Shown here piece by piece: positions 1 through 64,000 of a stretch of 64,000 bases of DNA (positions are counted from its first letter, which is position 1; each line of letters opens with the position of its first letter). The DNA comes from Acidobacteriota bacterium (GTDB lineage Bacteria > Acidobacteriota > Blastocatellia > RBC074): contig JACPYM010000007.1 of NCBI GenBank assembly GCA_016196035.1, forward strand, positions 1 through 64,000, given 5' to 3'. A program made the translations under genes and the position numbers. A model generated the notes under the pieces. That model had not been told where the DNA came from. It saw only the letters and a program-made list of their open reading frames with translations, and ran no database searches.

Positions 1-1
1 C

Positions 2-541
2 GCTTTCAATGAACACTTTATGGCAGAGATTTCTGCCAAGTACGCTTACGACCTAACTTGCTGGAAAAATCACCCGGCTTACGCAGAACTCAGGACTTAC
101 GGCGCTTTAGCTGCCTGATTTCTGTTCACAGTATTGATCAAGGTGCATTTGGAAAAATTCGCCTGCAAAATATACCGCGACACTCGAACTTCAGCTCACG
201 ACAGCGGTGTGGACTTGTCCACGAATTTTGGCGTTGTTTACCAGATAAAGAAGCTCAAGGTCTACAATCAGACAACCGCTGACAACATTTATGCGGAATT
301 GAAGCTGAATTTTGACAGCGAAAGACTTAGCGATGGGAATGTGATTCTGGTGATAGACGACATCTCGAAAGAGATCAAAAATTACCTCATCAACATGAAA
401 ATCCAGTCAATCAGCAAAAGCGACATACTGAAATTAGCGAGTCAGTTCGAAGACCTTGAGGACAGGGAAAAGGTCTTAAGAATCATCTACGAAGAGTTTA
501 GAAGAGAGTACTCAAGCACGGTTAATAGCAGAAGGTCATAG
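2..541 (+). pseudogene. Restriction endonuclease C-terminal remnant (HaeII-like), with in-frame stop
   Basis: Frame 2 is open from the window edge to an in-frame TGA at 116-118, then continues to TAG at 539-541. The part after the stop (from about 134) reads like the end of a type II restriction endonuclease: it has FACKIYRDTRTSAHDSG, then STNFGVVYQIKKLKV, which fits a PD-(D/E)XK-type strand with QIK as the catalytic Q/E-x-K. I recall this pattern from the HaeII family but could not run a search. The gene starts outside the window, so total length is unknown. The stop, and its position beside a truncated methylase, suggest a dead restriction-modification locus. The stop could instead mark a frameshift near 107-131. 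Base composition is more AT-rich than the neighbours, which fits horizontal origin. Confidence 0.5.
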
Positions 542-553
542 CAGGCGACTGGA

Positions 554-724
554 TTCCGGCCCTGTGTGTTTTTGATGACCTACGATGACGACGCGCAAAT
601 CCGCGAGTTGGCGCAAGCCAATGGCTTTGAGTTGAAAGCCGTAGCAATGAAAAACAACCATCATGCCGAGATGACGGAACTCTTGATCGGACGCAACCTG
701 GGATGGTTGGATGCTACCGGCTGA
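554..724 (+). pseudogene. DNA adenine methylase C-terminal fragment
   Basis: Frame 2 between 554 and the TGA at 722-724 encodes a short tail with FLMTYDDDAQIRELA, followed by AVAMKNNHHAEMTELLIG. This is the characteristic C-terminal end of D12-class (Dam-like) adenine methylases. Only about 55 codons remain. The catalytic DPPY motif and SAM-binding part are absent, and no start codon with a ribosome site is visible, so the fragment should be inactive. It lies directly after the restriction endonuclease remnant in the same frame. This suggests that an R-M pair was collapsed by an internal deletion. The family call is from motif recognition only. Confidence 0.55.
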
Positions 725-741
725 GCGCAAGCGACAAAACA

Positions 742-1371
742 ATGCACTCCGAAAACATCACCGCTCTTATCCTGGCTTACCTGCTCGGCTCGATTCCATG
801 CGGCTATCTCATCGTCAAATTCAGCAGCGGCTCCGACATTCGTGAAGTTGGCAGTGGCGGCACCGGCGCGACCAACGTCTCACGCAAGGCGGGCAAAGGC
901 GCGGGCGTGCTGACGCTCGTGCTGGATGCGCTGAAAGGGTTCATAGCCGTGTGGGTAGCGCGCTGGTTGGGCGGTGATGCCCAAGCTGGATGGATTGTCG
1001 CGGGCGCGGCAGTGTTGGCGGTGATTGGGCATTGCTTCCCGGTTTGGTTGAAATTCAAAGCGGGCAAGGGCGTGGCGACGGGGTTGGGGGTGTTTCTGGC
1101 GATTGTGCCGTGGGCGGTGCTGGCTTCGTTTGTGGTGTTCGCGTTGATCGTTTGGCGGACGCGCTATGTGTCGCTGGGGTCAATTTGCGCAGCGGCTTCC
1201 ATTCCGCTGTGGGCGTGGTTGCAGCATCAGTTTTGGCAGCCAGTGCCGGACTTTGTGCCCACACTAACTGCGCTGTGCGTGGCGGCGGCCATCATCATTG
1301 CCAAGCACGCCGAGAACATTCAGCGCTTGCTGGCTGGGAAAGAGAATAAATTCGGCGCGGCGCGTTCCTGA
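742..1371 (+). CDS. plsY: Glycerol-3-phosphate acyltransferase PlsY
   Basis: PlsY is an inner-membrane enzyme that transfers the acyl group of acyl-phosphate to sn-glycerol 3-phosphate, the first acylation step of phospholipid synthesis. The 209-residue product shows the family motifs in order: YLLGSIPCGY near the N-terminus, GSGGTGATNV (residues about 36-45), and HCFPVWLKFKAGKGVATGLG for the glycine-rich loop in the middle. Several hydrophobic membrane segments separate them. The ATG at 742 was chosen because the protein then begins directly before the first membrane helix. An upstream start at 703 would overlap the methylase remnant. Length is typical. It appears monocistronic here, with no obvious functional link to its neighbours. 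Confidence 0.95.
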   Translation: MHSENITALILAYLLGSIPCGYLIVKFSSGSDIREVGSGGTGATNVSRKAGKGAGVLTLVLDALKGFIAVWVARWLGGDAQAGWIVAGAAVLAVIGHCFPVWLKFKAGKGVATGLGVFLAIVPWAVLASFVVFALIVWRTRYVSLGSICAAASIPLWAWLQHQFWQPVPDFVPTLTALCVAAAIIIAKHAENIQRLLAGKENKFGAARS

Positions 1372-1419
1372 GCTTTTGCGCGGGCGCAAGCGAAAGTTGT
1401 GCTTTGGCGGCAGATGGCA

Positions 1420-1462
1420 CTGACTTGACGCGCCGCTTGCTGATGCGCGCGGTACCGCACCG
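1420..1462 (+). repeat. Half copy of hairpin repeat family A
   Basis: The sequence ACTTGACGCGCCGCTTGCT followed by GCGCGCGGTACCGCACCG matches, with two changes, the right arm of the complete inverted repeat at 63865-64000. The matching left arm is missing, so this is a truncated, solo arm lying only a few bases from the stop codon of the SpoVR-like gene. It cannot fold into the long hairpin seen for the complete copies. Confidence 0.7.
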
Positions 1463-1467
1463 ATTAT

Positions 1468-2889
1468 TTAATCCTCGCTATGCTCTTCGCCATCGTAATG
1501 AAACACGCGCGGCTCGTCTTCCACCCGCGTTTCCAGATGCACGGTGCGGCCCCAGAGTTTGAAAACGTGTTCCAGCACCTTGCGCGCATAGCGGATGTCT
1601 AACTCTGAGCCTTCGTACTGATGGGTCAGATAGAGCTCGCGGTTGCGGTGGTAATCGCCCTCGGTCACGACGATGTAAGGGAAGCCGAAGTTGGTCATGT
1701 TCGCCACGAGTTGATCGCGCACGCGCTCCCAGCGTTTCTCAGTGACTGTCCATTCCTCTTCGTCCACCAATTCATAGACAAACAAATCCAACTCTTCGCA
1801 CAACTCTTCTGTGAGGTAATTGCGCAGGAAGGAAATATCGTTGTCGAGTTCGCGCACCTCGAACATTTTGGCGCGGCCCTGACCGAGTTGTCGGCCCAGC
1901 TTTTCACGTTCTTCGGCAGTGGGATTGTCCCAGCGGCGTTCGATGTCCTCAAAGATTTTGTAGCCGAGATAATAGGGATTGAGCTGCCCACGATGCGGCG
2001 AGACGACGCCGGCATGCAACTCGGCGAATTCGAGATGTTCTTCGGTGGGCAGATCGAGTTCGCGCATGATGCGGGAATGCCAATACGAGGCCCAGCCTTC
2101 ATTCATGACCTTGGTTTGCATTTGCGGTACGAAATACAGCATCTCATCGTGGATCATGCTCATGATGTCGCGCTGCCAAGGCTGCAAACTGGGCGAGTGC
2201 TGCATGATGTACCAGATCAAATCTTTTTCGGGTTGCTGGCTTTCTTTCAGCGCATCGTCTTTGGCTTGGCGTTCGGCGGCGTCGCGTTCTTCGCGGGTGC
2301 GCAAATCGTCGTAAGCCCCGACTGGATGATTGGGCGTCTGCACTTCTTTCTCTTCGTCCTTATCGCGCTGGCGGCGGTTCTTTTTGATGTAAAAGTCCGG
2401 GTCAATGTGCTCTTCGATGGAAAGCACGGCGTCGAGAAAGTCTTCGACGGTTTTGCGGCCGTATTTGAATTCGTACTCGTTGATGCGGCGCGCGTGCAAG
2501 GCGGCGTCATCCACCATGCGGCGATTGGTCGGCGCGAAATAGGCGTTGTGCTTGAAAAAGTCTACGTGGCCCAGCACGTGCGCGATGACCAGTTTGTTTT
2601 GCAACAGCGAATTGGTTTCGAGCAGGAAGGCGTAGGACGGATTGGAGTTGATGACGACTTCGTAGATTTTCGACAGGCCGAAATCGTACATCGTCTTCAT
2701 GCGGTGATACGCCTTGCCGAAAGACCAGTGCGAATAGCGACCCGGCAGCGCATACGAACCGACTTCGTACATCACGCTGGCCGGGACGATTTCGAATTTG
2801 GTGGGGAAAGGATCAAGGTCGAATTTGTTGACGGCGATGTCCCAGATTTGTGCGAGCGCTTTTTCGAGTTCGTTGACTTCTCTGTCCAT
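1468..2889 (-). CDS. spoVR: SpoVR family protein
   Basis: The 473-residue product belongs to the SpoVR/YcgB family. SpoVR was first seen in Bacillus spore cortex formation, but the family is widespread in non-sporulating bacteria and its biochemical role is unknown. Recognisable stretches are [13 protein letters not shown] and [16 protein letters not shown] near residues 55-95, [12 protein letters not shown] near 105-115, and [12 protein letters not shown] in the middle. In many genomes it sits with the PrkA-type kinase YeaG and the VWA protein YeaH. Neither is adjacent here. The ATG at 2889 gives a full-length N-terminus. Its stop lies just after a truncated hairpin repeat. Confidence 0.93.
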
Positions 2890-3345
2890 AACACCTCACA
2901 GAGTTGTGTTTCACCACTAGGGAACGAAGAGCACGAAGACTGTTGTTTGTAATGAAAAAGGAATGTAGCGGTTTTGCAGCCGCGTAGCGGCGACCTGAGT
3001 TTAGCACGGCGTTTCAACGCCGGGAAAGGTCAGTGTCAAATCCGCGTCGCGTCAGCGACGCCTGAATTCAGGCGTCGCTGACGCGACGCGGAACTGTTGT
3101 ATCGCTTACCGTGGTTTGAAAACCACGGCTAAATTCAACTGTCGCTATGCGACAAAAACGGCAGCACCTTACTTTTCATCACTATCACATGTTCGTTGCA
3201 CCTTTCGTTGCCGCATGGTTTCAAACCATTGGTAATGCCTATAGCGGTGCCGACTATAGCACAATTTCGTTGCTCGACATTTGCCAGTGGCGATGCGAAG
3301 ATGCCCGCTAAATCAGGACTTTTTATCATTGCTTGGAGCTAGACG
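2890..3345. other. Intergenic gap with several short palindromes, no gene seen
   Basis: No convincing reading frame is visible in these 456 bases between divergent genes. The gap holds small hairpins, for example at 3007-3022 (CGGCGTT with AACGCCG) and at 3109-3128 (CCGTGGTTT with AAACCACGG), in addition to the 52-base palindrome at 3041-3092. Promoters for both neighbours must lie here, but I cannot place them with confidence. Confidence 0.6.
3041..3092. repeat. Perfect 52-base palindrome without a loop
   Basis: The bases read identically on both strands, centred on the EcoRI-like GAATTC at 3064-3069. Each arm contains GCGTCGCGTCAGCGACGCC or its complement. Because no unpaired loop is built in, it resembles a cruciform-forming site or the product of head-to-head duplication rather than a classic terminator. 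No T-tract follows on either strand. Confidence 0.85.
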
Positions 3346-4320
3346 ATGTTCGATTACGCTGCCCTGCCGACGGCGGAGTTGCTGGAATTATTGTTCAAAG
3401 AAGAAGACCGCGTCACCGCCGCGCACATTGAGGAATTGGTCAAACGCGGCGACGAAGCTTTGCCGCCACTGCGCCAGTATTTGCAGAACGAAGATTACTG
3501 GTATGAAGGCAAGGGCGGCGCTTACTGGATCGTCTATCACGCCTGGACGATCCTGGCGCTACACGGCAAACCCGAAGACATCCCCTTGGTGCTGGATAAG
3601 CTGATGGATGTCTTTTATGCCGATAGCGAATGGGTGATGGGTTCGTTACCCGCTTTGTTGGCGGCTTTTGGCAAGCCGATTGCGCAACCGTTGATGGATT
3701 TCATCCAGCGCGAGCAAAACGGTTACAAAGACAATCAGGATTATGCGCAGGCGCGTTACAAGGCGGCGGCGGCGCTGGCCCGGTTGGGGCACGCGCACGC
3801 TGATTTGCGCGAACCGCTCTTTACGTTTTTGAGCAAGCGGTACACTGACCGGCAGGAAAACGATGTGCTGTTCCTGACGATGGCGGCGGATAGCCTGGTT
3901 TATCTGGATCGCAAGCGCGGCCTGTATGCGTTGCGCGCGGCGTATGACCGCAATGTCATCAATCGGAAGATGCTGGGCACGGTCAGCCAATTTGTCGCTT
4001 CCCTGGATCAGCCGGATCATCACCACCAGTATGATTTTGAAATCGAGTTGCTGGATTTTTATGAATCGGAGGCGCAAGCCGAGCGGCAGGAACGCTGGCA
4101 GCGTGCAGCCGCCGAACCCGTACAACTATATTGGGAACCTGGTTCAAAGCCGCCTACCAGCGCGCCGGAGCCGTGGCGTTTGGACGATGAGCCTGAAGCG
4201 CCGCCCGGTTACGAAGTCTCTGCGAAAGGTACCGTGCTCAATCCTGGCAAGATCGGACGCAACGATCCTTGCCCGTGTGGTTCAGGCAAGAAGTTCAAGA
4301 AATGTCACGGCACGGAGTAA
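3346..4320 (+). CDS. SEC-C zinc-motif protein with helical-repeat N-terminus
   Basis: The 324-residue product ends in [17 protein letters not shown], a textbook SEC-C zinc-binding motif (CxCx8CH type) as found at the SecA C-terminus and on many accessory proteins. The first 230 residues are mostly helical, with leucine- and alanine-rich repeats that resemble HEAT-like or DUF1186-type scaffolds (for example [20 protein letters not shown] and [19 protein letters not shown]). No catalytic motif was recognised. The ATG at 3346 follows a GGAG about 9 bases upstream. The likely role is a cytoplasmic adaptor that docks through the zinc motif. This is inference. Confidence 0.75.
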
Positions 4321-4385
4321 ATGCGGAATGCGTAAGGCGGAAGATAGCTGGTTAGCCGCAGGGTGAAAGGTATTCGCGCAAATGG

Positions 4386-4424
4386 AAAAAGGCCTGAAAG
4401 CTTGTGGCGAGCTTTCAGGCCTTT
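4386..4424. terminator. Bidirectional intrinsic terminator
   Basis: AAAGGCCTGAAAGCT and AGCTTTCAGGCCTTT form a near-perfect GC-rich stem with a seven-base loop. It is flanked by A-runs on the left and T-runs on the right, so it can terminate both strands. It lies between the convergent SEC-C gene and the PpiD-like gene, as expected. Confidence 0.85.
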
Positions 4425-4481
4425 TCTGTTTCAGGTTGCTTGCAGTGTGAATTGCGAAATTCCGCCTTCCGCATTCAACAG

Positions 4482-6491
4482 TTATTGCTGTGCCGCGATG
4501 AAGCTATCAATCCGATCCTGATAAATCTTGATCTTGCCGGCATCTTCATAGCGTTTGCGCGCCGCCTTGATATATGCGTCATACGCCAAGCCCTGGCGTT
4601 CACTAACCAGCCGTTGGCGAATGTCTTCGCGTGAGGCGGCCAGCTTTGAAAGGTCGGCCTCGGTGCGCTTGGTGGCCGCAAAAACGATGTAACCAGCCGC
4701 GCCATATTTAATCGGCGCTTTGACGATTTCGCCTTCCTTCAAGGTGAAAAGCGTATTGCGCGCCTGTTGGCTGGTCTGCAAACCGCCCGCCGATTGGCCC
4801 GGGAAGGTCAGGTTGTTGAAATTGGTGTCAGTCTTGACTTCCAATCCGGCAGCCTTGGCCAAGGTTTGGAATTCCGCCGCCGTTTTGGCTTTGGTGATGA
4901 GTTCCTGGGCTTTGGCCAGCGCGAGGTTCGGTTCTTTTTCCTGCCGCAGCTTGTTCTCGACCTGATTGCGCGCCTGCTCGAAGCTCAACGCGGTGCCTTT
5001 ATCGAGAATGTCTGTGGCTTGCGGGACAGCCAAGCCGCCCGTGATGCCGACCTTGTCGCCGATTTCGCCTTTCTTGAGCGTGCCGACAGCTTCTTCAAAT
5101 TGCGGGCTGCTGCCGATGCCGGGCAAGGTGTCGCCATTCTTGAAATAGGGCGTGGACTTGAGCAGCTTGTCGGTAGTGGTCTTCATCTCTTTGGCGATTT
5201 CGTCCGCCGCTTTGCGCAAGTCTTTGTACTCGGTCGCCTTTTCGTAGGCTTTGTCGGCCAGCTTGGATGCTTCGCCGTAGGCCTTGCGGTTTGAGACACC
5301 GGCGCGCAGCGTGGCCTTCATCTGTTCAAAGGGAACTTCGCGTTGCTCGGTTACCTTCATCAGATACCAACTGGAACCATCGCGGAAGGGGCCGTCAATG
5401 TCGCCGACTTTGAGGCCGGACGAGAAGATGCGTTGTTGCCAGGCGCTGCTGCGGTTTGGATCTTTGCGTACCCAGCCGATGTCGCCGCCGTTCTTGGCGG
5501 TTTTGGTGTCTTGCGATTCGGCTTTAGCAGTCGCGGCAAAATCTTCGGGCTTGACGTTCGTGTTCGCGGCGGGTTTGACGCGCTTGGTGATTTCGTCAAT
5601 TTTGGTTTTGACGGTATCTTCGTCTGAACTCGCCAAGACATCGCGGCGGATGATGCTGGCGCGATATTCAAACTGTTTGTTGCTGTTGTATTCCTCTTTC
5701 AGATCGGCGTCGGTGATGTTCATCGTCTTGGCGACCTCATCGGTCGAGATGAAGATGTAATCCACCTTGCGCGTCGGTTCGTCCGCCTTGAAATCGTTCT
5801 TGTGGGTTTCGTAATAAGACTTCAATTCGTCATCCGCAGGCTTGAAGGTGTCTTTGACTTTGTCGCGATCCACAATGGCGTAGGCGACCTCGACCTTGGT
5901 GTTGTCTTTCTTGTAGGTCTCTTCAATCTCTTTGTCAGAAACCTGTTCGCCTGAAATCAGGTAGCTGCGCACTTTGTTGGCCGTGATGCCGTCGCGCACC
6001 GATTTCTCGTATTCATTGACGCTCGAACCGTTCAAGGCCAAACGGCGGCGGTATTCTTCGGGGCCAATAAATAGGCTGGTCTCGCTATTGGTAAAGGACT
6101 TGACGACCTGGTCGCTGACTTCACGATCCGTCCCTTCCAATTTGAGATTGGCGGCGATGTCGAGCGACAAACGGCTGGCAATCAAAGCATCCAGCGCCTG
6201 CTTGTCAACCCCCAGGGCCTTGAGCGTAGAGAGCGGCAGTTGGCCGCGGCCCCCGCCATATTGCGCGCCGTAAGCCGCCATGGTGTTGCGCAACTCTTTG
6301 AGGGTGATTTCCTGCGAACCCACTTTGGCGATGACCTTATTATCATCTTCGGAGGTGGCGGTCGGGGTGCGGCCCCCCGTCAGACTCGTGTTTGGAATAT
6401 AGAAAACCACCAAACCGACCAGCAGCAACAAGGAAAAGAGCAGCAGCACGATATTGCGCGAGCGCTGAAACTTAGCGAAAAAACGAAGCAT
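4482..6491 (-). CDS. PpiD/SurA-like periplasmic peptidyl-prolyl isomerase
   Basis: The 669-residue product has the PpiD architecture: a short cytoplasmic N-terminus, one membrane anchor at about residues 14-34 (NIVLLLFSLLLLVGLVVFYI), a SurA_N-like chaperone region with VIAKVGSQEITLKELR near residue 53, and a parvulin (PPIC) domain around residues 280-400 that contains GGDIGWVRKD and GDIDGPFRDGSSWYLMKV. The C-terminal third may hold a second, degenerate parvulin-like unit. Such proteins help exported polypeptides fold at the periplasmic face. GGAG precedes the ATG at 6491. It stands alone on this strand and converges on the SEC-C gene. Confidence 0.9.
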   Translation of the reverse strand: MLRFFAKFQRSRNIVLLLFSLLLLVGLVVFYIPNTSLTGGRTPTATSEDDNKVIAKVGSQEITLKELRNTMAAYGAQYGGGRGQLPLSTLKALGVDKQALDALIASRLSLDIAANLKLEGTDREVSDQVVKSFTNSETSLFIGPEEYRRRLALNGSSVNEYEKSVRDGITANKVRSYLISGEQVSDKEIEETYKKDNTKVEVAYAIVDRDKVKDTFKPADDELKSYYETHKNDFKADEPTRKVDYIFISTDEVAKTMNITDADLKEEYNSNKQFEYRASIIRRDVLASSDEDTVKTKIDEITKRVKPAANTNVKPEDFAATAKAESQDTKTAKNGGDIGWVRKDPNRSSAWQQRIFSSGLKVGDIDGPFRDGSSWYLMKVTEQREVPFEQMKATLRAGVSNRKAYGEASKLADKAYEKATEYKDLRKAADEIAKEMKTTTDKLLKSTPYFKNGDTLPGIGSSPQFEEAVGTLKKGEIGDKVGITGGLAVPQATDILDKGTALSFEQARNQVENKLRQEKEPNLALAKAQELITKAKTAAEFQTLAKAAGLEVKTDTNFNNLTFPGQSAGGLQTSQQARNTLFTLKEGEIVKAPIKYGAAGYIVFAATKRTEADLSKLAASREDIRQRLVSERQGLAYDAYIKAARKRYEDAGKIKIYQDRIDSFIAAQQ

Positions 6492-6967
6492 GTTTAGACT
6501 CCGGAATTGGGATTGGAATGCGGGTGCTGCGCTTCACGAGGCAACTGGCAGCCCGGCAAGAAAGCCGGAATAATACCGGCTCGAAGGATTCTCTTCAAGC
6601 GCGTCTGCACGCGCGGGGCAATCGTCGAAATTGAACTGTCAGCGAACTATCAATGCAAAGGCAGTGTAGGGGTGACGGGAGCGGATGACAAGCGGCCTTA
6701 CGAAACAGCCGAGGCCAGAGTTGCGGCAAAAATCTGCACTGCGCCGCCACGCGTGGGTTTGCACATGGCTGAAAGCTTTGATTAGGATGCTGCCCGCGCA
6801 CCGGGGTGAAGCGGCCGGATGGCTGGGTGGATGCGCACACGCAACCGAAAACACTCTGCCTCGCATATACAGCAAGCGAGCCAGCATCAGCAACGCATAC
6901 CACAAACAGTTCAAGCATTCCTTTTTTACCACGCAAGGGCGGCTTGAATCAGAACAACTGGGGAGCC
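6492..6967. other. Divergent intergenic region, no gene seen
   Basis: These 476 bases lie between the start of the PpiD-like gene and the start of the sigma-factor gene. I see no credible coding sequence. A small hairpin (AGCCGG/CCGGCT, 6563-6581) is present. The promoter of the caspase block should lie here. I cannot identify its -35/-10 elements by eye, and an autoregulated ECF-type promoter is possible. Confidence 0.55.
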
Positions 6968-7537
6968 ATGTCCTCTGCAAACGGGCCAACGAGCGAGATC
7001 ACTGACTTACTGCGGCGCATTGAGCAGGGCGATGCTCTGGCGCACGACCGCCTGGCCGGCTTGGTGCGCGCGCAACTCAAACGTATCGCCGCCAACCGTC
7101 TGCGCCGCGAACGCCCGGATCATCTCTATCAAACCTCCGACCTCGTGCAGGAAGCCTATATGCGTCTCTTCAACATGAAAGAAGTGCACTGGGAAGGGCG
7201 CGAACATTTCTTCAAAGTGGCGGCGTTACAGATGCGGCGCATCCTGGTCGAATACGCGCGCCACGCCTACCGACACAATCCCGTCAACGTGCCGCTTGAT
7301 GATGTGCCTGGCTTGCAGTTCGCCGCCGGGCCGGAATTGCTGCGCGTCAACGAAATTCTTTACGACCTGGAAAAGATTGATCCGCGTCGCGCCGAAATCG
7401 TCGTGTTGCGCTATTTCGGCGGCTATCAAATCGAAGAGATCGCCCGGTTGACCGGCCTTTCCGTGGGCACGGTCAAACGCTACTGGGCGACGGCCAAGGC
7501 TTTCATAAAATTGCAACAGGGTTATCCCACGGCGTAA
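6968..7537 (+). CDS. ECF-type RNA polymerase sigma factor (TIGR02999/Sigma70_ECF type)
   Basis: The 189-residue product matches the sigma-70 ECF group (TIGR02999, PF07638) that is common in Acidobacteriota and Planctomycetes. It has a region 2 with DHLYQTSDLVQEAYMRLF (about residues 52-70) and a region 4 helix-turn-helix with YQIEEIARLTGLSVGTVKRYW near the C-terminus. GGGGAG sits just upstream of the ATG at 6968. A longer reading from 6806 is possible but lacks a ribosome site. The gene is 30 bases upstream of a Ser/Thr kinase, a pairing typical of this sigma group, in which phosphorylation rather than an anti-sigma factor is thought to control activity. It likely drives the downstream block. 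This is inference from position. Confidence 0.9.
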   Translation: MSSANGPTSEITDLLRRIEQGDALAHDRLAGLVRAQLKRIAANRLRRERPDHLYQTSDLVQEAYMRLFNMKEVHWEGREHFFKVAALQMRRILVEYARHAYRHNPVNVPLDDVPGLQFAAGPELLRVNEILYDLEKIDPRRAEIVVLRYFGGYQIEEIARLTGLSVGTVKRYWATAKAFIKLQQGYPTA

Positions 7538-7567
7538 CGCCACGCCCGTCTCCCCGGAGAGCAAACC

Positions 7568-9220
7568 ATGCAGCAAGACCCGACCGATGAAATCACCCGT
7601 GAACGCTGGCGGCGCGCCTTTGAATTGTGCGAAACCTGCGCCGCCTTGCCTGCGGCCCAGCGTGCCAGCCATTTGCAAACGGCTTGCCAGGGCGACGCGC
7701 TGCTCTTGCGCTGCGTGCAGCAGATGCTCAGCGCGCAGACCGTCGCCGAAACCGACGGTTTTCTGGAAGCGCCGGCCTGGTCTTACACCCCGCCCGCGAC
7801 TGATGCGCGCGCCGCGCTGGGCCAATCCGCCGGCGCTTACCGCATCACGCAGTTCCTGGATCGCGGCGGTATGGGCGAAGTCTATCTGGCCCGCCGCGCC
7901 GATGGGATGTTCGACCGCCAGGCCGCCGTCAAATTGATCCGCGCCGATTTGAACGCCAAAGATTACCGCCGCTTCCGCCGCGAAGTGCAGATTCTGGCCG
8001 ACCTGAAACACGCCAACCTGGTGACGCTTTACGACGCGGGCCGCCTGCGCGATGGCCGCCCTTATCTGGTGATGGAATACGTCGAAGGCGAGAACCTGCG
8101 CGACTGGCTGCAAACGCAAGGCACGCCGCCACGCGAGACCATCGGCGAAATCATGCGCCAGTGCTGCGCCGGCCTGCACGCCGCGCATCAAGCCAGCGTC
8201 ATCCACCGCGACATCAAACCGAACAACATCATTGTTCAACAGCAAGCTGAACTGCTTGCCGTCAAGCTGCTCGATTTCGGCATCGCCTATCGCCGCGAAC
8301 TCTGGCAGACCAATCAGACGCAAACCGACGGCGCCATCGGCACGGTCGGTTACATGTCGCCCGAACAGTTGCAGGGCACGCCGCCGGAGCAATTGACCGC
8401 CGCCTCGGATGTCTATTCGATTGGCCTGGTGTGTTACGAAATGCTGGCGGGGCAGCCCGCCTACGCCGGCCATTCGCAAGCTGAGGTGATTGCCAAACGC
8501 TTCTATCAACCGTTGCCCCCGCCCAGCGCGCGGCGGCCCGAACTGGGCTTTTCGCCCACGCTCGACCGCGTCGTGCTGAAGGCGCTCGCCAACGCGCCAA
8601 AAGACCGCTATCAATCGGCGCTCGCCTTTGCGCGCGAATTGACCGAGGCGTTGCGCGAGACCGCGCCGTTGACTGATTCGCAGCCCGTGCCGCCTGCGCG
8701 CGCGCCAGTGCCCGTTGCCGCATCCGTTGCCACGTCCGTATCCACACCCACACCCACGCCCGCGCCGTTGCCGCGCCCGCGCCGTTGGGCGTGGCTGGCG
8801 GTGGCGTTGAGTCTGACCGCTGTGTTGGGCGCGGGGCTTTACCTGCTCTGGCAAAGGTTGCCGGCGCGCACTACGACGCCGCTGACCACCCTGCCGCCCC
8901 CGCCCGGCGCACCTGATACGCCCGGCTTGCAACTGCGGCTGACCGTGCGGAATGCGCAAGGCCGCCCGTTGCCCCAATGCAGCTTTGCGCTCTTCAACGC
9001 GGGCGTCAGCAGTGAGCCGAAACCGATCACCACGCAGAACGCGCTCGTCTTGCGCACCGATGCCACAGGCCACGCCGAGAGTGCCGCCGTGCGGCCCGGC
9101 ACGTATCTGACCAAAACGGTTTGCCGCAGCCATCGCACGCTGAGCGAGACGCTCACGCTGGCCGAAGATTTGGCGCGCCCGGGCACGATCAGCGTGGTCA
9201 GAGCGCTGCAACCTGAGTAG
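7568..9220 (+). CDS. Membrane Ser/Thr protein kinase (Pkn/Hanks type)
   Basis: The 550-residue protein has a complete Hanks-type kinase domain at about residues 90-365. It shows the glycine loop DRGGMGEVYLARR, the VAIK-type lysine in AAVKLIRADL (K122), the catalytic loop HRDIKPNN (D215), DFGIA for the DFG motif, and GTVGYMSPEQL in the activation segment. A Pro/Thr-rich linker leads to one membrane helix near residues 405-427 (WAWLAVALSLTAVLGAGLYL), then about 120 extracytoplasmic residues. That outer part resembles a small beta-sandwich (LQLRLTVRNAQGRPLPQCSF) and may sense ligands. All catalytic residues look intact. GGAG precedes the ATG. It follows the sigma-factor gene closely and precedes exported proteases. 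Confidence 0.93.
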   Translation: MQQDPTDEITRERWRRAFELCETCAALPAAQRASHLQTACQGDALLLRCVQQMLSAQTVAETDGFLEAPAWSYTPPATDARAALGQSAGAYRITQFLDRGGMGEVYLARRADGMFDRQAAVKLIRADLNAKDYRRFRREVQILADLKHANLVTLYDAGRLRDGRPYLVMEYVEGENLRDWLQTQGTPPRETIGEIMRQCCAGLHAAHQASVIHRDIKPNNIIVQQQAELLAVKLLDFGIAYRRELWQTNQTQTDGAIGTVGYMSPEQLQGTPPEQLTAASDVYSIGLVCYEMLAGQPAYAGHSQAEVIAKRFYQPLPPPSARRPELGFSPTLDRVVLKALANAPKDRYQSALAFARELTEALRETAPLTDSQPVPPARAPVPVAASVATSVSTPTPTPAPLPRPRRWAWLAVALSLTAVLGAGLYLLWQRLPARTTTPLTTLPPPPGAPDTPGLQLRLTVRNAQGRPLPQCSFALFNAGVSSEPKPITTQNALVLRTDATGHAESAAVRPGTYLTKTVCRSHRTLSETLTLAEDLARPGTISVVRALQPE

Positions 9221-9229
9221 GCGAAAAAT

Positions 9230-9265
9230 AAATTTTCGGGGCTGTGTCCCTTTTCCGAAAAATTT
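9230..9265. terminator. Weak stem-loop after the kinase gene
   Basis: AAATTTTCGG and CCGAAAAATTT can pair with one bulge around a 15-base loop in the 130-base gap between the kinase and the DUF4384 gene. The stem is AT-rich and has no clear T-tract, so it may be a partial attenuator or an RNA processing site rather than a strong terminator. Confidence 0.35.
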
Positions 9266-9350
9266 GCGCTTATCTAGTTGCAACACTCACGTCGGAATCG
9301 TCACTCCGGCAATAGGCAGACAACTTTGACAGACCAGAAGGAGGCTCGTG

Positions 9351-10034
9351 ATGAAAAAACTGTTCGCGCTTATTTTCCTGCTCGGCACGTTGTGCGCTGG
9401 CGCGGCTTACGCTCAAGACGAAGCGGCGGCCCGCGATCTTTACAGCAGCTACGCCAAGACCGGCACGAAAGGCCGGCCCGGCGCCCGCATCAGCATTGAG
9501 CTATTGCGCGGCGGGCAAACCGGCTTCGTGCCGCTCGACACCGGGTTTAAGGCTGGCGATAAGGTCAAACTACACTTCGAACTCAATTTCCCGGCCTACG
9601 TCGAAATCTACAACCTGGGCACTTCGGGCCGCCTGCAACGCCTCTTTCCGGCGGCGGGTGTGAGCGGGCCGGTCAAAATTGTCTCTGGCTACACCGTGCC
9701 GGCGCCCGCCGACGAATGGCTGCGCTTCGATCAGCGGGCGGGCATTGAACGCTTGTCCTTCGTCTTTTCCGCCGCGCCAGTTGCGCCGCCCAAGCTGGTC
9801 GCGGCGCAAAAACGTCCGCCCGCCAGCGCCAAGCCCAAAGCTAAAGGGGACGCCGCGCCCGCTGCCAGCGATACGCAACAAGCGCTCGACGATCTTAACG
9901 CGCGCGAAATGGCTGGCGACGCCGAAGGCCGCGACTTCGACCGCGTGCGGGTCGGCGCGGATGCTTACGTGCTGAGCAACCAGCAACGCTTGCGGCGCGC
10001 GCTTTACGTTTCGATCAACTTGCAGCATCGGTGA
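9351..10034 (+). CDS. Secreted DUF4384 domain protein
   Basis: The 227-residue product starts with a clear Sec signal peptide (KKLFALIFLLGTLCAGAAYA, cleavage before QDE). It continues with a DUF4384-like domain: ISIELLRGGQTGFVPLDTGF, then FPAYVEIYNLGTSGRLQRLFP, then YTVPAPADEWLRFDQRAGIE. DUF4384 occurs beside kinases and caspase-like proteases in many bacteria, and its function is unknown. A basic Ala/Pro/Lys-rich linker (about residues 145-180) and a short C-terminal segment follow. AAGGAGG at 9338-9344 fits the ATG at 9351, with a GTG three bases earlier as an alternative. The next protein in the block carries a second DUF4384-like segment, so the two may pair. Confidence 0.8.
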   Translation: MKKLFALIFLLGTLCAGAAYAQDEAAARDLYSSYAKTGTKGRPGARISIELLRGGQTGFVPLDTGFKAGDKVKLHFELNFPAYVEIYNLGTSGRLQRLFPAAGVSGPVKIVSGYTVPAPADEWLRFDQRAGIERLSFVFSAAPVAPPKLVAAQKRPPASAKPKAKGDAAPAASDTQQALDDLNAREMAGDAEGRDFDRVRVGADAYVLSNQQRLRRALYVSINLQHR

Positions 10035-10041
10035 GGGCCTG

Positions 10042-10138
10042 GCCTGGTGCGGTACCGGGAGCGGTAGCGATCGGGTTTCTGCGGGATGTGCGCTTGCAAA
10101 GAAACCCGATCGCTACCGCTCCCGGTACCGCACCAGGC
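10042..10138. repeat. 39-bp perfect inverted repeat between block genes
   Basis: The arms at 10042-10080 and 10100-10138 are exact complements and contain GGTACCGGGAGCGGTAGCGA. The loop is 19 bases. There is no T-tract after the stem, and the next gene's ribosome site begins within a few bases, so it resembles a mobile hairpin or transcript-stability element rather than a terminator. The GGTACCG core is shared with family A hairpins elsewhere in the window. Confidence 0.9.
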
Positions 10139-10159
10139 TGTCCCAAAGGAGAACCCGCC

Positions 10160-11803
10160 ATGAAAAAACTGACTGCCGGCGTCTGCTTCGTTACGCTCGT
10201 GTTGGGCTGGCTGGTACTGCCGCAACTCAGCAGCCGCGCGCAAACCCGTAAACCCAACAGCCACGCCTTGCTGGTTGGCATCAATCACTACGCCCAAGCC
10301 TACGTTCCGCCCACGCCCGGCGCGGAAGAGGATGCGCTGGCGATGCGCGAATTGCTCATCAAGCATTACGGCTTCCACGCTGACGAAATCAAACTGTTGC
10401 TCGGCGCGGAAGCCACCGCCGCCAACATCGTCGCGGAATTCCGCCGCCGCCTGATTGCGGAAACGCAACCCGGCGATCACATCTTTTTTCATTACTCCGG
10501 CCACGGTTCGCGCGTGCCCGACGATAACGGCGATGAAGCGGACGGTTTCGACGAAGTGCTCGCGCCCTACGATGTCGCGCTGCAAGGCGCGGACAGCTTT
10601 GCCAACATCATCCGCGATGACCTGATCGGCGAATTGATCGGCGAGTTGAAAGGCCGGCAGGCCGTGCTCGTTTTCGATTCCTGCCACTCCGGCACGATTT
10701 CCAGAGCGCCCGGCAATGCGCCCGCCAGCGCCGCCGTCAAACCGCGCTATTTGCCCGCGCCTGCCGAGTTGAGCCGCCTGCAAACGTCGTCACGCGCGGT
10801 TGGCGGCGGCCCGGCGGGTTATGACGTGAGCGACTTCGCCGATGAGATAAACAGCCGGCAATTGCGCAAGCGCGACCTGAAATTGGTGAAAGAGAAACTG
10901 GACGATTCGACCGCGCGCATCGCCGTCATCTCCGCCGCGCAAGCCGGCCAACTGGCCTATCCGGTCAAGGTGGCGGGCGGCGACCGTGGCGCGCTCTCTT
11001 ACCTGTTCACCGAAACGCAGCGCGAACGCGCGCTGTCTTTTAACGAACTGCGCGCGCAAATCACGACGCGGATGGCGACATACAACAGCGGCAAGCGCCA
11101 ACAGACGCCGGTCTTCGAGGTGTTGACGCCCTTCTCGCTGGATGAGCCGTTGTTTGCGCCGATGCCGTTCGTCATCCCGGCCATCGCCTTTGCCAACCCT
11201 GACTCCACACTCAAAGTCACGCTGCGCAACCTGGAGGGCAAACGGCGCTACCAACTCGATGACGAGATTTCCTACGAGGTGACGACCAGCGCGCCGGGCT
11301 GGCTTTATCTGGTGGTTTTTAGCCAGGAGGGCAAAGCCACCTGCGTTTTTCCGACCGCTGAAAACGCGGATGATCGTGACAACTATGTCCGGCAGGGCAC
11401 GCAGCGTCTGCCGCGCTCGAAATACTTTTACGCAATACCCCCGCTGGGCAAAGACATCGTGGTCGCCCTGCTGTCGAGCAGCAAGCTCAATCTAGGCGAC
11501 AAGGAGGAACTGACCTGGGACGAAGTCTTCGCCCGGCTGCGCAGCAACAAGCTGACCGGCTACATCAACCGGCGCGGCGTCGGCACCAAAAAGCCGGGCC
11601 AAGCATCTGCCTCACCCGCTTCACTCCCAACTTCACTTGATGACACCGATTGGCAAGCCGCCAGTCTGGTCATCGAAACGATCAAAAAGCCGGACGGGAA
11701 AAAGGCCGCTGTCTCCCGTCCGGCAAGACGCGCAACACACGCGGGCAAAGGTGGCGGGACTGTACAGCCACCTGTTTTGCGCGCGGCGTTGAAACGCCCT
11801 TGA
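10160..11803 (+). CDS. Secreted caspase-like (C14) protease with DUF4384-like domain
   Basis: The 547-residue protein has a signal peptide (residues about 1-28, ending SSRAQ) and a caspase-fold domain at about 34-330. SHALLVGINHYAQ is the first strand. The catalytic dyad is His115 in HYSGHGSRVPDD and Cys175 in FDSCHSGT. An acidic Asp-rich segment follows the histidine, as in Ca-dependent metacaspases. Residues about 370-470 form a DUF4384-like beta domain (WLYLVVFSQEGKATCVFP). The linker after it holds RGVGTKK at residues 472-478 (11573-11593), also found in the other two caspase proteins of the block. The tail is Arg/Lys-rich. The ATG at 10160 has AAAGGAG upstream. Substrate and activation are unknown. 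Confidence 0.9.
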   Translation: MKKLTAGVCFVTLVLGWLVLPQLSSRAQTRKPNSHALLVGINHYAQAYVPPTPGAEEDALAMRELLIKHYGFHADEIKLLLGAEATAANIVAEFRRRLIAETQPGDHIFFHYSGHGSRVPDDNGDEADGFDEVLAPYDVALQGADSFANIIRDDLIGELIGELKGRQAVLVFDSCHSGTISRAPGNAPASAAVKPRYLPAPAELSRLQTSSRAVGGGPAGYDVSDFADEINSRQLRKRDLKLVKEKLDDSTARIAVISAAQAGQLAYPVKVAGGDRGALSYLFTETQRERALSFNELRAQITTRMATYNSGKRQQTPVFEVLTPFSLDEPLFAPMPFVIPAIAFANPDSTLKVTLRNLEGKRRYQLDDEISYEVTTSAPGWLYLVVFSQEGKATCVFPTAENADDRDNYVRQGTQRLPRSKYFYAIPPLGKDIVVALLSSSKLNLGDKEELTWDEVFARLRSNKLTGYINRRGVGTKKPGQASASPASLPTSLDDTDWQAASLVIETIKKPDGKKAAVSRPARRATHAGKGGGTVQPPVLRAALKRP

Positions 11804-11898
11804 ACCGCCGGCGACCGGCACGTCACCGCGTCACGCGCGCGGCTGGCAGACATTCAACCCAAGCTGATCTCATTCAGCTCTGTTTAGGAGGCATGACC

Positions 11899-13809
11899 AT
11901 GAACACCATCATTCGCAACGCAGTGCTCGCGATCAGCCTGCTTGGGTTAGGCGCTTTCGCTTCCCCCATCCAGGCTTCCCCAATCCAAGCTTCGCCGACA
12001 CAGACGGACAAGCAGGAGCAAGCCGACAAAAAGGCCAAAGAGAAAGAGAAAAAAGACGGCGGCATCAAGACCAAAGTCGGCGACATGTTCGGCATTGGCG
12101 ACAAAGAGCAGCGCCAGGAGCGCGCCCAGGCGAAGTCCGAACGCGAATACCAGAAGATGCTGGCCGACGCGCGCAAGAAATACGACGCCGGGTCGAAAGA
12201 CCACAGCCCGGATTTCAAGTACCGCGTGGATCAGGATTACAAGGAGGTGCGGCGGCAGCACAGCGATTACGGCTTCCAGATGAACACCTTCAACAGCAAT
12301 GACGACGTGACGACCTTCACCGGCGACAAATTGAAACTGGAAGACACGCTCTATGACAACGAGTTCGTCCAGGATTACGTCAACCGCGTCGGCCAAGCGC
12401 TGGTGCCGGCCACTTCGGCGCAACGTTACATCTTCAAGGTCGTGCTCAATCCGGTGCCCGATGCGCGCTCGCTCTCGACCGGGACGGTCTACATCACGAC
12501 CGGCTATCTGGCGCTGGTGGATAACGAGGCGCAGTTGGCCTACATTTTGGGCCACGAGGTGGCGCACATCGAGAAGCTGCACTGGCTACAGGATTCGCTC
12601 GTCTCCAACGAGATGGAGGACTTCAACCGCAAGCAGGAAAAGATTCAAGGCTATGCTTCCCTGGCAGCGGGCGGGTTGGGAACACTCTTCGGCGGCGCGG
12701 CCAGCGGCTCGTTTTTGCGCGGGATGCAATACGGCTATTTCGCCAGCGAGTTGACCGCGCTGGTGATGAAGTTCGTCAAGCCGACCAAGAGCTTCGCCTG
12801 GGATCGCGTCCAGGAAAACGAAGCTGACAAGTACGGCATGGAGCTGATGTTCGAGCGCAATTACGACCCGCGCGAAGTGCCGAAGCTTTACGCGCGCTTG
12901 CAACAGTTCAATGCGCGCGAGCCGCGCACTTCCGATGGTTTCGTGGCTCAGGCCGACCGCGTGTTGGAAGGCAAGACCTTTTCCAATTTCGCCATGGTTT
13001 CCTGGTCGGTCAAACCCAACCTGATGCGCGGCGCGGCCAATTTGCGCGCGCGACGCGGCGACACGGCGGATGGCGGCATCGTTTCGCCGCTGGAACCGGG
13101 CAAGACCTTTGGCACGGCTGAAGACGCTGAGAAGCGCGAAAAGGGTGCGACACAACAGATGGACAACCTGAACGCTGTGCTGCGCGAGAAGCTGGAGAAG
13201 GGCGAAATCATCGGCAGCAGTGAAGAGTTCCAATCGGTCATGGCCGATCTCAAACGCGACAACGGCATCCGCGCGTTTTATTTCGACATGTACCAAATGG
13301 CGCTCGACAACCTCCGCGAGGCGCTGCAAATCCGCTCGAACGATCCCTACACGCATTTCTACTACGGCAAGGTGCTGCATGCGACCGCGCGTTCAAAAGC
13401 TGAGAAAGCCGAGGCGCTCAGTTCGATCATCAAGGCCATCGAAACCGACAAACGCGGCGTGCTGGCCGGCCCCTGGATGCATCGCGCGCTGGTGCTGATG
13501 GCCGATCGCAATCCGGCGCAGAACCGCGAGATCATTGGCTATTTGCGGCAATACGTGGATGTTTATCAGCAAGAGCACGGCGGCGGATTGCCGCCCAACA
13601 TGGATGTGATCTACGCCTACTTGAAAGACCTGGGCGACGATCAATGGGCCGCGCGTCCGGCCATGAACATCTCGACCAAGAATCTCGATCCGATCAAGAC
13701 GGCGGGCGGTCAGGCGGCGCGCGAACCTGCGCCCTTGCCCGCTCCGCAACCGCAACCGTCATCACCACCCGCGTCTGCCGCGCCCAACAACGTGAAACGC
13801 AAACCGTAG
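11899..13809 (+). CDS. Secreted M48-family zinc metalloprotease with TPR-like C-terminus
   Basis: The 636-residue protein has a signal peptide (about residues 1-25), then a Lys/Glu-rich stretch (EQADKKAKEKEKKDGG) and an M48 peptidase core. The HExxH zinc site is HEVAH (H219, E220, H223), with the downstream glutamate in ENEADKYGMEL (about E308). A hydrophobic glycine-rich segment separates them (GYASLAAGGLGTLFGGAA). The C-terminal half is helical, with ALDNLREALQIRSNDPYTHF typical of TPR repeats, and ends in a Pro-rich tail. Related BepA/YfgC-type proteins act in envelope quality control. AGGAGG at 11886-11891 favours the ATG at 11899 over the one at 11893. The gene is framed by two hairpin repeats and two caspase genes. 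Confidence 0.9.
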   Translation: MNTIIRNAVLAISLLGLGAFASPIQASPIQASPTQTDKQEQADKKAKEKEKKDGGIKTKVGDMFGIGDKEQRQERAQAKSEREYQKMLADARKKYDAGSKDHSPDFKYRVDQDYKEVRRQHSDYGFQMNTFNSNDDVTTFTGDKLKLEDTLYDNEFVQDYVNRVGQALVPATSAQRYIFKVVLNPVPDARSLSTGTVYITTGYLALVDNEAQLAYILGHEVAHIEKLHWLQDSLVSNEMEDFNRKQEKIQGYASLAAGGLGTLFGGAASGSFLRGMQYGYFASELTALVMKFVKPTKSFAWDRVQENEADKYGMELMFERNYDPREVPKLYARLQQFNAREPRTSDGFVAQADRVLEGKTFSNFAMVSWSVKPNLMRGAANLRARRGDTADGGIVSPLEPGKTFGTAEDAEKREKGATQQMDNLNAVLREKLEKGEIIGSSEEFQSVMADLKRDNGIRAFYFDMYQMALDNLREALQIRSNDPYTHFYYGKVLHATARSKAEKAEALSSIIKAIETDKRGVLAGPWMHRALVLMADRNPAQNREIIGYLRQYVDVYQQEHGGGLPPNMDVIYAYLKDLGDDQWAARPAMNISTKNLDPIKTAGGQAAREPAPLPAPQPQPSSPPASAAPNNVKRKP

Positions 13810-13828
13810 CGCAAACCGTAGCAATTGA

Positions 13829-13953
13829 CCCTGGGTACGCACCGCTTCCAGCGTGCGGGCTTGAAATCGGAGCGCGTAATGCCGGAGAGTTTTCCTTCGG
13901 CATCATTCCGTCCGCCACCGAGACCGCACGCTGGAAGCGGTGCGTACCCAGGG
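13829..13953. repeat. 30-bp perfect inverted repeat with 65-base spacer
   Basis: The arms at 13829-13858 and 13924-13953 are exact complements containing GGGTACGCACCGCTTCCAGC. The spacer has its own small imperfect hairpin (ATGCCG with CGGCAT). It lies in the gap between the M48 gene and the second caspase gene and ends 35 bases before the next start codon. Confidence 0.88.
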
Positions 13954-13987
13954 TTCCGCTTCAAACCCGCTTTCCCTCGGAGGTCTT

Positions 13988-15859
13988 ATGCGTCGTCGTC
14001 TGCTCATCCTGTTGCTTGTCTGCGCGTTGAGTTGGTCAGCCGCCCAGCCGAGCGCCCAGCAAATCGCCCAACAAATTGTGGATGCGCGCGAGCCGTTCGC
14101 GCTGGAAATCCCGGAAATTAATAGCGGTCTGCACACCGCGATGGATGTCACCTTCCCTACCGACCGCCTGATTACGCGGCTCAAACTCTGGGTTGTCACG
14201 CCCTATGCCGAGCGCATTTCGTATGGGCATATCAGCGCCAAATTGAATGACGTTTCGCTTGGCCCGGTCGCCAAACCACGTGCTGGTTTGCATGGCACCT
14301 TCCTGGACATAGACCTGCGCTTACAACCGACGATCAAGTTGCTGAACGGCAAGAACCGCATTGAAATCCTCGCGCAGGAAGACCGCACTGGCAAAACCTA
14401 TCGCTGCTCCTTCGTGCTGTTGCCCGGCAAAGTGAACGCCGCCGCCACGCCCGAAGCGCCCGACACCACGATTCGTTGTAGCGAGGCCTTGGCTCCAGCC
14501 GACCCGCACGCGCCCGTCAGCGACCACCAGGCCCCGCAAATCAACCTCGCCGAGCCGCAAGCCGCGTTGCACGGCACGGACGCGCCGCTGCGCGTGCGCG
14601 TGCGCGGCGACGCCACTGACAACAGCGGCGCCGTGGCCTCCGTCACCGTCAACGGCCAATTGATCGCGCCGCCCCAACTCAGCAAAACCGAGCAGAAAGC
14701 CAAAGAGCAAGCCGCCAAAGAGCAAGCCAAGCAGGACAAGAAAACCAACCAACCGGCGGTTGACCCCGCGACGATCAAGTTGCCCTTCGATCAAACCGTC
14801 ACCGTGGAGGCCCAGGCCCGCGTCGTGTTGATCGAAGCCGCCGACCGCGTCGGCAATCGCCGCCTGTGCAGCGTCCCCATCCTGCGCGCGCCGGTCGCCA
14901 AGCGCGAAGGCTTTGGCGGACGCCGCTACGCCGTCATCATCGGCGTTTCGCAATATCTCTACAGCGAAGGCGGCCTGTCGAATTTGAGCTTCGCCGACAA
15001 GGACGCCGAGGCCCTGCGCGATTTTCTGAAGACGCCTGCGGGCGGCGGTTTCAAACAGGAAGAGATCGTTTGCCTGACGAACCGGCAAGCAACGCAATTG
15101 GCCGTCAAAGCCGAAGTCACGCGCTTCCTGACCAACGCGACCGAGAACGATCTGATCTATCTGTTCCTGGCCGGCCACGGCGCGCCTGATAAGTACGACC
15201 CGCAAAAACTCTACTTCCTGCTGCACGACACCAAAGTCGCCGACCTGCCGGGCACGGCGCTCTCGATGCGCTGGCTGGGTGAATTCCTGGATCGGCAAAC
15301 CAAACGCGCGCGCGTCATCGCCTTTTTCGACACCTGCCACAGCGCGGGCATCAATCGCCAAGCGCTCAGCGCAGCGCCCCCGGCTGCCCCGGTGAAACCG
15401 GGTGGCCCGGACAAACGCGGCGTCGGCACGAAGAAGGACAAGCAGTCCGCGCCGCCCGCCAACCAGCCGCCCACGGTCACGCTCAGCGTCGGCGCGCCCG
15501 CCACATCGCCCGCCGCGCAACCCGGCTTCAATTTTTACGAAGGCGCGCTCTTTCAAAAGAAAGGCTGGACGGTCATCAGTTCCTCCGGCCTGAACGAAGA
15601 GTCGCAGGAAGGCGCACGCTGGCGCGATGCGGCGGGCAACGGCCACGGCGTGTTCACCTGGGCCTTGCTGGAAGGTGCGCAACAAGGCAAAGCCGATGCG
15701 AACGGCGATTGCCGGATTACGGCGGGGGAGCTTTTCGATTACATCCGAAAGACGGTGAGCGGCGCGACGGGCGGGGCGCAGAATCCGCAAGCGTTGCCGG
15801 GAGGGAATGGTGATTTGGCGATTGCAACCGCGCCTTGTCAGAAACCAACGCGTCCGTAA
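13988..15859 (+). CDS. Secreted caspase-like (C14) protease with N-terminal beta domains
   Basis: The 623-residue protein has a signal peptide (about residues 1-23), a beta-rich segment (about 35-150), and an Ig-like segment (about 180-300) split by a Lys/Gln/Glu-rich insert (residues about 233-252). The caspase domain begins at RRYAVIIGVSQYLYSEGG (about 312). Its dyad is His397 in LFLAGHGAPDKY and Cys450 in FFDTCHSAGI. RGVGTKK lies at residues 477-483 (15416-15436), in a Pro-rich insert 27 residues after the catalytic cysteine, between the two expected caspase subunits. That is where zymogen cleavage linkers usually lie. GGAGG precedes the ATG. It is probably active and exported. Confidence 0.9.
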   Translation: MRRRLLILLLVCALSWSAAQPSAQQIAQQIVDAREPFALEIPEINSGLHTAMDVTFPTDRLITRLKLWVVTPYAERISYGHISAKLNDVSLGPVAKPRAGLHGTFLDIDLRLQPTIKLLNGKNRIEILAQEDRTGKTYRCSFVLLPGKVNAAATPEAPDTTIRCSEALAPADPHAPVSDHQAPQINLAEPQAALHGTDAPLRVRVRGDATDNSGAVASVTVNGQLIAPPQLSKTEQKAKEQAAKEQAKQDKKTNQPAVDPATIKLPFDQTVTVEAQARVVLIEAADRVGNRRLCSVPILRAPVAKREGFGGRRYAVIIGVSQYLYSEGGLSNLSFADKDAEALRDFLKTPAGGGFKQEEIVCLTNRQATQLAVKAEVTRFLTNATENDLIYLFLAGHGAPDKYDPQKLYFLLHDTKVADLPGTALSMRWLGEFLDRQTKRARVIAFFDTCHSAGINRQALSAAPPAAPVKPGGPDKRGVGTKKDKQSAPPANQPPTVTLSVGAPATSPAAQPGFNFYEGALFQKKGWTVISSSGLNEESQEGARWRDAAGNGHGVFTWALLEGAQQGKADANGDCRITAGELFDYIRKTVSGATGGAQNPQALPGGNGDLAIATAPCQKPTRP

Positions 15860-15931
15860 ACTGAGGAGCCGCAATTTTTGCTTTTGCTAGCGATGGTTTT
15901 TCTGCTTGCTCAATCTGAGAGAGAAGATCAA

Positions 15932-18900
15932 ATGACGAACATGCCTTTCATCCCTCGAACAAAAAAGTCGGCGGCAATACGACTGTCAGTGCTGCTTGTC
16001 TTATTTGCCAGCTTATCCAGCGCTGTCTTGTCTCAGACTCCAACCCCACCAGCGGCGGCAAAACCGGAAGTGTTGGGTTATGGCGATAGCCCTGGGACAA
16101 TCAATTCCGTCGCTTGGAGTCCCGACGGGAGGTTTTTGGTGTCGGGCGGCAGGGGCAATGTAGTGCAAGTCTGGGATACCGAGAGTGGCGAGTTATCCAC
16201 CAGCTTCAATGGGCATACGGCTGATATCCGGTCGGTCGCGTGGCACCCGGAGGGCAAGCTAATTGTTTCGGCCAGCGACGATAAGACGATTCGGATTTGG
16301 GATGTAGCCAGCCAGAAACTTTTGCAGGTTCTAAGAGGGCACATCGGCGCAGTAACTTCAGTTGCGATCAGCCCCGATGGCAAATTTTTGGCCTCGGGGA
16401 GTGATGATGACTCGATTCGTATCTGGGAGTTACCTGAAGGGAAGCTTGTGCAAACGCTCAACGGGCATACTAATGATGTCCACGCGGTAGCTTGGCATCC
16501 CTCCGGCAAATTTCTAGGTTCGGGTGGCTCAGATCACATGGTAAGAGTATGGGATTTAGCGGCGGGCAAATTGCTTCATACCTTGAAGGGGCATAAGGAA
16601 CCTGTTCTCTCGGTTGCGTGGAGTCCGGATGGCAAATGGATTGCTTCAGGAGGGCGCGATGAAAAAGTTGTTATTTGGGATTTCAACACTCAGAAAATGG
16701 CTCGTGAATTCCCGACCAAAGAAGGAGCAATCAATTGGGTGTATTCAGTATCCTGGAGTCCGGATGGTAAGAGAATTGCCGCAGGGAATAACGATGATCG
16801 GATTCGTATTTGGGATACTGAAAGTGGAAAGCTACTAAATAACATCAGATTGTCGCCAGTTATCAAGGTGCTTTCGGTCGCTTGGAATCCCGATGGAAAG
16901 CAGCTCGCTTCAGGTTCCTGGTCGGCCCGGGTACCGTTACAAATCTTTGAGACACAAAACTGGCGGTTGACAAAAAGTTTCTCCGGGCGGGATAGGTGGG
17001 TTCTCTCATTATCAGCCACCCAGGATGCCAAGATTGTTGCTTCAGCCGAACGTGGAGGAAAAATCAGGTTATGGGATGTTGACACTGGTAGCACCCTAAG
17101 GACATTTTCAATTGGAGCTAGTAATAGTTTCGTAGTTGGTTGGAGCAAGGATGGCGAATATCTCATCGTTAGTGGTGCGGATATACCAGTTCGTCTTTAT
17201 CAAACCAAAACTGGAGAATTGTTGAGTACGTTTGATGAGCAAACAATCGGGGCGAGACTGGTCGGGTTGAGTTCAGACCAAAAACTGATTACTTTGCAGG
17301 AGAAAAGCAAAGCTATCAGTCTTTGGGATACTGATAGCGGCAAGCGAGCGCAAAAATTGTTTGATCTTGTCGATCCATATACTGCCATTGCGTTCAGCCC
17401 AAATGGTGAATTGTGTGCGATAGGGAACTCCGACAAGACGATACATTTGCGGTCTACCAAAACAGGACAAACCTTACGCACGCTGACTGGCCACATGAAG
17501 AACGTCAATTCGTTTGCGTGGAGTCCTGACGGCACACAACTCGCTTCCGGCAGCGATGATCAAACGGTTCAATTGTGGGAAGCCGCGAGCGGCCGGCCCC
17601 TGCGCACGTTGAAAGGCCACAGTGGTTGGGTGGGAACCGTCCGTTGGAGCCGCGATGGCAAATGGATTATCTCAGCCAGTGGGGATAAGACGGTCAAAAT
17701 TTGGGAAGCGCAAAGCGGCAAGCAGTTACATACGCTCAAAGGGTATAACGCTCCGGTTCGCGCCTTGCACTTGAGTCAAAATGGTAGATTCCTGATTACA
17801 GGCAGCGATGACCGCGAGATCAAGCTTTGGGATACACGGAATTGGTCGAACCCGGGTTCGATCCTCTCTTTGCCGGAGGATAACTGGCTGGCCTACACCG
17901 ATGACGGTTATTTTCATAGCTCTGATGATGCCTTGCGTTATGTGAAATGGCGCAGAGGAGAGCAGACGCTTGATAACGAGCAATACAAAGCCCAGCATTA
18001 CCGGCCCGATTTGGTTGCGTTGCGGCTGAAGAGCTTTACCGCAGAAACAAATTTACTAGCTACCAACCCAACAAGCCAGACAGGAATGCAACTGCAAACT
18101 CAAGCGCCGCCACAATCGCAAGCTACTCCGGTCGTACCTAAACCCAATGTTGAAGTAAAAGACACTAAGCCGCCCCTCATCCGCATCACTGCGCCTGACA
18201 TCACGCGCGGCGTCGGCACGAAAAAGTCTGACAGCAAGCTCAGGGTGGCCGGGCAAGTGACAGATGAATCCGGCATCAGTGAAGTCACGGTGCGCGGTCT
18301 TGCGGCAACGCTGGATGAGCAAGGCAACTTTTCGGCAGAAATCTTGCTCAAGCTCGGCAACAACCCGATCAAAGTGATCGCCACGGATATTTATGGCAAC
18401 AAGGCTGAAGAGAGCTTCACTATCCGCCGCGAAGAGCCGCCTGTAGCCGAAGCGAAACCGTCCGTGCCGCAACCAAAGCCTGACCCCGTGCCCACCTGGG
18501 CGGTGCGCAAAACCTATGCGCTGGTGATCGGCAATAACAAGTATCAACATCTGGCGGCACTCAAAACCGCAATTGCCGATGCCGAACAAGTGGAGCGCGT
18601 GTTGCGCGAAAACTTCGGCTATGCAACGACGCTGCTCAAAGACGCCAAACGTGAGCAGATAGTGCTGGCGTTGAGCGAATACCGCCGCCAGCTCGATGTG
18701 AACGCCGACTTGTTGATCTATTACGCCGGGCACGGTTATTTCGACACGGATGTGGACAAGGCTTACTGGCTGCCAGTGGATGCGCGCGATGGCGATGTCT
18801 CCAATTGGATCAGCGCCGATGACGTGACGACGAGCATCAAGGGAATGCGGGCGAAACATGTGCTGGTGGTTTCGGACAGTTGTTACTCCGGCACCTTGGC

Positions 18901-19228
18901 GCGCAACACGGTCAGCAAACTGACTACGCCGCTGGAACACGACAGGTATTTGCGGAAGATGGCTGAAGGCACATCGCGCACGTTGATGGCGAGTGGCGGC
19001 AACGAGCCTGTGTTGGATGGCGGTGGCGGCCGGCATTCGATCTTTGCGAGTGCGTTGCTGCGCGGGTTGGAACAGCTAGAGCCATCGGTCTTCACTGCCG
19101 ATGAGCTGTTCTTCCAGTTTGTGCGCGAGCCGGTGGCGGGCAAGTCCGCGCAGACGCCGGAATACAATCCACTGCGCAATTCCGGGCACGAGAGCGGCGA
19201 TTTCGTCTTTGTGCGTAGGAAACCGTGA
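15932..19228 (+). CDS. Secreted WD40-repeat / caspase fusion protein
   Basis: The 1098-residue protein has a signal peptide (about residues 1-35, ending AVLSQ). About 14 WD40 repeats fill residues 45-660, for example HIGAVTSVAISPDGKFLASG and SDDKTIRIWDVASQ-type units, enough for two seven-bladed propellers. A Pro/Gln linker follows, then RGVGTKK at residues 759-765 (18206-18226) directly before an Ig-like domain (LRVAGQVTDESGISEVTVRG). The C-terminal caspase domain starts near KTYALVIGNNKYQHL and has His934 in YYAGHGYF and Cys984 in SDSCYSGTLA. The start at 15932 gives a good signal peptide; earlier TTG/ATG codons at 15878 and 15893 are alternatives. Codon use in the WD40 part is more AT-rich than in the neighbouring genes. 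Confidence 0.9.
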   Translation: MTNMPFIPRTKKSAAIRLSVLLVLFASLSSAVLSQTPTPPAAAKPEVLGYGDSPGTINSVAWSPDGRFLVSGGRGNVVQVWDTESGELSTSFNGHTADIRSVAWHPEGKLIVSASDDKTIRIWDVASQKLLQVLRGHIGAVTSVAISPDGKFLASGSDDDSIRIWELPEGKLVQTLNGHTNDVHAVAWHPSGKFLGSGGSDHMVRVWDLAAGKLLHTLKGHKEPVLSVAWSPDGKWIASGGRDEKVVIWDFNTQKMAREFPTKEGAINWVYSVSWSPDGKRIAAGNNDDRIRIWDTESGKLLNNIRLSPVIKVLSVAWNPDGKQLASGSWSARVPLQIFETQNWRLTKSFSGRDRWVLSLSATQDAKIVASAERGGKIRLWDVDTGSTLRTFSIGASNSFVVGWSKDGEYLIVSGADIPVRLYQTKTGELLSTFDEQTIGARLVGLSSDQKLITLQEKSKAISLWDTDSGKRAQKLFDLVDPYTAIAFSPNGELCAIGNSDKTIHLRSTKTGQTLRTLTGHMKNVNSFAWSPDGTQLASGSDDQTVQLWEAASGRPLRTLKGHSGWVGTVRWSRDGKWIISASGDKTVKIWEAQSGKQLHTLKGYNAPVRALHLSQNGRFLITGSDDREIKLWDTRNWSNPGSILSLPEDNWLAYTDDGYFHSSDDALRYVKWRRGEQTLDNEQYKAQHYRPDLVALRLKSFTAETNLLATNPTSQTGMQLQTQAPPQSQATPVVPKPNVEVKDTKPPLIRITAPDITRGVGTKKSDSKLRVAGQVTDESGISEVTVRGLAATLDEQGNFSAEILLKLGNNPIKVIATDIYGNKAEESFTIRREEPPVAEAKPSVPQPKPDPVPTWAVRKTYALVIGNNKYQHLAALKTAIADAEQVERVLRENFGYATTLLKDAKREQIVLALSEYRRQLDVNADLLIYYAGHGYFDTDVDKAYWLPVDARDGDVSNWISADDVTTSIKGMRAKHVLVVSDSCYSGTLARNTVSKLTTPLEHDRYLRKMAEGTSRTLMASGGNEPVLDGGGGRHSIFASALLRGLEQLEPSVFTADELFFQFVREPVAGKSAQTPEYNPLRNSGHESGDFVFVRRKP

Positions 19229-19305
19229 CGCTGCTTCGTTACGGACTTGCGCCCCGAGTAGTTGAGAAGAAAGCGATACCATTTCGTGACCCTGATTCAA
19301 AAAAG

Positions 19306-19341
19306 CGCGGGCGCGAGCCAGCTAAGCCGCTCGCGCCCGCG
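19306..19341. terminator. Bidirectional intrinsic terminator
   Basis: CGCGGGCGCGAGC (19306-19318) pairs perfectly with GCTCGCGCCCGCG (19329-19341) around a ten-base loop. An A-run lies to the left and a T-rich stretch to the right. It separates the WD40-caspase gene from the convergent secreted-protein gene, so it closes both transcripts. Confidence 0.8.
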
Positions 19342-19355
19342 TTCTCTTCAACCGC

Positions 19356-20294
19356 CTACCGGCTCCGCAGCACTTTCAACAGCGCATAATTCTCCAACGT
19401 TCCATTCGCCCCGGTCAGCGGCGTCAGGTTATGCCGGTCAGCCGGATTGGCCGCGCCGGGCAAGCCATTCCAACCGGGCCGCCAGTAAAGCACCGAGACG
19501 CCCGTCGCCAGCGCCGTGCGCTGCTTGCCGATGAATTCGCCGCAAGACGTGGGTGTGCCGTAGCTCGAAAACGAAGTTGACGTCTCGCGCGAACCGGGCA
19601 CCGTCGCGGCGTCCAGCCAGACGAAGTTGCCGTCGTTGGAAAACACGTCGCCGCTTTGCAATTGGCCGCGCACGCTGTCGTAACGCCCGTGCATTTCCAA
19701 CGCCAGGCCGGTGACGCGGAAGACTGTGCCGCCAGGGCTGCGGCGCATAGGTGAGCTGTAAGCGTCGTGTTGTTGTTGCGCGCGGATGGCCGTCAGCAGG
19801 TTCTGGTAATCGGTCAGGTTCGTGCAGTTGTCTTCGAGATAGGGGCAAAGCACGATGTCGAAGCGGTTGCCCAGACCGCGCGCGGCGGCCCATTGCTCCA
19901 GGCCTTTGGCCCAGGCGTCAAAGGCGGCGACGCGTTGCAGGTAGCGCGCGCGGAAGCTGGACGCTTCGTTGCCGCGTCGGAAGGCCGCCCAATCGAAGGC
20001 CGCATTGTGGAACCAGAGATAGGCCGTCAGCTTCAGGCGGCCATTCAAACGCGGCAGCGCGGATTGCGTGAACGCGGTGGCGTTGCCGAATGGGTTGCCG
20101 GCATTGAATTCGTAAGGCAGGAAGCTTAGTTCGAGGTCGCCGCCGGTTTGCGCGTAATCATTCGCCAGTTTGGTGACGTCGGCGGACGTCCAGTTGGCGA
20201 AGCCGATGGCCTGCGTGCCGGTGTAAGCGGCGGAGGCGCTGAGCGGCGTGAGCAGCAAGGCGATGAACAGGGACATTTTGATGATGCGTTGCAT
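19356..20294 (-). CDS. Secreted protein of unknown function, possible TIM-barrel
   Basis: The 312-residue product has a signal peptide (KMSLFIALLLTPLSASA, cleavage near residue 22). The mature part contains IGFANWTSADVTKLANDYAQ, LTAYLWFHNAAFDW, FDIVLCPYLEDNCTN and FRVTGLALEMHGR. Alternating strands and helices with aromatic and acidic residues suggest a glycoside-hydrolase-like barrel, but I recognise no named family. AAGGAG precedes the ATG at 20294. It is the last gene of a three-gene minus-strand unit of secreted proteins, 18 bases after its upstream neighbour. Confidence 0.7.
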   Translation of the reverse strand: MQRIIKMSLFIALLLTPLSASAAYTGTQAIGFANWTSADVTKLANDYAQTGGDLELSFLPYEFNAGNPFGNATAFTQSALPRLNGRLKLTAYLWFHNAAFDWAAFRRGNEASSFRARYLQRVAAFDAWAKGLEQWAAARGLGNRFDIVLCPYLEDNCTNLTDYQNLLTAIRAQQQHDAYSSPMRRSPGGTVFRVTGLALEMHGRYDSVRGQLQSGDVFSNDGNFVWLDAATVPGSRETSTSFSSYGTPTSCGEFIGKQRTALATGVSVLYWRPGWNGLPGAANPADRHNLTPLTGANGTLENYALLKVLRSR

Positions 20295-20312
20295 AGTGGT
20301 TTCTCCTTGTGG

Positions 20313-20948
20313 TTAGCGGGTCTTTTTGGGTTCGGTGGAGGGTTTGTCGAACTCGCGGGCGACGGCGTCGAGTTGTTCCTGCAACTCGACGAGCCGGGCT
20401 TGTTCGGCGCGTAGGGTGATTTCGAGTTGTTGCTGGCGCTGGCGCTGGCGTTCGGCTTCCTGGCGCGCGTCCTCCTGCTGGCGCGTGAGCGCACGTTGCA
20501 GACCCAGGTAGCTTTGGCGTAGTTGTTCGCGCGCCGCCGGGTTGGATTCGCGTTGGAAGGCGGCTTCGAGTTCCTGCAACTCTTCCTGATCGCGGCGTGC
20601 GTCGTAGCTCTGTTGCTGGGCGGCGCGGAGTTGTTCGACCTCTTCGGTGAGGCTTTCGACGCGGGCTTGCTGGCGCGCCAGTTGGCCGGTCAACAGTTGG
20701 GCGCGGTGATTATTGAGCGTGGCGCGTTGCATGACCTGGCGCAGTTGACGGACTTCATCGAGCAGGGCGCGCAGCAATTGCGCTTCGGGCGAAGGCGCAA
20801 TGGATGGCGCGGCGGATGGCGCGGCGGATGGCGCGGCGGATGGCGCGGCGGATGGCGCGGCGGATGATGCGGGTTGTTGGGCGAAGGTGCTGCCGGCGAG
20901 CGCGAGGCTTAGCAGACAGAGCGCGAGCAATGATTTGATTCGTGGCAT
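20313..20948 (-). CDS. Secreted coiled-coil protein with SAAP repeats
   Basis: The 211-residue product has a signal peptide (about residues 1-23), then five or more SAAP tetrapeptides. The rest is a long helical coiled coil rich in Gln, Glu, Arg and Leu (QLARQQARVESLTEEVEQL, then RQEAERQRQRQQQLEI), ending in a basic tail. There is no catalytic motif. AAGGAG precedes the ATG. It could be a periplasmic spacer or scaffold protein acting with the two genes beside it. The SAAP tract is encoded by a 12-base tandem repeat and is likely length-variable between strains. Confidence 0.75.
   Translation of the reverse strand: MPRIKSLLALCLLSLALAGSTFAQQPASSAAPSAAPSAAPSAAPSAAPSIAPSPEAQLLRALLDEVRQLRQVMQRATLNNHRAQLLTGQLARQQARVESLTEEVEQLRAAQQQSYDARRDQEELQELEAAFQRESNPAAREQLRQSYLGLQRALTRQQEDARQEAERQRQRQQQLEITLRAEQARLVELQEQLDAVAREFDKPSTEPKKTR
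20806..20865. repeat. Five perfect 12-bp tandem repeats
   Basis: The unit GGCGCGGCGGAT occurs five times without change, preceded by a degenerate copy. It lies inside the coiled-coil protein gene, where each unit encodes one SAAP block on the minus strand. Because the unit is a multiple of three, changes in copy number keep the frame. Confidence 0.95.
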
Positions 20949-20976
20949 AAAAACTCCTTTTGTTGATTGAAGGTGA

Positions 20977-21006
20977 GGTGTGACAAGCCGGGCGGCTTGT
21001 CACACC
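20977..21006. repeat. Inverted repeat between two minus-strand genes
   Basis: GGTGTGACAAGCC and GGCTTGTCACACC form a 13-bp perfect stem with a four-base loop. No T-tract follows, so read-through into the coiled-coil gene is likely. It may adjust the ratio of the two transcripts or be an old mobile hairpin. Confidence 0.7.
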
Positions 21007-21015
21007 CGGAAGGCG

Positions 21016-21621
21016 CTATCGTTGCGTGTAGTTGAGGCGCGCGGGCGCTTGCGGCACAGCGTTGACGATGTAGCCGTTGGTCGGGCGCGGCGGCGTGGTG
21101 TCGGCGCGGCTGAAGTTCTTGTGCGTGTAGTAGACGACGACGCGGCCCGGGCCGTTGCGATCCAGGTACACGTCCACGTTGGCGAGGCCGGTGGAGTAGG
21201 TGTATTCACCGTAGAAATACTCGTGCGCGTCGGGCACGCCAGTGAAGCTGAGCTTGATGCCTGTGCTGGTGGCGCTGCAGCGGTAGGTTGGGGTAGGGAA
21301 GTCGTAACTCGAATTGAAGTCGAGTTGGAAGAGGCGCAGGTTGTTGGGGCCGTTGACGTCGGGATCGAAGCGCACGTAAAGACGCGTCGGGTGGCCGTTG
21401 CGGATGTAGCCGTAAACGTTGCCGGTCGCATAACCCGGCAGCGCGAGGTTCGGCAAACTGCCGCGCGTGGAAAGATAGCGCGGCGAGCCTGGGTCGGTGA
21501 AATCGAAGTTGGCGCTGCATTGTTGCGCCTGGGCAGGCACGCTCGCCAGCGTCAGCAACGTGAACAATAGCGCGGCCAGCCAGCCGCTCAACCGTGGACG
21601 AGTGATGGTGTGAACTTGCAT
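21016..21621 (-). CDS. Secreted protein of unknown function
   Basis: The 201-residue product has a signal peptide (LSGWLAALLFTLLTLASVPA, cleavage after AQAQ near residue 33). The mature part is beta-rich and Tyr-rich, with GYATGNVYGYIRNGHPTRLY, DAHEYFYGEYTYSTG and VYLDRNGPGRVVVYYTH, suggesting a carbohydrate-binding or jelly-roll fold. I recognise no family. AAGGAG lies upstream of the ATG at 21621, which was preferred over a start 51 bases earlier. It is the first gene of the minus-strand trio. Confidence 0.7.
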   Translation of the reverse strand: MQVHTITRPRLSGWLAALLFTLLTLASVPAQAQQCSANFDFTDPGSPRYLSTRGSLPNLALPGYATGNVYGYIRNGHPTRLYVRFDPDVNGPNNLRLFQLDFNSSYDFPTPTYRCSATSTGIKLSFTGVPDAHEYFYGEYTYSTGLANVDVYLDRNGPGRVVVYYTHKNFSRADTTPPRPTNGYIVNAVPQAPARLNYTQR

Positions 21622-21898
21622 TGCAAAAGCTCCTTCGTGTTTGCGGAGTTTGGGGGCGAGGAGGGCGGCCAAGGGGTATTGCCCGAATGGCCGCGCCTCC
21701 GTTCAGACGGCGCGTTGCCGTCTTCACCCCCTAGAGCGCGGCTTTGGCGGCGGATGGCCCAGGCGCTGAAAAAAATATTTGCGGGCGACTCAGTGGCAAG
21801 ACTTGGCTTGAGTTTGGTTGCAATGCCGTGGGGCGAGCATATAATCCATCGCGGCCAAGCAAGATTCATCTGAACCATCAACTACCGCTGAGCCGCTT

Positions 21899-22783
21899 AT
21901 GGAAATCGTGACTCGTGCCGCGCGCTTGCATTCATTGGCTGCCCGGTTGGCTGCCGAAGGGAAGACGATTGGTTTGGTGCCCACGATGGGCGCCCTGCAC
22001 GAAGGCCATCTGCATATGGTGCGCGAGGCCAAACGCCTGACCGATGCCGTCATCGTGACCATCTTCGTCAACCCGCACCAGTTCAAAACGCAGCAGGAGT
22101 TTGAAGATTATCCGCGCGATCTGGCGCACGATGCCGATCTGCTGCTGCCGCTGGATGTGGAGTATGTCTTTGCCCCGAATGCCGAGGAAATGTTTCCGCC
22201 CGGCTTTGCCACCTGGGTCGAAGTGAAAGTCCGCGATGAGGAACTCGAGAGCGCGACGCGGCCCGATCACTTTCGCGGCGCGGCGACAGTGCTGATGATT
22301 TATTGCAATCTGATGCAACCGCGCTTTGTGTTCATGGGGCAGAAAGACGCCCAGCAAACCGTGATCGCCAAAAAGATGATGCGCGATTTGCACATGTCAA
22401 CCGAGATCATCGTTTCCCCCACCATCCGCGATGCCGATGGGGTGGCCCTTTCCTCGCACTTCGATTTCCTCTCGCCCGCCGAACGGAAAGCCGCCACCGT
22501 GCTGCCCCGCGCCTTGCAAAAAGCCGAGGCGCTCTTTACCAACGGCGAACGCCAAGCCGCCAAGCTGATGAAAGTTATGCGTAAGGAGATTGAAACCGAA
22601 CCGCTGGCGCGCCTCGATTACATCGCGGCGACCGACACCGATCAGCTTGCGCCCCTGGACGATATGACGGGCCGCGCGACCCTGCTTTCACTGGCGGTAT
22701 ATTTCGGCAAGACCCGGCTGATTGATAACGTTATCCTGCACGACGAGAAGTTCAAACCGAAGGTGGGAATTAAGCTGGGATAA
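21899..22783 (+). CDS. panC: Pantothenate synthetase
   Basis: PanC joins pantoate and beta-alanine with ATP to make pantothenate for coenzyme A. The 294-residue protein shows the nucleotidyltransferase HIGH-type motif in VPTMGALHEGHLHMVREA (residues about 24-41), FVNPHQF, a conserved MGQKDAQQTVIAKKMMRDL, and an SSHFDFLSPAERK segment that is SSRNxxLxxxxR in most homologues. Length is normal. The ATG at 21899 begins just before the first strand. No other pantothenate genes are adjacent. The next gene starts 14 bases after its stop, so co-transcription is likely. Confidence 0.95.
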   Translation: MEIVTRAARLHSLAARLAAEGKTIGLVPTMGALHEGHLHMVREAKRLTDAVIVTIFVNPHQFKTQQEFEDYPRDLAHDADLLLPLDVEYVFAPNAEEMFPPGFATWVEVKVRDEELESATRPDHFRGAATVLMIYCNLMQPRFVFMGQKDAQQTVIAKKMMRDLHMSTEIIVSPTIRDADGVALSSHFDFLSPAERKAATVLPRALQKAEALFTNGERQAAKLMKVMRKEIETEPLARLDYIAATDTDQLAPLDDMTGRATLLSLAVYFGKTRLIDNVILHDEKFKPKVGIKLG

Positions 22784-22797
22784 CGTCTGCGCCGCTG

Positions 22798-24639
22798 ATG
22801 ACAGCCTACTTAGCCATTCCCTTCTATTCACCACTCCTGATTTTCCTGATCGGGTCAATCACGGCTCTGGGCTTTTATGGCTGGGGAAGGTTGCTGTTGC
22901 AACTCTGCCAAATGCATTTGCCCGCACCGTGGCGCCAAGTCGCGGGTTTGGTATTGGGGCTAGAAGCCTTCAGTTTACTGGTTCAACTTGCAGGTATGGC
23001 AGGGCTGGCCACGGGCAATGTTTTAGGTGGCTTGTGGGGGCTTTTAGCACTTTGCGGCGGAGTTGCCGTCTGGCATGAGCGAACGCAATTGCCCAAACTG
23101 CGCGTCGGCGAGATTAGCCGTGGGGAAGGCTTGGGGCTGGGAATTTGTGGCGCTGCCTTATGCTTGAATTTGCTGGCTGCCTTGCCGCCCGCAACGAAGA
23201 TAGATGAAGTTTACTATCACCTCGTTTTGCCCAGCCGTTTGGTTTTGGACGAAGGGCTAAGGTTTTATCGGCAACCGTGGCAAGGTGCAATTCTGCCGCA
23301 AATGACTTATCAACTTGCCAGCGCTCCTTTATACGCGCTGCATTATCCGGATGCCATGAATGTTGTGAGCTGGGCGCTAAGCGGAGTTTGGGCATGGTTT
23401 GTCTGGCTGGTATTGCGGAAGGCCGCAGTCTCTCACCTACAAAGCTCAATCTGGACAGCCGCTTTGCTGGTTGGCATGTATTCGATTGTCTGGCACGTGA
23501 CGGCTGGTGGACACGCTTTAGGGGACTTGGCCATGACCGCAGCCTTAATGGCGGCTTTCCAACGACGGGAATTGCTGGCGGCTTTGGGTGAGAGGCAGTT
23601 CATCAGCCTGGTTTCGATCCTCTGTCTGGGCGCGGCTTCGACCAAACTTTCCTTGTGGCCCGTCCTTGGTGTTTTGCTTGTCTGGCTGGGTGTTTGGCTA
23701 AGCCGCCAAATCCCTGGGCGAACCCGTTGGGAAGTTTGGCTGTGGCTTTGTTTACCTTGGATAGTGTTGAGTTTGCCGCTGCTGTTGTGGACCTGGCGGC
23801 AATCCGGTTCGCCATTCGGCCCAGTTTTAAGCCAATGGTTTTCACACTCCGTCTATGAGCCGCGACAGATTCAAGCAGAGTTGACGCGCACCCGTGAGGT
23901 TAATCGGCTGCCAATTCGGGAAGTCGTTGGGTATGCCTTAATCAATTACCCGCCACTCTTGTGGCTGGGAATGCTGGGGGCTTTGCTGACGCCAAAAATC
24001 CCCCTGCCCACGCGCATGTTCGGCGCGCTGTTGCTGGCAATTCAGTTGGTACTTTTAGTGTGGTTATTGCCGTTTGATTTACGCTTTCTAGGCGCGTTAC
24101 CCGCCGGCCTCATGTGTTGGTGGGTGATTGTTGTTGCGCCACGGGTGCAAACCTGGGCTGCTGGCGCAAGACCGCTGGCAATTGTCATCGCGGCTGTTTT
24201 CCTGTTGCCGTGGTTGCTGGTAAAGGCCTATTACGCCAAACAATTTGTTCCGATTTTGCTGGGACAACAAGCGCGGGCTGCTTTCTTTGAAAACAGTATC
24301 GGATTGCTGGCTGATTATCGGCAATTAGATAAATTGTTACCGCGCGATGCCGTCTTGTTCAGACCGGCGGGTAGATTTACCGCCGCCTATGCCCCGCGCC
24401 CGGTGTTGATGGATGTGGCGGATTTACCGGCAGGGCGCGCGGTGTTTTTATTGGGCACGTGGCCGCAAACTGTTAGCCGCGAGCAGTCACTGGAGCTTAT
24501 TGCGCGTTTCCTGCCAGCGGGATTTAGTTTGGGTGAGATCGTTTATGAAAACCCAAAGGCAATTTGGATGTGTTACCGCACCCCCGGTAAGGCCCCAGAT
24601 GTAGTGCCTATTTTTGTGGCCCGGCTTATCAGACAGTGA
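22798..24639 (+). CDS. Polytopic membrane protein, GT-C glycosyltransferase-like
   Basis: The 613-residue product has roughly 12 or more hydrophobic segments along its whole length. An early periplasmic loop carries PPATKIDEVYYHLVLPSRLV, which matches the acidic D/E-containing first-loop motif of GT-C enzymes that use lipid-linked sugars. A periplasmic C-terminal region (about 530-613) has no membrane helix. I could not assign a specific family; GT39/ArnT-like or DUF1420-like proteins are candidates. It follows panC by 14 bases and is more AT-rich than panC. It would act in envelope glycan or glycoprotein assembly if the GT-C call is right. Confidence 0.65.
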   Translation: MTAYLAIPFYSPLLIFLIGSITALGFYGWGRLLLQLCQMHLPAPWRQVAGLVLGLEAFSLLVQLAGMAGLATGNVLGGLWGLLALCGGVAVWHERTQLPKLRVGEISRGEGLGLGICGAALCLNLLAALPPATKIDEVYYHLVLPSRLVLDEGLRFYRQPWQGAILPQMTYQLASAPLYALHYPDAMNVVSWALSGVWAWFVWLVLRKAAVSHLQSSIWTAALLVGMYSIVWHVTAGGHALGDLAMTAALMAAFQRRELLAALGERQFISLVSILCLGAASTKLSLWPVLGVLLVWLGVWLSRQIPGRTRWEVWLWLCLPWIVLSLPLLLWTWRQSGSPFGPVLSQWFSHSVYEPRQIQAELTRTREVNRLPIREVVGYALINYPPLLWLGMLGALLTPKIPLPTRMFGALLLAIQLVLLVWLLPFDLRFLGALPAGLMCWWVIVVAPRVQTWAAGARPLAIVIAAVFLLPWLLVKAYYAKQFVPILLGQQARAAFFENSIGLLADYRQLDKLLPRDAVLFRPAGRFTAAYAPRPVLMDVADLPAGRAVFLLGTWPQTVSREQSLELIARFLPAGFSLGEIVYENPKAIWMCYRTPGKAPDVVPIFVARLIRQ

Positions 24640-24668
24640 ACTGGGCCGAACACCATTCCAGTCATTCC

Positions 24669-25769
24669 TCAAACATTGAACCGGAACAGCAGTACATCGC
24701 CGTCCTTCACCACATACTCTTTGCCTTCCGAGCGCATCTGGCCTTTTTCTTTCGCACCCTTCCAGCCTTCACATTTGATGAAGTCGTCATAGGCGACCGT
24801 TTCGGCGCGGATGAAGCCCTTCTCGAAATCGCTGTGGATGACGGCGGCGGCTTTGGGCGCGGTGTCGCCCTGGTGAATCGTCCAGGCGCGCACTTCCTTT
24901 TCGCCTGCGGTGAAGTAGGTTTGCAATCCTAACAGCGAATAAGCCGCGCGAATCAAACGATCCAGACCGGCGGATTCGATGCCGAGCGAGGCCAGGAATT
25001 CCTTGCGCTCTTCCGGTGACAACTCGCTCAGTTCGGCTTCGATCTTGGCGGAGAAGGGGACGATCTCGGCGTGCTCGCCGCTTTCCTTGACCGCCGCACG
25101 CAAGGCTTTGAGGTGCGGCCCTTCTTCGCCCGTCAGTTCGTCATCGCTGACGTTGGCGGCATACAGCGTCGGTTTGGTCGTCAGCAGCGTCAGCGGTTTT
25201 AGCACCGCCATTTCGTCCGCATCCAGCCCGGCTTTCCAAAGCGCCGTGCCATCGCCCAGAAACTGCAAGGCTTTTTCCAACACGGGAATCTGCGCCAGCG
25301 CCTCTTTGTCGCCCGACTTGGCGACCTTTTTGGCGCGGTCGAGGCCTCGTTCGACGGTGGCGAGATCGGCCAACGCAAGTTCCAGTTCAATCACTTCGCG
25401 GTCACGCACAGGGTCAACCGCGCCCATCACGTGAATCACGTCGGGGTCTTCAAAACAGCGCACGACGTGGACGACGGCATCGGTCTCGCGGATGTTCGCC
25501 AGGAACTTGTTGCCCAAGCCTTCCCCGGTCGAAGCGCCTTTGACCAGACCCGCGATGTCTACGAACTCGACCGCCGCGGGCACGGTGCGTTGCGGCTTGA
25601 CCAATTCGGCCAGCTTTTGCAGCCGTTCGTCGGGCACTTCGACAATGCCGATGTTCGGATCAATGGTGCAGAAGGGGAAGTTTTGCGCCTCGGCCTGGGC
25701 CGAGGTGAGTGCGTTAAAAAGGGTAGATTTGCCGACGTTGGGCAATCCGACGATGCCTGCGCGTAACAT
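24669..25769 (-). CDS. ychF: Ribosome-associated ATPase YchF (OLA1 family)
   Basis: The 366-residue product is a near-standard YchF. It has the P-loop [16 protein letters not shown] at residues 8-23, switch I in [10 protein letters not shown], the G3 motif [10 protein letters not shown], and a C-terminal TGS domain including [20 protein letters not shown] and [19 protein letters not shown]. YchF prefers ATP over GTP, binds ribosomes and negatively affects the oxidative stress response. The start codon at 25769 gives the canonical MLRAGIVG N-terminus. It is transcribed alone, divergent from the SWIM-protein operon. Confidence 0.97.
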
Positions 25770-26099
25770 AAGTGATGGTTCCTAAACGGGCTGATGCGAA
25801 GTAAGCGGCACTGTAGTGGATGCGCCCGCGCCTTGTCCAGCCGCTTACTTTGTCAGTCTGGCGCTTCATTAACCTGAAAATGAGTGGCGCTGAGTCAGAG
25901 GCCCGCGCGATTTAGAATTCTACGGCGTAGCCTGCGATGAGGCACGGAAAGCGGTGGCGGCCTGATCACTGCGACGCTTGAATATATAGTGACCCTCGCT
26001 CCCTGTACCGCATTCTTCCCGCGCACGGCAAAGTTGGGGCATAATCCACCCGCCCCAGCGCCACCGCGCGGTTGATTTCAATTGGTGAGAGAGAACGGC
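25770..26099. other. Divergent promoter region, no gene seen
   Basis: These 330 bases separate the ychF start from the SWIM-protein start. No coding sequence or strong hairpin was recognised. Promoters of both units must lie here, but no -35/-10 pair stands out. Confidence 0.5.
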
Positions 26100-27443
26100 A
26101 TGGCTTGGACGACAGCACAGATTCTCGCGCTCGCGCCCGATGCGGCTTCGGCCAAGGCTGGGCAGGCGTTGGCCGTGCCGCACAAATGGTCAGGCTGCGG
26201 CGCGCACGCACACGCCGTCTGGGGCCTGTGCCAGGGCAGCGGCAAAGACCCGTACCACACGCAGATTGAGCTGTCCGAACCGGCCTTTCGCTGTTCGTGC
26301 CCCAGCCGCAAATTCCCTTGCAAACACGGCCTCGGTTTGTTGCTGGTCTACGCCGCCCAACCCCAAGCCTTCACTGCGGCGGAACCGCCCGCCTGGGTCA
26401 GCGAATGGCTCGCCTCTCGCGCCCAACGCGCCGAACAGAAAGCCGAAAAACAAGCTGCGCAACAGGCGGAAGAAAAAGCGCCCGACCCCCACGCCCAAGC
26501 CAAACGCGTCGCCGCCCACGCGCAGAAAGTCGCCGCTGGCCTGCGCGAACTCGACCTCTGGCTGCGTGATCTGGTGCGCAATGGTTTAGCCGCCGCCCAA
26601 ATCCAACCGATTAGTTTTTGGGAACGCGCCGCCGCCCGCATGGTGGATGCCCAAGCGCCCGGTGTCGCCCGTCTGATTCGCGAACTGCCCGGCGTGATTG
26701 CCAGCGGCGCCAACGCGGATGGAAGTTGGCAGGCACGGTTGCTGGAACGGCTGGCGAAGCTGCATCTGTTGCGCGAAGGCTACCAACGGCTGGACAGCTT
26801 GCCATCCGAAACACAAGCCGATATACGCGCAACCATCGGCTGGACGGTTAATCAGGAAATGCTGTTGCAACAGGATGGCATGCACGATCTCTGGTTTATT
26901 GCCGGGCAGCGTGTCGAAGAGGAAGACCGTTTGCGCGTGCAACGCACCTGGCTCTTAGGCCAGCAGAGCGGACGCGCCGCGCTGGTCTTGCAATTCGCCG
27001 CGCCGAAACAAACGTTTGAACTGGCCTTGCCGGTTGGCGCGCTGCTCAGTGCCGAATTGGTGTTTTATCCGGGCGCGTATCCGTTGCGCGCGCTGCTCAA
27101 AGACGAACATCACCCCGTGCCTTTGCCCGGCGCGGGGTTCCCGTTGCAGGCCGTTGCTTCCGCCGTGGCGCGCGCCGCGTATGCCGTCGCATTGGCGCGC
27201 CAACCCTGGCTGGAATTGTTTCCGCTGGTGCTGGCGGGCGTGACGCCGTTTGTGCGCCGGGAACGTTGGTTTGTGTTGGATGACGAAAGCCGCGCGTGGC
27301 CGCTGGCGCCGCGCTATCCTGCGGGTTGGGAATTGCTGGCATTGAGTGGCGGACAGCCGATCAATCTGATGGCCGAATGGGATGGCGAGTTTTTGTGGCC
27401 GTTGGCTGTGGCTGGCGAACGTTTTGTGCGGCTGAGTGCTTGA
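26100..27443 (+). CDS. SWIM zinc-finger protein
   Basis: The 447-residue product has a SWIM zinc finger at residues 65-76, CSCPSRKFPCKH (CxCx6CxH), within FRCSCPSRKFPCKHGLGLLL. An N-terminal segment before it has further Cys/His residues (WSGCGAHAHAVWGLC). After an Ala/Gln/Lys-rich coiled linker, the remaining 300 residues are mixed alpha/beta with no recognised motif. SWIM fingers bind DNA or protein partners. GAGAGA precedes the ATG at 26100; TTG or GTG codons 15-18 bases earlier are alternatives. It is the first gene of the operon with DUF5691, MoxR, DUF5682 and VWA genes, so it may provide target recognition. This is inference. Confidence 0.85.
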   Translation: MAWTTAQILALAPDAASAKAGQALAVPHKWSGCGAHAHAVWGLCQGSGKDPYHTQIELSEPAFRCSCPSRKFPCKHGLGLLLVYAAQPQAFTAAEPPAWVSEWLASRAQRAEQKAEKQAAQQAEEKAPDPHAQAKRVAAHAQKVAAGLRELDLWLRDLVRNGLAAAQIQPISFWERAAARMVDAQAPGVARLIRELPGVIASGANADGSWQARLLERLAKLHLLREGYQRLDSLPSETQADIRATIGWTVNQEMLLQQDGMHDLWFIAGQRVEEEDRLRVQRTWLLGQQSGRAALVLQFAAPKQTFELALPVGALLSAELVFYPGAYPLRALLKDEHHPVPLPGAGFPLQAVASAVARAAYAVALARQPWLELFPLVLAGVTPFVRRERWFVLDDESRAWPLAPRYPAGWELLALSGGQPINLMAEWDGEFLWPLAVAGERFVRLSA

Positions 27444-27466
27444 GTGTGAATCACGGCGCGCAGCGC

Positions 27467-27574
27467 CGGAACAGTACCGCGACAGTGATGGAGCGGAGCC
27501 TGAAGGGAAAATACCTGCCGGAACAATAGTTGAGTACGCGACTGCCGCTCCATCACTGTCGCGGTACTGTTCCG
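27467..27574. repeat. 30-bp perfect inverted repeat inside the SWIM-MoxR operon
   Basis: The arms at 27467-27496 and 27545-27574 are exact complements containing GGAACAGTACCGCGACAGTG, with a 48-base spacer. The GGWACNGTACCGCG start matches the inner arms of family A, but the tips differ (GTGATGGAGCGG), so it may be a related subfamily. It fills most of the gap between the SWIM and DUF5691 genes. Confidence 0.88.
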
Positions 27575-27612
27575 TTGCGCGGTGCTCGTGCTTCAGGAAG
27601 CGAGACAAATTG

Positions 27613-29106
27613 ATGAGCATTTGGACAGACATCGTCACGACTGCTGTCATCGGCACCGAACGCCAGGCATTCAATGCCGGGACGGTGGATGCGGCGTTGC
27701 AAACACTCTTTGCGCAACTTGATTCAACCGACCGCGAAGGCGCGTTGTTGCAGGCGGCGGCGCTGACAGCTTTGCACGAACGCGCTGGCCGCTTACCGGC
27801 GAAACATGGCGAAGCCTTGCCGGAAGCTGCGCTTGCCGAAACGTTGCTGCGTTGCAATGCGCGCGTGGCGGCGCGGTTGCGGTTGTTGTTGCAAGGCGAG
27901 TGCGCCGACCTCTTCCCGGAGTTTCTGGGCGTGTTGGCGCAAACCGGACAGCGCGTGCCGGAAGAGTTGTTGCCCGCGCTGCTCGATTACGGCAAGAGCA
28001 GGGAAGCGTTATCCGAACACTTGCCTGCCGTCAGCGGCGCGCGTGGCTTGTGGCTGGCACAGCAAAACACAGAGTGGGCATACGCATTGGGCGCCAGCGG
28101 CGATTTGAGCCGCTGGGAAATGGGCACGCTGCAAGAGCGCAAGGCCCTGTTGCAGCGCGTGCGGCGTGACGACCCGGCCCAGGCGCGCGCACTGTTGTTG
28201 CAAACCTGGGAGCAGGATTCGGCCAAAGAGGCGAGCGAGTTTTTGCCGCTGTTGAAGCGGGGCTTGAGCGAGGCCGACGAAGCCTTGCTGGAAAAAGCGC
28301 TTGACCGCGAATGGACGATTGCGCGCCAGGCGGCAGCCGCGCTGTTGGCGGCCTTGCCCGAATCGGCCTTTGTCGCGCGCATGTGGGAGCGGGCACAACA
28401 GTACGTGACCTTTAACCATAGCGGGCGCGGCAAGCTGACGATTGAGGTGCGCGTGCCGACGGAACGCGACGAAGCGCTGCGCCGCGATGGCGTGAGCAAA
28501 AGCAATGTCAGCCGCCCCTTCAGCGAGCCTGCCTGGTGGTTACAGCAAATCATCAGCGCCGTGCCGCCGGAGCGTTGGGAAGCCGCGGCGGGCGCGACCG
28601 TGGATGAGTTGCTGCAGGCCACGCACAAGCACGAATATCAAACCCTGTTGCTGAGCAGTTGGCAGCAGGCCGCCATGCACACGCGCAACGCCGCCTGGTT
28701 GGAACGCTTTCTGCCCGCCGCCATCAAACAAGGCGCGCCGGATACGCTGTTTGAATTGCTGTCACGCGAGCGCCAAGAGCGGCTGGCGTTGGAACTGTTG
28801 AGCGAGAACAAAGCCTGGAAGGATTTTGTCATCCTGCGCTGCGCCATCAACTGCATTCAACCGCATTGGAGCGCAGCGTTCAGCCGCGCGTTGATCGAAT
28901 TGTTCGCCCGGCACAGCGCGTTTTATGCCGCCGGCTGGAACGCCTGGTGGTGGCGCGAAATCTTGCGGCTGGGTTGCCGTTTGCATCCGACCACGCTGGC
29001 TGCGGCCCGCGCGGAATTTGAACAACTTGCCGCCATCTCACAAGTGGAATTGCTGCTCAACCTGCTGCAATTCCGTCACAACATGCTTCAGGAGTTACAA
29101 CCATGA
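27613..29106 (+). CDS. DUF5691 family helical protein
   Basis: The 497-residue product begins WTDIVTTAVIGTERQAF, the typical start of DUF5691 proteins, a family of unknown function usually found beside MoxR ATPases. It is almost entirely helical, with many Leu/Ala-rich repeats (ALTALHERAGRLPAKHGEAL, then LLPALLDYGKSREAL), which suggests a HEAT-like solenoid scaffold. A central less helical patch has FNHSGRGKLTIEVRVPTERD. No catalytic residues were recognised. The ATG at 27613 was chosen over earlier in-frame codons that run through the hairpin repeat. Its stop overlaps the MoxR start (ATGA), so the two are translationally coupled and probably form a complex. Confidence 0.85.
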   Translation: MSIWTDIVTTAVIGTERQAFNAGTVDAALQTLFAQLDSTDREGALLQAAALTALHERAGRLPAKHGEALPEAALAETLLRCNARVAARLRLLLQGECADLFPEFLGVLAQTGQRVPEELLPALLDYGKSREALSEHLPAVSGARGLWLAQQNTEWAYALGASGDLSRWEMGTLQERKALLQRVRRDDPAQARALLLQTWEQDSAKEASEFLPLLKRGLSEADEALLEKALDREWTIARQAAAALLAALPESAFVARMWERAQQYVTFNHSGRGKLTIEVRVPTERDEALRRDGVSKSNVSRPFSEPAWWLQQIISAVPPERWEAAAGATVDELLQATHKHEYQTLLLSSWQQAAMHTRNAAWLERFLPAAIKQGAPDTLFELLSRERQERLALELLSENKAWKDFVILRCAINCIQPHWSAAFSRALIELFARHSAFYAAGWNAWWWREILRLGCRLHPTTLAAARAEFEQLAAISQVELLLNLLQFRHNMLQELQP

Positions 29107-30182
29107 GCGAACTGTTACGCCAACACGCCGAACAACAATACGCCGAAGAACTGGCCGAGCTTGCCCAACACGACACGCGCCCGCGTCCGCCCAATTGGAA
29201 CCTGTCGCCGTGGGCTGTCTCGCTTTACTTGCTCGGCGGCAAGCTGGACAACGGCTTTGAGATTGCGCCGAAATACATTGGGCAGGCGCGGCTGATCGAG
29301 ATTGCCATCGCGACGCTGGCGACCGAACGCGCGTTGCTGTTGCTGGGCGTGCCGGGCACGGCCAAGTCGTGGGTGAGCGAACATCTGGCCGCCGCGATTG
29401 CGGGCGATTCGGCGCTGCTGGTGCAAGGCACGGCCGGGACGAGCGAAGAGGCGATGCGCTACGGTTGGAATTACGCCAGCCTGTTGGCCAAAGGGCCTTC
29501 GCGCGACGCGCTGGTGCCCAGCCCTGTGATGCGCGCGATGCAAACCGGCAAACTCGTGCGCGTCGAAGAACTCACGCGCATCCCCGCCGATGTGCAAGAC
29601 ACCCTGATTACGATCCTTTCCGAAAAGACACTGCCGATCCCCGAACTCAATACCGAAGAACAGGCGGTCAAAGGCTTCAACGTGATCGCCACCGCCAACA
29701 ACCGCGACCGTGGCGTCAACGAATTGTCGAGCGCGCTCAAACGCCGCTTCAACACGGTGATTTTGCCCGTGCCTGAAACGCTCGACGCAGAAGTCGAGAT
29801 CGTAGACCGCCGCGTCGCCAGCATGGGCCGCGCGCTGGAACTGCCCGCCGAAGCCCCCGCCCTCGCCGAGATTCGCCGTGTCGTGACGGTCTTCCGTGAA
29901 CTGCGCGACGGCAAGACGCTGGACGGCAAAACCAAACTCAAAGCCCCCAGCGCCACGCTCAGCACCGCCGAAGCAATTTCGGTCGTCAATCACGGCCTTT
30001 CGCTGGCGGCGCATTTCGGCGACGGCCAAATGCGCGCGCACGATGTCGCGGCGGGCCTGACCGGCGCCGTCGTGCAAGACCCGGTGCAGGACCGCGTCGT
30101 CTGGCAGGAGTATTTGGAAACGGTGGTGAAAGAGCGGGAAGGGTGGAAGGATTTGTATCGGGCGTGCCGGGAGGTTTTGTAA
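29103..30182 (+). CDS. MoxR-type AAA+ ATPase
   Basis: The 359-residue protein has Walker A GVPGTAKS (residues 82-89), Walker B ending in VEELTRI with acidic residues at 155-156, sensor 1 IATANNRDRG, and an arginine-finger region SSALKRRFNTVILPVPE. MoxR ATPases act as chaperone-like motors together with VWA proteins that carry a MIDAS site. One is encoded 3 kb downstream. The N-terminal 35 residues are a helical extension, and the C-terminal part is the helical lid. It overlaps the DUF5691 stop by four bases. The next native gene, DUF5682, has been pushed away by a 502-bp cassette. Confidence 0.93.
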   Translation: MSELLRQHAEQQYAEELAELAQHDTRPRPPNWNLSPWAVSLYLLGGKLDNGFEIAPKYIGQARLIEIAIATLATERALLLLGVPGTAKSWVSEHLAAAIAGDSALLVQGTAGTSEEAMRYGWNYASLLAKGPSRDALVPSPVMRAMQTGKLVRVEELTRIPADVQDTLITILSEKTLPIPELNTEEQAVKGFNVIATANNRDRGVNELSSALKRRFNTVILPVPETLDAEVEIVDRRVASMGRALELPAEAPALAEIRRVVTVFRELRDGKTLDGKTKLKAPSATLSTAEAISVVNHGLSLAAHFGDGQMRAHDVAAGLTGAVVQDPVQDRVVWQEYLETVVKEREGWKDLYRACREVL

Positions 30183-30195
30183 TCGGTGACTTTTT

Positions 30196-30697
30196 GAGAT
30201 TACGGAACAGACGGAAATAACGGAACAGACGGAAATTTTTGGGAAAAGACGTTGCGATGAAGGCTGAAAAGCTAATTTATGAGGCAGAGAGTTATGCCAT
30301 CAAGGGAGCAGCGATGCAGGTTTATGCGGTGCTAGGGAACGGATTTCTGGAAGCGGTTTATCAGGAATGTATAGAACTGGAATTGAGAAAGCGTGGAATT
30401 CCGTTTGTCGCTAAGCCTACGCTGACTTTGGTCTATGAAGGGCAATCGCTCAAACAAACTTATCAGCCCGATTTGGTCTGTTACAGCAAAGTTATTGTCG
30501 AACTCAAGGCCGTGACCAAGCTCACCAGCGAGCATCGCGCGCAAGTGCTCAACTATTGCAAAGCCACCGGCTTTCAACTCGGCTTGCTCTTCAACTTCGG
30601 ACACTACCCCTTGCTCGAACAAGTTCGCGTGCCAAACATCAAAGACCACCGTTGAGACTTCCGTCTGTTCCGTTATTTCCGTCTGTTCCGTAATCTC
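30196..30697. mobile_element. 502-bp GxxExxY cassette bounded by 39-bp inverted repeats
   Basis: The ends at 30196-30234 and 30659-30697 are exact 39-bp inverted repeats. Each is built from two tandem copies of CGGAACAGACGGAAA, so the outer sequence reads GAGATTACGGAACAGACGG. The only gene inside is the GxxExxY nuclease-like gene. The cassette fits precisely between the stop of the MoxR gene (30182) and the start of the DUF5682 gene (30710), in an operon whose other genes of this part overlap or nearly abut. No transposase is present and no clear target duplication is visible, so movement would need a helper enzyme or another mechanism. Confidence 0.75.
30257..30655 (+). CDS. GxxExxY family protein (PD-(D/E)XK nuclease-like)
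   Basis: The 132-residue product carries the signature GFLEAVY inside VLGNGFLEAVYQECIELEL (residues about 26-45). It also has a nuclease-like core with QPDLVCYSKVIVELKAV (D then ELK, PD-(D/E)XK pattern) and LNYCKATGFQLGLLFNFG near the end. GxxExxY proteins (TIGR04256) are common, often in many copies per genome, and their activity is unproven. The ATG at 30257 follows a weak ribosome site. Base composition is more AT-rich than the flanking operon genes. The gene sits alone inside the inverted-repeat cassette, so it is probably a passenger or the driver of that element and not part of the MoxR machinery. Confidence 0.88.
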   Translation: MKAEKLIYEAESYAIKGAAMQVYAVLGNGFLEAVYQECIELELRKRGIPFVAKPTLTLVYEGQSLKQTYQPDLVCYSKVIVELKAVTKLTSEHRAQVLNYCKATGFQLGLLFNFGHYPLLEQVRVPNIKDHR

Positions 30698-30709
30698 TCT
30701 TAACCGACT

Positions 30710-33013
30710 ATGAGCTTATACATCTTCGGCATACGACATCACGGCCCCGGCTCTGCCCGCAGCTTGTTGCGGGCGTTGGCAGAATTGCAGCCCGATTGCC
30801 TCCTGATCGAAGGCCCGCCCGATGCCGAAGCTGCGCTGCCCTTGCTCACGCACGAACAAATGGAGCCGCCCGTCGCGTTATTGGTTTATCAGGCCGAGCA
30901 GCCGCAACGCGCCGTGTTTTATCCTTTCGCCATATTCTCGCCCGAATGGCAGGCCTTGCAGTTTGGTTTGTCTAAACAGATTCCCACGCGGTTCATGGAT
31001 TTGCCGCAAACGCACTGGCTGGCACTGACTGAGCAATCCTCAATCTCAAATCTCAAATCTCCAATTCAATCTGATCCCATCGGTGTGCTGGCGCAAGCGG
31101 CGGGCTACGACGACAGCGAGCGCTGGTGGGAATACGTCGTCGAACAGCGGCGCGATGGCGCAGACCTGTTCGCGGCGCTGTTGGAAGCGATGGCGGCGTT
31201 GCGGGCGGAAGCTGAGCGAGAAGTGTCGGACGCGAAATTGGCTAACGCTGAGTCTGGTGAAGAAGCGGAAGCCGAACAGAGTGAGTTAAACAGAGAAGCG
31301 TCGCGCGAAGCTCTTCGGGAAGCATGGATGCGCCAGACCATTCGCGGCGCACGGAAAGAAGGCTTGGCGCGCATTGCCGTTGTGTGCGGGGCTTGGCACG
31401 CGCCAATGCTGACGGACGAAGTCATCGCACAAACCGCCAAGCCAGATGCGGCGTTGCTCAAGGGCTTGCCCAAAGTGAAAGTGCAAGCCACATGGACGCC
31501 GTGGACGCACGGGCGGTTGAGTTATCAAAGCGGTTACGGCGCGGGCATCGAAGCGCCCGGCTGGTATCAGCATTTGTGGCTGACGCAAGAGGGCGTCGCT
31601 ACACGCTGGCTGGCGCGGGTGGCGCGACTGTTGCGCGACGAAGGGCTGGACGTTTCTTCGGCGCACGTGATCGAAGCGGTGCGCCTGGCCGAGACGCTGG
31701 CGGCGCTGCGCGGGCGTCCGTTGACCGGTTTGCCGGAATTGAATGAAGCCGTGCAAAGCGTGTTCTGTTTCGGCGACAACCTGCCGCTGCGGCTGATTCA
31801 CGAAAAGCTGATCGTCGGCGAGACGCTGGGCCGCGTGCCCGACGAAACGCCGCTCGTGCCCTTGCAACAGGATTTGCAACGCGAGCAGAAACGATTGCGC
31901 CTGAAAGCTGAGGCCAACGAGAAAACGCTTGATCTGGATTTGCGTAAAGAGACCGACCTGGAACGCAGCCGCTTGCTGCACCGGTTGAATCTGCTCGGCG
32001 TGCCGTGGGGCGCGGTGCAAGGCGTGTCCGGCAAGAGCGGCACCTTTCACGAACTGTGGCGCGTGCGCTGGCAACCTGAATTCGTCGTGCAATTGATCGA
32101 AGCGGGCGTCTGGGGCAGCACGCTTCAAACCGCCGCCAGCAGCAAGGCGCGCGACAAGGCCGATAAATCTGACTTACCCGCATTGACGGGGTTGTTGCAA
32201 CAGGTGCTGCTCAGCGCTTTGCCCGACGCCGTTGCGCATCTGATGGCGCGCTTGCAAACCGAAGCCGCGCTCGCCAGCGATGTAGGCTTGTTGATGGATG
32301 CGCTGCCGCCGCTCGCCAACGTGCAGCGCTACAGCGACGTGCGCCAGACCGATGCGGCCTTGCTCAGCACAGTGACTGATGGCTTGGTCGCGCGCATTTG
32401 CATCGGCTTGCCGGGCGCGTGCGCTTCGCTCAATGACGAAGCGGCGCAGGCGATGTTCGCGCGGTTCGACAAGGTCAATGCGGCGATTCAGTTGTTGCAA
32501 CAAGAGGCACACACAGCGCAATGGCAGCAGACGCTGTTGCGTTTGGCCGAACAACACGGCTTGCACGGCCAAGCTGCGATGCTGGCCGGGCGCGCCTGCC
32601 GCTTGCTGCTGGATGCGCAGGCATTGGATGCAGGTGAAGCCGCGCGGCGCTTGAGCCTGGCGTTGTCGTCGGCGAATGAACCTACGCAAGCGGGCGCTTG
32701 GGTCGAAGGCTTTTTGCACGGCAGCGGCTTGCTATTGCTGCACGACGAAGTGTTATGGCAGGTGCTGGACGCTTGGCTGACGGCACTACCCGAAGAGCAA
32801 TTCATCGCGTTGTTGCCGCTGTTGCGTCGCACCTTTGCCAACTTCACCGCGCCCGAACGGCGGCAGATGGGCGAGCGAGTAGCGCGTGGCCCGTCAGGCG
32901 CGGCCATGTCCTTGGGCGGGGCGGCAGATTTTGACGAGATGACGGCGGCGGCGGTGTTGCCGTTGGCGGCACGATTGTTGGGCTTGCAGATCGGGCCGAA
33001 TGCAAGCCACTGA
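30710..33013 (+). CDS. DUF5682 family protein, possible TraB/TIKI-like fold
   Basis: The 767-residue product begins SLYIFGIRHHGPGSARSLL (His10, His11), followed by CLLIEGPPDAEAALPLL, and later has RIAVVCGAWHAPML (His230). This spacing of a His-containing start, a Glu strand and a second His strand recalls TraB/EreA/ChaN (TIKI) proteins, some of which are metal-dependent hydrolases. DUF5682 itself is uncharacterised. The C-terminal 500 residues are mainly helical. Around 31033-31075 a short AT-rich tract (TCAATCTCAAATCTCAAAT) encodes a Ser/Asn-rich insert unlike the rest. It is the longest gene of the operon and lies between the ATPase and VWA genes. Confidence 0.85.
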   Translation: MSLYIFGIRHHGPGSARSLLRALAELQPDCLLIEGPPDAEAALPLLTHEQMEPPVALLVYQAEQPQRAVFYPFAIFSPEWQALQFGLSKQIPTRFMDLPQTHWLALTEQSSISNLKSPIQSDPIGVLAQAAGYDDSERWWEYVVEQRRDGADLFAALLEAMAALRAEAEREVSDAKLANAESGEEAEAEQSELNREASREALREAWMRQTIRGARKEGLARIAVVCGAWHAPMLTDEVIAQTAKPDAALLKGLPKVKVQATWTPWTHGRLSYQSGYGAGIEAPGWYQHLWLTQEGVATRWLARVARLLRDEGLDVSSAHVIEAVRLAETLAALRGRPLTGLPELNEAVQSVFCFGDNLPLRLIHEKLIVGETLGRVPDETPLVPLQQDLQREQKRLRLKAEANEKTLDLDLRKETDLERSRLLHRLNLLGVPWGAVQGVSGKSGTFHELWRVRWQPEFVVQLIEAGVWGSTLQTAASSKARDKADKSDLPALTGLLQQVLLSALPDAVAHLMARLQTEAALASDVGLLMDALPPLANVQRYSDVRQTDAALLSTVTDGLVARICIGLPGACASLNDEAAQAMFARFDKVNAAIQLLQQEAHTAQWQQTLLRLAEQHGLHGQAAMLAGRACRLLLDAQALDAGEAARRLSLALSSANEPTQAGAWVEGFLHGSGLLLLHDEVLWQVLDAWLTALPEEQFIALLPLLRRTFANFTAPERRQMGERVARGPSGAAMSLGGAADFDEMTAAAVLPLAARLLGLQIGPNASH

Positions 33014-33053
33014 CATCGGCACACTCGGGTTTTACTGAAAACTATAGGCGCAA

Positions 33054-33147
33054 GCGTTTAGAGTTCCGCCTTCAGGCGGTGGCGGCGCGCAGCGCCGAAA
33101 TTCCGCGTCTGCGGCACGCCACCGCCTGAAGGCGGAACTCTAAACGC
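33054..33147. repeat. 31-bp perfect inverted repeat
   Basis: The arms at 33054-33084 and 33117-33147 are exact complements containing TTAGAGTTCCGCCTTCAGGC, with a 32-base loop. Each arm also contains the smaller palindrome CCGCCTTCAGGCGG (allowing one mismatch). It lies between the DUF5682 and VWA genes and lacks a T-tract, so it is more likely a mobile hairpin than a terminator. Confidence 0.88.
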
Positions 33148-33216
33148 CTGAGTGCCACGGGGCGCGTTTCAAACAAAGCCCCAAACTCGGTTGGTTCGAT
33201 TTATAGAGCTGAAGCA

Positions 33217-34386
33217 ATGCACGACGAACGATTACGCCGCTGGCGTTTGATTCTAGGCAGCGAAGAAAGCGACGGCACCGGCTGCGATTTGAGCAAAGCC
33301 GATCTGGCAATGGATGGCGCATTGCGTGCGCTGTACGATGCCAATCGCAACGGCCAAGGGCAAAACCCGCAACAACGCAGCGGCGGTCTGGGCAGTTCGG
33401 CCCCCAACGTGGCGCGCTGGCTGGGCGACATTCGCGCCTATTTCCCATCCTCCGTCGTGCGCGTGATGCAACAGGATGCGTTTGAGCGCTTGGGCCTGAA
33501 ACAAATGCTGCTGCAACCCGAAATGCTCGAAGCCATCGAACCCGATGTGCATCTGGTCGCCGAATTGGTTTCACTTAGTCACATCATGCCTGCCAAAACC
33601 AAAGAGACCGCGCGGCTGGTTGTGCGCCGCGTGGTTGAAGAGTTGCAACGCAAGCTCGCGAATCCAACACGCCAGGCTGTGTTGGGCAGCTTGAATCGCG
33701 CTGCGCGCAACCGGCGTCCGCGCCATAACGAAATTGATTGGCCGCGCACCATTCGCGCCAACCTCAAACATTTTCAACCCGGATATCAAACGATCATCCC
33801 TGAGACACGCATTGGTTACGGACGCAAACGCTCGTCGTTGCGCGAGATTATCCTGTGCGTAGACCAAAGCGGTTCGATGGCGACCTCGGTGGTGTATGCG
33901 AGCATCTTTGCGGCGGTGCTGGCTTCGCTGCCCGCAGTCAGTACGAAGCTGGTGGTCTTTGACACCGCCGTCGTTGATTTGACCGAGATGCTGAGCGATC
34001 CGGTCGAAGTCCTGTTCGGCACGCAACTCGGCGGCGGCACGGACATCAATCGCGCGTTGGGTTATTGCCAGGGCCTTGTGCGCGCGCCGAGCGAGACGAT
34101 TTTGATTTTGATCAGCGACCTTTATGAGGGCGGCCACCGGCAGGAAATGCTGAAACGTGCGGCAGCATTGGTGAGTGCGGGCGTGCAATGCATCGCGTTG
34201 CTGGCGCTGAATGACGATGGCGCGCCCAGTTATGATCACGCCGTGGCGGCAGCCTTTGCCGAATTGGGCATCACGTCGTTTGCATGTACGCCCGATCTCT
34301 TTCCCGATTTGATGGCGGCGGCAATCAATCGGCAGGATGTGGCGAAATGGGCGGCGGCGCGCGAAATCGTGACGGCGCGGGCCTAA
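33217..34386 (+). CDS. VWA domain protein, MoxR partner
   Basis: The 389-residue product has a C-terminal von Willebrand A domain from about residue 208. The MIDAS motif is intact: DQSGSM (D216, S218, S220), then GGGTDINRAL for the conserved Thr and ILISDLYEGG for the acidic residue. The N-terminal half is helical (AFERLGLKQMLLQPEMLEAI, and a segment rich in Arg near 160-185). VWA-MoxR pairs use the metal site to bind clients or move metal ions or cofactors. No signal peptide is seen, so it is cytoplasmic. It is the last gene of the operon, about 200 bases after DUF5682 because of the hairpin repeat. Confidence 0.92.
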   Translation: MHDERLRRWRLILGSEESDGTGCDLSKADLAMDGALRALYDANRNGQGQNPQQRSGGLGSSAPNVARWLGDIRAYFPSSVVRVMQQDAFERLGLKQMLLQPEMLEAIEPDVHLVAELVSLSHIMPAKTKETARLVVRRVVEELQRKLANPTRQAVLGSLNRAARNRRPRHNEIDWPRTIRANLKHFQPGYQTIIPETRIGYGRKRSSLREIILCVDQSGSMATSVVYASIFAAVLASLPAVSTKLVVFDTAVVDLTEMLSDPVEVLFGTQLGGGTDINRALGYCQGLVRAPSETILILISDLYEGGHRQEMLKRAAALVSAGVQCIALLALNDDGAPSYDHAVAAAFAELGITSFACTPDLFPDLMAAAINRQDVAKWAAAREIVTARA

Positions 34387-34419
34387 ATGCTAATTCGCCG
34401 CTCGTGTTGGCACTGCAAG

Positions 34420-34601
34420 TTAGATCGGTTTTCACTTCGGTGTATGGCAAAAAGCCGCGCAGCGGGACAGTACCGCGCGCGTGAGCAAGCGGCGCGTCAA
34501 GCACGACTGACTGACGCAACGCCGAAGCGCCGCTTGCTCACGCGCGCGGTACTGTCCCGGCGCGGCGCGCCTACCGTACACGCAAATGAAAACCGATCTA
34601 A
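34420..34601 (-). repeat. Family A hairpin element (182 bp), inverted orientation
   Basis: Outer arms TTAGATCGGTTTTCA / TGAAAACCGATCTAA (34420-34434, 34587-34601) and inner perfect 33-bp arms (34463-34495, 34527-34559) containing GGTACTGTCCCG or its complement. The CTTGACGCGCC tag, on the right side of copies at 43925 and 63865, is on the left here as its complement. This copy is therefore in the opposite orientation. It fills the gap between the VWA gene and the permease gene. Confidence 0.85.
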
Positions 34602-34664
34602 GTGAATCAAGCAGTTGAATCCGAATCACATCCACTAACAACACGAGATACATAGGACAAGCTT

Positions 34665-36086
34665 ATGAGCCAAGCGAATTCGACGCCGCAACCTGCCCTC
34701 GTCCGCTCACTCACGCTGCGCGATCTGGTTTTGATGAATCTGGTCGCCGTCTTGGGCTTGCGCCATCTGGGCACGTCGGCTGCCGCCGGGCCGGTGACAT
34801 TGACGCTGTGGGTAGTGGCCGCGCTGTTCTTCTTCATCCCGCAAGGGCTGGCCGTGATCGAACTGTCATCGCGCTTTCCCAGTTCGGGCGGTGTGTACGA
34901 CTGGACGAAACGCGCGCTGGGCGAAAAGCATGGTTTTCTTTGCGGCTGGTGTTACTGGATCAACAACGTGCTCTATTACCCGAACCTGCTGATGTCGGCG
35001 GCGGTGATTGCGACCTATGCCATTGGCAAAGGCGATACGGGACTGAAAGACGATTTGACCTTTGTGACGGTGACGACACTGGTTTGTCTGTGGCTGGCCG
35101 TTTTGCTGAACATCGTTGGTGTCGGCACAGGCAAGTGGTTACAGAACGCGGGGGGCCTCGGCACCTACATCCCCGGTGCGCTGGTGATTCTGGTTGGACT
35201 CATCGCCTATTTCACACACCCCAGCGCCAATCCGATTGCGCCCGCCGACCTGTTACCGAAGAAGGCCGATTACGATTCGTTGAATCTATGGATTTCGATT
35301 GCGTTCGCTTACGCCGGCTTGGAACTGTCGGCGACGATGGGCGATGAGGTCGAGAATCCGAAACGCAACCTGCCGCTTTCGATTTATATTGCCGCGCCGT
35401 TGATCGGCGTGATGTATCTAGTGGGCACGGGCGCGGTACTGTGGCTGATTCCGCGCGGCGAGGTCAATCTGGTGGCGGGTTTTCTGCAAACCATTCAGGT
35501 CGGCATGGCGCGCATTAGCCCAGCGCTCTTTTGGGTCGCACCCGTGTGCGCGGTGCTTTACACCATCGGCAACATCGGCGGCGTCGGCGCGTGGCTGACG
35601 GGGCCTGCGCGCGTGGCGTTTGCGATTGGGTTGGATCGCTACTTTCCGCCCGCCTTTAGCCGCATTCATCCGCGCTGGCGCACGCCCTATGTGGCGATTC
35701 TGGTCGAAGCGCTGCTGGGCACTATCTTGATGCTGATTTTTGTGGCTGGGAAGAAAAAGCCGAACGTGGGGCAGGTTTACCTGATCTTGCTCAGCGCGCA
35801 AGTGCTGATCTATTTCATCCCGTATCTTTATCTGTTCATCGTTTTCATCATGCATCGCCGCCGCGAAGGCGTGACCGAGGGGGTGATGGCCGCGCCGGGC
35901 GGGTTATTGGGCGTATATGCGCTGGGCATTTGCGGCTTGGGCGTGACGTTGTTTGCGATGGTGTTGACGATGATTCCACCCGGTGGCGTCAGTTGGTGGG
36001 ATTTCAACGGAAAAGCATTGGGGAGCGTGATTGGGTTATTGTTGTTGGGCGGCGTGTTGTATTGGCGGGCGAACCGGCATCGTTGA
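34665..36086 (+). CDS. APC-family amino acid permease
   Basis: The 473-residue integral membrane protein fits the amino acid-polyamine-organocation superfamily, with about 12 membrane helices. Family features are the unwound first helix region DLVLMNLVAVLGLRHLGTSA, then FIPQGLAVIELSSRFPSSGGVYDWTKRALG (conserved SSGGxYxW segment), and ELSATMGDEVENPKRNLPLS after helix 6. It likely imports an amino acid by proton or antiport coupling, but the substrate cannot be told from sequence. The ATG at 34665 follows a poor ribosome site. It ends at an intrinsic terminator and appears monocistronic. Confidence 0.9.
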   Translation: MSQANSTPQPALVRSLTLRDLVLMNLVAVLGLRHLGTSAAAGPVTLTLWVVAALFFFIPQGLAVIELSSRFPSSGGVYDWTKRALGEKHGFLCGWCYWINNVLYYPNLLMSAAVIATYAIGKGDTGLKDDLTFVTVTTLVCLWLAVLLNIVGVGTGKWLQNAGGLGTYIPGALVILVGLIAYFTHPSANPIAPADLLPKKADYDSLNLWISIAFAYAGLELSATMGDEVENPKRNLPLSIYIAAPLIGVMYLVGTGAVLWLIPRGEVNLVAGFLQTIQVGMARISPALFWVAPVCAVLYTIGNIGGVGAWLTGPARVAFAIGLDRYFPPAFSRIHPRWRTPYVAILVEALLGTILMLIFVAGKKKPNVGQVYLILLSAQVLIYFIPYLYLFIVFIMHRRREGVTEGVMAAPGGLLGVYALGICGLGVTLFAMVLTMIPPGGVSWWDFNGKALGSVIGLLLLGGVLYWRANRHR

Positions 36087-36102
36087 TGTCGTTTTGAGAG
36101 CC

Positions 36103-36164
36103 ACGAAGCAACTGTGTTGAGAGTCAAGCAAAAAGCTGCTTGACTCTCAACACAGTTGCTTTCG
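36103..36164 (+). terminator. Intrinsic terminator after the permease gene
   Basis: GCAACTGTGTTGAGAGTCAA with TTGACTCTCAACACAGTTGC forms a 23-bp perfect stem (36108-36130 with 36137-36159) that extends with one bulge. TTTT follows shortly on the plus strand, which fits rho-independent termination for the upstream permease gene. Confidence 0.8.
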
Positions 36165-36191
36165 TGTTTTACCTTCTTGAAGTCTATAGCA

Positions 36192-36512
36192 ATGTCATAC
36201 GCACAACTGGTCGAAAACAAAATTCGTGAAGCGCTGGCCAAGGGCGAATTCGATAACCTGCCGGGTCGGGGCCGCCCGCTTGATCTCGCCGCTTATTTCA
36301 ATACGCCGGAAGAGTTGCGGCTAGGTTATGCGATGTTGAAGAGCGCCGGGTTCGTGCCCCTCGAAGTCGAATTGCAGCGCGAGATCGAAGCTTTACAAGC
36401 CGAACACGATCAACCCACTGATCCGCCGCGTCAGGATGCGTTGCGCCGCGAAATCGAGGCCAAAACGCTCAAGCTGAAATTGCTGTATGACAGCCACCAG
36501 TGGCGACGTTAA
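36192..36512 (+). CDS. DUF1992 (DnaJ-homologue C28-like) protein
   Basis: The 106-residue product matches DUF1992: LVENKIREALAKGEFDNLPG near the start, GRGRPLDLAAYFNTPEELRL next, then a GFVPLEVELQREIEAL segment. The family occurs alone in bacteria and fused to J-domains in eukaryotes, and its role is not established. The ATG at 36192 was chosen because the family N-terminus begins there. It lies 64 bases upstream of tRNA-Ile and is probably transcribed separately. Confidence 0.88.
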   Translation: MSYAQLVENKIREALAKGEFDNLPGRGRPLDLAAYFNTPEELRLGYAMLKSAGFVPLEVELQREIEALQAEHDQPTDPPRQDALRREIEAKTLKLKLLYDSHQWRR

Positions 36513-36575
36513 TGTGCGGTGAGCAGTTCTTGACGCTATCAGACCCGTCCACTAAGATGCGCGCTCATTTGGCGG

Positions 36576-36650
<75 letters not shown>

Positions 36651-36667
36651 CTTAGAATCAAACAGTT

Positions 36668-36700
36668 ACGGGCAGTCAATTGACTGCCCGTATTGCTTTT
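36668..36700 (+). terminator. Intrinsic terminator after tRNA-Ile
   Basis: ACGGGCAGTCAA and TTGACTGCCCGT form a perfect 24-base palindrome (36668-36691) followed by ATTGCTTTT on the plus strand. Position and shape fit termination of the tRNA transcript. Confidence 0.85.
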
Positions 36701-36765
36701 GTGTGCGAGTAGTGTGCGAGTGCTACCAAAGCCGCCATTGTTTTCTGAGTTGCTACGTCCCGCTG

Positions 36766-37395
36766 GGCTTTGTTCAAACGGCGAATGAGAATTCCAAGCG
36801 TTGCGCCGACTTGTTCAGCAAATTAATCGAGCGTGGCTTTTCCTTTAACCAAGGGCTGCGAGGTGTCGTTGACGGTTCGAAGGGCTTACGCAAAGCTGTC
36901 CACGAGGTCTTCGGCGTGCAGGCGCTGGTCAACGTTGCCACTGGCATAAGCGGGGAAACGTGCGGTCATACTTGCCGAAAGAAGATCACGCGCGGCTCAA
37001 GCATCAGCTTCAAAACGCCTACGCGATGACCGGCTACGAGCAGGCGCAGCAGGAACCGGAAGACTTGGCGCAAGAAATCGAACGGCGCAACAAAACAGCC
37101 GCCAACTCCTTGCGCGAAGGCTTACCCGAAACTCTGACCTTGCATCGGCTGGCGCTGACCGAATTCTCACGCAGACCAACTGCATTGAGAGCTTGAACTC
37201 GCAGCTCGGCTCGGCAACGCGCAAAGTCAAACGCCGGACAAGCTCTGACCAGCGCCCCCGCCGGGGTGTGCTTGGACCGTTGGAAGCCGAACAACGAATG
37301 AGAACGGTGGACAATTACCAGCGTCTACCCCATCTTCAAAGAGCGCTCACCGAAGTGCTGAGCGCAGAGAATTTCAACTACAATAGAGTCTGTTT
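36766..37395 (+). pseudogene. IS256/Mutator-type transposase fragment, frameshifted
   Basis: Three overlapping frames together read as the middle and end of an IS256-type DDE transposase. Frame 1 has RGFSFNQGLRGVVDGSKGLR (a catalytic Asp). Frame 3, from about 36930, has the hallmark C-x-x-H piece QRCHWHKRGNVRSYLPKE followed by LREGLPETLTLHRLALTEFS. Frame 2, from about 37165, has TNCIESLNSQLGSATRKVKR. At least two single-base frameshifts, near 36932 and 37170, join them. The N-terminal third is missing and no terminal inverted repeats were found, so the element is dead. It lies just downstream of tRNA-Ile. The next 216 bases to metH show no recognisable gene. Confidence 0.85.
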
Positions 37396-37611
37396 GTCCG
37401 CTGTCCGGGCCTGTGACTCTGGCAGAATTTCAACTAAGATTTGGACAACGTCATCTCAGGAGGCAGAAACTTCCCTGAAATTGAAGTCAATACATGAAAT
37501 GAATGGCCGAAGAAATACTAGGAAGCCCTAAAGAGAACCAATCGAAAGAGCTATATCAGAACTCAGATGGTTGTTAGGTCTTCCTGCGCGAAACGATCAC
37601 AACGAATAATA

Positions 37612-41316
<3,705 letters not shown>

Positions 41317-41319
41317 CCT

Positions 41320-42285
41320 ATGTTGATACGAAACTGTTTACTGATTTACGTTGTGTTCCTGAATGTTGGTTGGGCTAGTTGTAATTCTCAACCAAGTTCC
41401 GAAATGGCTGGTTCGCGAAAAGCAACTGCAATTGCCTCAACGCCGACGCCAGTAGCTGGTGGTACTCAAACGCGGGCTGATGATTCAGCCTTACCTTTGT
41501 TTGAAAGCGCTATTGAGCCTAGACGCTTAAAGTATGGGGCGTATGTTGTGTCCAGGCGCACAAAACAGTTTCGAGCTGAAGGAATGACCAAGTCAGTAGA
41601 ACTTTCCTACGCAACGCTGGCACGGCATGGGAAACAGGCGCTGAAGTTCGACGCTGTTAATCATCCGACTGTGAATGAGACGCAGTTCGGTTTCTTTCCA
41701 CTTTTCAAAGGACAGCCTAAACACCTGATTGTTGAGCAATCGTCTCATCGTTGGGAACGGTCGTGGATAGTTCAACTCACCCCACTCCGCGTTATCTTTG
41801 ACAATGCTTGGTATGAAGTCGGGACGGATATTGTTGTGAAAGACCTTGATGCCGATGGTATGCCTGAACTGATTCAACGTTACCAGCAGTTTTGGTTTTT
41901 TCAGTTTGGCGATCTTGCCGACACGCAAACACCTGCTTGGTTTACCAACGCAAATTCGCCTTTCATCCAAATTGTCTTTGCCTACAATCCGCGAACTGGC
42001 AAGTACGAGCCGGCCAACCCGCGCTTCCAGGCTTACGCGCTGTCCGGGTTGCCCAGGCTTGAGCAGCGTATTGCGGCAGAAAGGCCGTCGAAGTTTCTCA
42101 ATGCGGATTTGTTAGGTCTGGTCTTTGAACGGACGCTGTTGTTGTTGTTCGCTGGTGAGGAAGAACGGGCTTGGCAAGGCTTTCGGGAACATTGCCCGTG
42201 GGACAATTGCGCCACCATTGAACAGAGGTTTAGGCTGCGGCTGAAGGATGATCCGGTGTATCTGTTTTTTGCTAAACATCGCTAA
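41320..42285 (+). CDS. Putative lipoprotein of unknown function
   Basis: The 321-residue product has a lipoprotein-type signal (LIYVVFLNVGWASC, lipobox Cys21) followed by a Ser/Thr/Pro-rich spacer. The mature domain has DIVVKDLDADGMPELIQRY, which recalls the FG-GAP or VCBS-like Asp-rich turns found in surface proteins, and then YNPRTGKYEP. I recognise no defined family. It starts four bases after the metH stop, so it may be co-transcribed, although no functional link is apparent. It is more AT-rich than metH. Confidence 0.65.
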   Translation: MLIRNCLLIYVVFLNVGWASCNSQPSSEMAGSRKATAIASTPTPVAGGTQTRADDSALPLFESAIEPRRLKYGAYVVSRRTKQFRAEGMTKSVELSYATLARHGKQALKFDAVNHPTVNETQFGFFPLFKGQPKHLIVEQSSHRWERSWIVQLTPLRVIFDNAWYEVGTDIVVKDLDADGMPELIQRYQQFWFFQFGDLADTQTPAWFTNANSPFIQIVFAYNPRTGKYEPANPRFQAYALSGLPRLEQRIAAERPSKFLNADLLGLVFERTLLLLFAGEEERAWQGFREHCPWDNCATIEQRFRLRLKDDPVYLFFAKHR

Positions 42286-42310
42286 AGCAATCGCAACGAG
42301 GAGTTGAACA

Positions 42311-42886
42311 ATGAGTGCCTTACCAAAGAAGCTTTACACCTTGGAACAGTATTTGGAATTGGATAAGAACTCAGAGGAAAAGTACGAGTTCTTTGATGGC
42401 GAAGTGTTTGCGATGGCCGGGGGATCGCTTGAGCACAACACAATTTCAGCCAATGTAATTCGCTCGCTTGGTAATAAACTGGAAGGCACAGCTTGCCGTG
42501 TGTTATCCAGCGATATGCGCTTGAAAGTGCCATTGGCCTTACCGTACCGCTATCCTGACGCAACAGTGGTTTGTGGTGAACCGGTGATTGAAAAATTGCA
42601 GGGGCAGCCAATGCTGCTCAATCCAGTTTTGATCGTGGAAGTTCTTTCGGATTCAACCGAAGCTTACGACCTTGGCAAAAAGTTCACCGCCTATCAATCC
42701 ATCGAAAGCTTCCGCGAATACCTGTTAATCGCCCAAGATCGGCCACACGTGATCCAGTACGTGCAGCAGGAAGGCGGCAAATGGTTGCGCTCCGAACATC
42801 ACGGGCTAGACGCTGTGTTGGAACTGGAAGCGCTCGATTTTTCGTTGCCGCTCAACGAAATCTATCAGCGCGTCACCTTTGCCTAA
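42311..42886 (+). CDS. Uma2 family putative endonuclease (DUF820)
   Basis: The 191-residue product follows the Uma2 pattern of PD-(D/E)XK proteins: LDKNSEEKYEFFDGEVFAMA near the start, SSDMRLKVP, RYPDATVVCGEPV, and LIVEVLSDSTEAYDLGKKF with the active-site E-x-x-S-x-S/T, then YLLIAQDRP. The family is highly multiplied in cyanobacteria and Acidobacteriota; nuclease function is assumed, not shown. AACGAGGAG precedes the ATG at 42311. It ends at a small bidirectional stem-loop shared with the convergent gene. Confidence 0.9.
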   Translation: MSALPKKLYTLEQYLELDKNSEEKYEFFDGEVFAMAGGSLEHNTISANVIRSLGNKLEGTACRVLSSDMRLKVPLALPYRYPDATVVCGEPVIEKLQGQPMLLNPVLIVEVLSDSTEAYDLGKKFTAYQSIESFREYLLIAQDRPHVIQYVQQEGGKWLRSEHHGLDAVLELEALDFSLPLNEIYQRVTFA

Positions 42887-42890
42887 AGCA

Positions 42891-42913
42891 GGGCAGGCCA
42901 GTAAGGCCTGCCC
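42891..42913. terminator. Short bidirectional stem-loop
   Basis: GGGCAGGCC (42891-42899) pairs with GGCCTGCCC (42905-42913) around a five-base loop, between two convergent stop codons. No long T-tract is present, so termination strength is uncertain. Confidence 0.6.
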
Positions 42914-42921
42914 CGTCACAC

Positions 42922-43839
42922 CTATTCAAAGATCGTCAGGTTCCGCTGATTGATTAAGTCCAAATACAACGGAATCGTCGGCCCGTATTCGAGCGCGGCA
43001 TAGCCTTCATAGCCGAGATCGTGAATTGCTTTGAACACGTTGCGGTAATTGATTTCGCCAGTGCCGGGTTGGTGGCGGCCCGGGTGGTCGCCGATGTGGA
43101 AGTGGTCAATGCGTTGGATGTTTTGGCGGATCAGCGGGATCAGGTTTCCTTCCATAATCTGCACGTGGTAGATGTCGAAGAGGATTTTGACGTTCGGGCT
43201 GCCGACCGCGTCAATCAGCTTGGCTCCGTCGCGCACGTAATAAAGATAATAGCCGCGGTGATCAACGTAAGTGTTGAGCACTTCGATGACCGCCGTGATG
43301 CCGTTTTTTTCCAGCGTGGGGGCGATGGCTTTCAGGCCGGCGACGGCGCTGTCAAACATGGCATCGCGGGACATGCCGGGGACCTCGTTGCCGGTGAGCG
43401 TGACGAGGCGTTTGCAGTTGAATTTCTTGGCCACCTCAATCGCTGTTTCCATCTCTTTCAGAAACTGATCGCGCTCTTTTGGGTTGACCAAGCCGCAATC
43501 CTGCGCGGTCACGCCTTTGTTGCTGATGAGTGTGGCGCAGGCCAGGTTGGGGTACTTGGGCGCTTCGGTCAGAAAAGTGTCCAGCACCTTTGGGTCGCGC
43601 CAGTTGAACATTTCGTAAGCGTCGTAGCCCAAATCCTTGAGCTTCGCCAATCCATCGGGGATGGGCAGCCGATTCATCATGCCCCAGGTGACCGACAGTT
43701 TTAGCCGGTTGAGCTTGGGTTTGGGTTGTTGGGAAAAAGCTGAGTTGATGAACGGCGGGTTCAGAGCGGCTTTCAAATTCAGGGCGGGCAAGACGGCGGC
43801 GCTTGCGCCCAGTTGCAAAAACGATCTGCGCTTGAGCAT
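42922..43839 (-). CDS. Tat-exported hydroxypyruvate isomerase-like TIM-barrel protein
   Basis: The 305-residue product resembles the sugar phosphate isomerase/epimerase (AP endonuclease 2-like) barrel, nearest to hydroxypyruvate isomerase. It has LKLSVTWGMMN at the barrel start, VLNTYVDHRGYYL, KILFDIYHVQIMEGNL, and HFHIGDHPGRHQPGTGEINY with the usual metal-site Glu, His and Asp residues. An N-terminal twin-arginine signal (KRRSFLQLGASAAVLPAL) indicates export in folded form, common for such proteins in Acidobacteriota and Planctomycetes. The substrate is unknown. GGAG lies upstream of the ATG at 43839. Confidence 0.85.
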   Translation of the reverse strand: MLKRRSFLQLGASAAVLPALNLKAALNPPFINSAFSQQPKPKLNRLKLSVTWGMMNRLPIPDGLAKLKDLGYDAYEMFNWRDPKVLDTFLTEAPKYPNLACATLISNKGVTAQDCGLVNPKERDQFLKEMETAIEVAKKFNCKRLVTLTGNEVPGMSRDAMFDSAVAGLKAIAPTLEKNGITAVIEVLNTYVDHRGYYLYYVRDGAKLIDAVGSPNVKILFDIYHVQIMEGNLIPLIRQNIQRIDHFHIGDHPGRHQPGTGEINYRNVFKAIHDLGYEGYAALEYGPTIPLYLDLINQRNLTIFE

Positions 43840-43924
43840 GGTGTCAGTCTCCGGATGTTAAGGTTGTGTGGATGAAATGCGCGGGGATTGTGCTATCGCG
43901 CCGCGCAAATTTCAAATCTTGAAC

Positions 43925-44091
43925 GGTTTTCATTTGGGTGTAGGGCCGGCTGCGCCGCGCCGGAACGGTACCGCGCGCGTCAGCAAGCGGAGACGAAGCT
44001 ACTGCCACTTCGGTCTCACTTGACGCACCGCTTGCTGACGCGCGCGGTACCGTTCCGCTCCGCAGCTTTTACCTACACTGAAGTAAAAACC
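43925..44091 (+). repeat. Family A hairpin element (about 167 bp)
   Basis: Outer arms GGTTTTCATTTGGGTGTAGG and CCTACACTGAAGTAAAAACC are complementary with a few mismatches. The inner arms at 43961-43990 and 44028-44057 are exact 30-bp complements (CGGAACGGTACCGCGCGCGT at the start). The right-side tip carries the CACTTGACGCACCG tag also seen at 63865 and 1420. It fills the gap upstream of the formiminotransferase gene. Confidence 0.85.
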
Positions 44092-44197
44092 AAGCTGGTA
44101 AGGCTGCCTGTGATTCCTTCGCCGCGCAATCTGTTTTAGAATCCCGCTGCTCTTGGAATCAAAGCGTAGTCAAATTTCAACGCCCTGCTGCAACTCC

Positions 44198-45844
44198 ATG
44201 AATCGAATCGTTGAATGCGTGCCCAATTTCAGCGAAGGCCGCGATGCGGCGAAGGTTGAACAATTGGTCGCCGCCATCGCTGCCGTGCCTGACGTAGTCC
44301 TGCTCGCGCATGAGCTGGACGCCAATCATCATCGCTCGGTCATCACCTTCGCCGGTGAGCCAGAAGCGGTGGTTGAGGCGGCGGTGCGAGCGGCGGCAGT
44401 GGCGGTCGAATTGATTGATCTGAATCACCACTTGGGCGAACACCCGCGTATTGGAGCATTGGACGTGTTGCCGTTTGTGCCGCTGCAAAACGTGACGATG
44501 GAAGATTGCATCGAGTTGGCGCATCAGGCGGGCGAGCGGCTGGCGCGCGAACTGCACATCCCTGTTTATCTTTACGAACGCGCGGCGAGCCAGTCCAGCC
44601 GCGTCAATCTGGCGGATGTGCGGCGCGGCGAATTTGAGGGATTGCGTGAAGACATCGCAACTGACCCCGAACGCGAACCTGATTACGGCGAGCCGGTGAT
44701 TCATCCGACGGCGGGGGCGACGGCGGTGGGTGCACGCGCGCCGCTGATCGCCTACAACGTGAATCTGGGCACGGCGGATTTGAACATCGCCCGCAAGATC
44801 GCACAGGCCGTGCGGGGCAGCGGTGGCGGGCTGCAATTCGTTAAGGCGCTGGGGATTGATTTGAAAGATCGCAATCAGGTGCAGGTCTCGCTGAACCTGG
44901 TCAATTACGAAGCCTCGCCGCTCTTTCGCGTCTTTGAATTGGTGCGGCGCGAGGCCGAACGCTACGGCGTGCCGGTCGTCGGCAGCGAGATCGTCGGGCT
45001 GGTGCCGCAAGCCGCGCTCAATGCTTGCGCTGATTTTTATCTACGCATCGAAAACTTTCGTGAAGGGCTGATTCTGGAAAAGCGGCTGCAAGAGGCGCTG
45101 GACGAACGCGCTAGCCGTGTATCGGCGCGTCCAGGCACGTTGCATCTGATGCCGCCGCCGGTCGAAGCGCAACCCGTAGCATTAACGAGCGTGGCGGCTG
45201 AGTTTTTTGATGAAAGCGCCGATGCGGAATGGTTGGGAACGTTTTGTGATGATGTCGCGGCGGGCACACTGGCGCCGGGCGGCGGCAGCGTCACGGCGTA
45301 TGCCGGCGCGTTGGCGGCGGCGCTTGGCGCAATGGTTTGCAACCTGACGCTGGGCAAAAAGAAATACGAGGAAGTCGAGCACGAAACGCGTGAAATCCTG
45401 GCTCAACTGGAACAGCTCAGCGCCGACCTGCGCGTGGCCGTCGCCGAAGACGCAGACAGTCAGGAACGTATGGTCGAAGCCATGCAATTGCCGCGTATTA
45501 CCGAAGCCGAGCGTTTGGCCCGTATCAGTGCGATTGAACAGGCGACGCGCGGTTTGATCGGGTTGCGTATGCGTGTGGCCGAAAGTTCGTTCGATACCTT
45601 GGAACTGCTGGATGAATTGGCCGAGGTCGGCAATCCGATTGCTTTCGCCGATTTGACGACGGGCGCGCAACTGGCGTTGACGGCGTTGCGCAGCACGTCT
45701 TATCAAGTGCTCAGCAATCTGGGCGCGCTCAGCGACGAAGAGTTCACGCGGCTGCGGCGGCTCGAATTGGACGATTTGCTGGTGCGCGGGCAGGAGGTGG
45801 CGGATGGGATCGAGGCGCAGTTTTTTCAGATGTATCCACGTTGA
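44198..45844 (+). CDS. Bifunctional glutamate formiminotransferase / formimidoyl-THF cyclodeaminase
   Basis: This enzyme feeds histidine-derived one-carbon units into folate: it moves the formimino group from formiminoglutamate to tetrahydrofolate and then releases ammonia. The 548-residue protein has the transferase at about residues 1-325 (VECVPNFSEGRDAAKVEQL, DLNHHLGEHPRIGALDVLPF with the catalytic His, GLQFVKALGIDLKDRNQVQV) and the cyclodeaminase at about 345-548 (APGGGSVTAYAGALAAALGA). Fusion is the animal and some-bacteria form. The ATG at 44198 begins the conserved N-terminus. No other histidine-degradation genes lie nearby; metH upstream also uses folate one-carbon units. Confidence 0.95.
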   Translation: MNRIVECVPNFSEGRDAAKVEQLVAAIAAVPDVVLLAHELDANHHRSVITFAGEPEAVVEAAVRAAAVAVELIDLNHHLGEHPRIGALDVLPFVPLQNVTMEDCIELAHQAGERLARELHIPVYLYERAASQSSRVNLADVRRGEFEGLREDIATDPEREPDYGEPVIHPTAGATAVGARAPLIAYNVNLGTADLNIARKIAQAVRGSGGGLQFVKALGIDLKDRNQVQVSLNLVNYEASPLFRVFELVRREAERYGVPVVGSEIVGLVPQAALNACADFYLRIENFREGLILEKRLQEALDERASRVSARPGTLHLMPPPVEAQPVALTSVAAEFFDESADAEWLGTFCDDVAAGTLAPGGGSVTAYAGALAAALGAMVCNLTLGKKKYEEVEHETREILAQLEQLSADLRVAVAEDADSQERMVEAMQLPRITEAERLARISAIEQATRGLIGLRMRVAESSFDTLELLDELAEVGNPIAFADLTTGAQLALTALRSTSYQVLSNLGALSDEEFTRLRRLELDDLLVRGQEVADGIEAQFFQMYPR

Positions 45845-45893
45845 ATCAGGCAACGTCCATGGTTCAACACGAAATGCGTTTTAAGGAGTAGTA

Positions 45894-46664
45894 GTGCAAA
45901 GCAGTATGAAAGCCTTGGTGTTTTTGATTGGTCTGGTTTTGCTGACGGGGCAGGCGGCCAAACCGACGGCGGAAAGTTATGGCTTGCCCGCCGGGGCGCA
46001 TCTGCTCGAAACAGCTCCGCTGAAATCGGACAAACACGCCGACCGCGCGCTGTTGCTGTGGATGCTCAATCCCACCGACAATCCGCGTGAAGCGGGTGAT
46101 GACGTTTACACCTGCCCCGATGAAACGCGCGGCCATTATTACAGCGGGCCGACCCGCATCTCGCTGGTGAACACGCGCACGCTGAAGCTGATCAATACGC
46201 TGGAACTCAAACAGCAATACCTTTTTGACGAGGACGGCTTCGACCTCCCTTACAAAATTCATAAGGGCAGTTACTATCGGGTGCCCCAGGCGCGCGAGGG
46301 CGAGGAAGGGAAGCCGGTCATCATGTCGCTCAAGGATTACAACGGCGATGGCCGGGCTTTGGAATTTGCCTTGTTTGACGCGCTGAATTGCATGGAACTG
46401 CAAACCACGCTGATTGGATACAGCGAACGGCAGGACAAAGTGCTGCAATATCCGGTTGCGTTATTTGTCGAAGAACCGGGGGAACGCTCGACTGAGAATA
46501 GCCCCTGGGTAGATCATCTGTTTCAGCAGAAGCCTGTGACCGCCGGTGTTTGGAAATACGAGTTGGATTATCGCGGGCGCGGCGGCACGCTCAACCAGTA
46601 CGAGATTCGTTATGACCGCGTCGAAGAGAAGTTCAAAGGCAAGGTCGTGGTGCGGCCCGAATAG
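45894..46664 (+). CDS. Secreted protein of unknown function
   Basis: The 256-residue product has a signal peptide (ALVFLIGLVLLTGQAAK). The mature part is acidic and beta-rich, with DDVYTCPDETRGHYYSGPTR, MSLKDYNGDGRALEFALFDA and LDYRGRGGTLNQYEIRYDR. The NGDGRALEF piece resembles an Asp-rich calcium-type turn. No family was recognised. AAGGAG at 45883-45888 is spaced for the GTG at 45894; the ATG at 45906 is the alternative. It lies 49 bases after the formiminotransferase stop. Confidence 0.7.
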   Translation: MQSSMKALVFLIGLVLLTGQAAKPTAESYGLPAGAHLLETAPLKSDKHADRALLLWMLNPTDNPREAGDDVYTCPDETRGHYYSGPTRISLVNTRTLKLINTLELKQQYLFDEDGFDLPYKIHKGSYYRVPQAREGEEGKPVIMSLKDYNGDGRALEFALFDALNCMELQTTLIGYSERQDKVLQYPVALFVEEPGERSTENSPWVDHLFQQKPVTAGVWKYELDYRGRGGTLNQYEIRYDRVEEKFKGKVVVRPE

Positions 46665-46683
46665 CATAAGTTTAGCTGCCAAA

Positions 46684-46785
46684 AGCTGGCCGCAGATGGA
46701 CGCTGAAAAACGCGGATCAAGGCGGTTGGCGCTTTTTGTTTATCTGCGTTTGGCTGCGTTCATCGGCGGCCAAGTTCTTACGTAA
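46684..46785. repeat. Family B imperfect inverted repeat
   Basis: CTGGCCGCAGATGGACGC on the left and GCGTTCATCGGCGGCCAAG on the right form an imperfect stem. The inner part (AACGCGGATC; TTTATCTGCGTTTGG) gives further partial pairing. The same core, GATGAACGCAGACAAACGC with its complement, is at 50019-50089, so this is a second repeat family in the window. Confidence 0.6.
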
Positions 46786-46802
46786 ATCTGAGGTTGTAAG
46801 TT

Positions 46803-48560
46803 ATGTTCACCAGAAAAATCGTCACCTTATTCCTGTCACTCGCGCTGCTGATTTCCTGCACGGCGGCGCCTTCGTCCGTTGTGCCCGCCCCGACGACGAC
46901 CGCCTCTTCGGCACGTCCACCGGTTCGGGGCAAGAGCGGTATGGTTGCTTCGGTCAGTGAGATTGCCTCGAAAGTTGGCGTGGATATTCTCAAACGCGGC
47001 GGCAATGCGATTGATGCGGCGGTGGCGGTCGGGTTGGCGTTGGCTGTGGTGTGGCCTTCGGCGGGCAATATCGGCGGCGGCGGATTCATGATGATCAAGC
47101 TGGCCGATGGCAAGACGACCGCGATTGATTACCGCGAGATGGGGCCAGCCGTGGCGCATCGCAACGTTTATCTCGATGCCAAGGGTGATTACATCAAAGG
47201 CTCTTCGACCTACGGCCACAAAGCGGCGGGCGTGCCGGGGTCAGTGGCCGGGATGGCCTATGCGTTGAGCAAATATGGCAAGCTGAAATGGGCTGATGTC
47301 GCGCAACCTGCCTTCACCCTGGCGCAAAATGGTTTTCCCGTCTGGTATCAATTCGAGCGCAGTTTGAAAGGCAGCCAGAAAGAACTGGAACGCTACCCGG
47401 AAAGCAAGCGCGTTTTCCTGCGCAACGGCAAACCTTACGAGACGGGGGAGATTTTCCGGCAACCGGAATTGGCCGCGACTTTGGGCCGCCTGATCAAACT
47501 CGGGCCACAGGAGTTTTACACCGGCAGGACGGCCCGGCTGATCGAAGCCACCATGCGCAAAGCGGCGCAGGAGCATGGTTACGCAAAGCCCTGGATGACC
47601 GTGCAGGATTTGAAAAACTACAAGGCTATCGAACGCACGCCGCTCAAGACCAAATATCGCGGCCACGAAATTTACACGATGCCGCCGCCGTCTTCGGGCG
47701 GTGTGGCGCTGGTCGAGATGTTGAACATTCTGGAACGCTACGATCTGAAGGCGATGGGCGCGGGTTCGTCGCAAAGCTTGCACTTGATGACCGAGGCGAT
47801 GCGCCGTGCCTTTGCTGACCGCGCCGAATTCCTGGGCGATCCCGATTTCGTCAAAGTACCGATTGCCGGACTGACCTCGCGCGCTTACGCCGACAAACTG
47901 GCCGACACGATTCGGATGGAACAGGCTTCGACCTCGGAAGAGATCAAGCACGGCGAACCGGCGGGCTATGAATCCGAAGAGACGACGCATTACACCGTGG
48001 TGGACAAGGATGGCAACGTGGTCGCCTGCACGACGACTTTGAATGAAAGCTACGGCAACAAGATCACGGTCGAGGGCGCGGGCTTCCTGCTCAACAACGA
48101 GATGGACGATTTTGCGCCGAAGCCGGGTTCGCCCAACGCCTACAATTTGATTCAGGGCGAGAATAACGCCGTCGCCGCGCGCAAACGTCCGCTCTCTTCG
48201 ATGACGCCGAGCATCGTGTTGAAGGACGGCCAATTCTGGTTCGCGGTCGGCAGCCCCGGCGGCCCCACGATCATCAACACTGTGCTGCAAGTCATCCTCA
48301 ACGTGATTGACCACGGCATGAACATTCAACAGGCCATCGAATGGCCGCGCATCCATCATCAATGGATGCCTGACACGATCACGTATGAACCGTATGGCAT
48401 TGCGCCCGATGTGCTCAAAGCGCTGGAAGCCAAGGGGCACAAATTCGTGGAACGTCCGCGTTATATGGGCGATGCCGAAGGCGTGATGATCGAAGACAAA
48501 ACCGGTGTGCGGCTGGGCGGCAGCGATCCGCGTTTGGATGGACATTCCGTCGGGTATTAA
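46803..48560 (+). CDS. ggt: Gamma-glutamyltransferase
   Basis: GGT cleaves glutathione and transfers gamma-glutamyl groups in the periplasm. The 585-residue precursor has a lipoprotein-type signal (LFLSLALLISC, Cys19). It continues with GGNAIDAAVAVGLALAVVWP, GNIGGGGFMMIKLADGKTTA and IDYREMGP, then the autoprocessing site ETTHYTVVDKDGNVV. Its Thr394 should become the N-terminal nucleophile of the small subunit. Substrate residues follow in NNEMDDFAPKPG and SSMTPSIVLKDG. The family is normally secreted, and the lipobox suggests a tethered form here. The ATG at 46803 follows a weak ribosome site just after a family B repeat. Confidence 0.95.
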   Translation: MFTRKIVTLFLSLALLISCTAAPSSVVPAPTTTASSARPPVRGKSGMVASVSEIASKVGVDILKRGGNAIDAAVAVGLALAVVWPSAGNIGGGGFMMIKLADGKTTAIDYREMGPAVAHRNVYLDAKGDYIKGSSTYGHKAAGVPGSVAGMAYALSKYGKLKWADVAQPAFTLAQNGFPVWYQFERSLKGSQKELERYPESKRVFLRNGKPYETGEIFRQPELAATLGRLIKLGPQEFYTGRTARLIEATMRKAAQEHGYAKPWMTVQDLKNYKAIERTPLKTKYRGHEIYTMPPPSSGGVALVEMLNILERYDLKAMGAGSSQSLHLMTEAMRRAFADRAEFLGDPDFVKVPIAGLTSRAYADKLADTIRMEQASTSEEIKHGEPAGYESEETTHYTVVDKDGNVVACTTTLNESYGNKITVEGAGFLLNNEMDDFAPKPGSPNAYNLIQGENNAVAARKRPLSSMTPSIVLKDGQFWFAVGSPGGPTIINTVLQVILNVIDHGMNIQQAIEWPRIHHQWMPDTITYEPYGIAPDVLKALEAKGHKFVERPRYMGDAEGVMIEDKTGVRLGGSDPRLDGHSVGY

Positions 48561-48628
48561 GGCAAGCCGTAAACAAGTGCCCTATCTTTCTGTCACAGAT
48601 TTTTCTGTCTAAATCGAAGCACGCAACA

Positions 48629-48704
48629 ATGGGACAGTACCGCGCGTCAGCAGGCGGCACTTGGCGCGAATGGCCGCTTGCTGACGCGCGCGGTACTGTC
48701 CCAT
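48629..48704. repeat. Family A hairpin element, short copy
   Basis: ATGGGACAGTACCGCG on the left pairs with CGCGGTACTGTCCCAT on the right, and CGTCAGCAGGCGG pairs imperfectly with CCGCTTGCTGACG. The left arm has lost two bases of the CGCGCG run, so the stem has a bulge. It lies shortly after the ggt stop codon and lacks the longer outer arms of the 34420 and 43925 copies. Confidence 0.75.
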
Positions 48705-49055
48705 GTGCCGAAATCTCTTTTTCGTCATCACCCGGTCAATCTTCAGCTTGGTTTGATAGCTTGGAAATTGGCTGGTGACAGAACAGTTTCAAACCGCATT
48801 GCACTGAAAGATTGCAGTTACCTTGACTGTGATCGGTGCCGCTTTTCGGGTCAGCCTGAAATTTAAGTCAAACGCCCTCAGCGAAATCCCGCGCGTTTGA
48901 TGGGCTGAATCACCAACCACCAAACGCTGTGTGTTGCTGGCATACACATTGCTCTGCTAGCGGCGGCTTAATCCCCAAAGCTGGCATCGGAAACAGGTTG
49001 AACGCTTTATTTCAACTGTGCACACACCCGTGCGCATTTCGGTGGGAGAGATGCG
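48705..49055. other. Intergenic gap before the response regulator, no gene seen
   Basis: These 351 bases are AT-richer than average and show no convincing coding sequence or strong hairpin. GGTGGGAGAG just before 49056 is the ribosome site of the response regulator. The promoter for that gene should be here. Confidence 0.5.
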
Positions 49056-49466
49056 ATGTTGAATTTGCCGAAAAAGATTTTGGTCGTTGAAGATGATGAA
49101 ACCATGCGCCTGACGCTGGCCGCATTGTTGCGGCGCGAAGGCTTTGACGTGCGCACGGCGCGCGATGGCGAAGAGGGCTATGCGGCGGCGCTCGCCAGTT
49201 GCCCGGATTTGATCATCACCGATTTGCAGATGCCGGTGCTGGACGGCGTCGAGTTGGCGCGGCTGATTCGTTGTCAGCGCGGGCAATTGAGCCAGGCGCC
49301 CATCCTGGCCCTGAGCGCGAATTTGCAGGAGTATCATTTGCCCGAACGCATGAGTTCGGGCATCAATCGCTTTTTTGATAAAGCCAAACAAGACCGGCAA
49401 ACGCTGCTCTCGGCGGTTCATGCGTTGCTTGAAACCGCGCCGCGCGAGTTTGTGTCAATCATCTGA
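49056..49466 (+). CDS. Single-domain response regulator (CheY-like)
   Basis: The 136-residue product is a stand-alone receiver domain: KKILVVEDDETMRLTLAALL with the acidic pair near residues 13-14, the phospho-acceptor Asp56 in DLIITDLQMPVLDG, and a conserved Ser/Thr position in ILALSANLQEYHL. The usual lysine is probably in FFDKAKQD. With no output domain, it must act through protein partners. No kinase is adjacent; the hybrid kinase at 60605 has its own receiver. GGGAGAG precedes the ATG. Its end overlaps the convergent NTPase gene by 12 bases. Confidence 0.9.
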   Translation: MLNLPKKILVVEDDETMRLTLAALLRREGFDVRTARDGEEGYAAALASCPDLIITDLQMPVLDGVELARLIRCQRGQLSQAPILALSANLQEYHLPERMSSGINRFFDKAKQDRQTLLSAVHALLETAPREFVSII

Positions 49467-50006
49467 AGCCACATTACGTTCATAAAATTCCGGATTGACG
49501 AAACGCAACAGCGCGAACGTGACGCCCTGTTGATAGAGTTGCAGCCGATCCAATTTCCCACTTGAAAGCAGGCCAATCGCGCCTTCTTTTTGTTTGGAGT
49601 TTTCCCGCCCAAAAAAACGGTCATCCGCTTCGCCCAACTCCAACCCCGCGCGCACCAGTTGCGCGACACCCGCCGGCAACATAAAACGACCCGTCTGCCC
49701 TGTGCCCATACTCCCGTCGCGCGCCACGATCACGACCCAGGCATAGGCCCACATCCCCTCGGCGGTGTCGCACACGCCGCCTTCGATGCCGACGCCGTAA
49801 TCCGCTTCGGCAATTTGCTGTAACGCCTGGCGCGCACGATTGCGCGCGCCCGTGCACATCTCATCATCCGCAACCGGTTGCTGGCTGACGCCCGAATCGG
49901 TTGCCACGCCGCGTGCCACCACGTCAGGCCAGAACTGCGCGATGGCCGCCGCGACGCATTGAATTTTTACCGGATTGGTTGAACCGACCGCAAAAACAAA
50001 AGGCAT
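49455..50006 (-). CDS. Inosine/xanthosine triphosphatase (DUF84, YjjX-like)
   Basis: The 183-residue product matches the DUF84 non-canonical NTPase family, which removes ITP/XTP from nucleotide pools: FAVGSTNPVKIQCVAAAI at the start, DSGVSQQPVADDEMCTGARN, the core GVGIEGGVCDTAEGMWAYAW, and a DDRFFGRENSKQKEGAIGLL segment. The CAT at 50004-50006 was chosen as start because the family begins at FAVGSTN; a longer reading begins in the repeat upstream. It converges on and slightly overlaps the response regulator gene. Confidence 0.9.
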   Translation of the reverse strand: MPFVFAVGSTNPVKIQCVAAAIAQFWPDVVARGVATDSGVSQQPVADDEMCTGARNRARQALQQIAEADYGVGIEGGVCDTAEGMWAYAWVVIVARDGSMGTGQTGRFMLPAGVAQLVRAGLELGEADDRFFGRENSKQKEGAIGLLSSGKLDRLQLYQQGVTFALLRFVNPEFYERNVASDD

Positions 50007-50018
50007 AAGAAGAAACAC

Positions 50019-50089
50019 GCCACCGATGAACGCAGACAAACGCAGCTTGAAAAAGGATTGATCGGCGTTTGTCCGCGTTCATCGGCGGC
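50019..50089. repeat. Family B imperfect inverted repeat
   Basis: GCCACCGATGAACGCAGACA (50019 onward) and TGTCCGCGTTCATCGGCGGC (ending at 50089) pair over 25 bases with about four mismatches and a loop of about 21 bases. It shares its GATGAACGCAGA core with the repeat at 46684. Confidence 0.7.
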
Positions 50090-50108
50090 AAAAACTTTCC
50101 TGATGAAG

Positions 50109-51185
50109 TTACTTCGCTTTGGCCGCCACCACGACGCGAAAGCCCACCAGCAGACTGCGAATATCGGGCGGCAGGAAGTAGCGGAAGCCGGAGCGGCAAT
50201 TGCGCCCGTAATAATTCCACGAACCACCGCGCAACGAGCGTAGCTTGGCGTCACCATCCGCAATCCAAGCGCTGCCGTCCGTGGGTGCGCCATTGTAGTT
50301 AGGGTGTTTGTAATCCTGGCACCATTCCCACAGATTGCCGTGCATGTCGTAAAGCCCGAACGGATTGGCTACGCCGAGGCTGCCGGAGGCGGTCGTCTTT
50401 TCGCGGAAGAGGCCCTTGGCCGCCGCGCCGTAAGGATAACGCCCATCGTAATTGACGATCTCAGGCGTGATGGTTTCGCCAAAGGCAAAGGGCGAAGTCG
50501 TGCCGCCCCGCGCGGCGTATTCCCATTCGGCTTCGCTGGGCAAGCGGTAAGTACGCCCGGTCAGTTTGGTCAGGCGGTCGCAAAATTCGAGCGCTTCTTC
50601 CCAGATGATGTTTTCGACGGGCAGGTCGTCGCCTTTGAAATTAGCCGGGTCGGCTTTTAATTCGATTTTGACCTGGGGCAATTTGGCGACGGCGCGCCAT
50701 TGCGCCTGGGTGACTTCAAGCTTGCCCATGAAAAAGGCGGGCAAGATGACTTTGTGTTTGGGCATCTCGCCGTTGAACCATTCGAGCTTGGCGTTGGGGC
50801 TGAAGGTTTTTGACTCGGTAAAGGCGGCCTGGATTTCGGTTTCGCTCGAACCCATTTGGAATTCGCCCGCCGGGATTTCGATCATCTCCAGCCGCGTGTT
50901 GTCGCCCAGGTCTTCAGCAAACCCAGCGGCTTTTTGGCCGGGCACTTTGGTGACGGCGCCGCTGGCATCCACTTTGGCAGTAGCAAATTCAAAGTGTACC
51001 GCTTTGATGGGTGTGCCCGCGACATTAACCAGTGCTGGCGCTATTGGCAGAGTTGCCGCTTTAGGAGAACGGGGTGTTTTGGTTTGTGGCCTTGTGGTGC
51101 AGGCCGAGAAAACCGCAATGAGCAGCAATCCCGCAGACGTTGTCAGCACCAGTAAGGCGCGAGTGATGGTTATCGTGGATGACAT
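50109..51185 (-). CDS. Formylglycine-generating enzyme-like (SUMF1) lipoprotein
   Basis: The 358-residue product has a lipoprotein signal (LLLIAVFSAC, Cys29), about 80 variable residues, then an FGE-sulfatase domain: IPAGEFQMGSSETE, YRLPSEAEWEYAARGG, ANPFGLYDMHGNLWEWCQDY, and a C-terminal RGGSWNYYGRNCRSGFRY. Such domains either oxidise a Cys to formylglycine on sulfatases or serve as a binding fold in unrelated exported proteins. The catalytic Cys pair of true FGEs is not clearly complete here, and no sulfatase is near, so a non-FGE role is possible. AAGGAG lies 7 bases upstream of the ATG at 51185. Confidence 0.88.
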   Translation of the reverse strand: MSSTITITRALLVLTTSAGLLLIAVFSACTTRPQTKTPRSPKAATLPIAPALVNVAGTPIKAVHFEFATAKVDASGAVTKVPGQKAAGFAEDLGDNTRLEMIEIPAGEFQMGSSETEIQAAFTESKTFSPNAKLEWFNGEMPKHKVILPAFFMGKLEVTQAQWRAVAKLPQVKIELKADPANFKGDDLPVENIIWEEALEFCDRLTKLTGRTYRLPSEAEWEYAARGGTTSPFAFGETITPEIVNYDGRYPYGAAAKGLFREKTTASGSLGVANPFGLYDMHGNLWEWCQDYKHPNYNGAPTDGSAWIADGDAKLRSLRGGSWNYYGRNCRSGFRYFLPPDIRSLLVGFRVVVAAKAK

Positions 51186-51300
51186 AACTCGACTCCTTAA
51201 CAAAAAATCTGTGGCGATGTTTGAGCAATACGCGTGGCTAACTTGGGTGGCGGTAATCTAGCATCGCGCGGCGCGCGCGGCTACTGTTGCAGAAAGAATT

Positions 51301-51456
51301 CCAGGGTCTATTCATTCTCGGAAAGTGTTCGACAAGCTGCCAGCTTGTCGAAGTCTCGGCTGGCGAACCACTGGGTATACTGCCACGCCCGCGACAAGCT
51401 GGCAGCTTGTCGGACAGTCTGGCCGCCTGCCTGGCGCGAGAATGAATAGACCCTGG
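51301..51456. repeat. 156-bp element with 20-bp terminal inverted repeats and nested hairpins
   Basis: Ends CAGGGTCTATTCATTCTCG (left) and its complement CGAGAATGAATAGACCCTG (right) are exact. Inside are two further hairpins with CGACAAGCTG / CAGCTTGTCG arms at about 51329-51349 and 51391-51411. AAGAATTC occurs on both sides (51294-51301 and 51458-51465), close to the ends and offset by two bases on the right, which resembles an 8-bp target duplication. There is no coding content, so this looks like a MITE. Confidence 0.75.
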
Positions 51457-51708
51457 GAAGAATTCAACGCGTGAGTTGGGCCGAGTCCCCGCGCTTGCAA
51501 TCAACTGCGCCTTCGGCCAAGATGCCGCCGTCGCCCCCAAACATCCTTGCTCCAACCAATCCCCGTTGATTGACAGTGCTCGCTGAAGCCAATCCTGAGT
51601 TGTTCATCTACACATGCAATCTGTTGCGCGCCCCTTTAATTCCAGCGCATTCCAACAGAATTCTTTGCCAGTAATCACATCTTGCAATCTGCTTTCGGAG
51701 GTCAATTC

Positions 51709-53613
51709 ATGCAGCATCGGCATCGCAAATTTCTGCTTAGCTTCCTAATCGTGACGGGTTTGCTGGTGGCGCTTCCTTTTGCGCCGCCGCAGGCCCAAAC
51801 CCAAAAACGCGCGTTGCGCGCAGGGTTGCAACAACGCGCTCAACCTTCTGCTTTAGAAAATGGCGACAGCCCGACGGGCAATTTCGTGATCGTGGTCACG
51901 CCCGACGGCAAAGAGTGCCGTCCGCTGACGGCGCGCGAAGAACTGGAAATGGGCTTCAACCAACCACGCGGCGAATTGCGGGAGTTGGGCGACAACAGCC
52001 CGCGCCTCACCCAGCAGACCGGTTTGAAAATCACGCTGCGCGGAACCACGCAATTGGACGGCTTTCCGCAAGCCAAAGCCGCCTTCCAACGCGCGGCGGC
52101 CAAGTGGGAAGCCATCATCCGCACGCCGATCACGATCATTCTGGATGTGGATTTCGGCACGACCTTCTTCGGTACGCCTTATCCCGACCCGCGGATTCTT
52201 GGCCAAACAGGCACGCAAACCCTGTCTAACGCCTCCACGGACGCCTATGCTGGGTTGCGCGAGTCCTTGCTTGATGTTTCGGCCAGCGGGCAACAGACAG
52301 CGGTTTACAACGCCTTGCCCGCTACGACCTTGCCCACGGATTTAGGGCCAGCGACCGGCGGCAGCGGTTCATCCGCCAATTTGCGGGCACTGGGCATTTT
52401 GAATGCGACGCCTGATTTGCCCAATGAACCCGGCAACCCGCCCTCCATCGGGTTTAATTCAAACTTTGCTTTCGATTTTGATCCGAGCGACGGCATTGAT
52501 TTCGATAAGTTCGATTTCGATTCGACCGCCGTCCACGAGATCGGTCACGCGCTGGGCTTCATCACGTTTATGGGCACCAAAGAATTGGTGCTGACCGCGA
52601 ATCCGCCCGTGCCGCTGTTGCCGACGCCCTGGGATTTCTTCCGTTTCCGTCCGGGCGGCTTGGTGCTCAATTCGCTGAGCGCGCGGCAACGCGTGATGCT
52701 GGCGGGCGGCGAACAAACATTCTTTGCGGGCGGAGACGAGTTCGCACTGGCGACAGGTACTCCAAACGCCACCAACGGCGACGGCAACCAGGGCAGTCAC
52801 TGGAAGGATTTTGAGCAGACCGGCAATTATGTCGGCATCATGGATCCGACCGGCGCGCGCGGCGAACGCCTCGACCTGACGGCTGCCGATTTGATCGCGA
52901 TCAACTATTTCGGCTACCAACTCAGCAGCAACTTGCAGGTCTTTGAACAGATGTCCGTCTCTGATTTCTCCGTTGAAGAGAGCCAAGACCGCAGCAATGC
53001 GCTGGTCGTCAACCGCTTCACGCCGCAACGTTACCCCGCCAAACTGGAATCGGTGCGTGTGCCGATCCCCGCCGCGCCCAGCGGCGTGCAGACGGGCCAG
53101 CCATTGCGCATCATCGTGTTCGCCGATCCCAATCGCACGGGCCAGCCGCCCGCCAGTCCATCTTTGCTGTTGGATCGCACGATCAATTTGCCGACCTTGC
53201 CAAACAATCGCATCTACGATCTGGTCTTGACCAACGGCCCGGCGATCAACAGCGGCGACCTGTATGTCGGCGTGCAAACCACCAGCGCCATTATCCCGAT
53301 TGCGGCGGATGTGAACGGACGGCAGCAAGGGCGCTCGTTCATCTCGACCAACAACGGCACCAGCTTTCAAGCGTTGACGACGCAAAGTGCGCCGGTCTCC
53401 GCGCCCGTCAATTTCGCCTTGCGGGCGTATGTGAGCGAGCCGTTTAACACGCCCGCGCCGACATTGGCGGCGATCAGTCCGGCGGCGGTAACGCCGGGCA
53501 GCGCGGCTTTCACGCTGACGGCGCTGGGCGGCGGCTTCCCGCTGGTGGTCAAAGCCTGGCGCTGGATTTGGTCGTCGGGGCCAATCAGCCCTTGCCAGCG
53601 ATTACGCGACTAG
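51709..53613 (+). CDS. Secreted zinc metalloprotease, N-terminal part (NF038122-like), frameshifted
   Basis: This frame codes for 634 residues from ATG 51709 (GGAGG just upstream) to the stop at 53613. It has a signal peptide (about residues 1-30), then a metzincin-type catalytic region with HEIGHALGFITFMGTKEL, in which HExxHxxGF supplies the zinc ligands. An upstream acidic strand FDFDPSDGIDFDKFDF resembles a calcium site. A beta-rich domain (about 400-600) and the start of an IPT/TIG-like repeat (SPAAVTPGSAAFTLTALGG) follow. The last 20 residues are out of frame: shifting by one base near 53548 continues into the next entry. It is probably one gene split by a single-base indel. Confidence 0.85.
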   Translation: MQHRHRKFLLSFLIVTGLLVALPFAPPQAQTQKRALRAGLQQRAQPSALENGDSPTGNFVIVVTPDGKECRPLTAREELEMGFNQPRGELRELGDNSPRLTQQTGLKITLRGTTQLDGFPQAKAAFQRAAAKWEAIIRTPITIILDVDFGTTFFGTPYPDPRILGQTGTQTLSNASTDAYAGLRESLLDVSASGQQTAVYNALPATTLPTDLGPATGGSGSSANLRALGILNATPDLPNEPGNPPSIGFNSNFAFDFDPSDGIDFDKFDFDSTAVHEIGHALGFITFMGTKELVLTANPPVPLLPTPWDFFRFRPGGLVLNSLSARQRVMLAGGEQTFFAGGDEFALATGTPNATNGDGNQGSHWKDFEQTGNYVGIMDPTGARGERLDLTAADLIAINYFGYQLSSNLQVFEQMSVSDFSVEESQDRSNALVVNRFTPQRYPAKLESVRVPIPAAPSGVQTGQPLRIIVFADPNRTGQPPASPSLLLDRTINLPTLPNNRIYDLVLTNGPAINSGDLYVGVQTTSAIIPIAADVNGRQQGRSFISTNNGTSFQALTTQSAPVSAPVNFALRAYVSEPFNTPAPTLAAISPAAVTPGSAAFTLTALGGGFPLVVKAWRWIWSSGPISPCQRLRD

Positions 53614-54875
53614 ACCCGCCGGGCAGCCCGGTGGGCGCGAACAATGTGACACTCAATGTCATCGGCACGAGTTTCAACGCGCAATCGCGTATTCGTGTCG
53701 GCGGCAATGAACGCACGACCAATTTGATCAACAGCACGCAACTCTCGACCGTGCTGACGCAAGCCGATTTGGCCGCTGCGGGGCAATTGGCGATCACGGT
53801 GGTGAATCCCGCGCCGGGCGGCGGCACGTCGAATGCGCAAAACTTCTTCGTGACGACCTGTGCCTTCACCACGAGCGTCGCCACGCAAACCTTCGCTTCG
53901 TTCAGCACGTTGACCAACAGCGGCGCGGTGGCCAGCGGCTTCATCCTCAACGCCGCGACACCATTAAATGGCAATTCGAGCGTTTGCGCCTGGACGGCCA
54001 CGGTCAGCGACTCGTGGATTACGTTCAATGGCCCGACCAGCGGTGCCGGACGTTCGGCCATCACCTACACCCTTCAACCGCAACCGAACAACGCTACGGC
54101 AGCGCGCGAGGCCCGTGTGACCGTGGGCGGCCAGACGGTGAGCATTCGCCAACTGGGGCGCGCGGCGGCGATTTCAGCGGCGAGCTTTACGGCTGCGTTT
54201 GCGCCGCAAAGCATTGCTTCGCTCTTTGGCGCGGGCTTGGCGCGTGAGACGCTCTCTGCCGCAACCACGAACTTGCCGACCACGCTCTCGACCACGCGCG
54301 TGGTCGTGCAGGATGCGGCGGGCACGCAACGCCTCGCCCCGCTCTTTTTCGTCTCGTCGGGCCAGATCAATTTCCTGATTCCGCCAGGCACAGTGACGGG
54401 CGCGGCGCTGGTGCTGGTTGAAGTGGATGGGCTGCTTTACGCCGACAGCCGCATCACCATCGCCACGACGGCGCCGGGCCTCTTCACCGCGAACGCCAAT
54501 GGCGCGGGTGTACCGGCAGCCGTGTTGTTGCGCACGCGCGCCGACAACTCGCAGGTTTTCGAGGTCATCGCCGACCGCGATCCAGCGACCAATCGTTTTG
54601 TGCCGCGTCCGCTTGATTTTGTGAACGACACCGACCGATTGACGCTGGTGTTGTTTGGCACCGGCATTCGGGGGCGGGCGAGTTTGAACGCCGTGCAATT
54701 CAAACTCGGCAACACCGATGTGCCCGTGCAATTCGCGGGCGCGCAAGGCGATCTGGTCGGGCTGGATCAAATCAACATGGATTTGCCGCGCAGTTTGCGC
54801 GGGGCCGGCACGCTCAACCTGACCGGCACGGTGGATGGACGCGCCATCAACACGGTGACGGTGGCGTTCAAATAA
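53568..54875 (+). CDS. C-terminal part of the metalloprotease: TIG-like and TIGR03437 domains
   Basis: This frame overlaps the previous one by 46 bases and has no ribosome site of its own, so it should be the downstream piece of the same polypeptide. It encodes an IPT/TIG-type repeat (ITRLDPPGSPVGANNVTLNV and NERTTNLINSTQLSTVLT), a BACON-like segment (SVCAWTATVSDSWITFNGP), and the C-terminal domain SAASFTAAFAPQSIASLFGA with later FLIPPGTVTG and VTVAFK. That final domain is the TIGR03437 type, largely confined to Acidobacteriota, and likely a cell-surface or secretion module. It gives the best clue to taxonomy in the window. Confidence 0.85.
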   Translation: MVVGANQPLPAITRLDPPGSPVGANNVTLNVIGTSFNAQSRIRVGGNERTTNLINSTQLSTVLTQADLAAAGQLAITVVNPAPGGGTSNAQNFFVTTCAFTTSVATQTFASFSTLTNSGAVASGFILNAATPLNGNSSVCAWTATVSDSWITFNGPTSGAGRSAITYTLQPQPNNATAAREARVTVGGQTVSIRQLGRAAAISAASFTAAFAPQSIASLFGAGLARETLSAATTNLPTTLSTTRVVVQDAAGTQRLAPLFFVSSGQINFLIPPGTVTGAALVLVEVDGLLYADSRITIATTAPGLFTANANGAGVPAAVLLRTRADNSQVFEVIADRDPATNRFVPRPLDFVNDTDRLTLVLFGTGIRGRASLNAVQFKLGNTDVPVQFAGAQGDLVGLDQINMDLPRSLRGAGTLNLTGTVDGRAINTVTVAFK

Positions 54876-54896
54876 AGCCGCTCTTGACGCGCAGCG

Positions 54897-55001
54897 TCTT
54901 TGGAGTGCGTGTGGCACAGGCCGCCGCTTTGGTATTCCTTCAAGCATTTGCTGACCGAAGGAATACCAAAGCGGCGGCCTGTGCCACACGCACTCCAAAG
55001 A
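54897..55001. repeat. 45-bp perfect inverted repeat
   Basis: Arms 54897-54941 and 54957-55001 are exact complements over 45 bases (TCTTTGGAGTGCGTGTGGCA at the start), with a 15-base loop. This is the longest error-free stem in the window. No T-tract follows. It lies between the metalloprotease and transketolase genes. Confidence 0.93.
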
Positions 55002-55114
55002 TTTCGCCTTTCCTGCCACGCAAAAAATCAGATGACCGCAACGCCGTTCGTGCGGTACTGTAATGGCTCATTCCACACCTACAATTTAACTTTGCAAGGG
55101 GAGAGGATTACCAG

Positions 55115-57124
55115 ATGTCTGAACAAACCACGCTCGACCAACTTTCGATCAATACCATCCGCACACTGGCGATGGATGGCGTCCAAAAAGCCAACTCCGG
55201 CCACCCCGGCATGCCGATGGGCATGGCGCCCGCGGCCTATGTCGTGTGGACGCGGCTGTTGCGCCACAACCCGAAAAATCCGCGCTGGGCCAACCGCGAC
55301 CGCTTCGTGCTTTCGGCCGGGCACGGCTCGATGCTGCTCTATAGCTTGTTGTATCTGACCGGCTATGGAGATTACCCGCTCGATCAGTTGAAGCAGTTTC
55401 GCCAATGGGGCAGCCTGACGCCCGGCCATCCCGAAGTCGAACTTTCCACCGCGATTGAAACGACGACCGGCCCACTGGGACAGGGCTTTGCCAATGGTGT
55501 GGGCATGGCGATTGGCGCGAATTATCTGGCCGCATATTTCAACCGCGACGGGCACGAGCTATTTGACTATCACATTTACGCCATCGTTTCGGACGGCGAT
55601 CTGATGGAAGGTGTCTCATCCGAAGCCGCGTCTTTAGCTGGCCATTTGAAACTGGGCCGTCTGATTTACCTTTACGACGACAATCATATTTCGATTGACG
55701 GCAGCACGAATCTGGCCTTTACCGAAGACCGCGCCAAACGCTTTGAAGCTTACGGCTGGCACGTGCAAACCGTGACCGACGCCAACGACGTGACCGCGCT
55801 CGAAGCCGCCATCAAAGCTGCGCAAGCCGACGCGCGCCCTTCGATCATCTGCGTCAAATCGGTGATTGGGTTCGGCTCGCCCAACAAAGCAGGCACCTCC
55901 AAAGCCCACGGCGAACCGCTGGGCGCGGACGAAATCAAGCTGACCAAACAGAACCTCGGTTGGCCTTCCGAAGAGCCGTTCTTTGTGCCGGAAGAAGCCC
56001 TCAACAATTTCCGCCAATGCGTCACGCGCGGCGCGCAATTCGAGAACGACTGGCAAGCGAAATTCGATGCTTACGCCCAAGCACACCCCGAACTGGCCGC
56101 CGAGTTAAATACCTGGCTGAGCGGCGAATTGCCCGCCGGGTGGCAGGACGCCCTGCCCGTCTTTCCCGCCGACAAACCGATGGCGACGCGCGAGGCGTCC
56201 GGCAAAGCACTCAACGCTTTCGCCGCGAAACTGCCGATGTTGATTGGCGGCTCGGCGGATTTGCGTCCCTCCAATAACACCTGGATTGATGGTTCGGAAT
56301 CGTTTCAAGCCAGCAGCCCGCACGGCCGCAACTTCCATTTCGGCGTGCGCGAACACGCGATGGGTTCGGTGATGAATGGCATCGCGCGGACGCATCCGCT
56401 GATTCCTTTCGGCGGCACGTTCATGATCTTTTACGATTACATGCGCCCCCCTGTGCGCTTAGCCGCGATGATGGGCCTGGGCACGATTTACGTTTACACC
56501 CACGACAGTATCGGCCTGGGCGAAGACGGCCCCACACATCAACCCATCGAACAACTGGCTGGCATGCGCGCCGTGCCCGGGCTGACGCTGATCCGTCCCG
56601 CCGACGCCAACGAAACCGCTGTCGCCTGGCGCGTAGCAATTGCGCAACGACACAGCCCGACAGCGCTGGCCCTAACGCGGCAAAAGCTGCCGACCTTCGA
56701 CCGCACGAAATACGCTTCAGCAGAAGGACTGACCAAAGGCGCGTATGTGATGAGCGATTCGCCCACCGGCAAGCTGGACGTCATCCTCATCGGCACCGGC
56801 TCCGAAGTCGCCGTGGCGGTTGAAGCCCAAGATGCTTTGGCCCAAGCAGGTATCGGCGCGCGCGTCGTCAGCCTGCCCAGTTGGGAATTGTTTGATGCCC
56901 AGCCACAGGCCTATCGCGACGAAGTGCTGCCGCCCACCGTGACCGCGCGTGTGGCGATTGAAACAGGCGTTTCATTCGGCTGGGAGCGCTATGTTGGTTC
57001 TGGCGGCGTGGTGATTGGGATGGATCGGTTTGGCGCGTCTGCTCCAGTTCAAGTATTGATGGAGAAGTTTGGGTTTACGGCGGGGAATGTCGTGGCGAAG
57101 GTGAAAGGGCTGCTTGGAAAGTAG
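55115..57124 (+). CDS. tkt: Transketolase
   Basis: Transketolase moves two-carbon units between sugar phosphates in the pentose phosphate pathway, using thiamine diphosphate. The 669-residue protein is full-length. It has [20 protein letters not shown] near residue 30, the ThDP motif region VSDGDLMEG with later [10 protein letters not shown], the [19 protein letters not shown] segment of the pyrimidine domain, and [16 protein letters not shown]. Catalytic His residues are in these motifs. GGGGAGAGG precedes the ATG at 55115. It stands alone, flanked by the 45-bp hairpin and a small coiled-coil gene. Confidence 0.97.
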
Positions 57125-57247
57125 TTTTCAGCGATGCACCGTGCGGCAATTTTACCGGACTGTGCACCGTTTCTGTTTGGGGCTATGATGCGGGCGTTTC
57201 AATCAACAGGCCCAAGGGCAGCAAACGCAGGCAAAGGGAACCAACCA

Positions 57248-57619
57248 ATGACCAAGACACAAGTCTTGCTCACCGCCGCTGGCGTCATCGTCACCCTGAT
57301 CGTGGCCGTTTGGGGTATCACGGCGGGCTATATGAACCGGCTCATTGACCAAACAGAGCGCAACACCACGCGGCTGATCGAGCAGTTCGAGAAGCGGATG
57401 AACGAGAACGCCGGCCAGCTTGAGAAGCGCATGAGCGAGCGCGACGAAAAGCTAGTGGCGAAGATTGATGGCCTGCGCAACGAAATGCTCGCACGATTCG
57501 AAACAGTGCAGCACCAGCTTGAAGAATTGCAGCGGCAGAACACACAGCGCGCGCTGATCGAAAAAGACGTGGTGACTTTGACCGCCAAGGTTGAAATGTT
57601 AGAACGCCGCGCCGCTTGA
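57248..57619 (+). CDS. Small membrane-anchored coiled-coil protein
   Basis: The 123-residue product has one N-terminal membrane helix (VLLTAAGVIVTLIVAVWGIT), then a long charged coiled coil (RMNENAGQLEKRMSERDEKL, and EMLARFETVQHQLEELQRQN). No family was recognised; similar proteins are common next to toxin-antitoxin genes. The ATG at 57248 was chosen because the membrane segment follows at once. An upstream ATG would add a poorly supported Gly/Ala-rich segment. It precedes the BrnT-like toxin gene by 69 bases. Confidence 0.65.
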   Translation: MTKTQVLLTAAGVIVTLIVAVWGITAGYMNRLIDQTERNTTRLIEQFEKRMNENAGQLEKRMSERDEKLVAKIDGLRNEMLARFETVQHQLEELQRQNTQRALIEKDVVTLTAKVEMLERRAA

Positions 57620-57688
57620 GCGGCAGGCTGACGCGGCGGTCGAGACGAAGCCTGCCAAGCAACGGGCGGTGCAGAAAGGCAAGGCCAA

Positions 57689-57970
57689 GTGACCTTTGAG
57701 TGGAATGACGACAAGGCAGCGCGCAATGCCGCCAACCATCAGGGCGTGACATTTGAAGAAGCTGCGACGGTGTTTAATGACGCCGGTGTGATGATCGAAC
57801 CTGATTACGATCATTCAGAATATGAACAACGGTTTTGGGCTATCGGGTTTTCTGAGCAAGGGCGTATTTTGTTAGTGGTATTCGTGTATCGCGGCGAAAA
57901 CGTTCATCTCATTTCGGCGCGCAAAGCGACTCCGCGTGAAAGGACAAACTATGGAAATCAAACTGATTGA
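57689..57970 (+). CDS. brnT: BrnT family toxin
   Basis: The 93-residue product fits BrnT, an RNase toxin that arrests translation: FEWNDDKAARNAANHQGVTF at the start (family FEWDxxKAxxNxxKHGVSF), then EEAATVFNDAG, and VYRGENVHLISARKATPRER at the end. The start is GTG at 57689. BrnT is usually followed by the CopG-like antitoxin BrnA. The gene that follows overlaps it by 20 bases and is not an obvious BrnA. The usual Lys in KHG is missing (ANHQG). Confidence 0.88.
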   Translation: MTFEWNDDKAARNAANHQGVTFEEAATVFNDAGVMIEPDYDHSEYEQRFWAIGFSEQGRILLVVFVYRGENVHLISARKATPRERTNYGNQTD

Positions 57971-58208
57971 CGAAGACGAAGACAATGCTGACGATTTCGG
58001 TGCGGCTGAATACAGCCCGCGTGCGCCGCAGACAGAGCAAGAGCGCCAGCACCACGCCCACGCTAAAGAATTACAGGCTAAATTCCGCGCCCAAGCCACT
58101 GCACACTATGTGCGCCTGGCCGACGATCTAACTCAAGCCTTCCCAACGCCCGAAGCCGTCAATGACGCTTTGCGCCAAGTGCTGCGCGAAAGGCAGATGG
58201 CGGCGTAG
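57951..58208 (+). CDS. Putative antitoxin partner of BrnT
   Basis: The 85-residue acidic product has an Asp/Glu-rich N-terminus (KLIDEDEDNADDFGAAEYSP), a charged helical centre, and FPTPEAVNDALRQVLRERQ at the C-terminus, which may be a short helix-turn-helix-like or ribbon-helix-helix tail. It lacks the recognisable BrnA signature. AAAGGA upstream and the ATG at 57951 overlap the toxin's last codons, the usual order for a coupled toxin-antitoxin pair. Its acidity fits neutralisation of a basic toxin. Confidence 0.6.
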   Translation: MEIKLIDEDEDNADDFGAAEYSPRAPQTEQERQHHAHAKELQAKFRAQATAHYVRLADDLTQAFPTPEAVNDALRQVLRERQMAA

Positions 58209-58336
58209 CAGGTTGGGATAACTTTTTTTGAGACGGGCCGGGACATACCCGGAACCAGGCGCATCTTTGACAATTAGGCAGGACGGGGCAGAACTCAACG
58301 TTTTAGACTCGTATGTGTCCGTGAATGTGTCTGTAA

Positions 58337-58365
58337 AGCAAAACGGGCATCTTGGTGATGCCCGT
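58337..58365 (-). terminator. Intrinsic terminator for tRNA-Pro
   Basis: On the minus strand ACGGGCATC pairs with GATGCCCGT and is followed by TTTTGCTTT. It lies 20 bases beyond the 3' end of the tRNA-Pro gene, as expected. Confidence 0.8.
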
Positions 58366-58384
58366 AAATGGTTGATGTAGCTAA

Positions 58385-58458
<74 letters not shown>

Positions 58459-58587
58459 TACTGCGCGGCCATTATACATACGCGTTGGGCAAGTTCAAAT
58501 TGCGGGTTGGGTGGATTGACTCGCTGGCGCAGATCAGAGACGATTAGGCACCCTAAAACTCCACTCCCCCATTGCACGGAGGAACCA

Positions 58588-59148
58588 TTGAAAAACAAGT
58601 TTATGCAAGTCTCCGCCACTGTAGGTCGCACCGGATTGGTTTGTCTCTTGGTGTGTTTGCTAGTTGGCCCGGCGGCATTCGCGCAAAAGAAACACAAGAG
58701 CACAAGCACCAAACCGCGCACCAGCGCACCCACACCGACACCCACGCCGCCGCCAGTCAACCTGAGCACCGAGGCTGGTTATGTCGCCGAGCAACTGAAA
58801 ATCGTCACGCGCTTCGTTTACGTTTACGGCAAGATCGCCAATGGCCTCGAATTGGCGGAAGAGCAATCGCGGCGCGGCGAGTTGTCGCCTGCGGCGGAAG
58901 CCAAAAATCGCCAGACCAAAGAGGCCGTGGCTACCAACATCAGTGGTGTGCGCACCGGGCTGGAAACCTTGTCGAAGCGGTTCCAGGCCAATGCCCGCTT
59001 ACAGGTGCAGTATCTGAAATTGTCGTATGCCGCCGAATCGGCGGCGAATGCGGAGCGGCTGGTGGCCGGTGGCCGCTTTGATGAAGCCGGCAAAAGTCTG
59101 GTGCAAGCGGTGGAACGCTTAACCGATGTGTTGATCGCTTTGCGTTGA
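58588..59148 (+). CDS. Secreted helical protein of unknown function
   Basis: The 186-residue product has a signal peptide (TGLVCLLVCLLVGPAAFAQ), a Lys/Ser/Thr/Pro-rich spacer (KHKSTSTKPRTSAPTPTPTP), and a helical domain (GYVAEQLKIVTRFVYVYGKI, then LETLSKRFQANARLQVQYLK) of four or more helices. No family was recognised. GGAGG at 58578-58582 fits the TTG at 58588; an ATG at 58603 is the alternative. It is convergent with the cysteine desulfurase gene, 15 bases away. Confidence 0.7.
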   Translation: MKNKFMQVSATVGRTGLVCLLVCLLVGPAAFAQKKHKSTSTKPRTSAPTPTPTPPPVNLSTEAGYVAEQLKIVTRFVYVYGKIANGLELAEEQSRRGELSPAAEAKNRQTKEAVATNISGVRTGLETLSKRFQANARLQVQYLKLSYAAESAANAERLVAGGRFDEAGKSLVQAVERLTDVLIALR

Positions 59149-59163
59149 GTCTGTCATCAACCG

Positions 59164-60372
59164 CTAGCCTGGCACCGCGTTCAGTTGTTTTTGTTTGGCT
59201 AAGGGCGAAAGCTGGCGCAGCTTTTCGACCAGCGGGGGCAGGATTTCCAACACGTAATCCACTTCTTCTTTTGTATTGTCTTTGCCCAGGCTGAAGCGCA
59301 ACGCGCCCCGCCCGTTATCCTGATTCAGCCCCAAAGCCACCAACACATGCGATGGTTCGACCGAACCGGAAGCGCAGGCCGAACCGGTCGAGACGGCAAT
59401 GCCTTTCAAGTCGAGTGAAATCTGCAAGCCTTCGCCTTCGACAAAATCAAAATTGAAATTGGCGACGTGCGGCAAGCGTTGTTGTGCATCGCCGTTGCGC
59501 GCGATGTCGGGAATTTTTTCGAGCAGGCCCGCTTCCAAATAATCGCGCAGCCCGCGCAACTGCTCGCTGCGTTCGGCTAAATTCAGCCGCGCTAATTCCG
59601 CTGCCTTGCCAATACCGACAATCAACGGAACGCTCTCAGTGCCCGCGCGCCGGTCGCGTTCGTGATGCCCGCCGTGCATTTGGCTGGTGAGCCGCACGCC
59701 TTTGCGCACATAAAGCACGCCGATGCCTTTGGGGCCATGAAATTTGTGCGCGGTCAGTGCCAGTAAATCCACGCCGAGCGCCTGTACATCCACGGGCGCT
59801 TTGCCGATGGATTGCACCGCGTCGGTGTGCAGGTATAAGTGGCGCTGGCCTGCCGCGCGCCGTTCTTTGATTAGCGCCGCGATGTCCGCAATGGGTTGCA
59901 GCGTGCCGATCTCGTTGTTGGAATGCATCAGCGTGACCAGCACGGTGTCGTCGCGCAACGCGGCTTTGACATCGCTGAGCCGCACGATGCCTTCGTGATA
60001 AACCGGCAGACGCGTCACCGTCCAGCCCTGCTTTTCGAGTTCCGCGCACGAAGCCAGCACGGCCGGATGTTCGATTTGCGACGTAATGATGTGTTGGCCC
60101 GCGGCGGCGTGCGCGGCGGCGATACCCTTGATTGCCAGGTTGTCGGCTTCGGTGCCGCCCGAAAGAAAGGTGATCTCAGACGGTTGTGCGTTGATGAGTT
60201 GGGCGACCTGCTGGCGTGCCGTTTCGATGGCTTGTTTGGCTTGCTGCCCCCAGCGATGCGTGCTTGAAGCATTACCAAAAGCTTCGCTGAAGTAAGGCAG
60301 CATCGCCTGTACGACTGCGTCATCCACGCGCGTGGTGGCGCTATTATCCAAATAGATTTGTTTGCTTGTCAT
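59164..60372 (-). CDS. Cysteine desulfurase (IscS/NifS class)
   Basis: This PLP enzyme removes sulfur from cysteine for Fe-S cluster and tRNA thiolation pathways. The 402-residue protein has YLDNSATTRVDDAVVQAML at the start, LSGGTEADNLAIKG, DAVQSIGKAPVDVQALGVD, the PLP lysine in ALTAHKFHGPKGIG, and the mobile active-site cysteine in STGSACASGSVEPSH. All appear intact. AGGAG precedes the ATG at 60372. It is not next to iscU or other Fe-S genes, so it may serve tRNA modification, but that cannot be decided here. Confidence 0.95.
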   Translation of the reverse strand: MTSKQIYLDNSATTRVDDAVVQAMLPYFSEAFGNASSTHRWGQQAKQAIETARQQVAQLINAQPSEITFLSGGTEADNLAIKGIAAAHAAAGQHIITSQIEHPAVLASCAELEKQGWTVTRLPVYHEGIVRLSDVKAALRDDTVLVTLMHSNNEIGTLQPIADIAALIKERRAAGQRHLYLHTDAVQSIGKAPVDVQALGVDLLALTAHKFHGPKGIGVLYVRKGVRLTSQMHGGHHERDRRAGTESVPLIVGIGKAAELARLNLAERSEQLRGLRDYLEAGLLEKIPDIARNGDAQQRLPHVANFNFDFVEGEGLQISLDLKGIAVSTGSACASGSVEPSHVLVALGLNQDNGRGALRFSLGKDNTKEEVDYVLEILPPLVEKLRQLSPLAKQKQLNAVPG

Positions 60373-60604
60373 AGCTCGTCTCCTGCGGTCACAGCATAGA
60401 TTTCAGACGGGCAATGTCAAGCAGGCAGGGTCTATGTATGCTCCGAAAATTTGCCACCGAGGCACAGCGGACGATCTGGCAGCGTGTGTTGTGTCCGGAG
60501 CCAAAGTCTCACAGGGTAAAGGTTTTTTTTTCTGCCCCCCAAACAACCTGTGCTGCTGTGGCTGAGCCTGACTAGACCTTGCTGTAGCAGGCCACCGCTG
60601 GTTT

Positions 60605-63600
60605 TCAGAGTCCGCCTATGTTCATGCGCCCAGCCAGGCTGGCAATCACCGCGATTAGCTCGGCGGCCTCGACCGGCTTGGATACGTGCATTTGGAAGCC
60701 AGCCGCCAGCGCCCTGGTGCGATCCGCGCTGCGGCTGTAACCGGTGAGCGCCACCGCCGGTATTTCGCCGCCTTGCGCGGCTGGCAGCGCCCGCAGCTTT
60801 CTGAGGAGGGCGTAACCATCTACTTCCGGCATCCCAATATCCGAAACCAGGATTGCCGGCGGCCATTGCGCAATGACTTCTAAGACCTCCGCCGCCGAGG
60901 CGCAGGCTCTTACGTCCGCGCCGCGCTGCTCCAACATGGTCAACAACAAGTCGCGTGAACCCGCCTCATCGTCCACCACCAAAATGCGCAAGCCATCCAG
61001 CCGAATCGCCTCAGCGAGGGCCGCGATGGATGCGCCGCTGGCGTCTGCCGCTTTGAATTCAGTGCTTTCTTTCTGCCGGTCTCTGATGGGCAGCGTTACG
61101 GTAAAGGTCGCGCCCTGTCCGTCGCCCGGACTATCGGCGTGCACTGTTCCGCCGTGTAATTCCACCAAGTGGCGCACAATCGCCAGCCCCAGGCCCAGTC
61201 CGCCATATTTGCGTTCGCTGCTGGTGTTGGCCTGACTGAAGCGGTCGAAGACATAGGGCAGAAACTCCGGGCTGATGCCCGCGCCTGAATCGCGCACAGT
61301 GAGCCGCAAGTGGCTGTCGGCACGCGCCAGGCCGATCTCGATGCGCCCGCGATGGGGGGTGAACTTGACCGCGTTTGACAGCAGGTTCCAGACAATCTGC
61401 TGCAAGCGCGCCGGGTCGCCTGAAACCTCGCCGTCCTGGGTGGCGAGCTGCCAGCGCAGTTGAATCGCTTTGGCTTCCGCCGCCGGACGAATCGAGTCGA
61501 GCGCCGTCTCGACGATCTGCCGCAGTTCCAGCGGGCGAACATTCAACGTGAGTTTGCCGGTGATGATGCGCGAGGTGTCCAACAGGTCTTCGATAAGTTG
61601 CGCTTGCGTCTGGGCATTGCGTTCGATGGTTTCGAGCGCGCGTTCGGTGGCGGCCTGATCAAGTTGGCCCGTGCGCAATATCTGCACCCAACCCAGGATC
61701 GCATTGAGCGGCGAGCGAATTTCGTGCGAGATCATGGCGACGAATTCATCTTTGGCGCGGCTGGCCGTTTCGGCTTGCTCACGGGCAGCGCGCTCGCTGA
61801 CCAGGAGTTGGGCGCGCTCGTCTTCACTACGCTTACGCTCGGTCACGTCGCGCAGGATTACGGTGAAGAGCTTTTGACCATCGGCTTCCATGTGCGAAAT
61901 GGAGGCTTCGATGGGAAACTCTTCGCCGTTTGTGCGCAAGCCGCTCAACGCGCCTAGCGCTCCCATGCGGCGGCTGGTGACCCCCGTCGTGCCGAAGCTC
62001 CCGATGTGCTGGCGGTGGGCGTCACGAAAACGCGCTGGAATAAACCGGTCGAGCGAGCCACCACGCGCTTCACCGCCTGAGCAGCCAAACATCTGCTCGG
62101 CGGCGGGATTGAACAACAGGATGCGTTGCGCGGCATCTACGACGATGACGGCATCCATTGCCGAATTGATCAATCCGGCCAAGCGCGCTTCACTCCCGCG
62201 CAAAGCTTCCTCTGCCCGTTTGCGCTCCGTAATGTCCATCCCACCTGCGAGCGCGCCCCGCACTTTGCCTGCCGAATCGTAAAGCGGAGCGGCGTGCATG
62301 AGAAGGTGAACGCGCCGCCCATCGCTCAGGACCAGTTCGTACTCTTCATCCTGAACCAGGACCCGTTCATGCGCCGCCCGCTGCATCGGCAATTGCTCGG
62401 GTGGAACATCCACGCCAGCGCGCAACGTGCGATAAACGACCGCCTCGCTGGCTGGGGTACTGCGCGAGACATTTCCTCCGGCGGAAGCGCCCAGCAGAGC
62501 GTTGGCCACAGGGTTGCCGACGATGTGTTTGCAGTCGGGATCGTCAGACCGCCAGATGGGGGTTGGCATAGTCGCAAACAGCGCTTCTAACTCTTTGGCG
62601 CGCGCTCGCTCGCGGGCCTCGCTTGCACGCAACGCTTCCTCCGCCCGCTTGCGCTCGGTGATGTCCATGTTCGTCTCGAGCACGGAGCCGGGCTGCCCTT
62701 GCGCGTCGCATTCCAGCACCCAGCAACTGAGCACGGTCACAAGCTGACCGTCCTTGCACGTGTGGATCAGTTCGCCTTGCCAACGGCGGTTGCGGCGCAA
62801 GTCGGTGACGATCTCAGGGAGCGGTTTGGGAAAGACGGTTTTGAAGAGCGTGTGCGTGACTTGGCCCAGCGCTTCCTCGCTCGTCCACCCGTAGAGTTCC
62901 GCCGCCGCGCGATTCCAGCGCATGATATGGTCTTGCGCGTCGCGCACGATGATGGCATCGAAGCCGGAATCAAGCATCCGGGCCAGTTCAACGAGCAAAG
63001 CGCGTTCTTTTTCGACCTGGCGGCGCTCGGTTATATCGCGGAAGATCAGCACTGCGCCAATGACCTTTCCTTCAGCATCTTTGATGGGCGCGCCGCTGTC
63101 ATCAATTGGGATTTCTGCCCCATCCCGTGCGATCAGCAGCGTGTGATTTGCCAGGCCGACAATGATGCTTTCCTGCATCGCCCGCAGCGCCGGATTCTCG
63201 ACCGGCTGGCGCGTTTCTTCGTTGATGATGTGGAAGACCTTTTCTAACGGTAGGCCCGCCGCCTCAGTGTTTTGCCAGCCAGTCAACGTTTCCGCCACCG
63301 GGTTCATAAACGTCACCTGGCCGTGGGCGTCAGTGGCAATCACCGCATCCCCGATGCTGCTGAGGGTGACGCGGTAGCGTTCGCGTTGTTCCCGCTCTCG
63401 GGCTTCACTCGCTTCGGTTTTCCGGCGCGCCCGATGCAGGCTTTCGGCCAGCCAACAGTTGAACACACCCGCCAGCGTAAAAATGATCAATTGTGCTGGT
63501 GCCGTCGGCTCTGTCACCACGAATGAAAATTGCGGCGGAAGAAAGACGTACCAGGTCGTGATGGCGCTGAGCACGGTCGCCAGCAGCCCTGGCCCCATCC

Positions 63601-63763
63601 CGCCAAACCACGCACACAGGACAACCGTCGGTAAATAAATAATGAACGGCGCTCTGAGTTCAAGGATTGGGTCGAGCGCAAACCGCAAGAGCGTGGCGAG
63701 CGTTACCGCCACGATCGTAAAGGCATAGCGCGTTACAAACGTAGGATTACGGGAGAAGATCAT
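60605..63763 (-). CDS. Hybrid sensor histidine kinase with multiple PAS domains and receiver
   Basis: The 1052-residue protein starts with a DUF4118-type membrane module (about residues 1-110, with FIIYLPTVVLCAWFGGMGPG), followed by about four PAS domains (signatures ISDAVIATDAHGQVTFMNPV-like and VITDRKRAEEAL-like linkers). It then has HisKA with ISHEIRSPLNAILGWVQIL (His near 678), HATPase with GLGLGLAIVRHLVELHGGTV, and a C-terminal receiver whose Asp near 972 lies in LVSDIGMPEVDGY. No output domain follows, so phosphate is probably passed to another protein. AGGAGG lies 5 bases upstream of the ATG at 63763. No cognate regulator is adjacent. Confidence 0.93.
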   Translation of the reverse strand: MIFSRNPTFVTRYAFTIVAVTLATLLRFALDPILELRAPFIIYLPTVVLCAWFGGMGPGLLATVLSAITTWYVFLPPQFSFVVTEPTAPAQLIIFTLAGVFNCWLAESLHRARRKTEASEAREREQRERYRVTLSSIGDAVIATDAHGQVTFMNPVAETLTGWQNTEAAGLPLEKVFHIINEETRQPVENPALRAMQESIIVGLANHTLLIARDGAEIPIDDSGAPIKDAEGKVIGAVLIFRDITERRQVEKERALLVELARMLDSGFDAIIVRDAQDHIMRWNRAAAELYGWTSEEALGQVTHTLFKTVFPKPLPEIVTDLRRNRRWQGELIHTCKDGQLVTVLSCWVLECDAQGQPGSVLETNMDITERKRAEEALRASEARERARAKELEALFATMPTPIWRSDDPDCKHIVGNPVANALLGASAGGNVSRSTPASEAVVYRTLRAGVDVPPEQLPMQRAAHERVLVQDEEYELVLSDGRRVHLLMHAAPLYDSAGKVRGALAGGMDITERKRAEEALRGSEARLAGLINSAMDAVIVVDAAQRILLFNPAAEQMFGCSGGEARGGSLDRFIPARFRDAHRQHIGSFGTTGVTSRRMGALGALSGLRTNGEEFPIEASISHMEADGQKLFTVILRDVTERKRSEDERAQLLVSERAAREQAETASRAKDEFVAMISHEIRSPLNAILGWVQILRTGQLDQAATERALETIERNAQTQAQLIEDLLDTSRIITGKLTLNVRPLELRQIVETALDSIRPAAEAKAIQLRWQLATQDGEVSGDPARLQQIVWNLLSNAVKFTPHRGRIEIGLARADSHLRLTVRDSGAGISPEFLPYVFDRFSQANTSSERKYGGLGLGLAIVRHLVELHGGTVHADSPGDGQGATFTVTLPIRDRQKESTEFKAADASGASIAALAEAIRLDGLRILVVDDEAGSRDLLLTMLEQRGADVRACASAAEVLEVIAQWPPAILVSDIGMPEVDGYALLRKLRALPAAQGGEIPAVALTGYSRSADRTRALAAGFQMHVSKPVEAAELIAVIASLAGRMNIGGL

Positions 63764-63864
63764 TTCGCCTCCTGAGTTGTTTGGATGAGTGGGTGACCGG
63801 CGAACTTTATCATAGGCACAGCGGAAGATTAAGAAAGGGGACTTAGATCAGTTTGCAATTGCGT

Positions 63865-64000
63865 GTACGGGCAGCGTGGGGGGTGCGGTACCGCGCGCGT
63901 GAGCAAGCGGAGGCGCTGCCCTGCTGCCAATTCGCCTCACTTGACGCGCCGCTTGCTCACGCGCGCGGTACCGCACCGCCGTTCAGTGGTTTTCCCGTAC
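63865..64000 (+). repeat. Family A hairpin element, cut by the window edge
   Basis: Inner arms 63882-63910 and 63949-63977 are exact 29-bp complements starting GGTGCGGTACCGCGCGCGTG. The right tip has CTCACTTGACGCGCCG, shared with copies at 43925 and 1420. Outer arms begin with GTACGGG and end with CCCGTAC at the last base of the window, so the element probably continues beyond it. Confidence 0.85.

Follow-up and report, generated by a model that had tools for sequence, protein, structure and literature searches.

The window, i.e., the whole stretch of 64,000 nucleotides analyzed here from an Acidobacteriota bacterium, contains a block of seven genes at positions 6968–19228, all on the + strand, which encode a sigma factor, a Ser/Thr kinase, a DUF4384 protein, the caspase homolog C14a, an M48 metalloprotease, and two further caspase homologs, C14b and C14c (Table 1). 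Searches with Pfam and TIGR profiles reproduced the gene content, families, strand, and positions given in an earlier note on this DNA, and the residue numbers that it gave for the three caspase dyads were exact. In a Pfam profile search, C14a, C14b, and C14c all score over the PF00656 cut-off, and the His-Cys dyad is intact in each. Based on fold and dyad, these three proteins are assigned to the peptidase C14/orthocaspase family. Each also has an Asp two residues before the catalytic Cys (Asp173, Asp448, and Asp982, respectively; the sole pocket residue checked), which fits the expectation for cleavage after Arg or Lys. The M48 protein scores over the PF01435 cut-off. Its HExxH residues (H219, E220, and H223) and E306 are invariant among 16 aligned sequences, the third ligand lies in an ExxAD motif, and the protein has a long conserved C-terminal region. 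The model of the DUF4384 protein has a mostly beta core, for which Foldseek gave no informative structural match. The outer part of the window kinase is not DUF4384 and had no match in Pfam.

Table 1. Genes, repeats, and motif copies of the protease block in the window.
Feature	Position	Strand	Basis
TIGR02999-type ECF sigma factor	6968..7537	+	PF07638 E 6e-34; TIGR02999 152 bits, over cut-off
Ser/Thr kinase	7568..9220	+	PF00069 E 6e-47; membrane helix (hydropathy)
DUF4384 protein, predicted exported	9351..10034	+	PF14326; structure model; Foldseek
Perfect 39-nt inverted repeat, DUF4384/C14a gap	10042..10138	.	Repeat scan
C14a caspase with C-terminal DUF4384, predicted exported	10160..11803	+	PF00656; His115/Cys175
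RGVGTKK of C14a, past DUF4384	11573..11593	+	Repeat scan, peptide search
M48 metalloprotease, predicted exported, module marker gene	11899..13809	+	PF01435; alignment; relatives
Dispersed inverted-repeat element, M48/C14b gap	13828..13954	.	Repeat scan; ~175 half-copies in genome
C14b caspase with two N-terminal Ig-like domains, predicted exported	13988..15859	+	PF00656; His397/Cys450; model
C14b p20-like/p10-like linker, residues 461–519	15368..15544	+	pLDDT <50; conserved Arg in relatives
RGVGTKK of C14b linker	15416..15436	+	Repeat scan, peptide search
C14c WD40-Ig-caspase, predicted exported	15932..19228	+	PF00656; WD40 repeats; His934/Cys984
RGVGTKK of C14c, Ig-like region loop ahead of caspase domain	18206..18226	+	Repeat scan, peptide search

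By Kyte-Doolittle hydropathy, which served for all export and helix calls in place of a trained signal peptide predictor, the DUF4384 protein, C14a, M48, C14b, and C14c each have a single N-terminal hydrophobic stretch of the signal peptide type and no other. This pattern agrees with the export signals previously assigned to the last five genes. By the same measure, the kinase has one helix near residue 410 and the sigma factor has none. A location of the module in the periplasm or at the cell surface appears plausible. Further caspases of the same genome also look exported, and metacaspases with an N-terminal helix, perhaps a signal peptide, were already described (PMC3501461); the statement that bacterial caspases are mostly cytoplasmic is thus too strong.

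With M48 as the neighborhood marker, 58 relatives and then a named genome collection were searched. These searches identified 31 long M48 orthologs, all from Acidobacteriota and including some Terriglobia. In 24 of the 31, M48 is followed by C14b on the same strand; in 21 loci, the start of a same-strand C14 gene lies no more than 200 bases past M48. In three loci (L124, L125, and L133), C14b is present after M48 with a called ORF start that is too long or a split frame, and in two others (L132 and L139) the contig stops inside C14b. Two loci in which the contig stops right after M48 (L112 and L119) were left out of the testable count, and C14b is absent after M48 in L131, L135, L140, and L141. 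Of the 29 or 30 testable loci (the total depends on the treatment of L131), about 26 thus have the M48–C14b order, whereas none of the 49 other M48 loci from the same scan has a C14, kinase, or DUF4384 gene. For this pair, the conserved gene order that the earlier note proposed to look for in Acidobacteriota is present. DUF4384 proteins of the exported type and membrane kinases recur beside M48–C14b, and many of the one-helix kinases of the relatives carry DUF4384 beyond the helix, i.e., outside the cytoplasm. The arrangement of the block is more than chance, and the comparisons support the existence of a conserved exported protease neighborhood, in which M48 is followed by C14b, with DUF4384 proteins and membrane kinases nearby. 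Through guilt by association only, M48 may act on the caspases.

Several loci depart from the common pattern. In L131, the gene after M48 (1863–2936) keeps the C14b-like N-terminal domain and has lost the caspase part. In L125, C14b (2892–4208) lies in two frames of a metagenome contig, a consequence of either assembly error or decay. The C14b partner of M48 in three Terriglobia loci (L130, L136, and L137) has its catalytic Cys replaced and is apparently a dead caspase, which suggests that caspase activity is not always what holds the pair together. L099 and L100 (G056:C105) form a cluster of about 35 kb that contains numerous C14 genes together with two kinase genes and several genes for DUF4384 proteins.

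The distribution of the pair also bears on the function often proposed for bacterial caspases, namely a cell-death or anti-phage module. PADLOC models do match the caspase and kinase domains, but these matches (generic caspase and kinase, plus one in the WD40 region) are at the domain level and do not add up to any complete known system. Given that the proteases look exported and that the M48–C14b pair is kept across Blastocatellia and in some Terriglobia, such a role is very improbable.

The seven genes as a whole do not form one fixed unit. In the genome G042, the sigma factor, a DUF4384-tailed kinase, DUF4384, C14a, and a C14c-like gene are on one contig, and M48–C14b is on another. Because both sets exist on separate contigs in that genome, the window looks like two sub-modules placed side by side. 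Inverted repeats lie between the window genes, such that a single transcript of all seven cannot be assumed. The perfect 39-nt repeat between DUF4384 and C14a has a 19-nt loop and is unique within the window and among the other loci examined. The repeat between M48 and C14b resembles a dispersed element of the REP or MITE type, and its half-copies across the genome are often arranged in facing pairs with a spacing of about 96 bases. In a promoter/terminator scan, the number of sites was similar to that in shuffled sequence.

The sigma factor is incidental and outside the module core, given the size of its family, the position of most members beside kinases, and its rare adjacency to the module. 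The genome has 48 TIGR02999 sigma genes, among which that of the window scores lowest, and a kinase lies within 1.5 kb of 23 of the 30 best; the sigma-kinase pair is probably generic here. Among the loci examined, just three have a sigma gene next to the module, namely those of the window, G017:C35, and G042:C268. With these figures, control of the proteases by the sigma factor, as proposed in the earlier note, is not supported.

The three caspases of the window share a short peptide. A repeat scan found a 22-nt repeat family inside the three caspase genes that encodes RGVGTKK, which is the sole exact peptide of at least six residues common to C14a, C14b, and C14c. The three positions are non-homologous, being after DUF4384 in C14a, between the p20-like and p10-like parts in C14b, and in an Ig-like loop ahead of the caspase domain in C14c. 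DNA that could encode GVGTKK occurs at exactly three places in the 9.6-Mb genome, one per cluster caspase, and the reversed-pattern control for GVGTKK gave no occurrence in the genome. Across 98 genomes, RGVGTKK was found only in the three window copies and in C14a of the sister species G001. This C14a has about 49% identity over the matched length, yet RGVGTKK is identical at the same place; the C14b linker of G001 falls in a contig break. Related sequences occur at corresponding sites elsewhere: G042 has RGIGVR at the C14a site and RGQGA (TRGQGA) at the C14c site, and G009 has RGQGV (TRGQGV) at the C14c site. In addition, RGQG[VTAS] is present shortly before the catalytic domain in unlinked caspases of G000, G001, and G006 and in one caspase of the G042 cluster. 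The pattern R-G-[QVI]-G-[TSVA], derived from a motif that was first noticed in the window and tested afterwards, occurs in 13 of 128 C14 genes compared with 4 of 1372 other genes (Fisher 1e-11, a value that ignores relatedness), and permuted motifs were not enriched in the C14 genes of the same set. On the basis of the GVGTKK count, the 98-genome search, and the enrichment in C14 genes, chance was rejected as the origin of RGVGTKK. A dispersed mobile repeat was likewise rejected, because the motif has just three copies in the genome compared with the many half-copies of the nearby inverted repeat. Substrates at other RGQG-type places were considered and rejected. The genome has 18 matches to the pattern; the only caspase among them is the unlinked C14 of contig 35, and the remaining matches are in short, antisense-looking, or unrelated frames.

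Among the motif copies in relatives, the codons differ at third positions while the peptide is kept. This makes recent DNA copying the less likely origin, although the three window copies are near-identical in DNA. It also weighs against ordinary envelope quality control, in which a BepA-like M48 would work with an accessory C14b, the kinase, sigma factor, and other caspases would be loosely attached, and the motif would have been copied between neighbors. The M48 protein does resemble BepA in profile searches, and the large genomes of this group are rich in caspases, kinases, and sigma factors, with partners that vary; nevertheless, its BepA model score is far under the cut-off, and both unlinked caspases and other genomes contain the motif again, which leaves quality control a distinctly unlikely explanation.

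The AlphaFold model of C14b consists of a caspase fold and two Ig-like domains, and the solved structures closest to it in fold are those of GSU0716, plant metacaspase-4, and MALT1. The linker residues 461–519 have pLDDT values below 50 and are predicted to be disordered. An Arg is kept in this linker across families, in contexts such as TRGLENN, SGRDLVQ, and GMRRLS. Two related genomes, represented by L124 and G089, belong to a lineage distinct from that of the window and have a shared sequence of their own. In L124, RELVQEDDE is present in the p20–p10 linker of C14b and RQLVQEDDE in the N-terminal region of the next caspase, and most codons of the two differ in their third base. In G089, the linker has RDLVQEDDE and the partner caspase has RELTQEEDN. 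Over eight genomes, linker and pre-caspase sites matched better when paired within the same genome than in permuted pairings (p 0.004, a result carried largely by three genomes, of which two are related), and the sites match poorly in several genomes (G042, G056, G015, and G038). These results are no more than suggestive of a lineage-specific pairing of sites.

Taken together, these observations point to an exported protease module whose caspases would be Arg-specific and would share one processing site, with the cuts probably made by fellow caspases, a reading that we consider plausible and only just short of probable. The core of such a module would be the neighbors M48 and C14b, to which C14a, C14c, other exported caspases, DUF4384 proteins, and the kinase may have been added by lineage. 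The caspases would be made as precursors and then exported. One caspase of the set may cut after the motif Arg in itself and its partners, such that a single activity would open the p20–p10 linker of C14b as well as the linkers or N-termini of the partners. M48 may trim or remove the products, either downstream or alongside. Through its outer domain, in many relatives a DUF4384 domain, the kinase could report the state of the envelope, and in this species the neighboring sigma factor may modulate expression. Cleavage, its direction, the partners, and the trigger are all inferred. A common processing site is favored because caspase homologs other than animal caspases cleave after Arg or Lys and the orthocaspase MaOC1 autoprocesses (PMC5756287). 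On the other hand, arginines are commonplace in flexible loops, which counts against a processing site.

The main rival to processing holds that the shared motif serves for docking or recognition, or as a neo-N-terminus to which a partner, for example M48 or DUF4384, binds; the module would then be real with no mutual cutting. It is the main rival because conservation extends beyond the Arg: the motif runs several residues past it (RGVGTKK and RELVQEDDE), more than Arg-specific cleavage requires, and in several caspases it is near the mature N-terminus. Nonetheless, the C14b copy is in the interdomain linker, the usual place where caspase-type enzymes are opened, and relatives keep the Arg; docking is accordingly unlikely, if still a serious contender. 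Within the favored processing hypothesis, a more specific version is an extracytoplasmic caspase cascade with a co-evolving common activation site, shared by the interdomain linker of C14b and the N-termini or linkers of the partners and lineage-specific in sequence, where one caspase would open the others and M48 would cooperate. This version is possible but doubtful. The common linker motif provides a concrete sequence reason for the "proteolytic cascade" of the earlier note, whereas the sigma control attached to it is unsupported.

To our knowledge, the substrates and activators of bacterial caspase homologs are mostly not known. A site that recurs at unrelated positions in the caspases of one genome yields a hypothesis of their wiring that is open to direct testing, and the conserved M48–caspase pair names a specific partner for a bacterial caspase. 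What is new here is one short motif common to three caspases at non-homologous linkers. Like other orthocaspases (PF00656; PMC3501461, PMC6426788), the three caspases have the p20 fold, the His-Cys dyad, and an acidic residue two positions before the Cys, and WD40 and DUF4384 accessory domains are known in other members (PMC7475262). They differ in the presence of several exported caspases per cluster, an M48 partner, and one common linker motif. Operons that encode metacaspases, up to three in a single operon and in some cases together with other proteolysis genes, have been described, and in 2012 those with multiple metacaspases were reported only from Alphaproteobacteria, Bacteroidetes, Cyanobacteria, and Deltaproteobacteria (PMC3501461). 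In our search of the open-access literature for prior descriptions, the term M48 was absent from the text of that paper. The three caspases score 46, 96, and 79 bits against the EACC1-associated caspase model NF047832, under its cut-off of 140 bits. The M48 protein shares with the beta-barrel assembly-enhancing protease BepA (PDB 6ait, 6sar), which is among its closest solved relatives by profile, the character of an envelope M48 peptidase. It differs in its caspase neighbor, in the additional long conserved C-terminal region, and in its score of 55 bits against NF052400 (cut-off 570); by this curated model, it is classified as a peptidase M48 member and not as BepA. The PknS-EcfK system (PMC13147305) similarly places a membrane Hanks-type kinase next to an ECF sigma factor, but in the genome of the window such adjacency is generic. 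MaOC1 of Microcystis is likewise an autoprocessing bacterial caspase homolog with a basic P1 residue, for which the available portions of PMC5756287 and PMC7935541 report neither an export signal, nor an M48 partner, nor a site common to several caspases. If the processing hypothesis is true, the module would represent a multi-caspase activation cascade outside the bacterial cytoplasm, unlike the single-enzyme cases in the portion of the literature available to us.
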